Assembly: GCF_020023735.2 (NCBI RefSeq)
Contig: NZ_CP076444.2
Location: 1,441,501-1,505,500 of the forward strand
DNA length: 64,000 bases
Direction: 5' to 3'
From: Mycoavidus sp. HKI
GTDB taxonomy: Bacteria > Pseudomonadota > Gammaproteobacteria > Burkholderiales > Burkholderiaceae
The position numbers and the translations under genes are program-made. Positions 1-64,000 of the stretch are shown in pieces; the stretch's first letter is position 1, and every line of letters begins with the position of its first letter. The notes below the pieces were generated by a model. The model made no database searches. It worked only from the letters and a program-made list of their open reading frames with translations, and had not been told where the DNA came from.

Positions 1-1163
1 ATGATCTAGCGCAACGCGCCCGCCCCTATGCAGAAAAAGACTGGCAGCAATTACAAGATTTTGCCGCCAGCGAGCTTGGCTTGGCCGAGTTGGCGCCATG
101 GGATATTACCTTTGCCTCTGAAAAATTGCGTGAGCAGCGCTATGCGTTTTCTGAAAATGAAGTCAAACAGTATTTCCCTGAAAATACCGTACTTGCCGGT
201 CTATTCAAAGTTGCCGAAACGCTTTTTAATATTACTTTACGCGCTGACCACGCGCCGGCCTGGCACCCCGATGTACGATTTTTCCGCATCGAAAACGCCA
301 GTGGCCAATTAATCGCCCACTTCTACCTTGATCTTTACGCCCGCGAAGGCAAACGTGGCGGCGCCTGGATGGATGATGCCCGGGCTCGTTGCCGCCAGCA
401 AGATGGTGCCATCCAAACGCCGGCTGCCTACCTAGTATGTAATTTCTCAGCACCGATCGGCGACAAACCTGCCTGCTTCACGCACGATGACGTGATTACC
501 CTGTTCCATGAATTTGGCCACGGGCTGCACCATATGCTCACGCGCATTGATGAACTCGCCGTCTCCGGCATTAATGGCGTTGAATGGGATGCGGTTGAAT
601 TGCCGTCGCAATTTATGGAAAATTTCTGCTGGGAATGGGAAGTATTGCACGCCATGAGCGCGCATATTGATACTGGCGAGCCACTACCTCGAACTCTGTT
701 TGACAAAATGCTGGCCGCCAAAAATTTTCAAAGTGGTTTAGGCACGCTCAGGCAGGTCGTTTTGTCGATGTTTGATTTGCATTTACATACTGACTTTGAC
801 CCGACTGGTACCACCCGCGTCGACGAACTGGCACGCGCTCTGAATGACACCTACCATGTCATCTCGCAGGCCCCGTTCTCGCGCTGGCCAAATACCTTCA
901 GCCATATTTTTGCAGGCGGCTATGCGGCTGGCTATTACAGCTATAAATGGGCCGAAGTGTTATCCGCCGATGCTTATGCGGCATTCGAAGAAGCCGCGCA
1001 AGCCCAAAATGGCAACGTCCTTGACCCGATTATCGGCGCTCGCTACCGCACAGAAATACTTGAAACCGGGGGCAGCCGGCCCGCGATGGCGTCATTCACA
1101 GCGTTTCGCGGTCGTGAACCCACGCTTGATGCGTTGTTGCGCCACCATGGGATGAACGTTTAA
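1..1163 (+). CDS. prlC: Oligopeptidase A (M3 zinc metallopeptidase), C-terminal part
   Basis: The reading frame is open from base 3, so the gene begins upstream of the window; about 386 C-terminal residues are visible of a family usually near 680-700. M3 oligopeptidases cut short peptides in the cytoplasm, including cleaved signal peptides. The HEFGH zinc motif (HExxH) is encoded at 507-521. The downstream stretch VELPSQFMENF supplies the expected third ligand glutamate, and the C-terminal FSHIFAGGYAAGYYSYKWAE block is typical of the family. The gene ends with TAA and is followed directly by a hairpin that may be its terminator. Family assignment is firm; the choice of prlC/opdA over another M3 member rests on overall resemblance. 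Confidence 0.9.
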   Translation, partial: DLAQRARPYAEKDWQQLQDFAASELGLAELAPWDITFASEKLREQRYAFSENEVKQYFPENTVLAGLFKVAETLFNITLRADHAPAWHPDVRFFRIENASGQLIAHFYLDLYAREGKRGGAWMDDARARCRQQDGAIQTPAAYLVCNFSAPIGDKPACFTHDDVITLFHEFGHGLHHMLTRIDELAVSGINGVEWDAVELPSQFMENFCWEWEVLHAMSAHIDTGEPLPRTLFDKMLAAKNFQSGLGTLRQVVLSMFDLHLHTDFDPTGTTRVDELARALNDTYHVISQAPFSRWPNTFSHIFAGGYAAGYYSYKWAEVLSADAYAAFEEAAQAQNGNVLDPIIGARYRTEILETGGSRPAMASFTAFRGREPTLDALLRHHGMNV

Positions 1164-1173
1164 AGATAGCCGA

Positions 1174-1200
1174 GACAGCCTCTAAAATCAGAGGCTGTTT
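1174..1200 (+). terminator. Probable rho-independent terminator of prlC
   Basis: A perfect 9-bp stem (ACAGCCTCT at 1175-1183 with AGAGGCTGT at 1190-1198) encloses a 6-base loop about 11 bases after the prlC stop. Only a short T run follows, so the U-tract is weak. Confidence 0.5.
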
Positions 1201-1420
1201 AGCAGCGTCAGCATAGTTGCGCGGCACACTACTTTGCTCACGCGCCTCAAGAAAGGCGCTGACGAAGGCCTTCAGCCGGGTTAAATCAAACACATGGCGG
1301 TTGCCCCTGCTGCCACACCAAAAATCATACACAAAAATTGCATCAATAAGCTTGCGCTCTCAATTAAAACCAAATAGAATAAATATAACTTTAATAGGTT
1401 AAATAGATGGAGATTAAATA

Positions 1421-1657
1421 ATGCGAGTAGTCGATATTTATGAAGCACAAATCAAGTTATGCGGCCTCATTGAGGCGGCGCTGGCGGGCGAGCAAATTGT
1501 AATTGCCGATGGCAGTCGTTTTTTAGTTAAGCTCGTGCCGTGGAAGCAAAATGCCAACATGCACTATAAACCTGGCTTAATGCCTCAAAAGCATTCGCCT
1601 CTGAGAAGGTTACCCGAACAAATATATGCACTGTTTAAACGGAGAGAGGTTGCATAG
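1421..1657 (+). CDS. Phd/YefM-family antitoxin-like protein, no toxin partner
   Basis: A 78-residue protein. The N-terminal pattern MRVVDIYEAQ..L..LIEAALAGEQIVIADG is that of Phd/YefM antitoxins, which bind operator DNA with the N-terminal half and wrap the toxin with the C-terminal tail. The C-terminal half here (KPGLMPQKHSPLRRLPEQIY) looks divergent. No RelE-, Doc- or VapC-like frame lies next to it: the following gene is a coiled-coil membrane protein whose longest frame overlaps this stop by one base. It may be a retained solitary antitoxin or a leftover of a lost module. The stretch 1201-1420 before it shows nothing I can assign. Confidence 0.65.
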   Translation: MRVVDIYEAQIKLCGLIEAALAGEQIVIADGSRFLVKLVPWKQNANMHYKPGLMPQKHSPLRRLPEQIYALFKRREVA

Positions 1658-1713
1658 TGCTTACCAGCAACAAATACGAATATGCTACATTAACTCAATA
1701 TAGGACGCTTCTC

Positions 1714-2082
1714 ATGAGTAAATTAATCTTTGACACTTACGAGTTCATCAAGCGGCTGACTGCAGCCGGCATGCCGCTCGAGCAGGCGGAAACTTTATCC
1801 GGCCTGCAAGCGCAGCTTATCGATGAGAGATTAGCCACAAAAGACGATTTAGCCCAGCTTGAAGTTCGGGTAGATGAAAAATTTTCTCATGTGCATAAAG
1901 ATATCAGTGAATTACGCAAAGATATAGATACCCGCTTTGAACTTGCAAGCAAAGATACGGATATCAAGCTTTCCAAGCTAAGAGATACTTTAGTGGCCTG
2001 GGTGATCGGTCTGTTTTTAGCACAAACGAGTTTATTAGTTGGCTTATTCAAATTACTGCCCACTTCTTCAGCAGCGGTTTGA
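1714..2082 (+). CDS. DUF1640 (CCDC90-like) coiled-coil membrane protein
   Basis: Starting at ATG 1714, which has AGGACG upstream, gives 122 residues; a GTG at 1657 would add 19 poorly supported residues. The N-terminus LIFDTYEFIKRLTAAGMPLEQAETL, the LATKDDLAQLE segment, the heptad-rich stretch of about residues 45-90 and a C-terminal hydrophobic helix (VAWVIGLFLAQTSLLVGLF) fit the DUF1640 family of small tail-anchored coiled-coil proteins. Function in bacteria is unknown. A second member sits at 35869-36246, sharing the FDT..F...LT start and a LRKD..TRF motif. Confidence 0.7.
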   Translation: MSKLIFDTYEFIKRLTAAGMPLEQAETLSGLQAQLIDERLATKDDLAQLEVRVDEKFSHVHKDISELRKDIDTRFELASKDTDIKLSKLRDTLVAWVIGLFLAQTSLLVGLFKLLPTSSAAV

Positions 2083-2113
2083 AGTGTAGTAGTTCTGATC
2101 ACAGCTAGTACAA

Positions 2114-4711
2114 TTAATGCACTACCCGCTCAAAGACAAACCGCCCATCTTGATAATCCACCGGAATCAAATCTTTCGGGCCAACTTTTCCTGAAAGAAT
2201 CAACTTTGCAATCGGGTTTTCGATTTCCTGCTGAATAGCGCGCTTAAGTGGGCGAGCGCCAAATAACGGGTCATAGCCAATCGCGCTGATTTGTTTCAGC
2301 GCTGCCTCCGATATCTCCAATTGCATGTCGAGCTTTACTAGACGCTCAGTCAAGTTAGCCAGCTGGACTTTCGCAATAGACTCAATCTGCGCGCGATCCA
2401 GCCCATGGAAGACGACCACTTCATCAATCCGGTTTAAAAACTCTGGTTTGAAATGCTGTTTGACTTCAGTCCACACGGCATCACGCACCGCCTCATGAGG
2501 CTCATCCACCATCGCTTGAATCAGATGCGAGCCCAAGTTAGAGGTCATTACAATCACGGTATTCTTAAAGTCAACTGTACGCCCTTGCCCATCGGTCATG
2601 CGGCCATCGTCTAGTACCTGCAAGAGAACGTTGAAAACATCGGCATGCGCTTTTTCAATCTCGTCAAGCAGAATAACGCTATAGGGTTTGCGCCGGACGG
2701 CTTCAGTCAGATAACCGCCCTCTTCATAGCCAACGTAACCAGGCGGCGCGCCAATCAGTCTTGCTACACTGTGTTTTTCCATGAATTCGCTCATGTCGAT
2801 GCGAATCAAATGATCCTGCGAGTCAAATAAGAATGCAGCGAGCGCTTTACATAGCTCCGTCTTACCCACGCCGGTTGGGCCCATAAACAAAAAAGAACCA
2901 TACGGCCGCCCCGGATCTGCTAAGCCGGCCCGCGAGCGCCTGATGGCATCGGCCACCGCACGAATCGCTTCGTCTTGGCCAATGACACGCTCATGTAGCT
3001 TGGCTTCGATATGCATCAGCTTATCTCGCTCGCCTTGCATCATGCGAGCGACTGGAATACCCGTTGCGCGCGAGACCACTTCAGCAATTTCTTCCGCGCC
3101 CACTTGGGTGCGTAATAACTGCGGGCGAGTGGCTCCCGGCTTTTTTTCGGTTTCGGCTTGGGTCACCTGTTTAAGCTGTGCCTCCAATTGAGGAAGTTCG
3201 CCATATTGCAGTTGCGCCACCTGATCTAGCTTACCTTCGCGCTGCAAGCGAGCAATCTCAACCCGGGTGCGCTCAATTTTTTCTTTAAGGTGTGCGCTAC
3301 CTTGCACGGCCGCTTTCTCGGCATTCCAAATTTCTTCGAGATCGGCATATTCCTTGCCAAGCCGGTCAATTTCCACCTCAATCAACTGCAAGCGCTTTTG
3401 CGAGGCTTCATCTGGCTCTTTTTTGACCGCCTCACGCTCAATTTTTAACTGAATCAAGCGGCGCTCAAGCCGGTCCATGGCCTCCGGCTTAGAGTCAATT
3501 TCCATTTTAATTTTGGCAGCGGCCTCATCGATTAAATCAATCGCCTTGTCCGGTAAAAAACGGTCTGTGATATAACGGTGCGAAAGCTCAGCAGCCGCTA
3601 CAATCGCTGGATCGGTAATCTGAATGCCGTGATGCAATTCGTATTTTTCTTGCAAGCCGCGCAAAATTGCGATGGTGGCTTCTACGCTAGGCTCGTCAAC
3701 TTGCACCCGCTGAAAACGCCGCTCAAGCGCGGCATCTTTTTCGACATATTTGCGGTATTCATCAAGCGTAGTCGCGCCAATGCAATGCAACTCGCCGCGC
3801 GCGAGCGCAGGCTTCAGCATGTTGCCTGCATCAAGCGCGCCTTCAGCCTTGCCAGCACCCACGACAGTATGAATTTCATCGATAAAAACGATTGTCTGCC
3901 CTTCGTCCTTGGCAACGTCGCTGAGCACGGCTTTCAGCCGCTCTTCAAATTCGCCACGATATTTTGCACCTGCTAAGAGGGCCGCCATATCGAGCGATAA
4001 AACACGCTTACTTTTAAGTGATTCCGGCACTTCTCCGTTGACGATGCGTTGTGCAAGCCCTTCGACAATTGCCGTTTTGCCCACGCCAGGCTCACCAATT
4101 AATACCGGGTTATTTTTTGTGCGGCGCTGTAAAATTTGGATTGACCGGCGAATTTCGTCATCGCGGCCAATCACCGGATCAAGCTTACCCGCCCGCGCCC
4201 GCTCAGTTAAGTCTAGCGTATATTTCTTCAGGGCCTCGCGCTGGCTTTCTGCTTCTGGGTTACGCACAGAGTCACCACCCCGCACAGCGGCAATCGCGGC
4301 CTCTAGCGCCTTGCGCGTTAAGCCATGCTGGCGCACCAACTGACCTATTTCATTTTTATCGTCGGCTAGCGCCAGCAAAAACATTTCGCTGGCAATATAG
4401 CTATCGCCGGCTTTTTGCGCTTCTTTATCCGTCTGATTCAACAGACCTGTAAGATCACGGCCAAGCTGCACATTGCCATCCGTGCCTTGGACTTTTGGCA
4501 AACGCTCAAGCGCACTACTGAGCGCTTGCTGCAATGCCTGAAGGTGCACTCCAGCATGCGCCAGTAATGAGCGTGCAGCACTATCGGGCTGCGCGAGCAG
4601 CGCCAACAGCAAATGAGCCGGTTCGATATATTGATGATCGTTGCCAACGGCCAAGCTTTGCGCATCAGCCAATGCTTGCTGAAATTTGGTGGTAAATTTA
4701 TCAATTCTCAT
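2114..4711 (-). CDS. clpB: ClpB disaggregase
   Basis: An 865-residue hexameric AAA+ chaperone, close to the E. coli length of 857. With DnaK/DnaJ/GrpE it extracts polypeptides from aggregates. The double-Clp N domain covers about residues 1-145. NBD1 carries the Walker [10 protein letters not shown] near residue 204 and Walker [10 protein letters not shown]. The coiled-coil M domain spans about 400-525. NBD2 carries GPTGVGKTE near 605 and the sensor region [18 protein letters not shown] near the end. All ATPase motifs appear intact. It is transcribed alone towards the DUF1640 gene. I saw no convincing heat-shock promoter in the short gap upstream. Confidence 0.98.
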
Positions 4712-4765
4712 TGAACGCCTCTATCTCGGTTACTGCACTACAAGTTAGGGTGACTGATGAGTTTT

Positions 4766-5245
4766 TCAAGGCCGTCTTAGCAAAACCACCGCCTCCGCAG
4801 AGATGCCTTCGCCCCGCCCAAGAAAACCAAGCTTTTCGTTAGTTTTCGCTTTGACATTCACACAATCGAGCGGCACCTCTAGGTCAGCGGCAAGATTTGC
4901 GCACATCATATCAATATGAGGCGTGAGTCTAGGCGCTTGCGCAATTACCGTACTATCTAGATTAACCACCATATAGCCCGCAGCTTGCACTCGATTTAGC
5001 GTCTCGCGCAGCAGCGTCCGGCTATCAGCGCCCGCAAACTGCGGATCCGTATCGGGAAAATGCCGCCCAATATCGCCCAGCGCCGCCGCGCCCAAAAGCG
5101 CATCAATCACGGCATGCAGCAACACATCGGCATCCGAATGGCCGAGTAATCCTCGCTCGTAAGGTATTCGCACACCACCAATGATAAGGGGCCGCTCTGG
5201 CACCAACTCATGAATGTCATAGCCCTGTCCAATACGAAATTGCAT
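4766..5245 (-). CDS. ispF: 2-C-methyl-D-erythritol 2,4-cyclodiphosphate synthase
   Basis: A 159-residue enzyme of the MEP isoprenoid pathway that cyclises CDP-ME-2-phosphate to MEcPP, releasing CMP. The metal-binding Asp and His of GYDIHELV (residues 8-10) and the [13 protein letters not shown] block, which supplies the third ligand and active-site loop, are present. So is the C-terminal [15 protein letters not shown] signature. It follows ispD by 17 bases on the same strand, giving an ispD-ispF operon as usual in Burkholderiaceae. Confidence 0.97.
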
Positions 5246-5262
5246 GCTTAAATCCCCTTATG

Positions 5263-6018
5263 TTAGATTTTTTGACGACCCAGGATGGCTTCGATGATGT
5301 CGAAATCATCCGGGTAGGTGACCTTAAAATTACGCAAGCTGCCTTGTACTAGTTTAGGCGAATGTCCTAACCCTTCAAAAGCACTCGCCTCATCAGTGAG
5401 TATATGCCCTTCTTGCTGCGCACGCACGAGCGCATGACGTAGCATCCCTAGTCTAAACATTTGTGGTGTCTGCGCTAGCCATAACTGGGTGCGTGGTTCG
5501 GTGCGCAAAATAGCCGGTAGCGACGGTGCAACCCCTGCTGCAACCTCACTCGCCGGCGCCTGGCGCTTTAAGGTATCCGCCAGTGGCAATGCCACAATGC
5601 CACCCACCGGATCATCACGTACGGCACGAATCAGCGAACGGATCAACTCTGGCTGGATACCCGCACGGGCGGCATCGTGCACCAACACCCAATCATGATC
5701 ACGCGCGCCAAATTCCGCCAACGCCTTTAAGCCGTTAAGGACCGACGCTTGGCGACTGTCACCGCCACAGCGGCGCACCGCAAAACGCAAGCCACTAAAA
5801 CGGCGTGGGTCAAAGTGAGTATCATTGGGCGCCAATACCACGAGCGTTTGGGTTAACTCAGAACACGCATCAAAAGCCGCCAGCGTGTGATAAAGCAGAT
5901 TGTGACCTGCCACCATGCGATACTGCTTGGGCAATTGAGCGCCTGCCCGCTGCCCAGTGCCAGCACATGGGATAACTACAAAAAGACGTTCATTCACAAG
6001 CACTTTATCGTCAACCAA
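5263..6018 (-). CDS. ispD: 2-C-methyl-D-erythritol 4-phosphate cytidylyltransferase
   Basis: A 251-residue enzyme transferring CMP from CTP to MEP, two steps before IspF. The nucleotide-binding loop [19 protein letters not shown] near residue 15 has Cys where an Ala is common in the AAGxGxR motif, which is unlikely to matter. The [11 protein letters not shown] motif holding the metal-binding aspartate and the late LTDEASAFE segment are intact. It lies first in the ispDF pair and is divergent from mfd across an 80-base gap. Confidence 0.96.
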
Positions 6019-6041
6019 AATAAAAAAATCGATTCAGATTC

Positions 6042-6047
6042 TATAAT
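6042..6047 (+). promoter_or_regulatory. Candidate -10 element upstream of mfd
   Basis: TATAAT lies 52-67 bases before the possible mfd starts, in the ispD-mfd divergent gap. No clear TTGACA-like -35 lies at normal spacing, so this is only a candidate. Confidence 0.3.
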
Positions 6048-6098
6048 AGCCCCTTTGCGGCGAAGTTCTGAAAGAGCTCGCCACGCTACTTATGTATT

Positions 6099-9000
6099 AT
6101 GCCTTGTTGCTCTATGCCTGAAAACATCACGCTCGCTTCTCCTCCTGTCCCTAGCTTAGTCAAGCCCGGTCAGCGCTTTGTCTTTGATGGCGCATACGGC
6201 TCAGCCGATGCGCTGGCACTCGCGCGTTATTTCACCACCCATCGCCCACAGTTACCCTTGCTGGTGGTCTTTTGCGCACTCGCAGCCGACGCTCAGCGAC
6301 TGCAGCATGAAATCGCTTACTTCGCACCTGAAGCGCGCGTACGCCTTTTGCCGGACTGGGAAACCCTGCCTTATGATGCTTTTTCGCCACATCAGGATTT
6401 GGTTTCAGCACGGCTGGCAACCCTGCATGATCTGAGCGCGGGGCGCTGCGATATTGTGCTGGTACCCGCCACCACCGCCCTTTACCGGATGGCGCCGCCC
6501 TCTTTTATGGCGGCCTACACGTTTGAATTTACGCAAGGTGAGCAGCTTGATACAGCACAACTTAAAGCGCAACTGACCCTCGCCGGTTACGAGCATGTCA
6601 GCCAGGTCATGCGACCCGGCGAATATTGCGTGCGTGGCGGGCTGATTGATCTTTTTCCAATGGGCTCTGCGTTGCCTTACCGGCTTGATTTATTTGATCA
6701 TCAAATTGATTCGATCCGCGCTTTTGATCCAGATACCCAACGCAGTCTCTACCCAGTGCGTGAAGTAAGATTGCTACCGGGCCGTGAATTTCCGTTTGAC
6801 GAGCCTGCGCGCACTGCGTTTCGCAGCCGCTGGCGCGAACTCTTTGAGGGCGACCCAAGCCGGGTGCCGCTTTATAAAGACATTGGCGTCGGCATACCGT
6901 CAGCCGGCATTGAATATTATTTACCGCTGTTTTTTGACAAAACAGCAACACTTTTTGATTATCTGCCGCCCACTGCTCACTTAGCAATGATTGGCGATCT
7001 AGATACAGCAATCAAGCAGTTCGCCGCCGATACGAAACAGCGTTACACATTTTTGTCTCATCATCGCGAGCGGCCCATTCTAGAACCGGCACGCCTTTTT
7101 TTGTCAGATGAGGATTTTTTTACCCAGGCTAAACCTTTTGCGCGCCTTATTCTAGCAACGCCAGCTGCCGGCCAAGCGCGCCGCACGCACTGGGCTGAGC
7201 CACTGCCGAACCTCTCAGTGAACCGTCAGGCCAGCGACCCGGTGGCCGCACTTCGTGACTGGCTAGGCAAGACATCGCAACGCGTACTGATTGCGGCCGA
7301 ATCCGCTGGGCGACGCGAAACCATCCTGCAAATGCTTGGCGAGCATTCTCTCAAGCCCGCTGTGCTTGACACTTTTGCGGCTTTTACAGATGAGACGCTG
7401 CGCTTTGCACTAACGACCGCGCCACTGGCCACGGGCTTTGCCTTACCCGCCGAAGATCTTGCCATCATCACAGAAAGCGAACTGTACGGTGGGCTGGCGC
7501 GACGTGTCGGACGCCGCCGGCAAGAACAAGCGAGCGACGTCGATGCGATGGTGCGCGATTTGTCCGAACTTAAAATTGGCGAACCCGTCGTGCATAGTCA
7601 ACATGGCATTGGACGCTATCACGGCTTAGCCTCAATGGACTTAGGCGAGGGCGAGACTGAATTTTTACACCTCGAGTATGCCTCCAATAGCACGCTCTAC
7701 GTGCCGGTTTCGCACTTGCATATGATTTCGCGCTATAGCGGCGCTAGCCCAGAGAATGCCCCCCTCCATGCACTCGGTTCCGGCCAGTGGGAAAAAGCCA
7801 GGCGCAAAGCCGCCCAGCAAATCCGCGACACTGCCGCTGAACTGCTCAATCTGTACGCTCGCCGCGCGGCCCGCGAGGGGCATGTTTTTTCTCTATCGCC
7901 CGATGATTACGAACGTTTTGCTGAAAGTTTCGGCTTTGAAGAAACGCCGGATCAGGCCGCCGCGATTGCGGCTGTGATGGCAGATATGACCAGTGGCAAA
8001 CCGATGGATCGACTGGTCTGCGGCGATGTCGGTTTTGGTAAAACAGAAGTGGCGCTGCGTGCTGCCTTTATTGCGGTGTTAGATGGCAAGCAAGTGGCGC
8101 TGCTAGCGCCCACGACACTTCTGGCCGAGCAACATTTTCAGACTTTTTCCGATCGCTTCGCAGATTGGCCGGTTAAAATTGCCGAGTTATCGCGCTTCAA
8201 AACCACCCAAGAAATTGCTCAAGCAATCACTGCATTGCAGGCCGGCACCGTCGATATTGTGATTGGCACCCACAAATTATTGTCGCCACAAATCAATTTT
8301 AAGCAACTCGGGCTGGTCATTATCGACGAAGAGCACCGCTTTGGCGTACGCCAGAAAGAAGCGCTTAAAACCTTACGCGCGCAAGTCGATGTGCTCACGC
8401 TTACCGCGACGCCAATCCCCCGCACGCTGGGGATGGCGCTGGAAGGGTTACGCGATTTCTCGGTGATTGCCACCGCCCCTCAAAAAAGGCTAGCGATTAA
8501 AACTTTTGTGCGCCGCGAAGACCACAGCACAATCCGCGAGGCCATGCTGCGCGAACTCAAACGCGGCGGCCAAATCTATTTTCTGCATAATGAAGTTGAG
8601 ACCATTCAGCAGCGTCGCCTGATGCTCGAAGAGTTGATGCCCGAAGCCCGCATCGCAGTCGCGCATGGGCAGATGCACGAACGTGAGCTGGAACGCGTGA
8701 TGCGTGACTTTGTTGCTCAGCGCACCAATGTGCTCTTATGTACCACCATCATTGAAACCGGTATTGACGTACCCAGCGCCAACACGATTTTGATGCATCG
8801 CGCAGATAAATTCGGCCTCGCCCAATTGCATCAGTTACGTGGCCGCGTTGGCCGCTCGCATCACCAAGCTTATGCTTATTTACTGGTGCACGATCCAGAA
8901 GCGTTAACCAAACAGGCCATGCGCCGACTCGAAGCGATTCAGCAAATGGAAGAGTTAGGCTCAGGCTTTTATCTAGCCATGCATGACCTTGAAATCCGCG

Positions 9001-9578
9001 GCACCGGTGAAGTCCTGGGAGACAAACAGTCAGGGGAAATTCATGCCATTGGCTTTCAACTTTACAGCGAGATGCTGCATGATACCGTCAACGCACTTAA
9101 AGCTGGCCATGAGCCGGATCTGACCGCACCGCTTGCCGCTGCTACAGATATCAATTTACATGTCCCCGCACTGTTGCCTGCAGACTATTGTGGCGACGTG
9201 CAACAGCGACTGTCTTTATACAAACGACTGGCAGGCTGCGCCCTTGACGATGCTATCGATACCATCCACGAGGAACTGATTGACCGCTTTGGCAAGCTTC
9301 CCCCGCCGGCCCACGCACTGATTGAAACACACCGCTTACGCGTAGCCGCCAAACCCCTTGGCATTATAAAAATCGATGTGTCAGAAAGTGCAATCACCCT
9401 GCTGTTTATGCCTAACCCACCGATCAACGCGGCGTACATCATTGCGCTGGTACAAAAGCATCGTCATATCAAACTGATTGGGCAAGACAAGCTGCGGATT
9501 GAAACTCAGGCGCAGGATCTGCCGGCACGGCTGACGACGCTAAGAGCGACCTTACGTATGTTGCGTGGGTTAGAGTGA
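6099..9578 (+). CDS. mfd: Transcription-repair coupling factor Mfd
   Basis: A protein of about 1159 residues that removes stalled RNA polymerase from damaged DNA and recruits UvrA. It has the UvrB-like N-terminal module, then an RNA-polymerase-interaction/CarD-like domain around residues 480-550 (GEPVVHSQHGIGRYHG). The superfamily 2 motor has Walker A GDVGFGKTE near residue 640 and the IIDEEHRFG box near 740. The GRVGRSHHQAYAYLL motif VI and the C-terminal TRCF domain follow. ATG 6099 gives MPCCSMPEN; the in-frame ATG at 6114 (MPENIT) may be the true start and is equally plausible, since neither has a good ribosome site. Confidence 0.97.
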   Translation: MPCCSMPENITLASPPVPSLVKPGQRFVFDGAYGSADALALARYFTTHRPQLPLLVVFCALAADAQRLQHEIAYFAPEARVRLLPDWETLPYDAFSPHQDLVSARLATLHDLSAGRCDIVLVPATTALYRMAPPSFMAAYTFEFTQGEQLDTAQLKAQLTLAGYEHVSQVMRPGEYCVRGGLIDLFPMGSALPYRLDLFDHQIDSIRAFDPDTQRSLYPVREVRLLPGREFPFDEPARTAFRSRWRELFEGDPSRVPLYKDIGVGIPSAGIEYYLPLFFDKTATLFDYLPPTAHLAMIGDLDTAIKQFAADTKQRYTFLSHHRERPILEPARLFLSDEDFFTQAKPFARLILATPAAGQARRTHWAEPLPNLSVNRQASDPVAALRDWLGKTSQRVLIAAESAGRRETILQMLGEHSLKPAVLDTFAAFTDETLRFALTTAPLATGFALPAEDLAIITESELYGGLARRVGRRRQEQASDVDAMVRDLSELKIGEPVVHSQHGIGRYHGLASMDLGEGETEFLHLEYASNSTLYVPVSHLHMISRYSGASPENAPLHALGSGQWEKARRKAAQQIRDTAAELLNLYARRAAREGHVFSLSPDDYERFAESFGFEETPDQAAAIAAVMADMTSGKPMDRLVCGDVGFGKTEVALRAAFIAVLDGKQVALLAPTTLLAEQHFQTFSDRFADWPVKIAELSRFKTTQEIAQAITALQAGTVDIVIGTHKLLSPQINFKQLGLVIIDEEHRFGVRQKEALKTLRAQVDVLTLTATPIPRTLGMALEGLRDFSVIATAPQKRLAIKTFVRREDHSTIREAMLRELKRGGQIYFLHNEVETIQQRRLMLEELMPEARIAVAHGQMHERELERVMRDFVAQRTNVLLCTTIIETGIDVPSANTILMHRADKFGLAQLHQLRGRVGRSHHQAYAYLLVHDPEALTKQAMRRLEAIQQMEELGSGFYLAMHDLEIRGTGEVLGDKQSGEIHAIGFQLYSEMLHDTVNALKAGHEPDLTAPLAAATDINLHVPALLPADYCGDVQQRLSLYKRLAGCALDDAIDTIHEELIDRFGKLPPPAHALIETHRLRVAAKPLGIIKIDVSESAITLLFMPNPPINAAYIIALVQKHRHIKLIGQDKLRIETQAQDLPARLTTLRATLRMLRGLE

Positions 9579-9610
9579 CAAGTATAAAGAGGCGTATTTT
9601 TATTGTATTT

Positions 9611-9686
9611 TGGCGCGCCCGGCTGGGATCGAACCAGCGACCTTCGGCTTCGGAGGCCGACACTCTATCCACTGAGCTACGGGCGC
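9611..9686 (-). tRNA. tRNA-Arg (anticodon CCG)
   Basis: The reverse strand folds as a full cloverleaf of 76 bases. The acceptor stem is GCGCCCG/CGGGCGC with CCA encoded, the D-stem is GCTC/GAGT, and the anticodon stem TCGGC/GCCGA holds loop CTCCGAA (anticodon CCG). The T-arm GCTGG/CCAGC has loop TTCGATC. It reads the arginine codon CGG. Confidence 0.95.
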
Positions 9687-9876
9687 TTGGCAAAGCGAGA
9701 GACTGCTAAGCGAAGTCGCAAGGATACCCGTTTCAGCTCACGAAGTCTATGTGTTCAGTGTGAATATCTAGCTATCTGCCCTCTGATCGGGCTTTTCCAT
9801 CAAAAACACCCCCCTCAAATCAATCGTTTAAACTTATAATTTGTTGATATCGTTCAATAATGGAGACAAAACTAGC

Positions 9877-10467
9877 ATGAGCGAAAACCATCACGACGCA
9901 CTCATTAAAACTCCGCGGCAGCTTATTGTAGTCGTCATTGCTTCTTTTTTGATTCCAGTCGTAGGCATTCTCTTGCTGATCGAATATGTTGATAATACCT
10001 ATCGTGCAGGCACAGGCACCGATGCTATGTCACCAGCCTCCATTGCTCAGCGCATCGCCCCCATCGCTCAGCTCGAAATCCGCGAAGCAGCAGCAACACC
10101 AGCATTAAATACCGCCGCCACCACGCCAGAAAACGCTTTGCCGACTACGCAAACTACCGCCTCAGCCGCGCTGGCTGCACTGTCTGCAATCCCCACCCCA
10201 TCAGTTGCCGGCAGTGGCGCCGATCTGGCGCAAGCCGGCAAAGCGCTCTACTCACAATTTTGCGTTGCCTGTCATGGCACTGGCGTGATGGATGCCCCTA
10301 AACTCGGCGATAAAACCGCCTGGGCGCCTCGCTTAAAAGAATCGATCGAGACCATCTATAAATACGCTCTGCATGGCAAAGGCAATATGCTGCCTAAAGG
10401 CGGCTCAAATGCCCCTGATGCTGAAGTTAAAGCAGCGGTTGATTATATGATCAAAGCCGTTAAATAA
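9877..10467 (+). CDS. Membrane-anchored c5-type cytochrome c
   Basis: A 196-residue protein from ATG 9877, preceded by GGAGA at 9862. A longer TTG start at 9841 is less likely. Residues about 13-35 form an uncleaved membrane anchor (LIVVVIASFLIPVVGILLLI). An Ala/Thr/Pro-rich linker leads to a single haem-binding CVACH motif near residue 127, with a later Met in the MLPKGG context as the probable axial ligand. Such small c5 cytochromes carry electrons in the periplasm towards terminal oxidases. The gene stands alone between the tRNA and rep. A TATAAT at 9835-9840 is a candidate -10 box. Confidence 0.88.
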   Translation: MSENHHDALIKTPRQLIVVVIASFLIPVVGILLLIEYVDNTYRAGTGTDAMSPASIAQRIAPIAQLEIREAAATPALNTAATTPENALPTTQTTASAALAALSAIPTPSVAGSGADLAQAGKALYSQFCVACHGTGVMDAPKLGDKTAWAPRLKESIETIYKYALHGKGNMLPKGGSNAPDAEVKAAVDYMIKAVK

Positions 10468-10501
10468 AATTGATTGATCCCTAATCAATAGGGCGGCGAG
10501 A

Positions 10502-12574
10502 CTAATTTAACAGGGCTTTTAAATTAGCCAAACGGTCTTTCGGCGTCATCGGGGCGTCTTCTGGCGCGCCCGGCGCACTCTCCTCCAGCACCATTTCTGC
10601 AATAAAACGCGACGGTTCACATACTTGCGTTTGCTGCGCATAGTTACGTTTAGTGCAATACGTAAGATGTAGACTGCGCTTGGCGCGAGTAATGGCGACG
10701 TACATTAAGCGTCTTTCCTCTTCAATGCGCGCATCATCCATTTCAACACCTTCGCCCCCTCGATGCGGCAAAATTCCCTCTTCACAGCCGATTAAAAATA
10801 CATGCGGATACTCAAGTCCTTTGGCTGCATGTATGGTTGACAGTCGCGCTGCATCAGGGTCTTCATCACGGCCCTCAAGCATTGACATCAAAGCCACCAT
10901 TTGAATCAGTTGCAATAAGTTTTTACCTGTATCGGAGAGACCATCGGCCGTATCAAAGCCAGTGGCTGTTTGCTCCTCTAGCTCAGGCTTAGTGCCTTTA
11001 CGTTTAAGCCACTCAAGAAATTCAAGGACATTTTGCCATTTGGTCCGCGCCTGGCGCTCATCATATGTATCATATAGATAAGCCTCATACTGAATGCCCG
11101 CCATTAAGTCATCCAGCAAAACCGTCGCGGGCTCTTTCGCCGCGCGGACCCGCAAGCGCTCAATAAAATCACAAAATGCGCGCAGCGGCTCAAGTTGGCG
11201 CACCGCAAGCCGTGCTTCAAGCGCCCCCATATAAACCGCCTCAAACAGCGAACACTTCGCTTGTCCAGCAAATGCGCCAAGGGATTCAAGCGTCGTGTTA
11301 CCCACACCACGGCGAGGAGTGGTGACCGCCCGAATAAACGCTGGATCATCATCCGCATTGGCGATCAGCCTTAGATACGAGCACACATCCTTAATTTCAG
11401 CGCGCTCAAAAAATGATTGCCCGCCTGATAAGACATATGGAATTCGCTCACGTCGCAGCACTTTCTCTAATACCCGCGCCTGAAAATTACCGCGGTACAG
11501 AATCGCATAATCGCGAAACTGCGCCCGCCGCTCAAAGCGATGTGCGGAGAGCCGAAATACCACTGACTCAGCCTCATGCTCGTCATCATTAGCCGCCGTT
11601 ACCGTAATCGCATCGCCCACCCCATGTTCGCTCCATAATTTTTTCTCGAACAGCTTGGGATTGTTAGCAATCACATTGTTAGCCGCATCCAAAATACGCA
11701 CGGTCGAACGATAGTTTTGCTCCAGCTTGATCACTTTTAGCGCAGGAAAATCAACTTGCAGTTGCTTGAGGTTTTCCAGTGTCGCGCCACGCCAACCGTA
11801 AATCGCTTGATCGTCATCACCCACCGCTGTAAATGCTGCCCGCGGCCCAGCTAGCCACTTCAGTAAAGTATATTGGCAAGCATTGGTGTCCTGATATTCA
11901 TCAATCAGCAAATAACGTAAGCGGTTTTGCCATTTGTCGCGGATCTCTTCATTAGCCGCTAAAAGCTCGGCCGGAATACGGATCAAATCATCAAAATCCA
12001 CTGCCTGGTAAGCGCTCAGCGTGGCGACATAATTACGATAAATCAGTGCTGCCTGATGCTCATCTTCATCGCTAGCGTTGGCAAGCGCGCTCTCCGGCGC
12101 TACCAGCGCATTCTTCCAAAGCGAAATCGCGCTTTGAATACGGCGGATCAGTGCTTTGTCAGTGGTGGCCGCTTGCTCTTGGACCATCGTAAAGCAATCT
12201 TGCGCATCCATGATCGAAAACTGCGGCTTCAAGCCTACATGCTCGGCTTCTTGCCTGAGCATTTGCAGGCCAAGCGAGTGAAAGGTGCAAACCGTGAGTT
12301 GCTTAGCAGGTATCTTGCGCCCTTCCTTGCCAGGCGCAGACATGGTTTTGCCTTCCAGTAGCTGAGCCACACGCTCACGCATTTCGGCAGCGGCTTTATT
12401 GGTAAAAGTTACGGCGGCAATATATTTAGGCTCAAAGCCTCGCTCTTCAATCAGATACGTAATTTTTTGCGTAATCACGCGCGTTTTGCCGCTGCCCGCG
12501 CCCGCGAGCACCAGGCAAGGCCCATCAAGATAGCGCACCGCTTCGCGCTGCGCTGGGTTCAAACCAGCGGACAT
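10502..12574 (-). CDS. rep: ATP-dependent DNA helicase Rep (UvrD/Rep family)
   Basis: A 690-residue superfamily 1A 3'-5' helicase that supports replication restart and clears protein roadblocks. Walker A is LAGAGSGKTRVITQKI near residue 25, motif II is LLIDEYQDTN, motif III VGDDDQAIYGWRGA, motif IV LEQNYRS, and motif VI YVAITRAKRSLHLTYC lies near the C-terminus. The N-terminal LNPAQREAV and the VLAGAGSGKT context match Rep better than UvrD, and the length is close to Rep (about 673). It converges on the cytochrome c gene with 34 bases between stops. Confidence 0.93.
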   Translation of the reverse strand: MSAGLNPAQREAVRYLDGPCLVLAGAGSGKTRVITQKITYLIEERGFEPKYIAAVTFTNKAAAEMRERVAQLLEGKTMSAPGKEGRKIPAKQLTVCTFHSLGLQMLRQEAEHVGLKPQFSIMDAQDCFTMVQEQAATTDKALIRRIQSAISLWKNALVAPESALANASDEDEHQAALIYRNYVATLSAYQAVDFDDLIRIPAELLAANEEIRDKWQNRLRYLLIDEYQDTNACQYTLLKWLAGPRAAFTAVGDDDQAIYGWRGATLENLKQLQVDFPALKVIKLEQNYRSTVRILDAANNVIANNPKLFEKKLWSEHGVGDAITVTAANDDEHEAESVVFRLSAHRFERRAQFRDYAILYRGNFQARVLEKVLRRERIPYVLSGGQSFFERAEIKDVCSYLRLIANADDDPAFIRAVTTPRRGVGNTTLESLGAFAGQAKCSLFEAVYMGALEARLAVRQLEPLRAFCDFIERLRVRAAKEPATVLLDDLMAGIQYEAYLYDTYDERQARTKWQNVLEFLEWLKRKGTKPELEEQTATGFDTADGLSDTGKNLLQLIQMVALMSMLEGRDEDPDAARLSTIHAAKGLEYPHVFLIGCEEGILPHRGGEGVEMDDARIEEERRLMYVAITRAKRSLHLTYCTKRNYAQQTQVCEPSRFIAEMVLEESAPGAPEDAPMTPKDRLANLKALLN

Positions 12575-12680
12575 CGTATGCTTTATATTCAGATAAAAAG
12601 GCCGTGAATCGGCACAAGGGGGATGATCTTAACACGCGCAGAAAAAATATTGAGATGCGACTTGTTAATGCAAAAACGCA

Positions 12681-12795
12681 TTACAGATTGGCATCAACGC
12701 AGCCAATGCCGACGACATCATTTCGGCAGAAGAAGTCGAAGACGAAGCAGCGACCTAGCGCACAGAAACACGGTGCAAGATAACTGGCGCTAGCT
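12681..12795 (+). pseudogene. RelB/ParD-like antitoxin, degraded C-terminal fragment
   Basis: One frame reads GINAANADDIISAEEVEDEAAT, then a TAG where tryptophan is expected, then RTETRCKITGAS. This resembles the tail of RelB/ParD-type antitoxins that precede RelE/ParE toxins. The N-terminal half is missing. It ends where the toxin remnant begins. Assignment is by pattern only. Confidence 0.5.
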
Positions 12796-12796
12796 C

Positions 12797-12945
12797 ATGC
12801 AACTGGTCTGGACTCGCCCAGCCAAGAAGACCGAAAAGCCATTCGTAAGTATATCGCTGCCGATAATCCAAATGCAGCGCTCGACTTACACTGGCTCAGC
12901 GGGAAACACAATATGCTACCATCCGATTTAATTATAATATAAAGG
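12797..12945 (+). pseudogene. RelE/ParE-family toxin, frameshifted N-terminal fragment
   Basis: ATG 12797 begins MQLVWTRPA, and the similarity then continues in another frame from about 12829 as DRKAIRKYIAADNPNAALDL. Together these give the typical start of a RelE/ParE toxin. After this the frame reads LHWLSGKHN and stops, with the C-terminal two thirds absent. The frame change falls in the AAGAAGACCG region. With the preceding antitoxin tail this is a dead toxin-antitoxin module. Confidence 0.65.
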
Positions 12946-12955
12946 AGACATAACC

Positions 12956-13160
12956 ATGAGCGAAACGATTTGCGCCTTCCAAGGGCGGCGCTTTTTTCGA
13001 CCAAAAACCCAATATGTTGAACGTCGCTGTGTCTCGTGCCAAGGACAGCTTCCTCGTTATTGGCAACCTAGCATTGTTCGATGTGGCCAAACGTAGCCGC
13101 CCTTCGGGACTCTTAGCAACGTACTTCTTCGATGAGGAGTGGAGTTCGGCTCTTGAATAG
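12956..13160 (+). pseudogene. C-terminal remnant of a DNA2/NAM7 (UPF1-like) superfamily 1 helicase
   Basis: From 12956 one frame gives TICAFQ. The similarity then jumps by a frame near 12980 and continues GGAFFDQKPNMLNVAVSRAK and SFLVIGNLALFD, ending with FFDEEWSSALE and TAG at 13158. The VAVSRAK motif is motif VI of the SF1B helicases. No upstream helicase domain exists in the window, since the toxin remnant is immediately before it. It is a truncated and frameshifted leftover. Confidence 0.7.
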
Positions 13161-13275
13161 ATGGAATGGCAACCTCCCTTTTGTGGTAAAGGTTTCTCGT
13201 CGAGATAGGAGGGCATAAATTGCAAATAAATGGCATATTAAGAAAATAAACCCTGCAATTTGTGGTGAGGCAAGA

Positions 13276-13398
13276 ATGGGTCCAAAGATTCGGCTTTTTT
13301 ACGTCTTGCTTTTATCCGCTTTATCCTGCTCTACCTTTGCTATTGGTTTGAGTTCTAGATCAAATAGTTCGCAAAATTATTTATTCAGGACCAATTAG
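13276..13398 (+). CDS. Possible small secreted or lipoprotein-like peptide (40 aa)
   Basis: A 40-codon frame begins at ATG 13276 with GAGG six bases upstream. It encodes MGPKIRLFYVLLLSALSC followed by STFAIGLSS, which looks like a signal sequence with a possible lipobox (LSALSC) or signal peptidase I site (TFA-IG). The remaining polar part is only about 17 residues. It precedes the MFS gene on the same strand. It could also be a truncated signal-peptide region of a lost gene. No homologue is recognised. Confidence 0.35.
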   Translation: MGPKIRLFYVLLLSALSCSTFAIGLSSRSNSSQNYLFRTN

Positions 13399-13458
13399 GT
13401 ATTTTTATCGAGATAATTTATTATTAATACAAGCGGAAATTTTTAAATTAAGAAAAAA

Positions 13459-14898
13459 ATGAACAAAGCTAATTCGCTAATACAGCCGCTAACCAACCGC
13501 CCCCTTTTTATTCTTCAGTGCATTATTGCTACCGTTCTTCTAATGGAGGGCATTGACGCAGGCATGCTCCCGACTGCTCTACCTGCTATTGCCGCAAGCC
13601 TTCATGCCGACATGACACAGTTAAAGTTGGTTTTTGTTTCATATTTTTTGGCCGTGGCTATTTCCATTCCGATTAGTGGCTGGTGTGCTGATCGCTTTGG
13701 AGCGCGCAATATTTTCTGTATCGCGATTACTATTTTCATACTGGCCTCAATTGCCTGTGCCAGTGCTCCAAATTTTTATATTTTCGTAGTTGCTCGTGGT
13801 CTGCAAGGAATTGGCAGTGGAATGGTCATGCCTGTTGGACGATTAATACTGGTTCGCTCAATGGCTAAGAGCGAGTTCTTACGAGCTTTCTCATACATAA
13901 CGATTCCTGCCACAATCGGAGTTACTGCTGGCCCAATGATTGGAGGTTTTTTGACCACCTATATTCATTGGAGTTGGTTATTCTGGATTAACGTACCCAT
14001 AGGGGTTACTACTATCGCGATTGGCATGAAGTATATCCCTAAATTTCGTGATGAACCTCCACCTTTCGATTTAATTGGTTTTCTTCTTTCCGGCTTTGGC
14101 TTGGCGGCAATAGTATATGGATTTTCGGCTATTGGGGACCAATCATTGCCTCTGTATATAGTAGCTACACTAACAGTGTCTGGCGCTGTTTTTATGCTCG
14201 TTTATTTTTGGCATACACGAAAAACGGTGGCCCCCGCACTAGACTTGAAGATTTTTGCTATCAAAACTTACCGGATAGGTGTAATTTGTGGCTTTATAAG
14301 CCGTACTGTAGGCGCTGGCGCTTTTTTCTTCCTTTTACCAATGATGCTTCAAGTGGAGTTTGGTTTTACTCCCCTACAATCGGGAGCCGTAACTTTCGCT
14401 AGTGCGGCAGGATTTTTAGTCGCTAATTTTTTTATTCATAAAATATTACGTCGCCTCGGTTTTCGTCGGGTACTCAGTATAAATGCGATTATCGGAGGTA
14501 TCTGTATTGGAATGCTTGCATTATTTTTGCCGACGACCCCACATATTGTAATGATTGCGATGTTATTTGTAGCTGGGTTTAGCAAGTGCTTGCAATACAC
14601 GGCGTTGGATAGCATGTCTTATGCTGATATGCCACAGTCAGCAGTAAGTCGGGCGACAACCGTAGCAAGTGTTTCGAAGCAGCTCGCAGTAGCAGCTGGG
14701 GTCGCTTTTACAGCGTTGGTGTTACGAAGCATTGAAGTTGTTCGCGGAGTTTTCTCTGCCGACATTACCAATTTTCAAATTGCGTTCATTCTTGTTGCAA
14801 TTCCTGCCATGATGAACATTTTTATAATTCTGCACATTGCCACGGACGCTGGCGATGAGATTTCTGGCTACCAATCTCATGCAAATCATTGCGACTGA
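13459..14898 (+). CDS. MFS drug exporter, DHA2 (EmrB/QacA-like) family
   Basis: A 479-residue integral inner-membrane protein of the drug:H+ antiporter-2 type, predicted to pump small hydrophobic compounds out using the proton gradient. The first loop motif GWCADRFGARNIFC near residue 70 is MFS motif A. The segment VVARGLQGIGSGMVMP near 110 is motif B, and TIGVTAGPMIGGFLT is motif C of antiporters. There is no EmrA-type membrane-fusion gene nearby, so it probably works alone. Codon use is AT-richer than the core genes, and it sits among decayed genes, suggesting acquisition by transfer. Substrate unknown. Confidence 0.85.
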   Translation: MNKANSLIQPLTNRPLFILQCIIATVLLMEGIDAGMLPTALPAIAASLHADMTQLKLVFVSYFLAVAISIPISGWCADRFGARNIFCIAITIFILASIACASAPNFYIFVVARGLQGIGSGMVMPVGRLILVRSMAKSEFLRAFSYITIPATIGVTAGPMIGGFLTTYIHWSWLFWINVPIGVTTIAIGMKYIPKFRDEPPPFDLIGFLLSGFGLAAIVYGFSAIGDQSLPLYIVATLTVSGAVFMLVYFWHTRKTVAPALDLKIFAIKTYRIGVICGFISRTVGAGAFFFLLPMMLQVEFGFTPLQSGAVTFASAAGFLVANFFIHKILRRLGFRRVLSINAIIGGICIGMLALFLPTTPHIVMIAMLFVAGFSKCLQYTALDSMSYADMPQSAVSRATTVASVSKQLAVAAGVAFTALVLRSIEVVRGVFSADITNFQIAFILVAIPAMMNIFIILHIATDAGDEISGYQSHANHCD

Positions 14899-14930
14899 CC
14901 CCAGTGTTATTTTAGTTTAAAAAAACTTAT

Positions 14931-15188
14931 GGACAGTTTGTTGATAGCGCGTTTTGGGCTGCTATGCAAGCCTGATGCTTAGGGGCCCACCTACTCCAGA
15001 AGCGAGAGCTCTTAAAGCTTTGCTAGCCCGTCAGGAAGCCATTTCTGAAGACTTGATGCGTGAACGTAATCGGCAAGAAAAATGCAACGCAATCCCCACC
15101 CATAAGTGTGTTCAGGAGTCCCTCGAAAATAGCATTACTTTCCTGCAAATGCAGTTAAAACAACTTCGACAAGAACAGGGTAAACAGG
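14931..15188 (+). pseudogene. IS110-family transposase remnant
   Basis: One frame reads DSLLIARFGLLCKPDA then a stop. A neighbouring frame continues PPTPEARALKALLARQEAIS, then MRERNRQEKC and ITFLQMQLKQLRQEQ. This matches the middle of IS110 transposases (LIARFG, PTPE...L..LLARREA, the helical linker), with a nonsense codon and a frameshift near 14979. Neither the DEDD N-terminal domain nor the C-terminal domain remains. It abuts the 3' end of pagP. Confidence 0.7.
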
Positions 15189-15191
15189 CTC

Positions 15192-15737
15192 TTAGAGTTG
15201 ATAGCGCATCCAAACCAACCCCAACGCTCCTTTTTTGCGTGGGACCACTGTACTCATCAGCGAAAACTTCTTAAAACGTACTGAACCTATCGGCAATAGC
15301 ACTGGCAAAGGTAGGTAATGAAGTATATCTTCCCGTCCCGTCAACCCCACGGTAAAACCTCCACCTAACGAAATCGGACCAATTGGTTTAGTGAACCATT
15401 GACGTGCATAGCCAACAATCGGCTGAAGATGCTTATATGAATCAGCAAACGCCAAAACATACAAAAAATCTTCACGTCCATTGGCGTCAACCCAGTGCTT
15501 GCCAACGCCGCCTCCATACGCTTTAGAGTTCAATTTTTTTCCGCTAAACGTAGCACCTGCATGCCAAGCATAACCCGTTAGGTAAATATCCCAACCTCCC
15601 TCTTGATAAGGTCTGACGACATGCTGGCTGATAGAGGCTGTCTGCGCACCGCTAACATCGGCATGCTCGTTAGCAACGGCGGTTAACTGAAATACGATGG
15701 CGGTTGTTATAAAACAAAAAATTTTCTGAATTTTCAT
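15192..15737 (-). CDS. pagP: Lipid A palmitoyltransferase PagP
   Basis: A 181-residue outer-membrane beta-barrel enzyme that moves a palmitate from phospholipid to lipid A, lowering recognition by host defences and permeability. A signal peptide covers about residues 1-23 (cut after AVA). The mature part starts with an amphipathic segment before the catalytic His of YLTGYAWHAG, and the catalytic Asp-Ser pair is in LAFADSYKHLQPI. AYGGGVGKHW, LPLPVLLPIGSV and a terminal aromatic-containing strand (VWMRYQL) fit PagP. It is monocistronic, and its 3' end is flanked by an IS110 scrap. Confidence 0.9.
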   Translation of the reverse strand: MKIQKIFCFITTAIVFQLTAVANEHADVSGAQTASISQHVVRPYQEGGWDIYLTGYAWHAGATFSGKKLNSKAYGGGVGKHWVDANGREDFLYVLAFADSYKHLQPIVGYARQWFTKPIGPISLGGGFTVGLTGREDILHYLPLPVLLPIGSVRFKKFSLMSTVVPRKKGALGLVWMRYQL

Positions 15738-16515
15738 AGGATAAGTATGGATTACATATTAAGTTCTGAAACAACACTATATTAAAATCAATTGTCAGCT
15801 ATGCCTTAGAGCTACGATAAAAAAATATTTTCTGAAATACCTCTCTCCTTTCTGGTAAGTTGAAATAGAGACCCATTCGAAGTATTGCTGACTTGCTTTG
15901 CAAACTGGACACGTATCTCCCAAAAGATACTTAAAAAGCAGCGCTGACTTGAGGCGAGTTCATAACATGAGACCCAACTTGCTTATGCCAGAGACTCGCA
16001 TAGATGCCATTTTTCGTCAACAAGCCGCCACCAGATAGCGTGTTGCCTCTCTCGCCGAACTGGGTTTCCAGCCCAGCATTTGCCGCGGCTATGACCGGTG
16101 TAAGCGCAGCAGTGCTAATGGCCTGCGCGATCTCTGTATCCGCTGCTTGCCGGCAAGGTCACATCGTTGCGCTTACACCACCAATATCGCCACTGGAGGC
16201 ATCACCGCAAAACAAAAATGAGCTCTTGCTGCTTAACTTTCTACTTTTAAAAACTATTAAAAATGGGGAGATTATCCTATAAGGCATTCAAGAATTGAAT
16301 CTTTCCCCTACTTTTTTGTCAAATAACTTTATCAATAACAAATGACCGCTTAAACCTTTTTTATTGGCGTCAACTATTGACGACTTACTCATTATTAGGT
16401 ATTTTTACGCATTAGTTGCATCAATGTCTCGCTAGTATATGATTATTCACATCCAATAAGAACTGATCCTATGAAAATTGAAAAGCAAACAAATTTTTCG
16501 CTCACGAGGCATATT
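15738..16515. other. Gene-poor stretch with a long inverted repeat
   Basis: About 780 bases between pagP and the lipoprotein operon. The only structure is a perfect 12-bp inverted repeat, GGTGTAAGCGCA at 16097-16108 and TGCGCTTACACC at 16168-16179. The GC-rich part around 16000-16210 has readable fragments on the minus strand (for example a TQFGERGNTLSGGGLL-like phrase) interrupted by stops, which may be an old pseudogene. The AT-rich 200 bases before the operon probably hold its promoter, but no clear -35/-10 pair was found. Confidence 0.4.
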
Positions 16516-17205
16516 ATGAAAGCACCTTCTAGGGCGATGGCAGGCATAACTGTCGGTACAGCCCTGCTTGTCGTCATGCTGGGTGGCTGCGCGACCGAAA
16601 CGTCGCAGGTGCTGCCAGTGCAGAAAGTGGAAAGTGCAAGCCGTCCCTACGCGGGTATCCGCGCACCCATCGCGGTGGGCAAGTTCGACAATCGATCAGC
16701 CTACATGCGCGGCGTGTTCTCGGACGGTGTGGATCGCCTTGGCGGCCAGGCCAAGACCATCTTGATTACGCACCTGCAGCAGACCAACCGCTTCAACGTG
16801 CTCGATCGCGACAACCTGGCCGAGATCAAGCAGGAGGCCACCATCAAGAACGCGGCGCAGAAGCTCAAGGGCGCGGATTACGTGATCACCGGCGACGTGA
16901 CTGAATTCGGTCGCAAGGAAACCGGCGACCGCCAGTTGTTCGGCATCCTAGGACGCGGCATGGAGCAGGTCGCCTATGCGAAAGTCAGTCTGAATGTGGT
17001 TAACATCTCCACGTCTGAAGTGGTGTTCTCGGCTGGCGGAGCAGGCGAATACAAGCTGTCAAACCGTGAAGTGATCGGTTTTGGCGGCACCGCCAGCTAT
17101 GACTCAACGCTCAACGGCAAGGTGCTGGACCTGGCCATGCGAGAAGCCGTGACGAACCTGGTCAATAGTATTGAAAGCGGTGCGTGGAAGCCAGGCGCGC
17201 AATGA
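16516..17205 (+). CDS. CsgG/HfaB-type outer-membrane lipoprotein
   Basis: Starting at ATG 16516, with GAGG at 16505, gives 229 residues and a clean lipoprotein signal with lipobox LGGC near residue 25; an ATG at 16471 would add 15 residues ahead of it. The CsgG-like fold is seen in the APIAVGKFDNRS strand, TILITHLQQTNRFNVLDRDN, and LKGADYVITGDVTEFG. In curli systems CsgG forms a secretion pore, but members in this three-gene set with DUF4810 and DUF799 lipoproteins have no known cargo. The gene is markedly GC-richer than its neighbours, with many GGC/GTG/CTG codons. First of an operon. Confidence 0.85.
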   Translation: MKAPSRAMAGITVGTALLVVMLGGCATETSQVLPVQKVESASRPYAGIRAPIAVGKFDNRSAYMRGVFSDGVDRLGGQAKTILITHLQQTNRFNVLDRDNLAEIKQEATIKNAAQKLKGADYVITGDVTEFGRKETGDRQLFGILGRGMEQVAYAKVSLNVVNISTSEVVFSAGGAGEYKLSNREVIGFGGTASYDSTLNGKVLDLAMREAVTNLVNSIESGAWKPGAQ

Positions 17206-17243
17206 GACAAAACAACAGAACATCAAAAAGGATAACCACAGTC

Positions 17244-17612
17244 ATGAGCAAGACGTTTACGATATGGCGAGCGACCACTGCTGCCATCATGGGAGGCGCG
17301 CTGCTGGCCGGTTGTGCCGCGCCGAGCAAGCCGCTATATCAGTGGGAGGGCTACCAGCCGCAGGTTTACGAATACTTCAAGGGCGCATCGAAGGAAAAGC
17401 AGATTGCTGAACTCGAACGCGGCCTGGAGAAGATCAAGTCAACCAATGGTGCGGTACCACCAGGCTACCACGCCCACCTGGGCCTTCTGTATTCAAGCTT
17501 GGGCAAGGATGACCAGATGGTCCAGGAATTCCAAACCGAGAAGGCGCTGTTTCCAGAGTCGGCAGCCTATATCGACTTCCTGATGAAGAACGTCAAAAAG
17601 GGGACCCAATGA
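17244..17612 (+). CDS. DUF4810 lipoprotein
   Basis: A 122-residue protein from ATG 17244 with AAAAGG upstream. The signal sequence ends in lipobox LAGC near residue 22. The mature part begins APSKPLYQWEGYQPQVYEYF, and the helical repeat-like body (AELERGLEKI, HAHLGLLYSSLGKDDQMV, EKALFPESAAYIDFL) resembles one TPR pair, as in DUF4810. Function unknown; probably sits in the outer membrane as partner of the CsgG-like protein 38 bases upstream. Its stop overlaps the next start as ATGA. Confidence 0.85.
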   Translation: MSKTFTIWRATTAAIMGGALLAGCAAPSKPLYQWEGYQPQVYEYFKGASKEKQIAELERGLEKIKSTNGAVPPGYHAHLGLLYSSLGKDDQMVQEFQTEKALFPESAAYIDFLMKNVKKGTQ

Positions 17613-18268
17613 TGACCCAGCGCTTCCTGAAACTGTTTACCGCCGCTGGCCTGGTTATGTTGATGGCGGGTTGTGCAGCGCCAACCAAGAACGTCGACTA
17701 TTCGGCCTTCAAGGCCAGCAAGCCGCGCTCGATCGTGGTGTTACCGCCGCTCAACAAATCGCTGGAAGTGGGCGCAACCTACGGCATGCTGTCGCAGGTG
17801 ACTGTGCCGCTAGCCGAGGCGGGCTACTATGTTCTGCCGGTCACACTAGTGAACGAGACCTTCCAGCAAAATGGCCTGACCGTTGCCAGCGATATCCACG
17901 GCGTGCCGGTCGCCAAGCTCAGAGATATCTTCAGCGCTGATGCTGCTCTGTACATCACTATCACGCAGTACGGCACCAAATATATGGTGTTCGACAGTGT
18001 CAGCACCGTGGCGGCCAATGCCAGGCTGGTGGACCTCAGGAGCGGCCAGACGTTGTGGACCGGCCAAGCCAGCGCGTCGAGCAACGAAGGCAACAATAAC
18101 AGCGGCGGCCTGGTTAGTATGCTGCTGACAGCGGTGGTCAAGCAGATCATCCACAGTTCAACCGACCGGAGCTATGGGATTGCCGGAACGACAAGCTTTC
18201 GTCTGTTATCGGCGCAACCAGGCGGCATCCTCTACGGCCCGCGTTCGCCCAGCTACGGCACGGATTGA
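17609..18268 (+). CDS. DUF799 (GNA1162-like) lipoprotein
   Basis: A 219-residue protein whose ATG overlaps the preceding TGA (ATGA at 17609-17612), implying translational coupling. A second ATG follows at 17612. The lipobox is MAGC near residue 22. The core (SIVVLPPLNKSLEVGATYG, PLAEAGYYVLPV, DAALYITITQYGTKY, ARLVDLRSGQTLWTG) is that of DUF799, whose neisserial member GNA1162 is an outer-membrane lipoprotein with a TolB/CsgG-N-terminal-like fold. With the CsgG-like and DUF4810 genes it forms a conserved trio that probably assembles as one envelope complex (inference). Confidence 0.85.
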   Translation: MMTQRFLKLFTAAGLVMLMAGCAAPTKNVDYSAFKASKPRSIVVLPPLNKSLEVGATYGMLSQVTVPLAEAGYYVLPVTLVNETFQQNGLTVASDIHGVPVAKLRDIFSADAALYITITQYGTKYMVFDSVSTVAANARLVDLRSGQTLWTGQASASSNEGNNNSGGLVSMLLTAVVKQIIHSSTDRSYGIAGTTSFRLLSAQPGGILYGPRSPSYGTD

Positions 18269-18572
18269 CGCTCTGCGAAGTATAACAATAGTCAAATTTT
18301 CTTTTAAACAAACAACTCAGCAAGCTTTTCCTCCTCAGAGAGTAACCTTGCCCCCGTTTAGCGTATCCCTTAGCCGAACGGATTATGCTGCCAGCGTGTA
18401 GCGTGCCGGCTTAATTTTTAACAATTTTTTCTCCCTTACTGAATTTTAAACCTTCAGTAAGGGATTCTTTTCTCGGGGGCAAGGTCAGTGGCTTTAGCCA
18501 AACTCCACTTTTTCATACCAGCGCCTCGATTTCGACATCACCGAGGATTCGCTCAGGATTTTCTTGCCTACC
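18269..18572. other. Intergenic gap after the lipoprotein operon
   Basis: Between the operon and the convergent WD40 fragment. Apart from the terminator hairpin at 18432-18471 I see no gene. Confidence 0.6.
18432..18471 (+). terminator. Rho-independent terminator of the lipoprotein operon
   Basis: A perfect 12-bp stem (TCCCTTACTGAA at 18432-18443 with TTCAGTAAGGGA at 18453-18464), a 9-base loop and then TTCTTTTCTC. It may also serve the opposite strand, since the WD40 fragment converges here. Confidence 0.85.
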
Positions 18573-19537
18573 TCACAGCGATAACGGCTCTCCCACTGCC
18601 CCCCTTTGCTTCAACAGTGTCCGATTCACCTCGCTTAAGCCTTCTACGCCTTCTATAAATGTACCCTTCATGGTCAGTTCGGCATGCGGTGACATCCAGC
18701 GTAGCCGCACCTGAACTTCATCACCCTCGCCGATCACCTGCCACTGCCGAACGAACTCATCCTCACTGCCCGTCACCAGATCGTTGCCGCCGACGGACCG
18801 TTGCCAGGCAATACTGTAGATTCTCCCGCTAAAACCTTCAATCACCGCCTGACACTGACCCGAGGCGACTGCCCACAGACGAACGGTCTCGTCCTTACTC
18901 CCCGAGGCGATCTGATCGCCGCTCGGCGAATACGCTACGCTATTAACCTCAGAGTCATGTCCTTGTAAGGTGTGGCGCAGCGCGCCGCTTGCCGCGTCCC
19001 ACAAACGAACGGTCTTGTCATCACTCCCCGAGGCAATCTGATCGCCGCTCGGCGAATACGCTACGCTCCTAACCTCAGAGTCATGTCCTTGTAAGGTGTG
19101 GCGCAGCATGCCGCTTGCCGCGTCCCACAGACGCACGGTCTTGTCATCACTCCCCGAGGCAATCTGATCGCCGGTCGGCGAATACGCCACGCTCCTAACA
19201 TAATCGTCATGTCCTTGTAAGGTGTGGCGCAACGCACCGCTTGCCGCTTCCCACAGACGAACGGTATAGTCAGAACTCCCCGAGGCGATCTGAGCGCCGC
19301 TCGGCGAATACGCTACGCTACTAACCGCATCTTCATGTCCTTGTAAGGTGTGGCGCAACACGCCGCTTACCACTTCCCACAGTCGAATGGTATGGTCATC
19401 ACTCCCCACGGCGATCTGATCGCCGCTCGGCGAATACGCTACGCTATTAACAAAAGAGTCATGTCCTTGTAAGGTGTGGCGCAGCGCACCGCTTGCCGCG
19501 TCCCACAGACGCACGGTCTTGTCCCAACTCCCCGAGG
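18573..19537 (-). pseudogene. WD40-repeat protein, 5' end removed at an IS481 element
   Basis: The frame stays open up to the left inverted repeat of the IS (SGSWDKTVRLWDAASG is readable at the junction). The apparent GTG start at 19514 is therefore artificial and the N-terminal domains are missing. It retains five near-identical 42-residue WD40 repeats of the type GHD..V.SVAYSPSGDQIASG, then one or two divergent blades. The tail LRWMSPHAELTMKGTF and LSEVNRTLLKQRGA recalls the end of NACHT/pentapeptide-WD40 proteins. It is a sibling of the 22756-27027 gene, which lacks this tail. Beyond the IS the sequence is an unrelated intron scrap, so the missing 5' part was deleted or moved. Confidence 0.85.
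18880..19537 (-). repeat. 126-bp tandem repeats encoding WD40 blades (truncated gene)
   Basis: Units of 126 bases recur, each containing the reverse complement of TGTCCTTGTAAGGTGTGGCG and a conserved GCCGCTCGGCGAATACGC core. Differences concentrate at the bases encoding residues just after GHD and around the SGSxDxT loop. Confidence 0.85.
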
Positions 19538-20634
19538 TGTGCGATTTACATACATCGTTTCAATTAAAATAGGCGGATGAACGCACAAATACGCTGTCGA
19601 CTTAAATGGGTCAAACTATACGAAGAGCTGGGAGATGCAGGCGTGGTATGTCGACGTTGTGGCATCTCCCGGCCGACATTACGCAAGTGGGTTAAACGCT
19701 ATCAACAAGAGGGCGAAGTGGGCCTGGATTCAATGAGCCGCCGTCCACACCACAGCCCTAATCGCAAGGTCACGCAGACTGACCAGGACAATATTTTGCG
19801 TATGCGTGGTGAGAATAAGGGCGCACGCCGCATACAAAATGAACTTCGTCTATATGAACAAAAAGAATTGTCACTGCGGACCATTCATAAAGTTTTGGTC
19901 GCGGCAAAAGTCAATCCGCTGGTCAAACCCAAACGGTCAATTCCGTCTAAGCGATATAGTCTTCTCATTCCAGGTGAACGCGTACAAATAGACACCATGA
20001 AAGTCGCACCAGGGGTGTATCAATATACGGCGGTGGATGACTGTTCGCGATTTCGCGTGTTGGCAGTTCATCCACGCCGCGATGCCCGCCACACCTTGCT
20101 TTTCCTTGATCGCGTGATAGAAGAAATGCCCTTTCCGATTCAACGGATTCAAACGGATCGTGGAACCGAATTTTTCGCTGAAAGCGTACAAAGATATTTG
20201 ATGAGCAATTGCATTAAATTTCGTCCAATTCCACCTCGTTCACCCCATCTCAATGGCAAAGTCGAGCGTTCTCAACTCACCGATAAAATTGAGTTTTGGT
20301 CACGCTATTCACATAAAGAACAAGGCATTGATCAGCGTATTGAAGAATGGCAGTTTGAATACAATTGGCGACGCCCACACGGCTCTCTTTCTGGAAAGAC
20401 TCCCGTTGGCAAGCTTGCAGAAGTAGGCGCACAGATCCCGCTTTCTGAAGACATTACTTCTGCTTATGACTTACGCAAAGAACGCATCCGTTATAGCAAT
20501 TGGAAAGTCGATTTAGCTATCGCTGCTATGGATTTGCAATAACCCTACTGAACTAATCATCTCACTCATTTTTACCCTAAAAAACATTAAAAATGGTTTG
20601 CAGAAAAGTGAAACGATGTATGTAAATCGCACAC
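19537..20634 (+). mobile_element. Intact IS481-type insertion sequence
   Basis: About 1.1 kb bounded by perfect 25-bp inverted repeats (19537-19561 and 20610-20634, outer end GTGTGCGATTTACATACATC), with one transposase gene inside. No obvious target-site duplication is seen: the left flank is the WD40 coding sequence and the right flank is group II intron sequence. The flanks were therefore probably rearranged after insertion. Confidence 0.9.
19577..20542 (+). CDS. IS481-family transposase
   Basis: A 321-residue DDE transposase. The N-terminal helix-turn-helix (VVCRRCGISRPTLRKWVKRY, about residues 22-41) is followed by an rve catalytic core. Its acidic triad is the Asp of RVQIDTMKV, the Asp of IQTDRGTEF and the Glu of LNGKVERSQLTDK. 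The length suits IS481 and there is no interruption, so the element may still be active. It starts 15 bases inside the left inverted repeat. Confidence 0.92.
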   Translation: MNAQIRCRLKWVKLYEELGDAGVVCRRCGISRPTLRKWVKRYQQEGEVGLDSMSRRPHHSPNRKVTQTDQDNILRMRGENKGARRIQNELRLYEQKELSLRTIHKVLVAAKVNPLVKPKRSIPSKRYSLLIPGERVQIDTMKVAPGVYQYTAVDDCSRFRVLAVHPRRDARHTLLFLDRVIEEMPFPIQRIQTDRGTEFFAESVQRYLMSNCIKFRPIPPRSPHLNGKVERSQLTDKIEFWSRYSHKEQGIDQRIEEWQFEYNWRRPHGSLSGKTPVGKLAEVGAQIPLSEDITSAYDLRKERIRYSNWKVDLAIAAMDLQ

Positions 20635-21233
20635 TTTAAACGACGCCAAACCAAAACTAATTCCGTAGCGCTACCCGGTACCACGCCATGGTGCTGAAGA
20701 ATGGCTTGAGCCGTGTGCAGGGTGATCTGCACGCACGGTTCTCAGAGGAGGGCGAAGCAGCAATGCTTCGCTCTTACTCGACACATTAGTCACCAGTTTC
20801 GACGACATCTAATCCTTTCGACACCTCAACGATGATTCGTTTACACTCGTCTTCTGAGAACTCACCTGACGCATAATTTTTGCGCCTTTTCCTTGACGCT
20901 CACTACAACGGCTCTTTACCGATGCAGCTCAAGGTAGTTTGGAACCTGCGCCTGTACGCCGATTCCGAGGGGCCTACCCTCATCTTCGATACAGCATTGC
21001 GACCGAGGCTCGCGCCTCTACGCATTCGTGACACACTAGTGGCCAGAATTTACTCTGCCTTACCTGCTAGGATTTTAGTCAGCCTCCCTCTTCTTGGCTC
21101 ATTGGAAAGCTAAAAAATTATTGCTTAATGCGCTTTACCTTCCTATAGTAGGGAAACACGCTACAAGTCCCTCGCTTGTTATTGACGTGCTTCCCACAAT
21201 TAGCAACATAGCCTAATAGACATGGAGGTTAGC
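20634..21233. other. Degenerate stretch between IS481 and the unknown coiled-coil gene
   Basis: It holds the 3' end of a group II intron (20660-20781). On the minus strand at 20786-20884 there is a short open frame ending EFSEDECKRIIVEVSKGLDV with a stop, which may be the tail of a lost gene. A 77-codon plus-strand frame at 20880-21113 has no ribosome site or recognisable motif. The last 120 bases are AT-rich and probably carry the promoter of the next gene. Confidence 0.45.
20660..20781 (+). ncRNA. Group II intron 3' end (domains V and VI) remnant
   Basis: Bases 20708-20741 (GAGCCGTGTGCAG ... CTGCACGCACGGTTC) fold as the 34-nt domain V hairpin of bacterial group II introns, with the two complementary stem parts and internal bulge. 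A second hairpin follows (GGCGAAGCA/TGCTTCGC, about 20751-20772) in the place of domain VI. Upstream, the CCATGGTGCTGAAGAATGGCTT context is usual before domain V. There is no intron-encoded reverse transcriptase and no 5' end, so it cannot splice autonomously. Confidence 0.75.
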
Positions 21234-21980
21234 ATGACACACATAGACCTTTCTAGTATTTCCAGAACTGTACCTGCTCAAAATACTTATCATCAGGCAG
21301 TAGATAGTACTGCCACAGTAACTAATAATGCTCTTTCGATTGTAAACGATCAACTAAATGGAAAAATTGAGGAGCTGACGCGGCGACTCTTCCAAATAGA
21401 AAATTTTATTAAAGACCAAAATCAAAAAATTGAACAAAAAGACCAAAAAATCTTAGATTTAGAAACATCCATCAAAGAACTCTCTGGAAAATCAAATAAA
21501 GCTTCAAATACAATTTCAGATTTACAAGTAAAAGATCAAATTCTTTTTATTTTTTCAGATACATCTACGCGCAGCTTAATTTATCGTACGCACGGCTTTA
21601 AGAGGTCTAGCGGTCCTGGGATTGCGGGTGAAGCAGAAGTGATGATTGAATTCAAGCCAAATTTCCCTAAAGAGTTTACTCTTGACATCAAAGGTCATAT
21701 TCCCAGTTTTGGTTCTGATGGCATAGAAAATGGAATTTTTGAAGTTCATATCGGAAAGCTTGAAGAAAAACGGCATAAAGAAGAATTTCAATTAGTTCAA
21801 GAGGGTTGGGGAAAAGATTACACTAGAGATTATGCTAGTGTTTCATTTAAAACAGAGGATGAAGATAATAATACTATTTGGATTAATCTACCAAAAGCTC
21901 CTTATGATGAGAAATATGAAGAATATAAAAAAGTTGGAATGAAACTTTATTCTTTAAATATTATCCCAAGAGAAAAATAG
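21234..21980 (+). CDS. Unknown protein with N-terminal coiled coil
   Basis: A 248-residue protein from ATG 21234, chosen because GGAGG at 21224 sits just ahead; the ATG at 21222 overlaps that site. Residues 1-40 are Thr/Ser/Asn-rich. Residues about 40-100 are a strong coiled coil (IEELTRRLFQIENFI, QNQKIEQKDQKILDLE). The rest looks beta-rich and globular (IFEVHIGKLEEKRHK, YASVSFKTEDEDNNTIWINL). No signal peptide or membrane helix is seen. It is much more AT-rich than core genes and surrounded by mobile scraps, hence probably acquired. I do not recognise a family; a role as secreted effector or structural protein would be speculation. Confidence 0.7.
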   Translation: MTHIDLSSISRTVPAQNTYHQAVDSTATVTNNALSIVNDQLNGKIEELTRRLFQIENFIKDQNQKIEQKDQKILDLETSIKELSGKSNKASNTISDLQVKDQILFIFSDTSTRSLIYRTHGFKRSSGPGIAGEAEVMIEFKPNFPKEFTLDIKGHIPSFGSDGIENGIFEVHIGKLEEKRHKEEFQLVQEGWGKDYTRDYASVSFKTEDEDNNTIWINLPKAPYDEKYEEYKKVGMKLYSLNIIPREK

Positions 21981-22104
21981 GAATATCTATAATAGTCAAT
22001 ATTATTTCATGGAAAGCCCTAGTGAAGGACTTTCCCTTTGCCTATAACTACTAAAAATTGTCGCAGTCCCATCTTTATCAATAATTTGTTCTATCCAATT
22101 TTCA

Positions 22105-22233
22105 GGCATCGGGGAAATAAATGAGACGATTGCAGCTCATTTTTTGGCAGCTGGAGCGCTGTTAGTAACAAACAATACTCGCCATTTTGAGCGGGTTGAG
22201 GCTCGCTTGCTATTAGCTATCTGGGCTTCTTAA
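22105..22233 (+). pseudogene. VapC-like PIN-domain toxin, C-terminal fragment
   Basis: The frame reads GIGEINETIAAHFLAAGALL followed by VTNNTRHFERVE, ending in TAA at 22231. The xTIAAHxLAxGxxLVTNNxRxFxRV pattern is the C-terminal signature of VapC/PIN ribonucleases, although the acidic residue usually preceding IAAH is replaced. No N-terminal half or VapB gene is present. Confidence 0.65.
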
Positions 22234-22284
22234 TAAAAGGCTTTCATCAAGCTTTGAACAGAGACCTAAAAACTTGACAGGCTC

Positions 22285-22401
22285 CTACGCTTGGTTACAG
22301 CCGAGCCAGCTGAACCCGCTTTCTGTGAATGTCGATTGCGGATTGGACAAATCAACTCCCTCTAGAAATTTATCTAATATCCCTTTGTCTATCTTCGTCA
22401 T
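22285..22401 (-). pseudogene. Short fragment, possibly a transposase N-terminus
   Basis: A 38-codon frame MTKIDKGILDKFLEGVDLSN and on to LGCNQA ends in TAG. The first 20 residues are loosely like the N-terminus of IS256-type transposases, but the match is too short to be sure. Confidence 0.25.
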
Positions 22402-22428
22402 ATGTTTTCTTTTTTAGTAACTTCATTA

Positions 22429-22587
22429 TCATATGACTTCTTTCACACAAAATTCCTGACACCCTCGGATTGTCTTAGTGCAGCATCCGAACTCTTTGGA
22501 TAGCTCCTTAGCGCTCTTGCCCGCTTGCACTAACTCTATTATTTGTTGACGAAAGGCCGCTGGATACGGTGCTCTAGACTGATTCAT
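22429..22587 (-). pseudogene. IS3-family transposase OrfA, N-terminal fragment
   Basis: Begins MNQSRAPYPAAFRQQIIELV and continues AGKSAKELSKEFGC, a helix-turn-helix start of IS3 OrfA, with AAGGAG ahead of the ATG. It stops after 52 codons, and the leucine-zipper part and OrfB are absent. The upstream bases near 22615-22640 may be the element's terminal sequence. A C-terminal OrfA fragment of similar type lies at 63199-63447. Confidence 0.65.
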
Positions 22588-22755
22588 TACAGACTCCTTT
22601 TAGGTAGTTTAAAAGTGTCCGCGAAAAGAAGTCAACATCACTCTTCTCTCTAAAATACTTTTCTACTTCCTTTTTTCTATAACTACCCTACACTCTACTC
22701 TCTGTCCCTTTTACCAAACTCGCTTTTCCATTGCTATTTTCTAGAGGGCTATTCT

Positions 22756-25700
22756 TTACCGCCGCTCTCTTTCCATGACATGCTCAGCTGTCTCCGCGGC
22801 GGACACCCTTTGCGCCTCCCACAGCCGCACCGTATTGTCATAACTGTCCGATGCGATCTGCAACCCGCTCGGTGAATACATCACGCTAATAACCCAGTGA
22901 GTATGTCCTTCTAAGGTGTGCACAAGGGCTCCGCTGTGCGCGTCCCACAGACGTACCGTCTTGTCATCACTCCCAGAGGCGAGCTGCAAACCGCTCGGCG
23001 AATACACCACGCTATTAACAACAGAGGTATGTCCGCGTAAGGTGTGCCCAAGGGCTCCGCTGTGCGCGTCCCACAGCCGCACCGTCTTGTCACCACTGCA
23101 CGAGGCGATCTGCGTTCCGCTCGGCGAATACACCACACTACTAACAGAGTAGGTATGTCCTTCTAAGGTGTGTCCAAGAGCTCCGCTTTCCGCGTCCCAC
23201 AGCCGCACCGTATTGTCCCAACTGCCCGAGGCGATTTGCGTTCCGCTCGGCGAATACACCACGCTACTAACATAGAAGGTATGTCCTTCTAAGGTGTGTC
23301 CAAGGGCTCCGCTTTCCGCGTCCCACAGCCGCACCGTATTGTCCCTACTGCCCGAGGCGATCTGCAACCCGCTCGGCGAATACACCACGCTAATAACCTC
23401 GTCGGTATGTCCTTCTAAGGTGTGCTCAAGGGCTCCGCTGTGCGCGTCCCACAGCCGAACCGTATTGTCATCACTGCCAGAGGCGAGCTGCTTTCCGCTC
23501 GGCGAATACACAACGCTATAAACAGTGGAGGTATGTCCTTCTAAGGTGTGCTCAAGGACTCCGCTTTCCGCCTCCCACAGACGTACCGTATTGTCAAAAC
23601 TGCCCGAGGCGATCTGCAAACCGCTCGGCGAATACACAACGCTATTAACACCTGAGGTATGTCCTTCTAAGGTGTGCTCAAGGGCTCCGCTTTCCGCGTC
23701 CCACAGCCGCACCGTACGGTCTAAACTGCCCGAGGCGATCTGCGTTCCGCTCGGCGAATACACCACACTCCTAACAGTGGAGGTGTGTCCTTGTAAAGTG
23801 TAGAGTGTTGTCCAATTCGAAATATCATTTACTCTGGCTGCGTCACTCTCAAGATCATCCTCGTAGGATTGATCATCCGATGAGGAATCACTCAAACTCT
23901 CCTCTCTCTCCTCTTCAACATACGACCAATCTACATACTCCACTCCTGACATCTTCGCACCACTTAAATTCGCATCACCATGCTTTATATTTGTATTGCG
24001 TAAATTCACCTTCCTTAAATCCGATCCCTCAAACTGTGCTCCTTCAAACTCTCCTTCACTCAGATCCGCTCCAGGTATCTGTATTCCATTTAAATCCCAC
24101 TTCTTAAACGAAAAACCCGCTTTAACTAAAATCGTGATCGCGTTCGACGCCGCTTGCCGCAACTCACCATCCGTTTTCGACCGCTCCACTACCTTTAACA
24201 ACTGCTCCTTAAATGCAGCCTCTTGATTTGCACGATCGGTCAACAAACCCACTACTCCCTTATCACCTACCCAGTGCTTCGGCCATAACGATAACTCTAC
24301 AAGCTTTCGACGCGGCACTGCTGCTTCAATTTCAAAACTATAGACTGATGCATCGCTGCCTCGACGCGAACGGCTTTCTACCTCCGTGCAGGCATCGAAC
24401 GAATCAAACAACCTCCGCACCACGCAATATTCCAACAGCGATTTATGAATAAAACGATATTGCGTTCCACTTCGTATCAACGGCCACGTTTCTCGCAATA
24501 GTTGCTTCTTCTCTTCACGACCAAAAAATACTTCTTTCCAACTCCCTTCGTCTTTTAGCGACGAATACTCTACTACCGGATTGCCCACATTCTTTGTATA
24601 CAGATGCACTCCTAACTCTTTCACAAATCCCAGCCCGTGTTCGGCAAATCCTTCGTCGCTCAGCTCTCTAAACAGCTCTCTTTTTGCTCCTGTTAAATTT
24701 TGCGTGCTTAACCACTGTTGGTTCCGATCAAACCACTGCCTAAAGAACTGGTCATACAGATCCAGACGTAATTGCACGGCACTTCGCTCTTTCTCTTCAT
24801 TTTCCAGGTACGGCAAAGCTTCCAGCACCACTCGCAGTAAAAACGGCGTGCTCACCAGCTCTTTTAAATGATCTTGTTTAAGAGCGAACTGATACTGTTG
24901 CGCTGTCCAGCCCATTGCGTTGCGCTCCACATATTTTTCTAAATATTGAGCCCGATCTGATTCTGAAAACTCCGTAATCTCCAATTCTTGAAATAACTCG
25001 TCCTCGCCCTTAAGACGCAGTTTCGGTTGAAAACGTTTTCCATACTCACCCCCAAGATACTCGCTGCCGCAACTGATTAACATTTGCCCCTGCCAGTTCC
25101 CAGAACGGTTGATCTCATTACTCAGATACAGATTTCGCGTCTGACGTATCTCATCATAACCATCCAAAATAAATACAAATTTCTCCTTTTTCTTTAACTT
25201 CTCTACCTGATATTCTGACAACCCTCTTTTCTTTAGTGCTTTACCAATCAGATCGTGTTCTGGCTTATCGATACTCGCCAGTGATATAAACAACGGAATC
25301 GCATCAGCCGCTTCTTTTCTAGTCTCCCATAAGTGCTTTTCTAGAACTCGGCTAAACGTCGTTTTCCCCGACCCAGAATCTCCCTTCAACAAAATCACCC
25401 GTTTATCTTTGAGCAACCCTTCGACTTGCGCTAACAGGCCTGTAGCAGCTCCTTGCAGACTCGCTTTACCTTGCGGTTCAACATACAGCTGTAGCGTTTC
25501 ATTAAATACCTCATCTTCCTTCAGCGCAGCAAAATACTGCTCTTTCAGCGCGGCTCGGGGGTCTGCATTCAGCAACCGCAGCTGGTGATGCTGCTGTTGC
25601 ACCGTGGACGCAAGCTGGCTATGCAGCGCTGTCCATATGCCATCGAAAATGCCGTCTAAGAGCTTCGCAAACTCTAGCTTGCCAAACTTTGAATCTCTCT

Positions 25701-27027
25701 TTAAGCTCGAAATAAACCTGCTGTGCCCATCCCAAAATTTGTTCAGAAACGTTTTAGCCTCATCGCTACCCACCAACAGCCGCTCGAGCACCTTAAATAG
25801 CACTCCATGCGGACCTTGGTTCAGATAGACTTCTTCTCCCTTCTTGGCTTGCAAATCAAAGCGCAGAGGATCCTCCATACGAACCGTCGTCGATTCAATA
25901 AAATCCTTCAGACAGTAGTCATAGCTATCGGGGGTCAATGAAACCGGGATTATGCCGTGGTGACCTTTCAGATGCGCTGCTCGTATTTCCAAAAACGCCA
26001 TTTCCGTCAACACATGATGGAACTCCGACTTATACTTTTCCTCCTGCGAAAATTTTCTGACAACCTCACGTAAAGCTGGAGTACCCTTTTGCTTATCGTC
26101 TTTGAGGTAGGCGTCTCGGTCTTCGTCATAAGCTTTTTTAAGCTCATCACAAAACTCTTTATAGGACTGCCCTTTTAGGTAGCTTCCTAACACATCTGAA
26201 CAACATACGATCACCTTATCCACCGGCTCAACATCCGCTCGCAACTGAGCAGGCAGCAAGCACAGCTGATTGGTTAAGATATCTTCTAGCTTCCCATCCG
26301 CTTCCAGATTTTCAACCACGCTTGAATACGCTTGTCCTATCGGCGTTTGGTCCGAATAAAGCGTCACCCCTCGGATTTTAGATAACTTATTGATTAAATA
26401 TTTGGATGTCGAGGCCTTCGCCTCTCCATGGTCTTTATTGTCATGCGCATACACCAGAAACAGGCTCGGTTTATTCGACACCTCTAAGGAGTTAAGCGTC
26501 AACAGTGCTTTTTCAAACAGATAATCCACCAACTCGCTTTTTTCTTGGACCGACATGACAGGCGACAGCCGATGCATTGAAGTAGAAGTCGCCGCCAGTA
26601 TCAAAGTAGGCACTGCGCCCGCAGGTAACGACTTAGTTGACACTTTAGGAACTGACTTGATCCCTTCGTAACCCCACGCTTGCGCTTTTTTGTAACTCGC
26701 CTGCGCTTTTTCCAATTTTCCTAATTTCACCAAGAGCTCCGCGCGCTCAAAATAAACCTCGCCTATGCGCTGCCGTAATGCATCTTCTTCGCGTGTCTGA
26801 GGCGTACGTGCTTGGCTCAAAGCGCTTTTCATCTCCGATAACGGAGGAGCAAGTTGGTATGCATCTCCGGCATGTTTAAAAGTCACTTTTGCTTGGTCAT
26901 ACAAAGCTAACGCTACTTCAAAATGCTGCATCGTCTTCTGTAGACGAGCTTGTTCCAAATAGCTTTGCGCCTGCACCTGAAATTGTTTACCTATCAGGGC
27001 TTGAGAAACAGGGTTACCCAACATCAT
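22756..27027 (-). CDS. NACHT (STAND/NLR-like) protein: TPR - TIR/SEFIR-like - NACHT - pentapeptide - WD40
   Basis: A 1423-residue protein from ATG 27027, with AAGGAG five bases ahead; the GTG at 27033 overlaps that site. Residues 1-130 look like TPR helices (ALALYDQAKVTFKHAGD, LGKLEKAQASYKKAQ). Residues about 185-365 resemble a TIR/SEFIR fold (SLFLVYAHDNKDHGEA, VDKVIVCCSDVLG, EMAFLEIRAAH). The NACHT ATPase has Walker A LLKGDSGSGKTTFSR near 550 and Walker B FVFILDGYDEIRQ near 620. Pentapeptide-type repeats (GADLSEGEFEGAQFEGSDL) lie near 985-1020 and an acidic linker near 1035-1060. Eight 42-residue WD40 repeats follow from about 1070. Such NTPases are ligand-triggered switches: WD40 is the sensor, NACHT oligomerises, and the N-terminal domain acts. 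Bacterial relatives include anti-phage proteins. Phage defence or host interaction are both possible. Confidence 0.85.
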   Translation of the reverse strand: MMLGNPVSQALIGKQFQVQAQSYLEQARLQKTMQHFEVALALYDQAKVTFKHAGDAYQLAPPLSEMKSALSQARTPQTREEDALRQRIGEVYFERAELLVKLGKLEKAQASYKKAQAWGYEGIKSVPKVSTKSLPAGAVPTLILAATSTSMHRLSPVMSVQEKSELVDYLFEKALLTLNSLEVSNKPSLFLVYAHDNKDHGEAKASTSKYLINKLSKIRGVTLYSDQTPIGQAYSSVVENLEADGKLEDILTNQLCLLPAQLRADVEPVDKVIVCCSDVLGSYLKGQSYKEFCDELKKAYDEDRDAYLKDDKQKGTPALREVVRKFSQEEKYKSEFHHVLTEMAFLEIRAAHLKGHHGIIPVSLTPDSYDYCLKDFIESTTVRMEDPLRFDLQAKKGEEVYLNQGPHGVLFKVLERLLVGSDEAKTFLNKFWDGHSRFISSLKRDSKFGKLEFAKLLDGIFDGIWTALHSQLASTVQQQHHQLRLLNADPRAALKEQYFAALKEDEVFNETLQLYVEPQGKASLQGAATGLLAQVEGLLKDKRVILLKGDSGSGKTTFSRVLEKHLWETRKEAADAIPLFISLASIDKPEHDLIGKALKKRGLSEYQVEKLKKKEKFVFILDGYDEIRQTRNLYLSNEINRSGNWQGQMLISCGSEYLGGEYGKRFQPKLRLKGEDELFQELEITEFSESDRAQYLEKYVERNAMGWTAQQYQFALKQDHLKELVSTPFLLRVVLEALPYLENEEKERSAVQLRLDLYDQFFRQWFDRNQQWLSTQNLTGAKRELFRELSDEGFAEHGLGFVKELGVHLYTKNVGNPVVEYSSLKDEGSWKEVFFGREEKKQLLRETWPLIRSGTQYRFIHKSLLEYCVVRRLFDSFDACTEVESRSRRGSDASVYSFEIEAAVPRRKLVELSLWPKHWVGDKGVVGLLTDRANQEAAFKEQLLKVVERSKTDGELRQAASNAITILVKAGFSFKKWDLNGIQIPGADLSEGEFEGAQFEGSDLRKVNLRNTNIKHGDANLSGAKMSGVEYVDWSYVEEEREESLSDSSSDDQSYEDDLESDAARVNDISNWTTLYTLQGHTSTVRSVVYSPSGTQIASGSLDRTVRLWDAESGALEHTLEGHTSGVNSVVYSPSGLQIASGSFDNTVRLWEAESGVLEHTLEGHTSTVYSVVYSPSGKQLASGSDDNTVRLWDAHSGALEHTLEGHTDEVISVVYSPSGLQIASGSRDNTVRLWDAESGALGHTLEGHTFYVSSVVYSPSGTQIASGSWDNTVRLWDAESGALGHTLEGHTYSVSSVVYSPSGTQIASCSGDKTVRLWDAHSGALGHTLRGHTSVVNSVVYSPSGLQLASGSDDKTVRLWDAHSGALVHTLEGHTHWVISVMYSPSGLQIASDSYDNTVRLWEAQRVSAAETAEHVMERERR
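22790..23800 (-). repeat. Eight 126-bp tandem repeats encoding near-identical WD40 blades
   Basis: The unit recurs every 126 bases. Landmarks are the TATGTCCTTCTAAGGTGTG motif at about 22902, 23154, 23280, 23406, 23532 and 23658, with variants at 23028 and 23784. Most units differ at only a few codons: the two after GHT, the one after the next V, and two in the SGSxDxTVRLW loop. Confidence 0.9.
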
Positions 27028-27469
27028 CCACACTCCTTTTTGTTATTCGGTTCTAAAGCAATCGTTTTAGGACTTATGGTTCTACAACCCTTGTCTTGAC
27101 CACCTTGTTCTAAATGCTATTCCGTCGAAGATGGTTTCGTGTGCGAGTTTACTTCAAAAATAAACACTCAATTAGTCGCAATAAAGGCTAAAAACCCATA
27201 ATTCGCCATTGGGACGAAGCAAAAATCCATAATCTGTTGTTTTAATTGATTTTTATTCGGATTCGGAGTGCGGCATGCCCATCTTTGCATCACCCCTTCA
27301 AATTTTTAGAGTGAAAAGGCCTTTTACTGTACATTCATCCAGCCATTTTGAATGCTTTTTTGGCGCTTAGTTTTTGAAGATTTGAACGGCTACAAAATAG
27401 GCGTTTGTTGTAAAGTTACTAAATCCGTTGTAAAGTTTGGATTCAAGAACCCCGCAAAGCCTTATGTGG
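27028..27469. other. Intergenic stretch upstream of the NACHT gene
   Basis: About 440 AT-rich bases between the NACHT gene start and tRNA-His. It has a short direct repeat, GTTGTAAAGTT, twice near 27408 and 27428. It should contain the NACHT gene promoter, but no convincing -35/-10 pair was identified. Confidence 0.5.
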
Positions 27470-27545
27470 TGGGGTGACCGACGGGGCTCGAACCCGCGAC
27501 AACTGGAATCACAATCCAGGACTCTACCAACTGAGCTACGGCCAC
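27470..27545 (-). tRNA. tRNA-His (anticodon GTG)
   Basis: The reverse strand gives a full cloverleaf: acceptor GTGGCCG/CGGTCAC, anticodon stem CTGGA/TCCAG with loop TTGTGAT, and T-arm GCGGG/CCCGT with TTCGAGC. CCA is encoded. A G precedes position 1 (27546) and can pair with discriminator C73, the histidine-specific G-1 feature. Confidence 0.95.
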
Positions 27546-27669
27546 CACTGAGAAAGACATATCAGCCAGCCAAGAAACAGCTCGCTGAAAAAGGTGAATT
27601 ATACAAAGCCCAGGGCTCTTGCGCTAGTACTATTTAACAATCTTCTTAGCCAACGCATAAACCTCACTC

Positions 27670-28488
27670 TCACCTGGCTATTTCAAAGCAATCGCTATGC
27701 TGCTCAGCAGCCAGAAAGTGCTTGGCATAACGCGGATTAATTTCCGAGAGTTTGAATAATGTCAGGAAGTCAGCTGTATTGAAAGCTGAATCAAACGCAG
27801 GCGCGCCGCAAATTTTTGCGCCAAGGCGTAGATACCCCTTGATCAACGGCGGCAGCGTAACGTTTGTCCCCGTTTGCAGCGAGTCAACTGGCAAAGCGAC
27901 GCGCGGAAAGGCGCGATATTGACTTGCCGTCATCGATTCCGCTTGTAACGTCCGGTATAGATTAGCCGCAAAATGACCGCCGTCAGCCACTGAGACACTC
28001 GCACAACCGAGCATTGTTTCATAACCATGCCGCTGCATATAGTCAGCCAAACCTGTCCATAGCGACATAATGACCATGCCGCGGCGGTAATCGCGATGCA
28101 CGCAAGAGCGGCCCACTTCGACCATTTTCTCGCGTAAAGGCGCCAATTGCTCAATGTTAAATTCGCCTTGTGCGTATAGGCGTCCGAGGCGCATGGCCCG
28201 GTGTGGCGGTAATACGCGGTAAGTGCCTACGATTTCGAGCGTTTGTGGATCACGCACGAGCAGATGATCACAGTGTGCATCGAATTCGTCGCAGTCAAGA
28301 CCCAGCGCGCCACCAATGCAAGCACCCATTTCTTCGGCAAATACACGATAGCGCAAACGTTGTGCGGCTTGCACCTCTGCTTCATCGCGAGCCCAGCTCA
28401 CCAGCAATGGTTCTGTTTTCTTGCACGTCCTCACGCAGGATGTGATATCAGGGGCCGGCCATTGCACCCGGTTTAGCATTCGTTCCAT
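27670..28488 (-). CDS. olsB: L-ornithine N(alpha)-acyltransferase OlsB (GNAT-type)
   Basis: A 272-residue GNAT-fold enzyme of the hemolysin-like acyltransferase group. OlsB joins a 3-hydroxyacyl group from ACP to ornithine, the first step to ornithine lipids, phosphorus-free membrane lipids. Seen are the LRYRVFAEEMGA motif near residue 45, the EFDAHCDHLLVRD strand, VGTYRVLPP and VEVGRSCVHRDYRRG near 130, which is the acyl-donor site region. The C-terminal PLIKGYLRLGAKICGAP follows the family pattern. No olsA acyltransferase is adjacent. It lies alone between tRNA-His and ftsB. Confidence 0.85.
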   Translation of the reverse strand: MERMLNRVQWPAPDITSCVRTCKKTEPLLVSWARDEAEVQAAQRLRYRVFAEEMGACIGGALGLDCDEFDAHCDHLLVRDPQTLEIVGTYRVLPPHRAMRLGRLYAQGEFNIEQLAPLREKMVEVGRSCVHRDYRRGMVIMSLWTGLADYMQRHGYETMLGCASVSVADGGHFAANLYRTLQAESMTASQYRAFPRVALPVDSLQTGTNVTLPPLIKGYLRLGAKICGAPAFDSAFNTADFLTLFKLSEINPRYAKHFLAAEQHSDCFEIAR

Positions 28489-28634
28489 GTAATCAGTATC
28501 TCATTCTTGCAAATGCTCTGGTCACCACACTATAAAGCAGCTAGATACATTGCTTCTAGGTTGCTCTTTATGCAATTGTTGCAAACTAACAACAAAAGAG
28601 ATTTCATCTTTTCATTTTGCCCAGCTTGGCCTTT

Positions 28635-28985
28635 TTACCGACTGGGCAGAGTACGGCTATTGGTGGGCCTGTTGGGGCTTGGCTGCGCTTTCTCCTGCTT
28701 GATGCGAGGCGGCGGATCAGGCGCCACCCTCACAAAAATTTCCCCTTCTTTGACCATCCCTAGTTCATAGCGTGCGCGCTCTTCAACGGCTGCCACTCCG
28801 TTTTGCAGATCGCGTACCTCTCCTGCTAGCTGCTCATTGCGTAATTTTAGCCCGACATTCTTTTGTTGCTGGCGCTCAAGCTGCTGTTTAAGCTCATGCA
28901 CATGCAACCAGCCGCCATGGCCCCACCATAGCGGATACTGGATCAGGACCAGTAAAATGGTCAATACAATTGTGACAAGCCGCAT
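28635..28985 (-). CDS. ftsB: Cell division protein FtsB
   Basis: A 116-residue bitopic membrane protein that links FtsL and FtsQ in the divisome. A single N-terminal transmembrane helix ([20 protein letters not shown]) is followed by a coiled coil ([29 protein letters not shown]), then the conserved [17 protein letters not shown]. The proline/arginine-rich tail is longer than in E. coli (103 residues), as common in Burkholderia. It follows eno on the same strand, the usual gene order. Confidence 0.93.
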
Positions 28986-29097
28986 CGTATAACAAGAATA
29001 AGCCAGTGCGCCACAGTTTGGCGCTTACACACTACAGGTTGCGATGCGCGGGGTAAAACAGGCGGGAAGATGAAACTATCCGCTCTGCAGTGACCCA

Positions 29098-30399
<1,302 letters not shown>

Positions 30400-30431
30400 T
30401 CAGATTAAAAATTTTAATGCTTTCAGCAGGT

Positions 30432-32995
<2,564 letters not shown>

Positions 32996-33130
32996 TTATA
33001 CCGTGCACAAGCGCTGATGTTTTAGGCTCTTTGCAAATCTTTCGTTTTATCGCATTTAGATCAATCCAATCCCGGCCCATCGATCAAGTGTTTTGGCTAA
33101 GCTGGCATTAGCGTGGCGTACCTAATTCAA

Positions 33131-35656
33131 TCAGCGGCCCATCCAGTAGCGCCGGTGTGCCGTACGGTAACGTTCAACAAAAAATTCAGCGCCGGCAGTC
33201 TCAAATTGCACTGCGCCATCGTGATCACTGCGATGCAAGTTGCTGCCATGCGCTTGGTAACGGGCCACCACAGCGGCATTAGGATGCTTAAACCGATTTC
33301 GATACCCCACCTGAAAAACCGTCTCGCGTGGCGCCACGGCCGCCAAAAAACCTGCCGTTGATGAAGTCCGGCTGCCATGATGCGGGGCCAGCAATAGGGT
33401 TGCACTTAACGCTGCCGGATTATGTGTCAGCAAAGCGCGTTCTTCACGTGCTTCGATATCACCCGGCAGCAATGCTGCATGATGGCTATTACTAATATGC
33501 AAGACACAGCTTACTTCGTTGCGTGCCTCACGTCCGCCACGCGCCTTACTGCTCTTGGTTGCTGCTCGAGTTAATCCTCTGCGCTCATTCGTTTCATTGG
33601 GCCATAGCATGGTAAAACGGACACCGTCCCAAAGCCAACTCTCGCCGGCATGACATGCCGCAAGGTCCCTTACCTGCTGCGCGCGCGCCTGCCGCCACAG
33701 CGCATGTTTAGGCGGCAGTGACGCCCGCATGCGAGCCACGGGCAATTCAGTCAACACAGCTCGCGCGCCACCAGCATGATCATTATCGGCATGGCTAATC
33801 ACCAGCGCATCGAGTTGTTCAATACCTCGCGCGCGCAGAAACGGCAGCACAATCCGCTGACCTGCATCAGCCGTCATATCGTAGCGTGGCCCGGTATCGA
33901 ACAGCAGTCGATGATGAGCCGTTTCAATCAGGGTGGCAGCGCCTTGCCCAACGTCTAACACCGTAATGCGAAATTCGCCCTCTGCGGGGGCGGAAGAGAG
34001 TGGCAAAGCCAGCGGTAAAAATAGGAGCGGCGCGGCACCTCGTAAGGGCCAACCGGGCAACATCAAACTCCAACCCATACCAAGCGCAGCAAATGCAAGG
34101 GCGAGCACATCTGGCGTACGGATTGAATAGAGTGCCCACGACGGCGCCGCAATCACATCAAGGACCTTAGCCAACACCATTAAGAATGCGTGTGCCACCT
34201 TCAATATCAGCGCATCAAGCGGCGCTGGCAGCAGCACCCCCAGCAGCACGAGAGGAGTCACCAAAAAGCTCACCCATGGAATAGCAAATGCATTGGCCAA
34301 TGGACTTAACAACGGTACTTGTGCAAACCAGAGAGCAGTCAATGGAATGAGGCCAAGACTGACAGCTCCCTGGATGCGAGCAGATGCCGTGAATGTTGCC
34401 AATAGGCGGCGCCATCGGTACACTCCCCAAGCATAGATGCCGCGTATAGAAAGAATGCTGCCATTCATTTCTTTGGCCGCTTTATCCGCTGCTTTAGAGT
34501 AAGCCATGCGACCGGCGCTTGCCGCCAATAAAATCACCGCCACGGCACCAAACGAGAGCCAGCAGCCAGCCGTGATCGTGGCCCAAGGGTCAATCGCAAC
34601 CACCACCGCCAACGCCCAGGCCAAGACCACCGAGACTGCAACGCGGCGCGCACTCGCAAACGACAACGCCACAATCAACAGCATCAACAAGGCCCGTTGC
34701 GCAGGTATGCCAAACCCAGCCAGCCCAGCATACAGCAACCCTGCAGCAGCACCTGCTACGGCCGCCACCCGCGGTGCTGCCAACCACAGCGGCCAGTGAT
34801 CACCGATAAAGCACGAGTGCCGCCACAACCAGCCGGCCAGCGCCGCAGCAAAACCAGCGACGAGTGAAATATGCAAACCTGAGATCGCCACTAGATGGTT
34901 TGTACCCGTGCGTGTAAAGCGCTGCCGGTCATCCGCTGAAATTCCCGTTTGTAAGCCAATCGCCAGTGCGCTGACTACCCCTGTATGCGGTGCGTGCGCT
35001 AACACTTCATGAATACGTAGATGCTGCCTATCACGCCAACGTTCAAGCGCCATCAGAAGACCGCTCGCACGACCAGCCATACGCTGTGGCGCGGGTTGTT
35101 CACGCACATAGCCAGTCGCCCGTAGATTGCGCTCAAGCATAGATGCTTCAAGGTCAGCTGCGTGATAGTTCGCATTGCCATGCGGGCGCACCAGCCTGAT
35201 GGTGAACATCCAACGTTCACCCGGACGTATACGCACAGGCAGCGTCCCCGCTTGCGCATACCAACTCAACTGGACCAAACGTGGCATTAACGGCACGGCG
35301 GGATCGCTTTGCTCGATTTTGAAGACAAAGCGCGTGCGGCGTGTATCGCTGAGTGGCACACTGGCGATAATGCCCACTGCTTTGATATCGCGCCGCTCCA
35401 GCTCAATCGGCAACGCCCACGCCAAGCGAATCTGTGCTCGCCATGCTGCCCAGCTATAACCCGCAATCAAGGCCGCGCATAAGATCAATAGAACTTTGCC
35501 CCAAGGCCACTGGATACGATGTAAAACACCTGCAGCTAAGGTAAAAAGGGCCAGCAATACAACGCATAGGCTTAAGCCCAATCGCGAAGGGAGTTCAGCG
35601 CTTTGCTGTAATGCCCATGTACCCGCTGCAAAACCGCACAGCACTGCTCTTACCAT
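33131..35656 (-). CDS. comEC: ComEC/Rec2 DNA-uptake channel protein
   Basis: An 841-residue inner-membrane protein with three parts: the N-terminal soluble/OB-like domain after the first helices, and the Competence membrane domain (NHLVAISGLHISLVAGFAAAL, GIPAQRALLMLLI, about residues 250-560). Last is a C-terminal metallo-beta-lactamase-like domain with VLDVGQGAATLI, ALVISHADNDHAGG and LLLAPHHGSRTSS metal ligands. ComEC carries single-stranded DNA across the inner membrane during transformation. All three parts look complete, which is of note in a probable symbiont. No pilus or comEA gene is in the window. Confidence 0.93.
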   Translation of the reverse strand: MVRAVLCGFAAGTWALQQSAELPSRLGLSLCVVLLALFTLAAGVLHRIQWPWGKVLLILCAALIAGYSWAAWRAQIRLAWALPIELERRDIKAVGIIASVPLSDTRRTRFVFKIEQSDPAVPLMPRLVQLSWYAQAGTLPVRIRPGERWMFTIRLVRPHGNANYHAADLEASMLERNLRATGYVREQPAPQRMAGRASGLLMALERWRDRQHLRIHEVLAHAPHTGVVSALAIGLQTGISADDRQRFTRTGTNHLVAISGLHISLVAGFAAALAGWLWRHSCFIGDHWPLWLAAPRVAAVAGAAAGLLYAGLAGFGIPAQRALLMLLIVALSFASARRVAVSVVLAWALAVVVAIDPWATITAGCWLSFGAVAVILLAASAGRMAYSKAADKAAKEMNGSILSIRGIYAWGVYRWRRLLATFTASARIQGAVSLGLIPLTALWFAQVPLLSPLANAFAIPWVSFLVTPLVLLGVLLPAPLDALILKVAHAFLMVLAKVLDVIAAPSWALYSIRTPDVLALAFAALGMGWSLMLPGWPLRGAAPLLFLPLALPLSSAPAEGEFRITVLDVGQGAATLIETAHHRLLFDTGPRYDMTADAGQRIVLPFLRARGIEQLDALVISHADNDHAGGARAVLTELPVARMRASLPPKHALWRQARAQQVRDLAACHAGESWLWDGVRFTMLWPNETNERRGLTRAATKSSKARGGREARNEVSCVLHISNSHHAALLPGDIEAREERALLTHNPAALSATLLLAPHHGSRTSSTAGFLAAVAPRETVFQVGYRNRFKHPNAAVVARYQAHGSNLHRSDHDGAVQFETAGAEFFVERYRTAHRRYWMGR

Positions 35657-35868
35657 AGCCGCCCATACCTAGCCTCTTTTTAATAATTTGATTATGCGTG
35701 AATGGGATCAGACTGGAATGGCACAACGCCAGAATTGGCCATTAGGCCTATGAAATTTACGGTTAGTTTTTACCTATTGTGTGGTGTAATCAATCAGAAA
35801 TTTTTTGCAAAAAAACTCTCAATTAATGCTACCATTAAGTTTAAATTTAACCTTTTAAATTAGTTATA

Positions 35869-36246
35869 ATGACTGCCATTCCTTTCGACACACTACTATT
35901 CGTTGAAACGCTCACAGAAACAGGCGTCGACGAAAAACAAGCCAAAGCAATTTCTACTGCAGTGCATGACTCATACAAAATGGCAGGGTTCGTGACTAAG
36001 ACAGATCATCGCTTGTTTGAATCAAGCATTCGCTCCGACCTCGACAAACTCTCGATCGAACTTCGTCATGAAATAAGCGATCTACGCAAAGATATGAACA
36101 CTCGGTTTGCTGCTGTTGACGCTAAATTAGAAAGCCTTCAACTCCATTTGACACTTAAAATAAGCTCAATCATTGGCGGCATTCTGATTGCAGGCTTAAG
36201 TGCTTTAGGTATTTTCATGAAAGCACTCATTTCAGCCAACCTATAG
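35869..36246 (+). CDS. DUF1640 (CCDC90-like) coiled-coil membrane protein
   Basis: A 125-residue protein with the family start IPFDTLLFVETLTETGVDEK and QAKAISTAVHDSY, then a coiled coil with LRHEISDLRKDMNTRFAAVD. A C-terminal hydrophobic helix (ISSIIGGILIAGLSALGIFM) probably anchors it in the inner membrane. It is a paralogue of the 1714-2082 gene. It lies between comEC and lolD, convergent with lolD. The 210 bases before it are AT-rich without a clear promoter. Function unknown. Confidence 0.7.
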   Translation: MTAIPFDTLLFVETLTETGVDEKQAKAISTAVHDSYKMAGFVTKTDHRLFESSIRSDLDKLSIELRHEISDLRKDMNTRFAAVDAKLESLQLHLTLKISSIIGGILIAGLSALGIFMKALISANL

Positions 36247-36262
36247 TCTTAACAAAAAGAAG

Positions 36263-36982
36263 TTAAACAACAGTCGTCGCTAGCAACGCTCCTTCTTTCA
36301 ACTGCAATACCCGATCACAACGCATAGCAAGCTGTGCATCATGTGTAACGATCACAAAACTCGTATTTAACGTTTGCGACAACTCAATCAGCAATTCAAA
36401 TATTGTATTCGCTGTACTTGCATCCAGATTACCTGTAGGTTCATCCGCCAACACACAAGCAGGGCGATTAACCAAGGCGCGCGCCACGGCTACCCGTTGA
36501 CGTTCACCGCCCGAGAGTTCACCTGGGCGATGCTGAGCACGCGCTGTCAGTTCCACTCGCGCTAGCATCTGAGCGGCAATCTCACGAGCATCGGCAAGTG
36601 AAAAGCGGCGAATCAGAAGTGGCATCGCGACATTATCCAGCGCACTAAATTCAGGCAACAAATGATGAAATTGATAGATAAAACCTAATGCCTGGTTACG
36701 TAAGGTCGTGCGCTGCCGGTCACTCAGCGCAGAAAACGCTTTACCCAACAGTGACACCTCCCCTTGATCCGGGTCATCCAGCCCACCTAAGATATGCAAT
36801 AAAGTACTTTTTCCGCAACCCGATGCGCCAACAATCGCGAGTTTCTCGCCGCGCCGTACTGCTAGCTGCACATTATGTAGAACTTCCACGCGTGTGCTGG
36901 CCTGGGCAAAAGTTTTGGTAATGCCGCTGGCCTGCAACACAACGTCTACTGCCGGCTCCGGCCTTTGGTTCTGTTTATTCAT
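36263..36982 (-). CDS. lolD: Lipoprotein-releasing system ATPase LolD
   Basis: A 239-residue ABC ATPase from ATG 36982, which overlaps the lolC stop by eight bases; the open frame extends to 37087 inside lolC but that start is improbable. It powers extraction of outer-membrane lipoproteins from the inner membrane. Walker A is [10 protein letters not shown], the Q-loop lies in [20 protein letters not shown] (characteristic of LolD), the signature is [15 protein letters not shown] and Walker [12 protein letters not shown]. It serves the lipoproteins made in this organism, including the trio at 16.5-18.3 kb. Confidence 0.95.
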
Positions 36983-38228
36983 AACGTAAAGCCTCCGCAG
37001 GCCGTACGCGAGCAGCCTGCCAACTAGGGTACAGCGTTGCCAGCACCGATAAGACACAAGCGATTGCGCCAATTTTAATGACATCAAGCAGCTTCAGATC
37101 CGATGGCAGTTCGCTAATAAAATAAATGCTAGGGGGCAAAAAGCGGATACCCAATACATGCTCGATAAACGGCACAATAGTTGGAATATTTACGGCAATT
37201 AAACAGCCCAGTGCGACCCCAAGCAGAGTACCGCATAAGCCAATGGTCATGCCCTGTACCATAAAGATTTTCATAATCGAGCTAGGTTGTGCGCCTAGCG
37301 TGCGTAAAATCGCGATATCCGCCTGCTTGTTGGTGACCGTCATCACCAATGATGAGACCAGATTGAATGCCGCGACCGCAATAATCAGCGTCAAAATGAT
37401 AAACATCATGCGTTTTTCGATTTGCACGGCCGAAAACCAGGTTTGATTCTGCCGCGTCCAATCACGAATATAAAGATCTCCCGCTAGCGCTCGAGTGAGT
37501 TCAAGCGCAATCTCCGGCGCGCGTTGCATGTCCTGTAAACGCAGCCGCACACCGGTTGGGGCCGTCAGCTGGAACAGCGTCTGCGCATCCGCGATCTCCA
37601 TTAAAGCTAAAGCGCTATCGAATTCGTAATGGCCCGACTCGAAAATACCCACCACCGTAAACTGTTTAAACCGTGGCAGCATACCAACCGGGGTCATTGA
37701 TCCTTGTGGTGCAAGCAAGATAAGCTTTTCCCCTACTTCGACCCCGAGTTGCTGCGACAGTTGTTCACCCAGCACAATGCCGAATTCACCGGGCTTTAGA
37801 TCAGCCAAACGCCCAGCCTTCATCTCTGCGCCCAAGCCCGATACCTGCTCCTCGAGTGACGGCTCCACCCCACGCAGGACAACCCCTCTCATGATGCCTT
37901 GACGAGTCAGCAACGCCTGCGCCTCGACATAAGGCGCCGCTGCCAGCACCGCTCGGTTGCGCAATGCTTCATGCGCAGTTTGCCGCCAATCAACGAGGCC
38001 CCCGCTAGGCGAAAAAACTTCAACGTGGGCAAGTACCGAAAGCATCCGATCCCGCACCTCCTTTTGAAAACCGTTCATCACTGAAAGCACGATAATCAGC
38101 GCCGCGACCCCAAGTGCAATGCCCGTCATTGACATCAGTGCAATGAAAGAAATAAAGCCATTTCCGGTTGTCTTTTTACCTGCGCGCGTATAGCGCCAAC
38201 CAATCTGCCATTCGTACGGAAGTTTCAA
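36975..38228 (-). CDS. lolC: Lipoprotein-releasing ABC transporter permease (LolC/E)
   Basis: A 417-residue permease. The start [20 protein letters not shown] and the motif [30 protein letters not shown] with the first transmembrane helix identify LolC/LolE. A large periplasmic domain follows, then three C-terminal helices ([52 protein letters not shown]). Only one permease gene is present, as in species with a homodimeric LolF-type complex, so lolC is used loosely. Confidence 0.92.
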
Positions 38229-38295
38229 GTTAAGCTACCAAAATCAGAAATCAAATATTAAACGATGGTGGAGTTTGCCATACAATGCAGCTGCT

Positions 38296-39459
38296 ATGAC
38301 TATGCAATCTCCTGCTCTCCACCTGCTATTACCGTTCTCGCTACCGGCGCTGCGCGCTGCTCGCCATACGTTACCTGCTTTGCAGCAAGGTGCGCTGGCC
38401 AAATTACTCGCACGCGCAACACTAACAGAAAAATCTGTCGGCGAAGATTTTCAGCGGACATTACCGCATGAGCGTTGGCTAGCGCACCGCTTTAAGGTGA
38501 TTGATGCGGCGACACTTGATGAAGCGCCGCTCGCGCCCTATATGCTGCTAGCCGATCAGGTCGCGCCCGTTACCGTGACACTTAACACGGTACTCGCTAC
38601 AAGTCATATCCATTCAGACGATACCCCAATTTGGGCGTGCGTCGAGCCGGTACATGTACAAATCGCCCATGATCACCTGATCCTGATTGACCCAGCGCAC
38701 CTGGAGCTTGCTGCGGATGAAGCCACCACGCTACTTAAAACCGCCCAGCCACTAATTGAATCACTAGGCATCACGCTCGTCGCGCCCACCCCTTTACGCT
38801 GGTATATCTCGGCGCCCTTCTTGCATGGGCTATCGGGCGCCTCACCGCTACGCGCCGCCGGACGCAATATTGAAATCTGGCTGCCCCATGAAACTCGGAC
38901 AGGCGCCGCCTCACGCGCGTGGCTGAAGCTTCAAAATGAAGTACAAATGGCCTGGTTTGAGCATCCGATCAATGATGCACGCGAAACACGCGGTGTCTAT
39001 ACGGCAAATTCGATCTGGCTGCATGCGCAAGGTTCGTTTAAACCCGTCACCAGCCCATTTAGCTGTATCTTAGCCAATGCGCCCGCCGCGCGCGGCCTGG
39101 GGCTGGCCGCCGGATTAACAGCGCAGCATCAAGTCAACCTGCCGCCCGCTCACTTTGATCAGCTCGCTCTGTTTACCACCGCCCAGGCCACTCGTGCTCC
39201 TGCAACTAAAATACTGGTTGAGCTAGATGATTTAACGCTGCCATTTTTGCAGCAAGATTGGTTTCACTGGGCGGCAACGCTCACTACTCTCGAGCATAAT
39301 TGGTTTGCGCCTGCGCTCGCTGCGCTACAAAGCGGCGCCTTGCGAACCCTGACGTTAACCCTATGCGGGGACACCTCTTCACTCACTTTAACAGTAACGC
39401 GTGCTGACCTGCGCAAATTCTGGCGCCGCCGATCAACCGCCTCACTGCTTGAATTATGA
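38296..39459 (+). CDS. Conserved RpfE-type hypothetical protein upstream of recJ
   Basis: A 387-residue soluble protein. ATG 38296 (MTMQSPALHLLLPFSLP) is preferred to a TTG at 38275. The patterns LPFSLPALRAARHTLPAL, LPHERWLA, YMLLADQVAP and GITLVAPTPLRWY, with RNIEIWLP and NEVQMAWFEHPIND, are those of a conserved Burkholderiaceae family. It is often labelled RpfE-type regulatory protein or, misleadingly, phosphoglycerate mutase. No phosphoglycerate-mutase active site is visible. Its stop overlaps the recJ start (ATGA), so the two are co-translated. Function unknown; the linkage to recJ hints at a DNA-related role only weakly. Confidence 0.8.
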   Translation: MTMQSPALHLLLPFSLPALRAARHTLPALQQGALAKLLARATLTEKSVGEDFQRTLPHERWLAHRFKVIDAATLDEAPLAPYMLLADQVAPVTVTLNTVLATSHIHSDDTPIWACVEPVHVQIAHDHLILIDPAHLELAADEATTLLKTAQPLIESLGITLVAPTPLRWYISAPFLHGLSGASPLRAAGRNIEIWLPHETRTGAASRAWLKLQNEVQMAWFEHPINDARETRGVYTANSIWLHAQGSFKPVTSPFSCILANAPAARGLGLAAGLTAQHQVNLPPAHFDQLALFTTAQATRAPATKILVELDDLTLPFLQQDWFHWAATLTTLEHNWFAPALAALQSGALRTLTLTLCGDTSSLTLTVTRADLRKFWRRRSTASLLEL

Positions 39460-41150
39460 CCCAAATTACTCCACGTTCGTGCGCACCTGCCCAGACTGAA
39501 GTTCTGATTCGCCAAGGAATCCATCCGGTACTGGCCCGTTTGTATGCCGCGCGCGGCATTTGCCATACAGACGAGGTTGAAACTCACTTTACGCACTTAC
39601 TCGCGCCCGCTCAACTCAAAGGCATTGACGACGCAGCCATACTGCTTGCCGACACCATTGCAGCGCGCGGAAAAATGACGGTCATCGCAGATTATGATTG
39701 CGATGGCGCGACCGCCTGCGCGGTCGCTGTGCGGGGCCTACGCTTATTTGGCGCAAATGTCGATTACTTGGTCCCCAATCGCTTCGAATACGGTTATGGA
39801 CTGACCCCAGATATCGTGGCGCTAGCCGCCAAAGGACAGCCTCAGTTACTGATTACGGTTGATAATGGCATTGCCAGCGTCGATGGGGTTGCTGCCGCTA
39901 ATGCGCTTGGCCTAGAGGTGCTCATCACCGACCATCATTTACCTGGCGATACCTTACCAGCGGCTCGTGCGATGGTTAATCCGAACCAACCGGGCTGTAC
40001 GTTTGCGAGCAAACACCTAGCGGGGGTGGGTGTGATGTTCTATGTTTTACTTGCCTTACGTGCACAATTGCGTCAGCGTGGCGCCTTTAGCGACCGCCCA
40101 GAGCCCCGCCTGGATAGCTTGCTTGATCTCGTCGCCTTAGGCACCGTCGCTGACGTCGTCAAGCTCGATGCAAATAACCGGGTCTTAGTCGCCCAGGGGC
40201 TTACACGCATCCGTGCCGGCCGGATGCAAGCTGGCATCGCCGCCCTCTTTCGCGCCGCTGGCCGTGAGGCAAAATCTGCATCCGGTTTTGATCTTGGTTT
40301 TGCGCTTGGGCCCCGCCTGAATGCAGCCGGCCGGCTGGCGGATATGTCGCTTGGCATCGAATGCTTACTCACGGATGATGTTGGCCGCGCTTGGGCGCTG
40401 GCTCAGCAACTTGACGCGATGAACCGCGAGCGGCGTGAAATCGAAGCGGAGATGCAGCAGACCGCACTGGCCGAGCTCGCCGAGGTTGATCCGTCTGGTT
40501 GCACCACCCTCACCCTGTTCAATCCAAGTTGGCACCAGGGGGTCATTGGGATTGTCGCCGGGCGGCTCAAAGAACGTTTTTTCCGGCCCTCGGTGACATT
40601 TGCCCTCGCTGATGACAGTGGCGATCTTGTGAAAGGCTCGGGTCGCTCGATTCCAGGCTTTCATTTACGCGATGCGCTCGATCTAATCTCAAAGCGGCAC
40701 GCCGGCCTATTAACCAAATTCGGTGGCCATGCAATGGCTGCTGGCTTGACCCTGCGCACAGTTGATGTACCGCGCTTTAAGGAAGCCTTCGAAGCGATTG
40801 GCCGTGAATGGCTCGGTACTGATTCATTAACCCGCGTGCTAGAAACGGATGGTGATCTCGAAGATGCTTATTTCACCCCGCAATTTGCTGAACTACTGGA
40901 CAATCTGGTGTGGGGGCAGGGGTTTCCAGCACCGATTTTTTCAACTGAATTTGGGATTGCCTCGCAAGCGCTCGTTAAAGAGCGGCATTTGAAGTTACAG
41001 CTCATGCGCGGCAGGCAACGTTATCAAGCGATTTGGTTTAACCGCACCGAGCCATTACCTGCTCGTGCGCTGATTGCGTATCGGCTCGTGCGCGATACCT
41101 GGAACGGCGTTGCACGCGTGCAATTGGTGGTAGAGCATGCACTTGCATGA
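39456..41150 (+). CDS. recJ: Single-strand DNA 5'-3' exonuclease RecJ
   Basis: A 564-residue DHH-family nuclease used in recombination, mismatch and base-excision repair. Metal ligands are in VIADYDCDGATA near residue 72, LITVDNGIAS, and the DHH motif LITDHHLPGD near 160. DHHA1-domain motifs appear in GRSIPGFHLRDAL and LTKFGGHAMAAGLTL, and an OB-like C-terminal part completes the usual length. In free-living Burkholderia recJ is normally followed by prfB; here the aryl-polyene-like cluster lies between. Confidence 0.96.
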   Translation: MTQITPRSCAPAQTEVLIRQGIHPVLARLYAARGICHTDEVETHFTHLLAPAQLKGIDDAAILLADTIAARGKMTVIADYDCDGATACAVAVRGLRLFGANVDYLVPNRFEYGYGLTPDIVALAAKGQPQLLITVDNGIASVDGVAAANALGLEVLITDHHLPGDTLPAARAMVNPNQPGCTFASKHLAGVGVMFYVLLALRAQLRQRGAFSDRPEPRLDSLLDLVALGTVADVVKLDANNRVLVAQGLTRIRAGRMQAGIAALFRAAGREAKSASGFDLGFALGPRLNAAGRLADMSLGIECLLTDDVGRAWALAQQLDAMNRERREIEAEMQQTALAELAEVDPSGCTTLTLFNPSWHQGVIGIVAGRLKERFFRPSVTFALADDSGDLVKGSGRSIPGFHLRDALDLISKRHAGLLTKFGGHAMAAGLTLRTVDVPRFKEAFEAIGREWLGTDSLTRVLETDGDLEDAYFTPQFAELLDNLVWGQGFPAPIFSTEFGIASQALVKERHLKLQLMRGRQRYQAIWFNRTEPLPARALIAYRLVRDTWNGVARVQLVVEHALA

Positions 41151-41294
41151 ATCGCATCAGCCGAGAGCTATTGAAGCATCTAGCAAGCAAGTATATCTGG
41201 TGGAAAACGCCAGATGAAACCATGTTGATGCCTCAGCGCGTGAGCTTGATTCGTCCGACAACAGACCCTTAAAAGGGCCAAAAACATAGCTTGC

Positions 41295-42020
41295 TTAAAC
41301 AATTCCACCATTCACACCAATGACCTGACGCGTAATATAAGCGGCTGCATCAGACATCAAAAAACTGACTAATGCGCCAACTTCAGAAGATGTTCCAACA
41401 CGCTTCATTGGCACTTCTTTTGAGGCTTGCTCGCGCAATTCCGGATTGATCATCTCAGTTTCAATAATACCGGGAGCCACGCAATTGACCGTGATCGCGC
41501 GGCTCGCGAGTTCTATCGCCAACGCTTTGCTCGCTCCGATCAAGCCCGCTTTGGCAGCACTGTAATTCACCTGTCCACGGTTGCCAATCATGCCGGACAC
41601 CGACGAGATCGTCACAATTCGCCCGCCGGCTTTCGCGCGCACCATAGGCATCGTGAGCGGATGCACAACATTGTAAAAACCATCGAGACTCGTATCAATC
41701 ACTGTATCCCAGTCCTCGCCGCTTAGCGCAGGGAAAACCGCATCGCGTACCACGCCGGCATTACACACAATGCCATAATAGGCTCCGTGTGCCGCCACAT
41801 CCTCTTCAAGCATCTTAGAGCATATGGCGCGCTCACGCACATCAAAGCGCAGTGCCTGGGCTTGTCCGCCCTGCGCCACAATACCTGCCACCACCGCTTG
41901 CGCTTCAGTCCAGCCACTATGAGCATGGATCGTAAGCGCAAAGCCATCAGAGGCGAGCTGCTCGGCAATAGCACGGCCAATACCTCGGCTTGCCCCTGTC
42001 ACTAATACGCGGCGCTTCAT
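41295..42020 (-). CDS. 3-oxoacyl-ACP reductase, FabG-like (ApeQ-type)
   Basis: A 241-residue short-chain dehydrogenase. The NADP(H) loop VLVTGASRGIGRAIAEQLA begins the protein. The catalytic Ser-Tyr-Lys are in ISSVSGM and VNYSAAKAGLIG, and VNCVAPGIIETEM follows. It reduces the beta-keto group after each condensation. It is last in the eight-gene minus-strand cluster, 141 bases after the dehydratase, where ApeQ sits in aryl polyene clusters. It is distinct from a housekeeping fabG because of this context. Confidence 0.88.
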   Translation of the reverse strand: MKRRVLVTGASRGIGRAIAEQLASDGFALTIHAHSGWTEAQAVVAGIVAQGGQAQALRFDVRERAICSKMLEEDVAAHGAYYGIVCNAGVVRDAVFPALSGEDWDTVIDTSLDGFYNVVHPLTMPMVRAKAGGRIVTISSVSGMIGNRGQVNYSAAKAGLIGASKALAIELASRAITVNCVAPGIIETEMINPELREQASKEVPMKRVGTSSEVGALVSFLMSDAAAYITRQVIGVNGGIV

Positions 42021-42161
42021 TCAATTGACTCCTCAGGAATTCTAAATCGCTGCAATTTTAATCATTTGTGTAGCACTTTTAATCAGCACCAACTACGAGG
42101 CGCTGCCCATGCTTCCGTTAACCTCAATTAGACGATGGGGAAACAGCAGAGGAGCGCCGAT

Positions 42162-42635
42162 TCAACTAGAACCACCATGCCGCTGCATAAAAGCCGAAAA
42201 ATCCGGCGGCTGGAACACTTTCAGTACCGCCTTGGCCGCGAGTTCACCGCCCTGCCACAACTCGCAGTCATACGCCTGGTTACCATCAGCCAACGCTAAT
42301 ATTTGCTGAACCTCTACTTTCAGCAATGTATTCGCCTCGAACGCTGCACAAAATGCCTGATACTGGCGCGAACCTAATAACACACCAGCTTGTGGCGGTC
42401 CGCCATCGGATTGAGCAGATAGACCAGCATGGGCAGCCATGGCCTGCGCCATTAACTCGAGGCCAATCCATACTGGCATCCGCGCGTCAGGATCAGCATA
42501 CCAAGCGTCGCCACGCACTCGATACTCAGCACTTAGCGTTTTGTTGGTAAAAGCCGTGACCCGGTCAAGTAATAACATTGTGCCGCGATGCGGCAGTAAA
42601 GTTTCAATCTCAGGAAACCCGTGAGAAGAGCCCAT
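42162..42635 (-). CDS. Hotdog-fold 3-hydroxyacyl-ACP dehydratase (ApeP-like)
   Basis: A 157-residue hotdog protein beginning FPEIETLLPHRGTMLLLDRV, the usual start of ApeP-type beta-hydroxyacyl-ACP dehydratases of aryl polyene clusters. VWIGLELMAQAMAAHAGL carries the central helix with the catalytic acidic residue, and GVLLGSRQYQAF the facing strand. It would remove water to form each double bond. The gene starts one base after the ketosynthase stop, so it is translated with it. Confidence 0.85.
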   Translation of the reverse strand: MGSSHGFPEIETLLPHRGTMLLLDRVTAFTNKTLSAEYRVRGDAWYADPDARMPVWIGLELMAQAMAAHAGLSAQSDGGPPQAGVLLGSRQYQAFCAAFEANTLLKVEVQQILALADGNQAYDCELWQGGELAAKAVLKVFQPPDFSAFMQRHGGSS

Positions 42636-42637
42636 GA

Positions 42638-43813
42638 TCAGCCACCAATGATAAGGCTGACATTGCTGCCACCAAAGGCAAACGAATTACTCATGCAGGT
42701 TCGCTGCCGCAAGCCTTGCCCAGGCTGTACCAGATCAAGCCGTGGCAGTTGCGGATCAGCCTCCCCATCCCAGATATGCGGCAGCAAAGAGGGCGTCATA
42801 CCATTTAGCAGCAGCCAGCAAAAACCCAGCTCAGTTGCACCTGCCGCCCCCAGCAAATGACCCACCAATGGCTTAGTGCCACTGGCCGGCACGCCAGCCG
42901 GAAACACGCGCTGCATCACGCGGCTTTCCATTTCGTCATTTTTTGGAGTAGCCGTCGCATGCAGATTGACGTAGCCAATTTGAGACGGAGTGAGCGCCGC
43001 ATCGTCAAGTGCTGCGCGCAATGCCATTTCAGCGCCCTTCCCTTGTGGATCAGGCGCAGAAATATGATACGCATCACTGGCTTCACCCACACCCAAAAGT
43101 GCAATCGGCGCTTCATCACGGCTCATAATAAAAAGGGCCGCCCCTTCACCAAGGTTAATCCCACGGCGATTGCGACTCATAGGATTAGCGCGCTGCGGAC
43201 TGATCGACTCTAACGCACTAAAACCACCCAAGGTCAAACCACTCAGCGTATCTACCCCACCCAACACCACGGCATCGCATAAGTCAGCTTGCAACCATCG
43301 GCGGGCCACCGCGAAGACTTTTGCGCTGGAGGTGCAAGCCGTCGAAATAGTATACGCCGGGCCTGTCACATCAAGTACTTTGGCCAAGAATGGCGCAGCT
43401 GCGCCGATTTCAACCTGCTGGTAATCATAGCCAGCAGGTGCTGCCCGGCCGGCGGCCCATTCAGCGAGCATGGCCTCGCCCGCGACAATGCCCGAAGTTG
43501 TCGTACCCAACACCACGCCAATCCGTGAGCGGCCATAGCGAGATAATATTTTTTCAAGCTCGACTTCTATGGTTGCCAGGGCAGCCAGTAATAGGCGGTT
43601 GTTACGACAGTCATCGCGCGCCAACGCCGTCGGCGGTGCTGGCAATACCTGGCTTACCCGACCCACAGGCAAGCTGCCAAGCGCATCACTCACCGCTTCA
43701 GTGACCATACTCGAAGTGTCGCCCTCAGCTAAGCGACGGCCAATCACGGCTAGGTCATTACCCAGTGCATTGATCATGCCAAGGGCATTTAAATAGTAGC
43801 GTGGTTTACTCAT
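42638..43813 (-). CDS. Beta-ketoacyl-ACP synthase (KS, ApeO-like)
   Basis: A 391-residue thiolase-fold condensing enzyme from ATG 43813 (a TTG precedes). The catalytic Cys is in ISTACTSSAKVF near residue 160 and the two histidines in VNLHATATPKND and VGHLLGAAGATEL. All three are intact, so it can decarboxylate malonyl-ACP and condense. GDTS and NALGMINALGND match KS of aryl polyene clusters. In such systems this KS works as a dimer with a chain-length factor, and a candidate lies at 48101-48805. Confidence 0.88.
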   Translation of the reverse strand: MSKPRYYLNALGMINALGNDLAVIGRRLAEGDTSSMVTEAVSDALGSLPVGRVSQVLPAPPTALARDDCRNNRLLLAALATIEVELEKILSRYGRSRIGVVLGTTTSGIVAGEAMLAEWAAGRAAPAGYDYQQVEIGAAAPFLAKVLDVTGPAYTISTACTSSAKVFAVARRWLQADLCDAVVLGGVDTLSGLTLGGFSALESISPQRANPMSRNRRGINLGEGAALFIMSRDEAPIALLGVGEASDAYHISAPDPQGKGAEMALRAALDDAALTPSQIGYVNLHATATPKNDEMESRVMQRVFPAGVPASGTKPLVGHLLGAAGATELGFCWLLLNGMTPSLLPHIWDGEADPQLPRLDLVQPGQGLRQRTCMSNSFAFGGSNVSLIIGG

Positions 43814-43846
43814 CAAGCACTCTGAAGAAGATAGGGTTAAACACGC

Positions 43847-44287
43847 TCAACGAACTGCAGAGAGCATCGGCTCTAATTTATCCAACAGCTCGCGTGGTAA
43901 TACAAACTGCAACGCTTGCGTCTGTGCATCCACTGCCACTTGAATCGTATAGCCTTTAGTCAGCGGCTCACCACTTTCCCGGTCAGTAATTAAATAACCG
44001 ATTTTAAGCCGGCTTTCATATTCGACGAGCTTAGCGCTCACGTCCAACAACTGGCCATAGCGAGCAGGCCGCAAATATTTCAGCCGACATTCAACCACCG
44101 GCCACAGATAGTTTGATAAACGCATCGCGTCATAATCGAAACTACGCAGCAATGCGCTACGCGCGATTTCAAAATACTTGACGTAATGGCCGTGCCAGCA
44201 GATATTCATCGAATCAATATCGTGAAACGGCACTTCAATGCCGACCGTAGCAGTCAGCGCGGTTTGGTGGATCGGCTTAGCCATCAT
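43847..44287 (-). CDS. 4HBT-type acyl thioesterase (ApeK-like)
   Basis: A 146-residue hotdog thioesterase from ATG 44287, which overlaps the ammonia-lyase TGA as ATGA; the longer frame to 44356 lies inside that gene. The catalytic Asp is in VPFHDIDSMNICWHGHYVKY, the typical 4HBT motif, followed by FEIARSALL. It would release or edit acyl chains during polyene synthesis. Position between the ammonia-lyase and the KS matches aryl polyene clusters. Confidence 0.85.
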   Translation of the reverse strand: MMAKPIHQTALTATVGIEVPFHDIDSMNICWHGHYVKYFEIARSALLRSFDYDAMRLSNYLWPVVECRLKYLRPARYGQLLDVSAKLVEYESRLKIGYLITDRESGEPLTKGYTIQVAVDAQTQALQFVLPRELLDKLEPMLSAVR

Positions 44288-45891
44288 AATTTGCCTGTCT
44301 GATCTCGAGCGCTCGCCAAATCTGTATAGAGGGGAGCCACACCCGCGCGGATCCAATCCGCAGTCCCACGCAAATCAAACTCAAGCGCCCGATCTTCATC
44401 GACGAAAGCGGAGTGGGTGGCAGACATCTCCATGAATTCCGTTAAGACAACAGGTGGCTGCGGTATCGCCGAGTCACGCAAACGCAAGGTGACGGCTTGC
44501 ACCGTGGCTAGCGTATGTGCAGCAGCAACCTGTTCCGTCAACGTCAGCACCCGTAAACAGTCGCGCGCGGCAATCGTACCCATGCTGACTTTATCTTGAT
44601 TATGGGACTCCGTTGAACGTGAAAACACGCTCGCCGGCATGGTCAATTTAAGGGCTTCGGCAGTCCAAGCAGACGCACTAATTTGCACCGCCTTAAAGCC
44701 ATGATTGATCGCCGCGCGCTCACCTATGCTGCCAGATAAATTACGCGGCAAACCATGATTGAATTTGTCATCGACCAGCAAGGCAAGCTGGCGATCCATT
44801 AAGTCAGCTAAATTTGCCACTGCAACCTTAAGGGCATCCATGGCAAACGCAATATGGCCGCCATAGAAATTGCCACCGTGCAACACGCACTCATCGTCTG
44901 GATCAATCAATGGATTGTCATTGGCACTATTTAATTCATTTTCAATATCACGCCGGATCCAGCTCAGCGCATCACGCGCCACCCCAATCACATGCGGCGC
45001 ACAGCGCACCGAATAACGATCTTGCACACGCTGCGCACTGCTGTCCGGGCGGCCGCTTAGATCTGCGCGAATCCACGCTGCTGCCTCGCCCTGCCCTATA
45101 TGGGGCTTGGCCTCAAACAGTCGCGCATCAAAATGCGCTGCGCGCCCATTCAAGGCAACGGTAGTAAGTGCCGTCAGCCGGCACGCCAAACGCGTCAGAT
45201 AGTCAGCCCGGCGCCAGGCCAGGCAGGCCAAGCCCGTCATGACTGCCGTACCATTCATTAGCGCCAGCCCTTCTTTCGGCGCCAGCACAAGCGGCGCAAT
45301 GCCAAGCTCAGCGAGCACATCGCGCGCCGCACGCAATTGGCCACGATGCGACACTTCACGCTCACCAATCAGCGCGGCAGCGACATAAGAAAGGGGCGTT
45401 AAATCGCCACTCGCGCCCACTGAACCTTCAGCTGGAATACGCGGTAACACCCGCTGGTTAATCAGCTGCATGAGTTTGTCAAGCAACTCCCAGCGCACGC
45501 CAGAATAGCCGTGCGCCAACGAATTGAGACGCGCCACCATGACCGCCAGCGTTGCATCCGTGTCTAAATATTCGCCCATACCACAGCCGTGATAACGGGT
45601 CAGCTGCAACGGTAATGCCGCCACCAAGGCTGGCGGCACGCTGACCTCGCAGGCATCTCCATAGCCCGTATTCACACCGTAGACTGTCGCACCACTAGCC
45701 AGGCAGGTGCGCAAATAATGGGCGCCACGCTCAATCCGTTCACGAAATGCCGCCTGATCGGCGAGCCGCACCTCTGCGCCGCGCTCAGCAACGGCCAGCA
45801 CCTCCTCAATCGTGACCCGGCGTGCGCCGACGACGATATGCTCAAGGCTTTTACCTACTTCTTCATGGGTCGTTCGATATAAGTTATACAT
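44284..45891 (-). CDS. Aromatic amino-acid (His/Tyr/Phe) ammonia-lyase
   Basis: A 535-residue enzyme from ATG 45891; a GTG at 45900 is possible. The MIO cofactor forms from the Ala-Ser-Gly of VGASGDLTPLSYVAAAL near residue 160. The upstream VYGVNTGYGDAC carries the catalytic Tyr, and SANDNPLIDPDD is also conserved. The selectivity region reads LTRYHGCGMGEYL, with His as in tyrosine ammonia-lyases, so p-coumarate or cinnamate is a likely product to start the polyene; histidine cannot be excluded. No hut genes are near. Its start region is tandemly duplicated (see repeat). Confidence 0.87.
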   Translation of the reverse strand: MYNLYRTTHEEVGKSLEHIVVGARRVTIEEVLAVAERGAEVRLADQAAFRERIERGAHYLRTCLASGATVYGVNTGYGDACEVSVPPALVAALPLQLTRYHGCGMGEYLDTDATLAVMVARLNSLAHGYSGVRWELLDKLMQLINQRVLPRIPAEGSVGASGDLTPLSYVAAALIGEREVSHRGQLRAARDVLAELGIAPLVLAPKEGLALMNGTAVMTGLACLAWRRADYLTRLACRLTALTTVALNGRAAHFDARLFEAKPHIGQGEAAAWIRADLSGRPDSSAQRVQDRYSVRCAPHVIGVARDALSWIRRDIENELNSANDNPLIDPDDECVLHGGNFYGGHIAFAMDALKVAVANLADLMDRQLALLVDDKFNHGLPRNLSGSIGERAAINHGFKAVQISASAWTAEALKLTMPASVFSRSTESHNQDKVSMGTIAARDCLRVLTLTEQVAAAHTLATVQAVTLRLRDSAIPQPPVVLTEFMEMSATHSAFVDEDRALEFDLRGTADWIRAGVAPLYTDLASARDQTGKL

Positions 45892-45937
45892 TTCATTCAC
45901 TAGGTCATTCGATATACGTTATATATTTCATTCACTT
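45868..45937 (-). repeat. 35-bp tandem duplication at the ammonia-lyase start
   Basis: Bases 45868-45902 and 45903-45937 match at about 31 of 35 positions (GGTCxTTCGATATAxGTTATA core). The inner copy encodes the first residues of the enzyme. The outer copy would encode the same peptide but runs into TAG at the junction. Confidence 0.85.
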
Positions 45938-45955
45938 TGCTAAGCACTAGCAAAT

Positions 45956-47674
45956 CTACACAATAGCGTCCTTACTATAAACAATCCGCCCCGTTGCATA
46001 GTCATGCTCACCCACATGGTAGCGAAAGGTAATCCGCGCACGCCCGGGATCATGCGCGAGCGCAAGCCGCAGCGTGGCGCCTGGACGCACCATAGAGAGG
46101 AATTTAATTTGCTCAAGCGATTGGAAGCCATCACATAGTGCAAAATAATGCGCGACATAGCGGACAACCCAATCGATCTGGACCACGCCTGGTAAGATCG
46201 GCAACCCCGGAAAATGACCGCTGAAGTGAATCAAGGTTGACGGCACATGTAGCTCAAGCAGCGCTGTATCGCCATTGCACCATTCAGCGAGCAATTCAGG
46301 TTGCAGTGGATTTTTTGCGAAGCGCGCGGCAAGATCAGTCACCGACAATTTTCCTCGCTCATCAAAAGGCAACTGCATACAAAAGCGCCAATGACGGGGC
46401 AACACGACCCCATCGAAATGCTCAGCTAAATAACGGCGTAAGGCCTGCGTGATAGACAGACGGCTCGCGGCGCTACGCCATGCCTGTATGCCTTCCTCAG
46501 TTAAAGTCAGCAGCGCGCCAAGCGTTAGCCGCGCGCCATTCAGCGGCACAACCGCGGCCTGCTTAACCCACGGGTGCTGCATCAGCACGTGCTCTAGCTC
46601 AGGTAACGAAACACGTTTTTCTTCGAGCTTAATGATTCGATCCAGTCGGCCCCGTAAACGAAAGCGACCATCAACGTCGATCTGCACCGCATCTTCCATG
46701 CGCCACCACTGATCGTCAGGCAGATGTGGCGAACGCAGTTGCAATGCACCATCGGCAGCACACCGCACAGCAACCGCTGGCATCGGCGTCCAGGCATCGC
46801 TCACCACATTTTGATGCTGCGCTTGACGCTGACAACGCCAAGCAATCCCGCCGGTTTCAGTACTGCCATACACTTCGATTGGCGCAGCGCCAAACGCTTG
46901 CGCATAGACCGCGGCAGTCTCAGTTGCCAGCGGGCCACCCGAAGAAAAAATCAGTCCCGGCAGCGGTGCAAGCTGGGCTAGGTTAATCAGCGCAGGCCAG
47001 CGCGCCAACTGCGCCGGGCTCGACACCAAAACCGTCTTCTGCAACGCAGCCAGCCGGGCCCGCACGTCCGCGGGGTCAACACAGGTCATGCGATCAAACG
47101 GCTGACCGGCAGCAAGCGGCCATAACAAACGAAACAGCAAACCATAAATATGGTGATGCGGCACGCTAGCGACCACGGTAATACCTTGCATCACCGTACC
47201 CCACAGCGTCGCCAACGTCTGAATTTCCGCCTCAAACTGTGCCAGCGTTTTGTGGATCACCTTCGGTACGCCACTACTGCCCGAAGTGACAAGACTCAGT
47301 GGTGCACGCGGATCAATCGTCAACTCAGCGCACAGACCACCGTCCCCGCTGGCAAGCAAACCGTCTAGATCATCCAGCACGCTATCGTATAAACCAGCGA
47401 GCGGCAAGAGCGCCGCTGGCTTATGATTGGACGGCAGCACAATCTGTTTACCTGCTGCTAGCAACGCAAATAAGCCACAGACAAAATCAAATGGATCGCT
47501 CAAACACAATGCCCAACGCGCGCAGCTCCTATGGCGCTCGCCACCTAGAGCGCGCACCGCAGCACATGTACGTTCGGTAAAGAAGCGCCAGTCCAGCACA
47601 TGATCACCGTCAATACATACCGGCCGGGTATCAACGCAATCGTGACTAAATAACAAGTGTAAAGATGTGGTCAT
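45956..47674 (-). CDS. Aryl-CoA/ACP ligase fused to a dehydratase (ApeH-ApeI-like)
   Basis: A 572-residue fusion from ATG 47674 (a TTG lies eight codons earlier). The adenylation part has the P-loop LVTSGSSGVPKVIHKT near residue 135, IEVYGSTETGGIAWR, and RFRLRGRLDRIIKLEEKRVSL with the late catalytic region. After about residue 450 a hotdog domain begins, with FSGHFPGLPILPGVVQID, the FabA/Z-like active-site motif with His, and YDAT/GRIVYS near the end. The first part would load the aromatic acid onto ACP and the second dehydrate. The two activities are often separate genes (ApeH, ApeI). Confidence 0.87.
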   Translation of the reverse strand: MTTSLHLLFSHDCVDTRPVCIDGDHVLDWRFFTERTCAAVRALGGERHRSCARWALCLSDPFDFVCGLFALLAAGKQIVLPSNHKPAALLPLAGLYDSVLDDLDGLLASGDGGLCAELTIDPRAPLSLVTSGSSGVPKVIHKTLAQFEAEIQTLATLWGTVMQGITVVASVPHHHIYGLLFRLLWPLAAGQPFDRMTCVDPADVRARLAALQKTVLVSSPAQLARWPALINLAQLAPLPGLIFSSGGPLATETAAVYAQAFGAAPIEVYGSTETGGIAWRCQRQAQHQNVVSDAWTPMPAVAVRCAADGALQLRSPHLPDDQWWRMEDAVQIDVDGRFRLRGRLDRIIKLEEKRVSLPELEHVLMQHPWVKQAAVVPLNGARLTLGALLTLTEEGIQAWRSAASRLSITQALRRYLAEHFDGVVLPRHWRFCMQLPFDERGKLSVTDLAARFAKNPLQPELLAEWCNGDTALLELHVPSTLIHFSGHFPGLPILPGVVQIDWVVRYVAHYFALCDGFQSLEQIKFLSMVRPGATLRLALAHDPGRARITFRYHVGEHDYATGRIVYSKDAIV

Positions 47675-47729
47675 GCAAAATAAAGTGTGCCGTTCCAAAC
47701 AACGGTTTGGTCATCTCTCAAAAAGCGCT

Positions 47730-48005
47730 TTAAGATTCAGGCAACGCATTACGCTGGCTTGTAACCCAATCAGCCAAGGTACTCACCGAACGGAAATGTT
47801 CGCGCATACGACTATCCGTGGTTTCAATGGGCAGCTGATATTTTTTGCGCAGCGCAATCCCAATTTCCAGCGCGTCAATCGAATCGAGCCCAAGGCCATC
47901 GGTGTTAAAAAGAGGCGTATCGTCGCCGATATCCGCTAGGGTCAAATCCTCAAGATTAAGCGCGTCAATCAAAAGCTGTTTGAGCTCAAGTTTTAAAGCA
48001 GTCAT
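47730..48005 (-). CDS. Acyl carrier protein
   Basis: A 91-residue ACP. The phosphopantetheine attachment Ser is in GLGLDSIDALEIGIALRKKY near residue 41, with the preceding DDTPLFNTDG helix boundary. It differs from fatty-acid AcpP, which reads DSLD, and resembles the aryl-polyene ACPs that read DSID. It lies between the chain-length factor and the ligase; only one ACP is found here, whereas ape clusters usually have two. Confidence 0.92.
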   Translation of the reverse strand: MTALKLELKQLLIDALNLEDLTLADIGDDTPLFNTDGLGLDSIDALEIGIALRKKYQLPIETTDSRMREHFRSVSTLADWVTSQRNALPES

Positions 48006-48100
48006 GGTCTTTCCAGTGTTGTTTAGATTAATTCTCTGTTGAAATCACGCTCAATTTCATGCGCTTCGAGAAGCTCTCGTTGCCTATCAATAAATAGCCA

Positions 48101-48805
48101 TTATGCTTTTCTATCACGCCACTGCCAGGACCAGCTCGACCCGGCGCCCTCCCAGCAAGTGGCTTGATGTGTTTCAAGGCAATGCAAAGCGGCATTCAAT
48201 TGACGCGGGTAGAGCGAGCGCTCCGGCACCTGCGCTCGTTCACTGCTACGCACATGGCATTCAAGCACGCCTGGCGCATCGTCGGCTATCCACAAGGCCA
48301 GTGCAGCAGATGGCGCATCGGTCTCGTCGACCGAAGCAAAAATTGGGTCAGGCGGTTCGTCCGCATAGATCACCAATATCGGTGCCTGCGGATCAGAGGT
48401 ATATTGCGCAAACGCCTCAAGCAATGCGTAACCCAGGGTCTCAGAGCCCGCCGCTAAGGCGGTGGCATTTGAATGGTCGCCCCGCATCATACTAAAAACA
48501 CCGGCGGCCGCATTCAAAACCGAAAGACTGAATGCATTCGGCGATAAAGACTGCATCGGTTCTTGCGCTTGTGCTTTGAGCAACTCCGTGGTGCGGCGTG
48601 ACTCCCCATGACGAGAAGCGAAGATCACTCGCACCGGTTGGTCAGCCAGCACGCAATCATGCGCCACTTTGAGTCCCATTTTCGATAGCGTACTCAAACG
48701 CCGCCGCAACATCGGCTCAATAAAATTCACCTCGAGCGCAGCCGATGTCTGCGCACTCCATGCAGACCAACGGGCAACAGGCAAGGTCCAAGCTAAATCA
48801 GGCAT
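48101..48805 (-). CDS. Ketosynthase-like chain-length factor (ApeC-type, N-terminal KS fold)
   Basis: A 234-residue protein; ATG 48805 gives MPDLAWTLPVARWSAWS, matching the family start, while upstream ATGs to 48889 lack support. It covers only a truncated ketosynthase fold (VRVIFASRHGESRRTTELL, SPNAFSLSVLNAAAGVFSMM), and the catalytic Cys position is occupied by a non-nucleophile. This is typical of the beta-ketoacyl synthase chain-length-factor family in aryl polyene clusters, which pairs with an active KS. It is first in the cluster and divergent from prfB. Confidence 0.82.
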   Translation of the reverse strand: MPDLAWTLPVARWSAWSAQTSAALEVNFIEPMLRRRLSTLSKMGLKVAHDCVLADQPVRVIFASRHGESRRTTELLKAQAQEPMQSLSPNAFSLSVLNAAAGVFSMMRGDHSNATALAAGSETLGYALLEAFAQYTSDPQAPILVIYADEPPDPIFASVDETDAPSAALALWIADDAPGVLECHVRSSERAQVPERSLYPRQLNAALHCLETHQATCWEGAGSSWSWQWRDRKA

Positions 48806-48900
48806 GTTAATCGGGATAGGATAAGAAAATAGGGATAAATTCAGTGCAAAATAACCCTTTATCATATCAAACTCAAAAAGCACTGCCATCTCCAATCCGT

Positions 48901-48906
48901 TATAAT
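48901..48906 (+). promoter_or_regulatory. Candidate -10 element of prfB
   Basis: TATAAT, 32 bases before the prfB ATG, in the gap shared with the divergent cluster. No good -35 hexamer at 16-18 bases. Confidence 0.35.
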
Positions 48907-48937
48907 TTGCTTTTTTCCAGCAAAAAATACGCCTAAT

Positions 48938-50042
48938 ATGGAAGCAGAACGCCTCAACGCCATCAACACCACTCTTACTGACTTATGCACTCGTGCCGAA
49001 GAGCTTCGGGGGTTTCTTTGACTACGATACCAAAAAAACCCGTTTAAGCGTCCTCAATCAAGAGCTCGAAGACCCGGCTACCTGGGGCGATACAAAACGC
49101 ACCCAAGCGCTTGGCAAAGAAAAAAAACAGCTCGCAGGGGTGGTCACTATGCTCACCTCTTTGGATAACGATTTACGCAATACACAAGATCTGTTCGAGC
49201 TCGCTCGTGACGAAGCAGACGAAGACACGTTGCTTGCCATCGAAGCGGAGGTCGCAACGCTCGCCACCCATGTCGCAGATATTGAATTTCGTCGTATGTT
49301 TAATCATCCGGCCGACCCTAATAACTGCTTTATTGATATCCAAGCGGGAGCGGGCGGAACCGAGGCATGCGACTGGGCCTCTATGTTACTGCGGCAATAT
49401 CTACGCTACTGCGAGCGCAAAGGTTTTAAAACCAGCTTACTAGAAGAGTCAGCCGGCGAAGTGGCGGGCCTTAAGAGCTCAACCATTAAAGTTGAAGGGG
49501 AATATGCGTATGGCTATTTGCGTACCGAAACCGGTGTGCACCGGCTGGTGCGTAAATCCCCCTTTGACTCGTCGGGCGGACGACATACCTCATTCGCCTC
49601 TATTTTTGTCTATCCAGAAGTAGACGACTCAATCGAGGTGGATGTGAATCCAGCTGATTTGCGCGTCGATACCTTTCGCGCCTCAGGAGCCGGCGGCCAG
49701 CATATCAATAAAACGGATTCCGCGGTACGCCTCACGCATCTGCCAAGTGGTATCGTTGTGCAATGCCAAAGCGACCGCTCACAGCACCGTAATCGTGCCG
49801 AAGCCATGGCGATGTTGAAATCGCGTCTATATGAAGCTGAATTACGCAAGCGCCAAGCTGAGCAAGACAAGCTTGAATCCAACAAAACCGATGTTGGCTG
49901 GGGCCATCAAATCCGCTCCTATGTGCTTGATCAAAGCCGCATTAAGGATTTACGCACAGGCGTCGAAATCAGCAATACCCGCGCCGTATTAGACGGCGAT
50001 CTCGATGATTTAATCAGCGCCAGCCTGAAACAAGGCGTATAA
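48938..50042 (+). CDS. prfB: Peptide chain release factor 2 (programmed +1 frameshift)
   Basis: RF2 ends translation at UGA and UAA. Translation starts at ATG 48938 ([16 protein letters not shown]) and meets an in-frame TGA at 49019. A +1 shift on CTTTGAC lets it continue as [16 protein letters not shown] to 50042, giving about 367 residues. The peptidyl-hydrolysis GGQ is in [13 protein letters not shown] and the UGA-reading SPF tripeptide in RKSPFDSSG. It is followed by lysS after 21 bases, the usual operon. Confidence 0.97.
49001..49022 (+). promoter_or_regulatory. prfB autoregulatory frameshift site
   Basis: The sequence CGGGGGTTTCTTTGAC contains a purine-rich Shine-Dalgarno-like GGGGG just before CTT TGA C, as in the E. 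coli prfB site. Low RF2 makes the ribosome pause at TGA 49019-49021 and slip forward by one base, so RF2 controls its own level. Confidence 0.95.
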
Positions 50043-50063
50043 AACTTTATTAGAAACTGCATA

Positions 50064-51572
50064 ATGTCCGATTCGACCCCAATCCCTGCTAGCGTGCAAG
50101 AACGGCACGAGAAACTCAACGCCTTACGCGCGCAAGGCTGCGCCTATCCAAATGATTTTCAGCCGACCCATCAGGCGCTCGAACTCCAGACGCAGTATGC
50201 CGAGGCCAATAAAGAAATGCTTGAAGAGCAGGCCCTCGAAGTAGCCATTGCTGGGCGCATGATGCTCAAGCGCATTATGGGCAAAGCCAGCTTTGCCACG
50301 GTACAAGATGGCAGTGCACAAATCCAACTCTTTATCACCGCGGCTGAAGCCAGCGCCGATCTCTATGAGTCATTCAAAAAATGGGATCTGGGCGATATCG
50401 TTGCCGCCCGTGGTTTACTCTTTCGCACCAATAAAGGGGAGCTATCGATACGCTGCACCAGCTTACGCTTATTAGCCAAGGCGCTGCGGCCACTGCCCGA
50501 TAAATTCCATGGGCTAGCCGATCAGGAGATGCGCTACCGGCAGCGTTATGTGGATTTGATGGTCACACCGAATACGCGTAAAACCTTTATCGCACGTACT
50601 AAGGCGGTTTCATCCATCCGCCGCCAAATGGAAGCAACAGGTTTTCTTGAAGTCGAAACGCCAATGCTTCACCCCATCCCAGGAGGTGCCGCTGCGCAGC
50701 CTTTTGCCACGCATCATAACGCGCTCGATATGCAAATGTTTTTGCGCATCGCGCCAGAATTGTATTTAAAACGGCTGATTGTGGGTGGCTTTGAGCGTGT
50801 GTTTGAAATCAACCGTAATTTTCGTAATGAAGGCGTTTCACCGCGGCATAACCCAGAATTTACAATGATGGAATTCTATGCAGCCTACACCGATTACCGG
50901 TGGCTGATGAATTTCACCGAAAAACTGATCCAGCAAGCGGCCATTGATGCCTTGGGTACTGCCAAGATCCAATACCAAGGGCGAGAGCTGAATCTTGCGG
51001 CCCCCTTTCAACGACTCACGATCACTCAAGCCATTGCAGAATATAGCAGTGAGTACCGCGATGCGCCCTTACATGATAAAGAGTTCTTAACCCAAGAACT
51101 CAAAAGGCTAGGCGTTAATACGCAAGAAGCCAAATTTTTCAACGCCGGGATTGGCGCGCTACAGCTGGCATTATTTGAAGAAACCGCCGAAGCAAAACTA
51201 TGGCAGCCGACTTATATTATTGATTATCCAATTGAAGTATCGCCCCTGGCACGCGAATCGGATACCCAACCAGGCATTACCGAACGTTTTGAACTTTTTA
51301 TTGCTGGCCGTGAAATCGCCAATGGCTTTTCTGAATTGAACGACCCGCAGGACCAAGCGGCGCGATTTAAGAAACAAGTTGAACAAAAAAATGCCGGCGA
51401 CACAGAAGCGATGTACTATGACGCCGATTATATTCGCGCACTTGAATACGGTATGCCCCCGACTGGCGGCTGCGGTATTGGCATTGACCGACTGGTCATG
51501 TTGTTAACGGATAATGCAAGTATTCGCGATGTGATTTTGTTCCCACATCTGCGGCGCGAAGATTCGGCATAA
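50064..51572 (+). CDS. lysS: Lysyl-tRNA synthetase (class II)
   Basis: A 502-residue enzyme charging tRNA-Lys. An N-terminal OB-fold anticodon-binding domain ([22 protein letters not shown], about residues 60-160) precedes the class II core. Core motifs are [17 protein letters not shown], motif 2 [15 protein letters not shown] near 255, and motif 3 [14 protein letters not shown] near 480. Length matches the family. It is co-transcribed with prfB. Confidence 0.98.
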
Positions 51573-51634
51573 ACCTAAACTCCAAACGCCTAGCCTGGAT
51601 ATCGATCTTAGTCTAGGCAAGGTATACTAACGGG

Positions 51635-52414
51635 ATGAAACTCGCCAGCTGGAATATTAATTCACTCAACGTACGTTTACCGCATGTCATCGACTGGCTG
51701 GCTGCCAATCCAGTCGATGTGCTTTGTTTACAAGAACTCAAGCTGCCAGATGAAAAATTTCCTGAGGCACAATTAAAAGCTATCGGGTATCGCAGCTTCT
51801 ATGCCGGCCAAAAAACCTATAATGGCGTAGCGATCCTCACGCGGGAAGATATACCATTTGACGCGGCTAGCATCCAACGCAATATTCCCGGTTTTGACGA
51901 TCCGCAGCAGCGACTGATTGCCGTCACGCTCAACGGCACCCGAGTCATTTGCGCCTACTTTCCAAATGGTCAGGCTCCAGGCACCGATAAATTCGCCTAC
52001 AAACTAAAATGGATGGACGCGCTCAGCACCTGGCTAGAAAGTGAACTAGCCCAATATGAGCGGTTAGCCTTGCTCGGAGACTACAACATTGCCCCCACAG
52101 AACGCGATGTGCATGATCCATTAGCCTGGGAAGGACAAAATCTGGTTTCCCCCGATGAGCGGGCTGCATTTACCAGGCTGTGCTCGCTTGGACTGACCGA
52201 TGCCTTTCGCTGCTTTGAACAAGCTGAGAAAATTTATAGCTGGTGGGATTACCGGATGCTTTCATTTCGCCGTAATGCAGGGCTCAGAATCGATCATATC
52301 TTGCTATCGTCTACACTGACTGCGGCTTGCGAGCGCTGCATCATTGATAAAACCCCGCGTGGCTGGCTGCAACCCTCTGACCATGCGCCCGTCATTGCTG
52401 ACATAAGAGATTGA
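51635..52414 (+). CDS. xth: Exodeoxyribonuclease III (AP endonuclease)
   Basis: A 259-residue Mg-dependent nuclease that cleaves at abasic sites and trims 3' ends in base excision repair. KLASWNINSLNVRLP carries the first Asn, LCLQELK the metal Glu, LGDYNIAP the Asp-Asn pair and QPSDHAPVIADI the catalytic Asp-His. A TATACT at 51623-51628 just before the ATG could be a -10 box giving a very short leader. Confidence 0.96.
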   Translation: MKLASWNINSLNVRLPHVIDWLAANPVDVLCLQELKLPDEKFPEAQLKAIGYRSFYAGQKTYNGVAILTREDIPFDAASIQRNIPGFDDPQQRLIAVTLNGTRVICAYFPNGQAPGTDKFAYKLKWMDALSTWLESELAQYERLALLGDYNIAPTERDVHDPLAWEGQNLVSPDERAAFTRLCSLGLTDAFRCFEQAEKIYSWWDYRMLSFRRNAGLRIDHILLSSTLTAACERCIIDKTPRGWLQPSDHAPVIADIRD

Positions 52415-52451
52415 CGCATCGGCAACTCATCTCACAATTTTCACCAAAGCT

Positions 52452-53354
52452 TTATTTAAAAAGCGATAATTTCGTTATGATCTGCCGCAACAGTTGATTC
52501 ACTGCGGCAGGAAGAGGCCTGCCACGCCTGACAAACAAACGGCTTTCTGGAGTATTCAGGATGGGGTTATCAATCTCCAGGGCAACCAAACCGTCAGTTT
52601 CAATCCCCGGTTTTAGACTCGTTGCCATAAATGCGACGCCCTTGCCGGCCTTAACAAACCGTTCCAGGACAGTGATTGAATTGGTCGTCAAGCTCGGGGC
52701 GAATCGAATTTTTTCCGAATCCTCTAGCGCCTGAAGCATTTTCAACAAACCAGAAGAAGCCGACAATAGCCCTAACGGGTAGCGCAATGCATCTGCTAAC
52801 GTAACCTTTTTCTGGCGAGCCAACGGGTGCTTTTTACCAACCATTAAACGCACCGGCCGTTTTGCGCGCGCACAGCAACGCAACTCAGGAATATCGGGCG
52901 GGTTATAAACCAGTCCAATATGGGCAATATCTTCGGTCACTTGGTCGACGGCTTCATTGGTCAATACAGTTTCAACATGAATATTTAACCGGGGATACTG
53001 TTGGCAAAAGTCATTCAGCACCTCATTCATCAGCGGCTCAATATACCCTTGATTGACGGCGATATAGATACGGCCACGCTGGAGACTGCGCATTTCCTCC
53101 AAATAGGTTTCTAGGCGCTCTTGGTGCGCGTGACGGTTCCGACAATATTCAAGCACAATTTCAGAAGCTTCATTCGGCTGTAAACCTCGTGGGTGACGAT
53201 CAAACAACGTCACCGCTAGCTCTTTTTCCAACAACCGGATCTGCCGGCTCACCACTGAGGGCGCTGTATTTAAAACTTCTGCTGCATCACGGATCGAGCC
53301 CTGTGTTAGCACCTCGTAAAAATACTGCATTCGCCGTTGGTTAATTTCGTTCAT
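52452..53354 (-). CDS. LysR-family regulator, downstream end of the dppA-like array
   Basis: A 300-residue LysR-type protein: winged helix-turn-helix MQYFYEVLTQGSIRDAAEVL and SVVSRQIRLLEKEL in residues 8-60, then the type 2 periplasmic-binding-like sensor (IAVNQGYIEPLMNEVL, VRLMVGKKHPLA). Its ATG is 16 bases after the stop of the last binding-protein gene, same strand, so it is probably in that operon and may respond to a peptide or amino acid. It is clearly a paralogue of the 61883-62797 regulator, sharing the INQRR..YFYEVL start and DRHPRG/ERRARG region. Confidence 0.9.
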   Translation of the reverse strand: MNEINQRRMQYFYEVLTQGSIRDAAEVLNTAPSVVSRQIRLLEKELAVTLFDRHPRGLQPNEASEIVLEYCRNRHAHQERLETYLEEMRSLQRGRIYIAVNQGYIEPLMNEVLNDFCQQYPRLNIHVETVLTNEAVDQVTEDIAHIGLVYNPPDIPELRCCARAKRPVRLMVGKKHPLARQKKVTLADALRYPLGLLSASSGLLKMLQALEDSEKIRFAPSLTTNSITVLERFVKAGKGVAFMATSLKPGIETDGLVALEIDNPILNTPESRLFVRRGRPLPAAVNQLLRQIITKLSLFK

Positions 53355-53369
53355 TATGAATGCTTGCCT

Positions 53370-55007
53370 TTATTTCAAACTGACGCCCGTAAACACAGTT
53401 GCGCTAAGAGGATTGATTTTGAAGCCCGTGACATTTTTATTAATTGGCTGGTAGGCCGTTGCATGTAAGATTGGCGTAAATGGCAATTCACGGTTGAAAA
53501 TCCGCTGCGCTTCCTGATAAAACGCTGCACGTTTCTCAATATCATTCGTTTGGCGTGCGCCTTTGATTAAAGCATCAAACGGCGGATAGCACCATTTTGA
53601 GTAATTAAGGCCGCTCATTGCATCGCAGGTAAGTGTTACGCCAAACCAATCATCCGGATCAATATTACCCGTCCAGCCAATAAGCATCGCATCGTGCTCA
53701 CCATCATGTCCATCCTTAATATATTTGCCCCAGCTATGAGTCACAATTTTCGCTCTCACCCCAATCTTCGCCCAGTCAGCCTGAATTATTTCAGCTGTTA
53801 GCCGTGGGTTGGGGTTATAGGGCCGCTGTACTGGCAAGGTCCATAGCGAAATTGTAAAGCCTTTAGGGTATCCTGCCTCTGCCAGCAAAGCCTTCGCCTT
53901 TTCTAAATCAAACAACTCGTCTTTAAGTGTTTCATCATGAGACCAAAGTGCCGGTGGAATCGGTGCGCTTGCTACTTGTGCCGCACCTTCCCGTCCACGG
54001 AACGTAGCTTTAATAATAGCCTTTTTATTAATTGCCATATCGAGCGCACGACGAACCAAGACATTATCAAGTGGCGGATGCAGCACGTTATAAGCCAAAT
54101 AACTAAGATTCAAACCAGGCTGGCTTAATAATTCGAGCTTAGGATCTGCTTCAATAGCCGCAAAATCAGCGGGTCGCGGATAACTCATTATCTGACACTC
54201 ATTACGCCTAAGTTTACGTACTCGCTCCGCAGCATCAGGCACAATTTTAAAAATCAAACTCGATACTTGCACATCCTGTGGTCTCCAATATTTCGAGTTA
54301 CTGTCAAAACGAATTAGCGCATCTTCAGCCTCCGTTTCTTTAGTATAGCTCCGAAAAACAAACGGCCCCGTTCCCACCGGCCACCAATTGATATTCGATG
54401 CTTTGCCAGCTTTTAACAACTGATCGGCATATTCAGCTGACAAAATGGAAGCAAACGCTAAGCCAAGATTCGTTAAGAATGGTGCGTTAGCCGACTTCAA
54501 AGTAAAGCGCACCGTGTATAAATCCAGTTTTTCGATCTTTGTAATTTCTTTATCAAGCCCTAAGTTCACAAAATAAGGGACAGGGGCTGGATAAGCTTTA
54601 CGGAAAGGATGGTTTGGATTGCGCATTCGCTCGAAAGTGAACAGCACATCATCCGCATTAAATTCTCGTGTAGGCCTAAAATATGACGTGGTATGAAACT
54701 TCACGTCACGCCGTAAATAAAAAGTGTACCGCAAGCCATCCGGTGAGATATCCCAGTGAGCAGCCAAGCCTGGGCCAATTTCAGTGCTGCCCCGCTTGAA
54801 TTCAACCAACCGATTGTGAACAGTGAAGGCGCTTACCGTATATTCAACACTTGTTGTGAATTGCGCTGGGTCAAAACCAGCTGGGATACCTTCGGAGCAG
54901 TAGACAAGTGTTTTATTCGGGAGCACTGCATGAGCGGGAAAGATAAAAGTAAAAAGAAACAAGACTGCTAAGTCTATAAATGCCGCGCGGAAGTAAGACA
55001 CTCTCAT
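53370..55007 (-). CDS. DppA-like peptide-binding protein, copy 5
   Basis: A 545-residue periplasmic solute-binding protein of the peptide/opine family. The signal peptide ends FIFPAHA, and the mature start LPNKTLVYCSEGIPAGFDPA is that of E. coli DppA (KTLVYCSEG). GPFVFRSYTKETEAED, RKLRRNECQIMSYPRPADF, SLWTLPVQRPYNPNPRLTAE and GWTGNIDPDDWFGV, with the substrate-binding Asp, follow. Its ATG overlaps the copy 4 stop (ATGA). Likely binds di- or tripeptides, or haem as DppA can. No dppBCDF genes are in the window. Confidence 0.92.
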   Translation of the reverse strand: MRVSYFRAAFIDLAVLFLFTFIFPAHAVLPNKTLVYCSEGIPAGFDPAQFTTSVEYTVSAFTVHNRLVEFKRGSTEIGPGLAAHWDISPDGLRYTFYLRRDVKFHTTSYFRPTREFNADDVLFTFERMRNPNHPFRKAYPAPVPYFVNLGLDKEITKIEKLDLYTVRFTLKSANAPFLTNLGLAFASILSAEYADQLLKAGKASNINWWPVGTGPFVFRSYTKETEAEDALIRFDSNSKYWRPQDVQVSSLIFKIVPDAAERVRKLRRNECQIMSYPRPADFAAIEADPKLELLSQPGLNLSYLAYNVLHPPLDNVLVRRALDMAINKKAIIKATFRGREGAAQVASAPIPPALWSHDETLKDELFDLEKAKALLAEAGYPKGFTISLWTLPVQRPYNPNPRLTAEIIQADWAKIGVRAKIVTHSWGKYIKDGHDGEHDAMLIGWTGNIDPDDWFGVTLTCDAMSGLNYSKWCYPPFDALIKGARQTNDIEKRAAFYQEAQRIFNRELPFTPILHATAYQPINKNVTGFKINPLSATVFTGVSLK

Positions 55008-56677
55008 TTCAAACCAACTCCCGTGAATAGCACAGCATTAAGTGGATTAATCTTAAAATTAGTCACATTTTTATTGACCGGCTGGTAGGTTGTTGCATGT
55101 AAGATTGGCGTAAATGGCAATTCACGTTTGAAAATTTTTTGCGCTTCTTGATAAAGTATCGTACGGTTGTCTATATCATTGGTTTGGCGTGCTGCTTTGA
55201 TTAAGGCGTCAAATCCAGGATTACACCATTTTGAACTATTAAAAGGGCTCTTTACCGCATCGCAAGCAAGCAAAACGCCTAACCAGTCATCTGGATCATT
55301 ATTGCCCGTCCAACCGATAAGCATCGTATCGTGCTCCCCCTCATTTGCACCTTTAATGTATCGGCTCCATTTGTGGGCTACGATTTCTACCTTCACCCCG
55401 ATTTTAGCCCAATCTGCTTGAATCATCTGAGCCACTAACCGTGGATTTGGATTATAGGCTCTCTGTAAAGGCATAATCCACAGCGAAATTGAAAAGCCTT
55501 TAGAATAACCAGCCTGCGCCAATAAAGCTTTAGCTATTTCTAAATCAAACGGCTCGTCTTTAAGTGTTTCATCATGAGACCAAAGTGCTGGAGGAATCGG
55601 TGCGCTTGCTACTTGTGCCGCACCTTCCCGTCCACGAAATATAGCTTTAATAATAGCCTTTTTATTAATTGCCATATCGAGCGCGCGGCGGACCAAAACA
55701 TTATCAAGTGGCGCATGCAACACGTTATAAGCTAAAAAGCTAAGGTTCAAACCTGGCTGGCTTAATAATTCGAGCTTAGGATCCGCTTCAATCGCCGCAA
55801 GATCTGCAGGCCTCGGATAACTCATTATCTGACACTCATTGCGCTTGAGTTTACGTACTCGCTCCGTAGCATCAGGTACAATTTTAAAAATCAAACTCGA
55901 TACTTGCACATCCTTTGGTCTCCAATAATCTGGATTGCCGTCAAAGCGGATGAGTGCACTTTCATCTTCTGCTTCTTTGGTATAGCTCCGAAAAATAAAC
56001 GGACCGGTCCCCACCGGCCACCAATTGATATTAGACGCTTTACCAACTCTTAACAGCTGCTCGGCATATTCAGCTGATAAAATCGAGCCAAACGCCAAAC
56101 CTAAATTCATCAGAAACGGGGCATTAGCAGATCGTAACGTGAAGCGCACCGTATATAAATCTGGCTTTTCGATTTTTTCAATTTCTTTATCAAGCCCTAA
56201 ATTCACAAAATAAGGGACGGGCGCTGGATAGGCTTTACGGAAACGATGGTTCAGATTACGCATCCGTTCAAACGTAAAAAGCACGTCGTCCGCATTAAAT
56301 TCTCGCGTAGGGATAAAGTAAGGGGTTGTATGAAACTTCACGCCCCGTCTTAAATAAAAAGTGTATTGCAAGCCATCTGACGATACATCCCAGTGAATAG
56401 CAAGGCTAGGATAAGGTTCTGCGCTACCCTGCCTAAATTCAACTAGCCGATTATGGATCGTGAATGCACTCGTGGTATATTCAGCTTTCGATATAAACTG
56501 AGCTGGATCAAAACCAGCCGGCGCCCCATCAGAGCAATAGATAAGTGTTTTATTTGGAAGCGATGCGTGTGAAGAGGAAACAGCAAAAGCAAGCACTACA
56601 GCCATCAAACTTGCCATACATACAAATGTCAACTTAATGTCATGTGTAGCTCGCCTCATCAAATCACTGCTTTCCAT
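55004..56677 (-). CDS. DppA-like peptide-binding protein, copy 4
   Basis: A 557-residue paralogue. ATG 56677 (MESSDLMRR) has GAGGGA four bases upstream; an ATG at 56689 is also possible. A longish n-region precedes the signal core LMAVVLAFAVSSSHA. It shares with copy 5 the DppA motifs LIYCSDGAPAGFDPA (Asp where others have Glu), GPFIFRSYTKEAEDE and GWTGNNDPDDWLGV, but it has KSPFNSSKWC where the others read SG(I/L)NYSKWC. Long stretches are almost identical to copy 5 at the DNA level, for example around 55560-55690. Confidence 0.92.
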   Translation of the reverse strand: MESSDLMRRATHDIKLTFVCMASLMAVVLAFAVSSSHASLPNKTLIYCSDGAPAGFDPAQFISKAEYTTSAFTIHNRLVEFRQGSAEPYPSLAIHWDVSSDGLQYTFYLRRGVKFHTTPYFIPTREFNADDVLFTFERMRNLNHRFRKAYPAPVPYFVNLGLDKEIEKIEKPDLYTVRFTLRSANAPFLMNLGLAFGSILSAEYAEQLLRVGKASNINWWPVGTGPFIFRSYTKEAEDESALIRFDGNPDYWRPKDVQVSSLIFKIVPDATERVRKLKRNECQIMSYPRPADLAAIEADPKLELLSQPGLNLSFLAYNVLHAPLDNVLVRRALDMAINKKAIIKAIFRGREGAAQVASAPIPPALWSHDETLKDEPFDLEIAKALLAQAGYSKGFSISLWIMPLQRAYNPNPRLVAQMIQADWAKIGVKVEIVAHKWSRYIKGANEGEHDTMLIGWTGNNDPDDWLGVLLACDAVKSPFNSSKWCNPGFDALIKAARQTNDIDNRTILYQEAQKIFKRELPFTPILHATTYQPVNKNVTNFKINPLNAVLFTGVGLK

Positions 56678-56784
56678 CGGGTCCCTCATGCTTCATACAA
56701 TAAAGAGCTAATATCACTCACAACCATTGATCTCACTGGATCTCTACAAGACAAAACCAAATATGAAGGCGGATATGCGCACCG

Positions 56785-58461
56785 TCATTTCAACCCCACC
56801 CCCATGAATAGTATGGCGCTAAGCGGATTAATCTTGAAATTGGTCACGTTCTTGTTGATTGGCTGGTAAACACTTGCATATGCAATAGGTGTAAATGGCA
56901 ACTCGCGCTTGAAAAGCTGTTGCGCTTCCTGATAAAGAATAATACGTTTATCAATATCATTGGTTTGTCGCGCTATTTTAATTAAAGCATCAAACGCTGG
57001 GTGACACCATTTTGAGTAATTAATACCGCTTGTTGCATCACAGGTGAGCATCGGACCAAACCAATCATCTGGGTCGCTATTACCCGTCCAGCCAATAAGC
57101 AGGACATCGTGCTCGCCTGCTTGTGCGCGCTTAATATATTCACCCCATTCGTGAAAAACAATCTTCGCTTCCACGCCGATTTTTTTCCAATCATCCCTAA
57201 CCATTTCAGCTATCCGCCTCGGGTTATAGTACCGTTGTGTCTGGCTAGTCCAGAGTGAAATCGACAAACCGTTAGGATAGCCTGCTTGCGTCAGTAAAGC
57301 TTTTGCCTTTTGCAAATCGTATGGAGCATCTTTTAGTGTCTCATCGTGTGACCAAAGAGCTGGTGGTATTGGTGAGCTCGCTATTCGTGCTACCCCCTCT
57401 CGACTTTTAGTAGCTGCAGCAATAATTGCCTTTTTATTGATTGCCATATCAAGTGCGCGGCGCACTAGAACACTATTAAGCGGCTCATGTGAAACATTGT
57501 ATGCGAGATAAGTAAGGCTAAGCCCCGGTTGGGTCAGCAATCGAAGGTTTGGATTAGCTTCAATGGAAGCAAGATCACTTGGACGTGGATAGCTCATTAC
57601 TTGGCATTCGTTACGCTTCAGTTTATAAAAACGCCACATCGGGTTAGGCACGATCAGAAAAACCAGCTTAGAGATCTGCACATCAGCCCGCTTCCAATAG
57701 TTAGGATTGCCATCAAAGCGGATTAACGAGTCTTCGATTTGTGCTTCTCTAGAGTAGCTGCTGAAAATAAAAGGACCCGTACCCACGGGCCACCAATTAA
57801 TATTGGCTGCTTTACCAGTTTTAAGCAATTGCTCCGCATATTCAGCCGACAAAATCGATGCAAAAGCCAGACCGAGATTCATCAAAAATGGTGCATTGGC
57901 CGACTTTAGCGTGAAGCGTACTGTATAAGAATCAAGTTTCTCGATCTTCGCAATTTCTTTATCGAGGCCCAAGTTAGAAAAATAGGGGAATGAAACTGGA
58001 TAGGCTTTACGGAAAGGATGCTCTGGATCATGCATACGCTCAAAAGTGAAAACTACATCGTCGGCATTAAAATCACGTGTCGGCTTAAAAAACGATGTTG
58101 TATGAAACTTTACGCCCCGCCGCAGATAGAAAGTATAAGCTAGACCATCTGGAGAAATATCCCAATATACTGCAAGGCCAGGCCCAATATTTGTAGTACC
58201 GCGCTCAAACTCAATAAGCCGGTTATAAACTGTGAATGCGCTTGCAGTATATTCAACGGGTGTTGTAGATTGTGCTGGATCAAAACCTCTTGGACTTGCC
58301 TCAGAACAATAAACTAGGGTTTTATTTGGAAGTGTCGCGCGAGCAGGTATGGAAAAAGTAAATAATGCAACTATTAATATTGCTATGGAAACAGATATCC
58401 TTGACACACCCTGCATGGCTGACATTAAACCATTACCATTCGTCAAATCTTTTCTCATCAT
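56785..58461 (-). CDS. DppA-like peptide-binding protein, copy 3
   Basis: A 558-residue paralogue. ATG 58461 overlaps the copy 2 TGA (ATGATGA), so translation is coupled; the open frame reaches 58494 but that part lies inside copy 2. The signal core is SVSIAILIVALFTFSIPARA, and the mature start is LPNKTLVYCSEASPRGFDPA. GPFIFSSYSREAQIED, IVPNPMWRFYKLKRNECQ and SLWTSQTQRYYNPRRIAEMV (lacking the usual P-N-P-R spacing) make it the most divergent of the middle copies. Its last 130 bases are nearly identical to those of copy 2. Confidence 0.92.
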   Translation of the reverse strand: MMRKDLTNGNGLMSAMQGVSRISVSIAILIVALFTFSIPARATLPNKTLVYCSEASPRGFDPAQSTTPVEYTASAFTVYNRLIEFERGTTNIGPGLAVYWDISPDGLAYTFYLRRGVKFHTTSFFKPTRDFNADDVVFTFERMHDPEHPFRKAYPVSFPYFSNLGLDKEIAKIEKLDSYTVRFTLKSANAPFLMNLGLAFASILSAEYAEQLLKTGKAANINWWPVGTGPFIFSSYSREAQIEDSLIRFDGNPNYWKRADVQISKLVFLIVPNPMWRFYKLKRNECQVMSYPRPSDLASIEANPNLRLLTQPGLSLTYLAYNVSHEPLNSVLVRRALDMAINKKAIIAAATKSREGVARIASSPIPPALWSHDETLKDAPYDLQKAKALLTQAGYPNGLSISLWTSQTQRYYNPRRIAEMVRDDWKKIGVEAKIVFHEWGEYIKRAQAGEHDVLLIGWTGNSDPDDWFGPMLTCDATSGINYSKWCHPAFDALIKIARQTNDIDKRIILYQEAQQLFKRELPFTPIAYASVYQPINKNVTNFKINPLSAILFMGVGLK

Positions 58462-60113
58462 TTCAACCCCACCCCCATGAATAGTATGGCGCAAAGCGGA
58501 TTAATCTTGAAATTGGTCACGTTTTTGTTGATTGGCTGGTAAACACTTGCATATGCAATAGGTGTGAATGGCAATTCGCGCTTGAAAATCTGCTGTGCTT
58601 CTTGGTATAGCATCGTGCGCTTTTCAACGTCATTCGTTTGGCGTGCTGCTTTGATTAAAACATCGAATACTGGGTGACACCATTTTGAATGATTAATGCC
58701 GCTTATTGCATCGCAAGTGAGCATCACACCAAGCCAGTCATCCGGATCGCTATTGCCTGTCCAGCCAATAAGCATCGCATCGTGTTCACTATTATGCGCA
58801 CCTTTAATATATCTGCTCCAATTGCGAGTCACGATATTAGCTTTCACCCCAATTTTTGCCCAATCGGCCTGAATCATTTCAGCTGTCAGCCTCGGGTTGG
58901 GGTTATAGGGGCGCTGCACCGATGAAATCCATAACGAAATCGCAAAACCTTTAGGATAGCCCGCTTGTGCTAGCAAGGCTCTTGCTTTTTCCAAATCAAA
59001 TGGCTCATCTTTGAGCGTTTCATCGTAGGACCACAGCGCTGGAGGGATTGGTGCGCTCGCTATTTGCGCAGCATTTTCCTGTTCATAGAAAGTGGCTTTG
59101 ATAATAGCCGCTTTATTGATTACCATATCAAGCGCACGACGAACTAATACGTTATCAAGCGGCGGATGCGACACGTTATAAACCAAATAGCTAAGGTTCA
59201 AACCAGGCTGGCTGAGTAACTCAAGCTTCGGATCTGCTTTAATAGTGGCAAGGTCACTCGGTCTCGGGTAGCTCATTACTTGGCATTCGTTACGTTTTAA
59301 CTTACGTACTCGCTCAGTAGCATCAGGCACAATTGTAAAAACGAGCTTCGATAACTGCACATCCTTTGGCCTCCAATAGTCTGGGTTACCATCGAAACGA
59401 ATCAACGCATCTTCAGCCTCAGCTTCTTTAGTATAGCTCCGAAAAATAAATGGCCCGGTCCCCACCGGCCACCAATTGATATTGGATGCTTTACCAATGT
59501 TTAATAACTGATCTGCATATTCAACTGACAGAATAGAAGCGAAAGCTAGCCCAAGATTCATCAGAAACGGGCCATTGGCCGACTTCAGAGTGAAGCGTAC
59601 TGTATACGGATCGAGTTTTTCGACCTTTGTGATCTCTTTATCAAGCCCTAAGTTCACAAAATAAGGGGCTGAGGCCGGGTAAGCTTTACGAAAAAGATGC
59701 TCTGGATTACGCATCCGCTCAAAAGTAAAAACCACATCATCCGCATTAAACTCCCTTGTTGGCCTGAAATATGATGTGGTATGAAATTTCACGCCTCGGC
59801 GCAAATAGAAAGTATATTGCAAACCATCTGGTGAGATATCCCAGTGAGCAGCCAAACTCGGGCAAATTTCAGTGCTGCCCGGCTTGAATTCAACCAGCCG
59901 ATTATGAACACTAAATGCGCTCGCCGTATATTCAACGCCCGTTGTAGACTGAGCTGGATCAAAACCAGCCGGTCGCCCTTCAGAGCAATAGGTAAGAGTT
60001 TTATTTGGGGGGGTGGCGCGAACAGGCATTGAAGCCGCAACTGATAGCACTGCCATCAACAAAAATACCAGCAATCTGCCCTGTATGAGCGACATCAAAT
60101 TATTGCTTTTCAT
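58458..60113 (-). CDS. DppA-like peptide-binding protein, copy 2
   Basis: A 551-residue paralogue. ATG 60113 (MKSNNLMSLIQGR) with GAAGG upstream is preferred over ATG 60128. The signal core is LLVFLLMAVLSVAASMPVRA, then TPPNKTLTYCSEGRPAGFDPA. The DppA features GPFIFRSYTKEAEAED, RKLKRNECQVMSYPRPSDL, VQRPYNPNPRLTAEMIQADW and GWTGNSDPDDWLGV are present. It reads GINHSKWC at the segment where DppA has NYSKWC. Its C-terminal segment is shared almost base for base with copy 3. Confidence 0.92.
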   Translation of the reverse strand: MKSNNLMSLIQGRLLVFLLMAVLSVAASMPVRATPPNKTLTYCSEGRPAGFDPAQSTTGVEYTASAFSVHNRLVEFKPGSTEICPSLAAHWDISPDGLQYTFYLRRGVKFHTTSYFRPTREFNADDVVFTFERMRNPEHLFRKAYPASAPYFVNLGLDKEITKVEKLDPYTVRFTLKSANGPFLMNLGLAFASILSVEYADQLLNIGKASNINWWPVGTGPFIFRSYTKEAEAEDALIRFDGNPDYWRPKDVQLSKLVFTIVPDATERVRKLKRNECQVMSYPRPSDLATIKADPKLELLSQPGLNLSYLVYNVSHPPLDNVLVRRALDMVINKAAIIKATFYEQENAAQIASAPIPPALWSYDETLKDEPFDLEKARALLAQAGYPKGFAISLWISSVQRPYNPNPRLTAEMIQADWAKIGVKANIVTRNWSRYIKGAHNSEHDAMLIGWTGNSDPDDWLGVMLTCDAISGINHSKWCHPVFDVLIKAARQTNDVEKRTMLYQEAQQIFKRELPFTPIAYASVYQPINKNVTNFKINPLCAILFMGVGLK

Positions 60114-60171
60114 AAGGCCTTCTTTCATACCTCATACGATAAAAAAACAGCATAATCAAGCAAAATACTAC

Positions 60172-61797
60172 TCACTCCAAACCAACCCCTTTGAATAATA
60201 TAGGGCTAAGTGGATTAACCTTGAAATCTGTAACCTTTTTATTGATTGGCTGATAAATAACTGCATGTGCAATTGGCGTAAAAGGTAACTCACGTTTGAA
60301 TATTTTTCGAGCTTCTTGATAAAGCATCATGCGTTTATCAAAATCTATTGTCTGGCGAGCAGTACTTACCAGAGCATCAAAATCTGGATGGCACCACTTC
60401 GGATAATTAACACCAGTTATTGCATTACACGTAAGTAACGTACCTAGCCAATCGTCCATATCACTACTTCCAATCCAACCTATCAGCAGTGCATCGTGCT
60501 CACCTGCATGTACACGTTTAATATATTCACCCCATTCATGTGAAACAATACGAGTTTTTACTCCAATCTTTTTCCAATCTTCTTGAATCATTGCAGCCAT
60601 TAATTTCGCATTCGGATTATAGGGGCGCTGTATTGACATTGCCCACAATGAAATCGAAAAACCTTTTGGATAACCAGCTTGCGCCAACAACTTTTTAGCT
60701 TCTCTCAAACGAGAATCATGCTGTACATTTTGCAGTTCTTCTTTATAAGGCCATAAAGCCGGTGGTGCTGGCTCAGTTGCCACCTGTGCATGTCCATCAA
60801 ATACTGTATTAATAACGGCTTCTTTATTGACCGCCATATCGAGCGCACGACGCACAAGAGTATTATCTAGAGGTTTATGCAATACGTTGTATGCTAGAAA
60901 ACTAAGATTAAGACCAGGTTGACTAAGCAATTTAAGATTTGGATCAGCTCTAATCAGATCAAGATCATCTAGACGTGGGTAACTCGCTATATGACATTCA
61001 TTTTTCTTGAGTTTTTGTATGCGTACAGCAGGATCAGGCGTAATTATAAAATTTAATTTAGATACTTTAACATTAGCCAGCTCCCAATAATATGGATTGC
61101 CATCAAAACGAACAGTTGTATCTCGATTGTAGCTATGAAAAATATAGGGTCCTGTACCAACAGGCTGCCAATTAATATATTCTGCTCTGCCATCTTTTAA
61201 TAACAAATCTGCATATTCAGCTGATAGAATAGAGGAAAAAGCTAATCCAACATTCATTAGAAACGGCGCATTCGCAGACCTTAGCGTAAAACGTACAGTA
61301 TATGGATCAATTTTCTCGATCTTAAAAATTTCCTTATCAAGGCCTAAATTAACAAAATAAGGAAATTGAACCGGGTATGCTTTATTAAAAATATGCTCTG
61401 GATTGCGCATCCGTTCGAAAGTAAAAAGTACATCGTCTGCATTAAACCCACGTGTGGGTTTAAAGTAGGAGGTTGTATGAAACCTTACATTCCGTCTTAA
61501 ATAAAAAGTATAGTTCAGAGCATCTGGTGAGATATCCCAGTGCATTGCGAGCCCTGGTACGATTTTTGTAGTGCCACGTTCGAATTCCACAAGCCGATTA
61601 TAGATCGTATATGCACTTGTAGTGTAGTCAGTAATCAACGTAGCTTGAGAAGGGTCAAATCCCGTAGGACTACCCTCAGAACAATAGATCAATGTTTTAT
61701 TTGGGAGGGCGGCATACACATTAGGCACATTGAGTCCAACAACTGCTAAAGCAATAATAGCTGTGGACATGATACAAATCAATGGATCGTTCTTCAT
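60172..61797 (-). CDS. DppA-like peptide-binding protein, copy 1
   Basis: A 541-residue paralogue, first in the transcribed block, with GGGGG ten bases before its ATG. The signal peptide MKNDPLICIMSTAIIALAVV ends VYA, followed by ALPNKTLIYCSEGSPTGFDPS. It is the most divergent copy: shorter near GPYIFHSYNRDTTVRFDGNP, with its own insertion around PYKEELQNVQHDSRLREAKK. It keeps the peptide-site region GWIGSSDMDDWLGTLL, where the Asp-Pro becomes Asp-Met. It follows the upstream LysR gene by 85 bases. Confidence 0.92.
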   Translation of the reverse strand: MKNDPLICIMSTAIIALAVVGLNVPNVYAALPNKTLIYCSEGSPTGFDPSQATLITDYTTSAYTIYNRLVEFERGTTKIVPGLAMHWDISPDALNYTFYLRRNVRFHTTSYFKPTRGFNADDVLFTFERMRNPEHIFNKAYPVQFPYFVNLGLDKEIFKIEKIDPYTVRFTLRSANAPFLMNVGLAFSSILSAEYADLLLKDGRAEYINWQPVGTGPYIFHSYNRDTTVRFDGNPYYWELANVKVSKLNFIITPDPAVRIQKLKKNECHIASYPRLDDLDLIRADPNLKLLSQPGLNLSFLAYNVLHKPLDNTLVRRALDMAVNKEAVINTVFDGHAQVATEPAPPALWPYKEELQNVQHDSRLREAKKLLAQAGYPKGFSISLWAMSIQRPYNPNAKLMAAMIQEDWKKIGVKTRIVSHEWGEYIKRVHAGEHDALLIGWIGSSDMDDWLGTLLTCNAITGVNYPKWCHPDFDALVSTARQTIDFDKRMMLYQEARKIFKRELPFTPIAHAVIYQPINKKVTDFKVNPLSPILFKGVGLE

Positions 61798-61882
61798 AAG
61801 AGCCCCCGTAGTACTGAAACATCTGATGTTCCACTTTGTATTGCCAACTTACTTGGTGATTAAAACCCACTTACTCTTAAGC

Positions 61883-62797
61883 TCAATATTTAAAAAGTGA
61901 TAATTTTTTTTCTGCTTGCTTCAATAGTTCATTAATAGCCCGAGAAAGGGGCCGGCCTTGTCTTACAAACAAATGAACCTCAGGAGAAACCAAGATAGGA
62001 TGATCAACATCTAATGCAACCAGTTCACCCGTTTTTATTTTTGGATATCTTAGCGAATGCGCCATGAAAGCCACATTAAAGTTTCCACCAATAACAAAGT
62101 GCTCCAATACTTTTATAGAATTTGTAGTTAGCATTGGTTCTAATTTAATCTTCTCTGAAGTCTGAAGCAACTGAATTGTTTGAGCTAAACCCGACAGCGA
62201 AGACATTAATCCTAATGGATACTGTAGCACATCAGCAATGGTAACTTTATGCTGACTAACAAGTGGGTGAGCTTTTCCTACTAATAACCGTACAGGACGA
62301 TTTACCCGCATACAACACCGAATATCAGAGTTCTCTGGTGGATTATATCCAAGGCCTATATGTATATCATCTTGAATAACCTGCGTAATGATCTCACTTG
62401 TTAGCAAAACTTCGACATGAATATTTAAACGAGGATACTGCAAACTAAAGTCATTCAGTACGTCATCCATCAAAGACGTAACATACCCTTCATTGACCCC
62501 AATACGGACACTACCGCGCTGCATGCCGCGCATTTCCTGCAAGCAAGACTCCATATACTCTTGACTGGCATTACACCCGCGATAATATTGAAGTACAACT
62601 TCAGCCGACTCAGTGGGTACTACCCCACGTGCACGCCGCTCAAAGAGTGTCACAGCGAGTTCTTCTTCGAGTAGGCGAAGCTGGCGAGTAATCACCGAAG
62701 GAGCTACATTTAAATGCTCTGCTGCGCCACGAATCGTTCCACGCGCTAGCACCTCATAAAAATAACGTATGCGCCGCTGATTAATCTCTCTAAGCAT
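61883..62797 (-). CDS. LysR-family regulator, upstream end of the dppA-like array
   Basis: A 304-residue LysR protein with HTH RIRYFYEVLARGTIRGAAEH and SVITRQLRLLEEELAVTLFE, then the sensor (RIGVNEGYVTSLMDDVL, VRLLVGKAHPLVSQHKV). It precedes the five binding-protein genes in the same direction, and the 85-base gap could hold a regulated promoter. It is a paralogue of 52452-53354. A hairpin (CCTCGG/CCGAGG around 62814-62832) lies just upstream of its start. Confidence 0.9.
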   Translation of the reverse strand: MLREINQRRIRYFYEVLARGTIRGAAEHLNVAPSVITRQLRLLEEELAVTLFERRARGVVPTESAEVVLQYYRGCNASQEYMESCLQEMRGMQRGSVRIGVNEGYVTSLMDDVLNDFSLQYPRLNIHVEVLLTSEIITQVIQDDIHIGLGYNPPENSDIRCCMRVNRPVRLLVGKAHPLVSQHKVTIADVLQYPLGLMSSLSGLAQTIQLLQTSEKIKLEPMLTTNSIKVLEHFVIGGNFNVAFMAHSLRYPKIKTGELVALDVDHPILVSPEVHLFVRQGRPLSRAINELLKQAEKKLSLFKY

Positions 62798-63739
62798 CGT
62801 CTTGCGCGGGGAGCCTCGGTTTCACTCCGAGGAGGGATAGCGCATCACGCATAACGTGACCTGTTCTCCGCATTGCCTTTGTCAAAGCTATCCTGCATTC
62901 AACATTCGTATCAACTTCTGCTTTATAGTTTTATATGCTCCAGCTCTCTAGAGCTAAGTAGCTAACGTCTGAGTTTATTCTTATTTTCATAAAAAGCATC
63001 AATCTTTCTACTACGCTACTTTTATGCTAACGATGACAATAGTAGCACTCGTATAAGTCATACGGAATATATTTTTTATTCTTAATGTTGTTTTATTCAC
63101 AACAACAGCCATGTACCCAGTAGAGAGATAGCTCTACAATGCTTCATTAGTAATTAAATAGTTTTTTAAACTGTAAATTTAAATTTATTAAAAATACTTT
63201 ATAATTTTCTTACGCTCGAAGACAGAATGAACATCTTCTCGCCTTTGGCGGCAAACCAGGCCGTAGCTTTTGCCAATATATCGCGCTCCATCTGTAGCTG
63301 GCGTACTTGACGGCGTAAGAGACTGATCTCTTCACGCTCTGCAGCACTTGGGCCCGCCTTGATCGATGACTTAGGTTCTTCAGCTATTGAGGCTTGGGCT
63401 ACCAACTCATAATGGTCAACAGTAAAAATAGATTTTCTGAAATTCATGTCATTTTTCTAGCAGGAAATAGCAGTCCCAATTACATGGGAAGCAAAATTGA
63501 AATACGCATAAGAAATTCAGACAACTCATCCTCACAAAACTGAGCTACCTGTAACGTTAGCTAATTAATTCTTAGGGTCTCACAAGCGATAATTTTTTAC
63601 ATATACCCGACCGCAATACATGATTAATCACCCTATGTCAATAATAAATAGGGGCCTGATTTAGAGAAATTTTAGGATTAGAATTTATATCAGAGATTTG
63701 CATTGTTCATTGGACTATCTGATAAGAGAGGTGAGCAAA
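62798..63739. other. Gene-poor, AT-rich stretch with an IS3 fragment
   Basis: About 940 bases. Apart from the orfA fragment at 63199-63447 and the hairpin near 62820, no coding region, RNA gene or repeat was recognised. Most of it is AT-rich. Confidence 0.5.
63199..63447 (-). pseudogene. IS3-family OrfA C-terminal fragment
   Basis: An 82-codon frame whose middle, SAAEREEISLLRRQVRQLQM then ERDILAKATAWFAAKGEK, is the leucine-zipper/C-terminal part of IS3 OrfA. The N-terminal helix-turn-helix is replaced by unrelated residues, and OrfB is absent. It may belong to the same element type as 22429-22587, which keeps the other half. Confidence 0.65.
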
Positions 63740-64000
63740 ATGAGGCAAAGAAATTTTAAAGCTCTGATTTTAACGGGATCTAAAGGCCAAGCTAGATGGC
63801 GAGTTGGTCTAGTGACTGAATATCCTGCTACCGCCGTGCCAGGCGAAGCGCTGCGCATACTAGCCAAGCTTGCTAGCCAAAAAGCAGGAAATGCATTACG
63901 CATATTGGTTGCTTGCGATTCGCCTTTAGTACCTAAAGAATTAATGCAGGCAATTACTGTTAATAAAATACAGGGTGGCGCATTATTCGGTGGTGCGCTT
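63740..64000 (+). CDS. Unidentified protein, 5' part (runs off the window)
   Basis: A frame from ATG 63740 stays open to the last base, giving 87 residues: MRQRNFKALILTGSKGQARW, then EALRILAKLASQKAGNALRI and LMQAITVNKIQGGALFGGAL. A strong purine-rich ribosome site (GAGAGGTGAG at 63726-63735) precedes it, favouring a real gene. I do not recognise a family. The short opposite frame at 63715-63903 is judged a shadow. Confidence 0.55.
   Translation, partial: MRQRNFKALILTGSKGQARWRVGLVTEYPATAVPGEALRILAKLASQKAGNALRILVACDSPLVPKELMQAITVNKIQGGALFGGAL

Follow-up and report, generated by a model that had tools for sequence, protein, structure and literature searches.

A NACHT–WD40 gene with a TIR/SEFIR-like domain, one of a diversifying NLR-like repertoire in the endofungal bacterium Mycoavidus sp. 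HKI

Bacterial NACHT (bNACHT) antiphage proteins have a central NACHT domain, an N-terminal effector and a C-terminal sensor. The fungal NWD proteins HET-E, HET-D and HET-R of Podospora anserina carry, according to the passages cited here, near-identical WD40 repeats that evolve in concert and vary at codons 7, 9, 25 and 27, and about 10 repeats are reportedly needed (PMC1805685). Other fungal NLRs are described with SEFIR-like or NLR_Helical N-termini that have Mycoavidus homologues, the SEFIR-like ones 'as separate proteins' (passages of PMC9815663), and NACHT–PPR–WD40 NLRs of Mortierellomycota are reported as transferred from Mycoavidus (passages of PMC11291939). Here we describe an NLR-like gene of Mycoavidus sp. 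HKI, found in a window of 64,000 nt (positions 1,441,501 to 1,505,500 of NZ_CP076444.2) of the 2.25-Mb symbiont genome. Its features, in window coordinates, are:

22756..27027, minus strand: intact NLR-like gene, 1423 aa (ORF and domain searches)
27033..27038, minus strand: AAGGAG, Shine-Dalgarno-like, before the ATG at 27027 (sequence)
26677..26982, minus strand: TPR-like helical hairpins, about residues 16–117 (domain searches)
25765..26475, minus strand: predicted TIR/SEFIR-fold domain, about residues 185–421, whose strand C is followed by a helical insertion
26002..26004, minus strand: codon of Glu342, candidate TIR catalytic or SEFIR conserved Glu (spacing and alignment)
24925..25401, minus strand: NACHT ATPase, residues 543–701 (Pfam)
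23944..24048, minus strand: pentapeptide repeats, residues 994–1028, followed by an acidic linker
22789..23796, minus strand: eight WD40 repeats of 42 aa each, residues 1078–1413
18414..19537, minus strand: second family member, a 3' fragment (WD40 array, ORF 18573–19514) cut by an IS

Domain searches, together with the Walker A and Walker B motifs read in the sequence, confirm the domain order and intact motifs given in the first-pass annotation: the NACHT domain is central, and at the level of architecture an N-terminal effector-type domain and a C-terminal repeat sensor give the protein an NLR/STAND layout, a plan it shares with immune receptors of fungi and animals. A serine-rich, charge-poor leader precedes the TPR-like hairpins, and leaders of similar style are found in other family members. 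Comparison with the closest paralogue indicates that the domains are under purifying selection (dN/dS is 0.13 for the TIR-like domain and 0.18 for NACHT). Mobile-element debris adjoins the gene. The three-part order is that of bNACHT proteins, but the sensor is a WD40 array, and no neighbours of the defence-island type were found among the ORFs scanned. The NACHT–WD40 core is common to the fungal NWD proteins, but TPR-like hairpins, a TIR/SEFIR-like effector and a pentapeptide stretch replace the HET domain (no Pfam HET match in residues 1–500 at E ≤ 1), there are eight repeats, and the gene is bacterial. To call this core 'fungal-style' was an overstatement: NACHT-, NB-ARC- and caspase–WD40 proteins with similar repeats are encoded on plasmids of free-living bacteria, and cyanobacterial, Bacteroidota and other proteins of these types, which have STAND or caspase annotations and WD40 arrays alike, share with the target only the WD40 part (up to 56% identity).

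The TIR/SEFIR assignment, made by eye at first for residues 185–365, is borne out by structure prediction: the domain fits a TIR-type fold, in common with the SPARTA TIR-APAZ, the RPS4/RRS1 TIR and the IL-17RA SEFIR domains (8–21% identity in the matches listed 1–17), from which it differs by a long helical insertion and an uncertain catalytic residue. Neither the Pfam TIR nor the SEFIR model matched residues 1–500 at E ≤ 1, and the SEFIR model matched nowhere in this genome. Glu342, conserved in all 20 of the aligned relatives, is by spacing the candidate catalytic (TIR) or conserved (SEFIR) Glu; E295 is less likely, because it is present in only 15 of the 20. Since hhalign gave no alignment of the C-terminal half of the domain with SEFIR, enzyme activity is only putative. 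Three HEAT-type NACHT proteins, which belong to another NACHT lineage, carry the TIR-like domain at 62–64% identity, and proteins of the L034 type carry an ARM/helical domain (PF23948, E-value 2.4e-70), which is probably the NLR_Helical domain of PMC9815663; by sequence comparison, effector modules have been swapped between NACHT frames. The Mortierellomycota and other fungal NLRs of the cited papers involve the same symbiont genus and, going by their descriptions, domains of the same two types, the SEFIR-like one of the target and the ARM/helical one of L034-type proteins.

The target is one of about twenty related, fast-diversifying copies, a multigene, shuffled repertoire that the first-pass annotation had missed. 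ORFs of the family or of STAND type number 26 and add up to 35,907 aa, 4.8% of the genome, and 20 of the 22 NACHT matches are above the Pfam cut-off (including one partial match). Seven of the eight longest matches have no internal stops; L008/L047 is a stop-bearing copy, several other pieces are fragments, and L043 (342 aa) consists of a leader and WD40 repeats with no effector. The family spans three genomes of the genus and Ca. Glomeribacter. The TIR-like domain was found in one of 300 genomes of the order (this one), and a pattern scan of genome contigs gave Ca. Glomeribacter as the one named relative, which supports the earlier suggestion of an endofungal bacterium. In a tree of endofungal and proteobacterial NACHTs (fungal and named bNACHT sequences lay outside the sample), the 23 WD40-type NACHTs from endofungal bacteria group together as a single clade (support 0.927), separate from nine of 10 sampled proteobacterial NACHTs; within this sample they do not group with ordinary STAND proteins of free-living bacteria. 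An F-box considered for the 870-aa WD40 proteins (N-terminus LPxEIxEEI...) was dropped: no F-box Pfam family matched the two L032 proteins at E ≤ 0.5, none was among the best 25 of 43 families listed for L035, and profile A2 found none in PDB at E ≤ 10.

The WD40 repeats turn over. Among the 206 repeats of this genome, 133 are nearest only to repeats of the same gene and 13 to those of a cross-genome orthologue; four of the target's eight are nearest to L048 of the same genome, one is tied between its own array and L048, and three are nearest to genes of the congener G002. Turnover is not universal, since the orthologues L041 and L068 keep related repeats in register (WD40 dN/dS 0.20). Arrays of 11–14 repeats are found in 15 of the 20 repeat-bearing ORFs. 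With the register inferred from conserved codons 8 and 26, the fungal hypervariable codons 7, 9, 25 and 27 are among the most variable of the target unit: out of 111,930 quartets ranked by pN they come 2nd both here and in G002, 3rd in G001 and 13th for the target alone. Although pN/pS is biased on recombining repeats, pN at codons 6, 7, 9 and 25 lies above the overall pS in 99% or more of the bootstraps over genes in this genome; at codon 27 it does not reliably do so, and codon 6, outside the fungal set, outranks it (codons 39–41 also stand out in G001). The quartet has 193 different combinations among the 206 repeats. Concerted repeats and variable codons 7, 9, 25 and 27 are thus common to the fungal and Mycoavidus families but not specific to fungi, and cannot prove a fungal link: among ten plasmid loci of free-living bacteria, nine have 11 ORFs with at least six repeats (L127 has none), in which the quartet ranks 4202, 4503, 181, 5, 24302, 1, 143, 94, 252, 10 and 52 out of 111,930 with its pN above pS in six, and L123 and L125 have the same hypervariable codons as Mycoavidus. 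A diversity-generating retroelement was rejected as the mutator, as a reverse-transcriptase search of this genome gave two equal-scoring 502-aa frames, whose size suggests group II introns.

We consider it probable that the target works as a switch of the NLR (STAND) type that responds to non-self and belongs to a repertoire diversifying in the symbiont. A protein ligand would be bound by the top face of the WD40 domain; the NACHT ATPase would then open and the protein oligomerise, clustering the TIR/SEFIR-like domains, which may cleave NAD+ or recruit a partner and so damage or arrest the protein's own compartment. New specificities would come from repeats that are exchanged and made uniform inside a gene or across genes, from variation at a handful of surface codons, and from the transfer of effector modules among NACHT frames. 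Weighing against this reading are the target's eight repeats, fewer than in most repeat-bearing ORFs of the genome and than the about 10 reportedly needed by its fungal analogues, the weak PADLOC matches of the target (best E-value 5.8e-4), the placement of Glu342 by spacing, the behaviour of codons 6, 27 and 39–41, and the pair L041/L068 with its repeats in register.

The compartment may be the bacterial or the fungal cytosol, two versions of one switch that we hold about equally likely, each a little short of an even chance. In the bacterium, phage or mobile-element proteins would be sensed and the infected cell killed or arrested via the TIR-like domain, as in bNACHT and TIR systems. Characterised bacterial NACHT proteins are reported as antiphage (PMC12169576), and Mycoavidus is not free of phages: prophages and their remnants reportedly account for 11.5% of one M. 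cysteinexigens genome and 7.2% of another (PMC5877345). Comparable variability of WD40 repeats in certain free-living bacteria, the absence (by eye) of a classical signal peptide and a weak match to NCBIfam DS8_antiphage (E-value 3.2e-10; 38.4 bits, below the cut-off of 790) point the same way. However, no defence-island genes were found among the ORFs scanned around the target, whose neighbours are Mfd, ClpB, a UvrD-type helicase, CsgG and CTP synthase by Pfam, and enolase and KdsA by eye. (The helicase at 10502–12574 was rejected as GajB despite a PADLOC E-value of 1.2e-100: other helicases match likewise, Pfam assigns it to UvrD/Rep, and GajA had no match among ten ORFs scanned.) Also against bacterial immunity, the TIR-like and NACHT combination had no match in 50,697 phage records, nor either part in 72,556 plasmids, the TIR-like domain is confined to endofungal genomes among those searched, and L043 lacks an effector.

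That confinement is in line with delivery to the host instead, most simply by type III secretion, where the protein would police fusion partners or viruses in the fungal cytoplasm or manipulate host NLR signalling. The export gate SctV, the one type III component searched for, is intact (817 bits; cut-off 692), and Mortierellomycota NLRs with homologous parts have been reported (PMC11291939, PMC9815663). Leaders across unrelated N-terminal modules are serine-rich (18.0% Ser in the first 25 residues of 22 family ORFs, 7.7% in 89 other ORFs, two of which are family pieces) and charge-poor (1.00 versus 2.87 charged residues at positions 2–15). But the p-values of about 2e-7 assume that paralogues are independent, the family set omits seven of this genome's 29 candidate ORFs (some fragmentary, three unrelated, and one the HEAT-NACHT L042, which has no such leader), several start codons were adjusted by hand and L035 was cut one residue late; proteins of roughly 150–220 kDa are also big for type III secretion.

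Exchange with fungi, as the first-pass annotation suggested, is plausible and has been proposed in print (PMC9815663, PMC11291939). Capture of the gene from a fungus is improbable. Domains are shared with fungal NLRs (PMC9815663), and ARM_5 was found in only one of 299 genomes of the phylum (this one); but the Shine-Dalgarno-like site, the uninterrupted frame, the spread of the family over the genus and Ca. Glomeribacter, and the published direction, from bacterium to fungus for Mortierellomycota (PMC11291939), argue against it. Equally improbable is a role without immunity, as an ordinary STAND regulator or as part of a selfish set of paralogues in decay, which the fragments, the stop-bearing copy and the nearby debris would suit but the mostly intact long copies, low dN/dS and variability focused on surface codons would not.

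SEFIR-like Mycoavidus homologues and a proposed exchange were already described in the passages cited; in the target the SEFIR-like domain is fused to NACHT–WD40, in a module-swapping, multigene repertoire. It is conceivable, though rather unlikely, that symbiont NLRs, whose TIR-like, helical and WD40 modules can be exchanged, are exported by type III secretion for non-self recognition in the hypha, and that gene leakage seeded the NLRs of Mortierellomycota. A genome of 2.25 Mb that spends about 5% on recombining NLR-like/STAND receptors demands a strong selective reason. As related NLRs are reported from fungi that host this bacterial genus, two open questions become testable, the origin of NLRs in early-diverging fungi and the use to which symbionts put NLRs, against phages or on the host, and the TIR-like effector offers a direct biochemical assay, NAD+ cleavage. 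A receptor-like switch in about 20 diversifying copies, in a bacterium with a fungal host, may therefore help decide what the bacterium or the fungus treats as foreign.

The target, an NLR-like protein, is encoded as follows:

22756-27027, minus strand: target ORF, 1423 aa; AAGGAG, Shine-Dalgarno-like, immediately precedes the ATG at 27027
aa 90-116: TPR, weak (Pfam, E 0.0014)
aa 543-701: NACHT (Pfam, E 5.2e-13)
aa 994-1028: pentapeptide repeats (Pfam, E 4.8e-7)
eight stretches: WD40 (Pfam, E 1.5e-95)

These Pfam calls are made firmer by alignments of relatives, which strengthen them. The family's N-terminal profile matched OGT TPRs (best 4.8e-10), and structure prediction gave helical hairpins for this region (pLDDT 80.4, pTM 0.68). 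All 13 PDB matches of the NACHT profile at E<=0.01 carry animal-NLR names, the top one being NLRC4 (4.4e-9).

The target belongs to a repertoire and is not a solitary gene. With its residues 1-1070 as query there are 29 matches in its own genome (G000), eight of which, target included, span most of the query; one of the eight bears a stop. PF05729 was found at 22 places, 20 of them above the cut-off (including one partial); of the remaining two, one is a DEAH-type helicase. WD40 places number at least 150 (150 out of 262 candidates scored). 29 ORFs in the fetched stretches of G000 passed a filter (a WD40 motif or >900 aa), from which we dropped a helicase (locus L033), a SNF2 helicase (L051) and L041_1168, whose NACHT match is partial only. 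The 26 retained ORFs, fragments counted, total 35,907 aa, or 4.8% of 2,254,889 bp; the filter overlooks some pieces, e.g. a 563-aa frame in L043. The architectures (L-numbers denote fetched loci or their ORFs) are:

TPR-TIR-NACHT-penta-WD40: the target type
TPR-ARM_5-NACHT-WD40: the L034 type (PF23948, E 2.4e-70)
TIR-NACHT-HEAT: L038 (HEAT tested); L037 and L051 by similarity
NACHT-HEAT lacking TIR: L042
NB-ARC/NACHT-TPR: L041; L051 by similarity
short N-terminus with NACHT-WD40: the congeners G001 and G002
leader-penta-WD40 without NACHT: L032, L035, L046

Seven proteins of ∼620-915 aa (L032, L035, L046, L063, L073, L074 and L077) share an N-terminal domain, pentapeptides and WD40 arrays without a NACHT. 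In G002, one family ORF of 2826 aa (L058, 4383-12863) combines a pair of TIR-like regions with 21 WD40 repeats.

Among 41 genomes (own and 40 relatives) the query matched in five, namely three Mycoavidus, G010 (another genus of the same family) and G015 (pentapeptides only); the other 36 gave no match. The TIR-like alignment matched one of 300 order-level genomes, the own one (congeners were evidently absent from this draw), and ARM_5 one of 299 phylum genomes, again the own, and none of 14 controls. Of 299 genomes, 13 had a match to the NACHT alignment at E<=1e-8; the 12 non-own matches are weak (best 4.1e-23). In a collection of genome contigs that may omit near genomes, the sole relative picked up by a two-peptide pattern scan was Ca. 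Glomeribacter gigasporarum BEG1, and a single-sequence scan gave none. A TIR plus NACHT query found nothing in a phage collection, nor did either part in a plasmid collection. In G010, whose genus is likewise endofungal, family members (L082, L083) lie on short contigs, one of which carries two adjoining TPR-leader genes.

The family and the idea of its transfer are already published. Passages of PMC9815663 describe a SEFIR-like cluster at the N-terminus of fungal NLRs, with M. cysteinexigens homologues 'as separate proteins', and a long helical N-terminal domain common to fungal NLRs and Mycoavidus; PMC11291939 names Mycoavidus as the source of Mortierellomycota NACHT-PPR-WD40 receptors (about 45-50% identity). 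Among the matches listed, from a library with few subscription papers, no title or abstract opening addresses how large the repertoire of these bacteria is, how its modules are swapped or how its repeats evolve.

Between the target and L049, its closest paralogue, dN/dS is 0.44 for the TPR part, 0.13 for the TIR-like domain, 0.18 for NACHT and 0.18 for ARM-penta. Four more pairs gave 0.11-0.31 for the TIR-like and NACHT parts, and WD40 values range from 0.20 to 0.55 (three pairs measured); the L062/L063 ratio is noisy because the sequences are almost identical.

A FastTree tree of 39 NACHTs over 414 columns (23 endofungal WD40-type, six other G000 and ten from other genomes; L104 and L110 yielded no usable sequence) unites all 23 endofungal WD40-type sequences in a single clade (support 0.927); of the sequences from other genomes, L114 alone groups with them (0.998). 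HEAT-type and NB-ARC-type NACHTs of G000 fall outside this clade. The TIR-like domain is found on three HEAT-type proteins (L037, L038, L051) at 62-64% identity to the target; its presence on a separate NACHT lineage means that effector modules have moved between receptor frames.

In all, 54 ORFs carry 547 WD40 repeats, of which 515 (206 from G000) were kept after score and length filtering. For 133 of the 206 the nearest neighbour lies solely within the same gene, for 23 only in another G000 gene, for 26 only in a gene of a different genome that is not the orthologue, and for 13 in the orthologue (11 ties; reciprocal-best orthologues are rare among these genes, and the target has none). Four of the target's eight repeats are nearest to L048, another G000 gene, one ties between its own array and L048, and three are nearest to G002 genes, which speaks for exchange of repeats between genes. 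15 out of 20 repeat-bearing G000 ORFs have 11-14 repeats; the target has eight and its closest paralogue six.

Codons 7, 9, 25 and 27 form the variable WD40 quartet of fungal HET proteins (PMC1805685; the register is inferred here). By within-gene pN this quartet ranks, of 111,930, second in G000 (19 genes, 203 repeats), second in G002 (23 genes, 255 repeats), third in G001 (five genes, 42 repeats) and 13th for the target's eight repeats alone. pN exceeded overall pS in >=99% of bootstraps at codons 6, 7, 9 and 25 (G000), 6, 7, 9, 25 and 27 (G002) and 7, 9, 25 and 39-41 (G001). Free-living bacterial WD40 proteins, our controls, share this pattern in part: a Tolypothrix caspase-WD40 (rank 1) and a Haliscomenobacter NACHT-WD40 (rank 5) are the strongest, and a Nostoc NACHT-WD40 (rank 24302) is the weakest. 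The pattern is thus a mark of near-identical, diversifying WD40 arrays generally.

The scanned neighbours of the target are housekeeping or transport genes, and one flank holds mobile-element debris:

about 19537-20634: IS481-like element, ∼25-bp terminal inverted repeats (by eye)
19577-20542, plus strand: its transposase, rve domain
20706-20782, plus strand: group II intron fragment, between the IS and the target
20864-20981, minus strand: group II intron fragment, likewise
21222-21980, plus strand: 252-aa protein, probable coiled coil, in a region low in GC
22430-22600, minus strand: IS3-type OrfA helix-turn-helix remnant, immediately downstream of the target (by eye)

The IS481-like element has inserted into a second family gene, within its WD40 array; to the right of the element, tblastn with family sequences detected no further part of this gene. 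The two opposite-strand intron fragments matched RF00029 and RF01999; the 252-aa protein had nothing above the Pfam cut-off.

The target family may act in the fungus, as its fungal relatives in published work, with reservations the N-terminal leaders of its members, an intact SctV in G000 and its restriction to endofungal genomes among those searched would suggest. It may also act inside the bacterium, for which there are published antiphage precedents and, according to PMC5877345, prophages making up 11.5% of M. cysteinexigens B1-EB.
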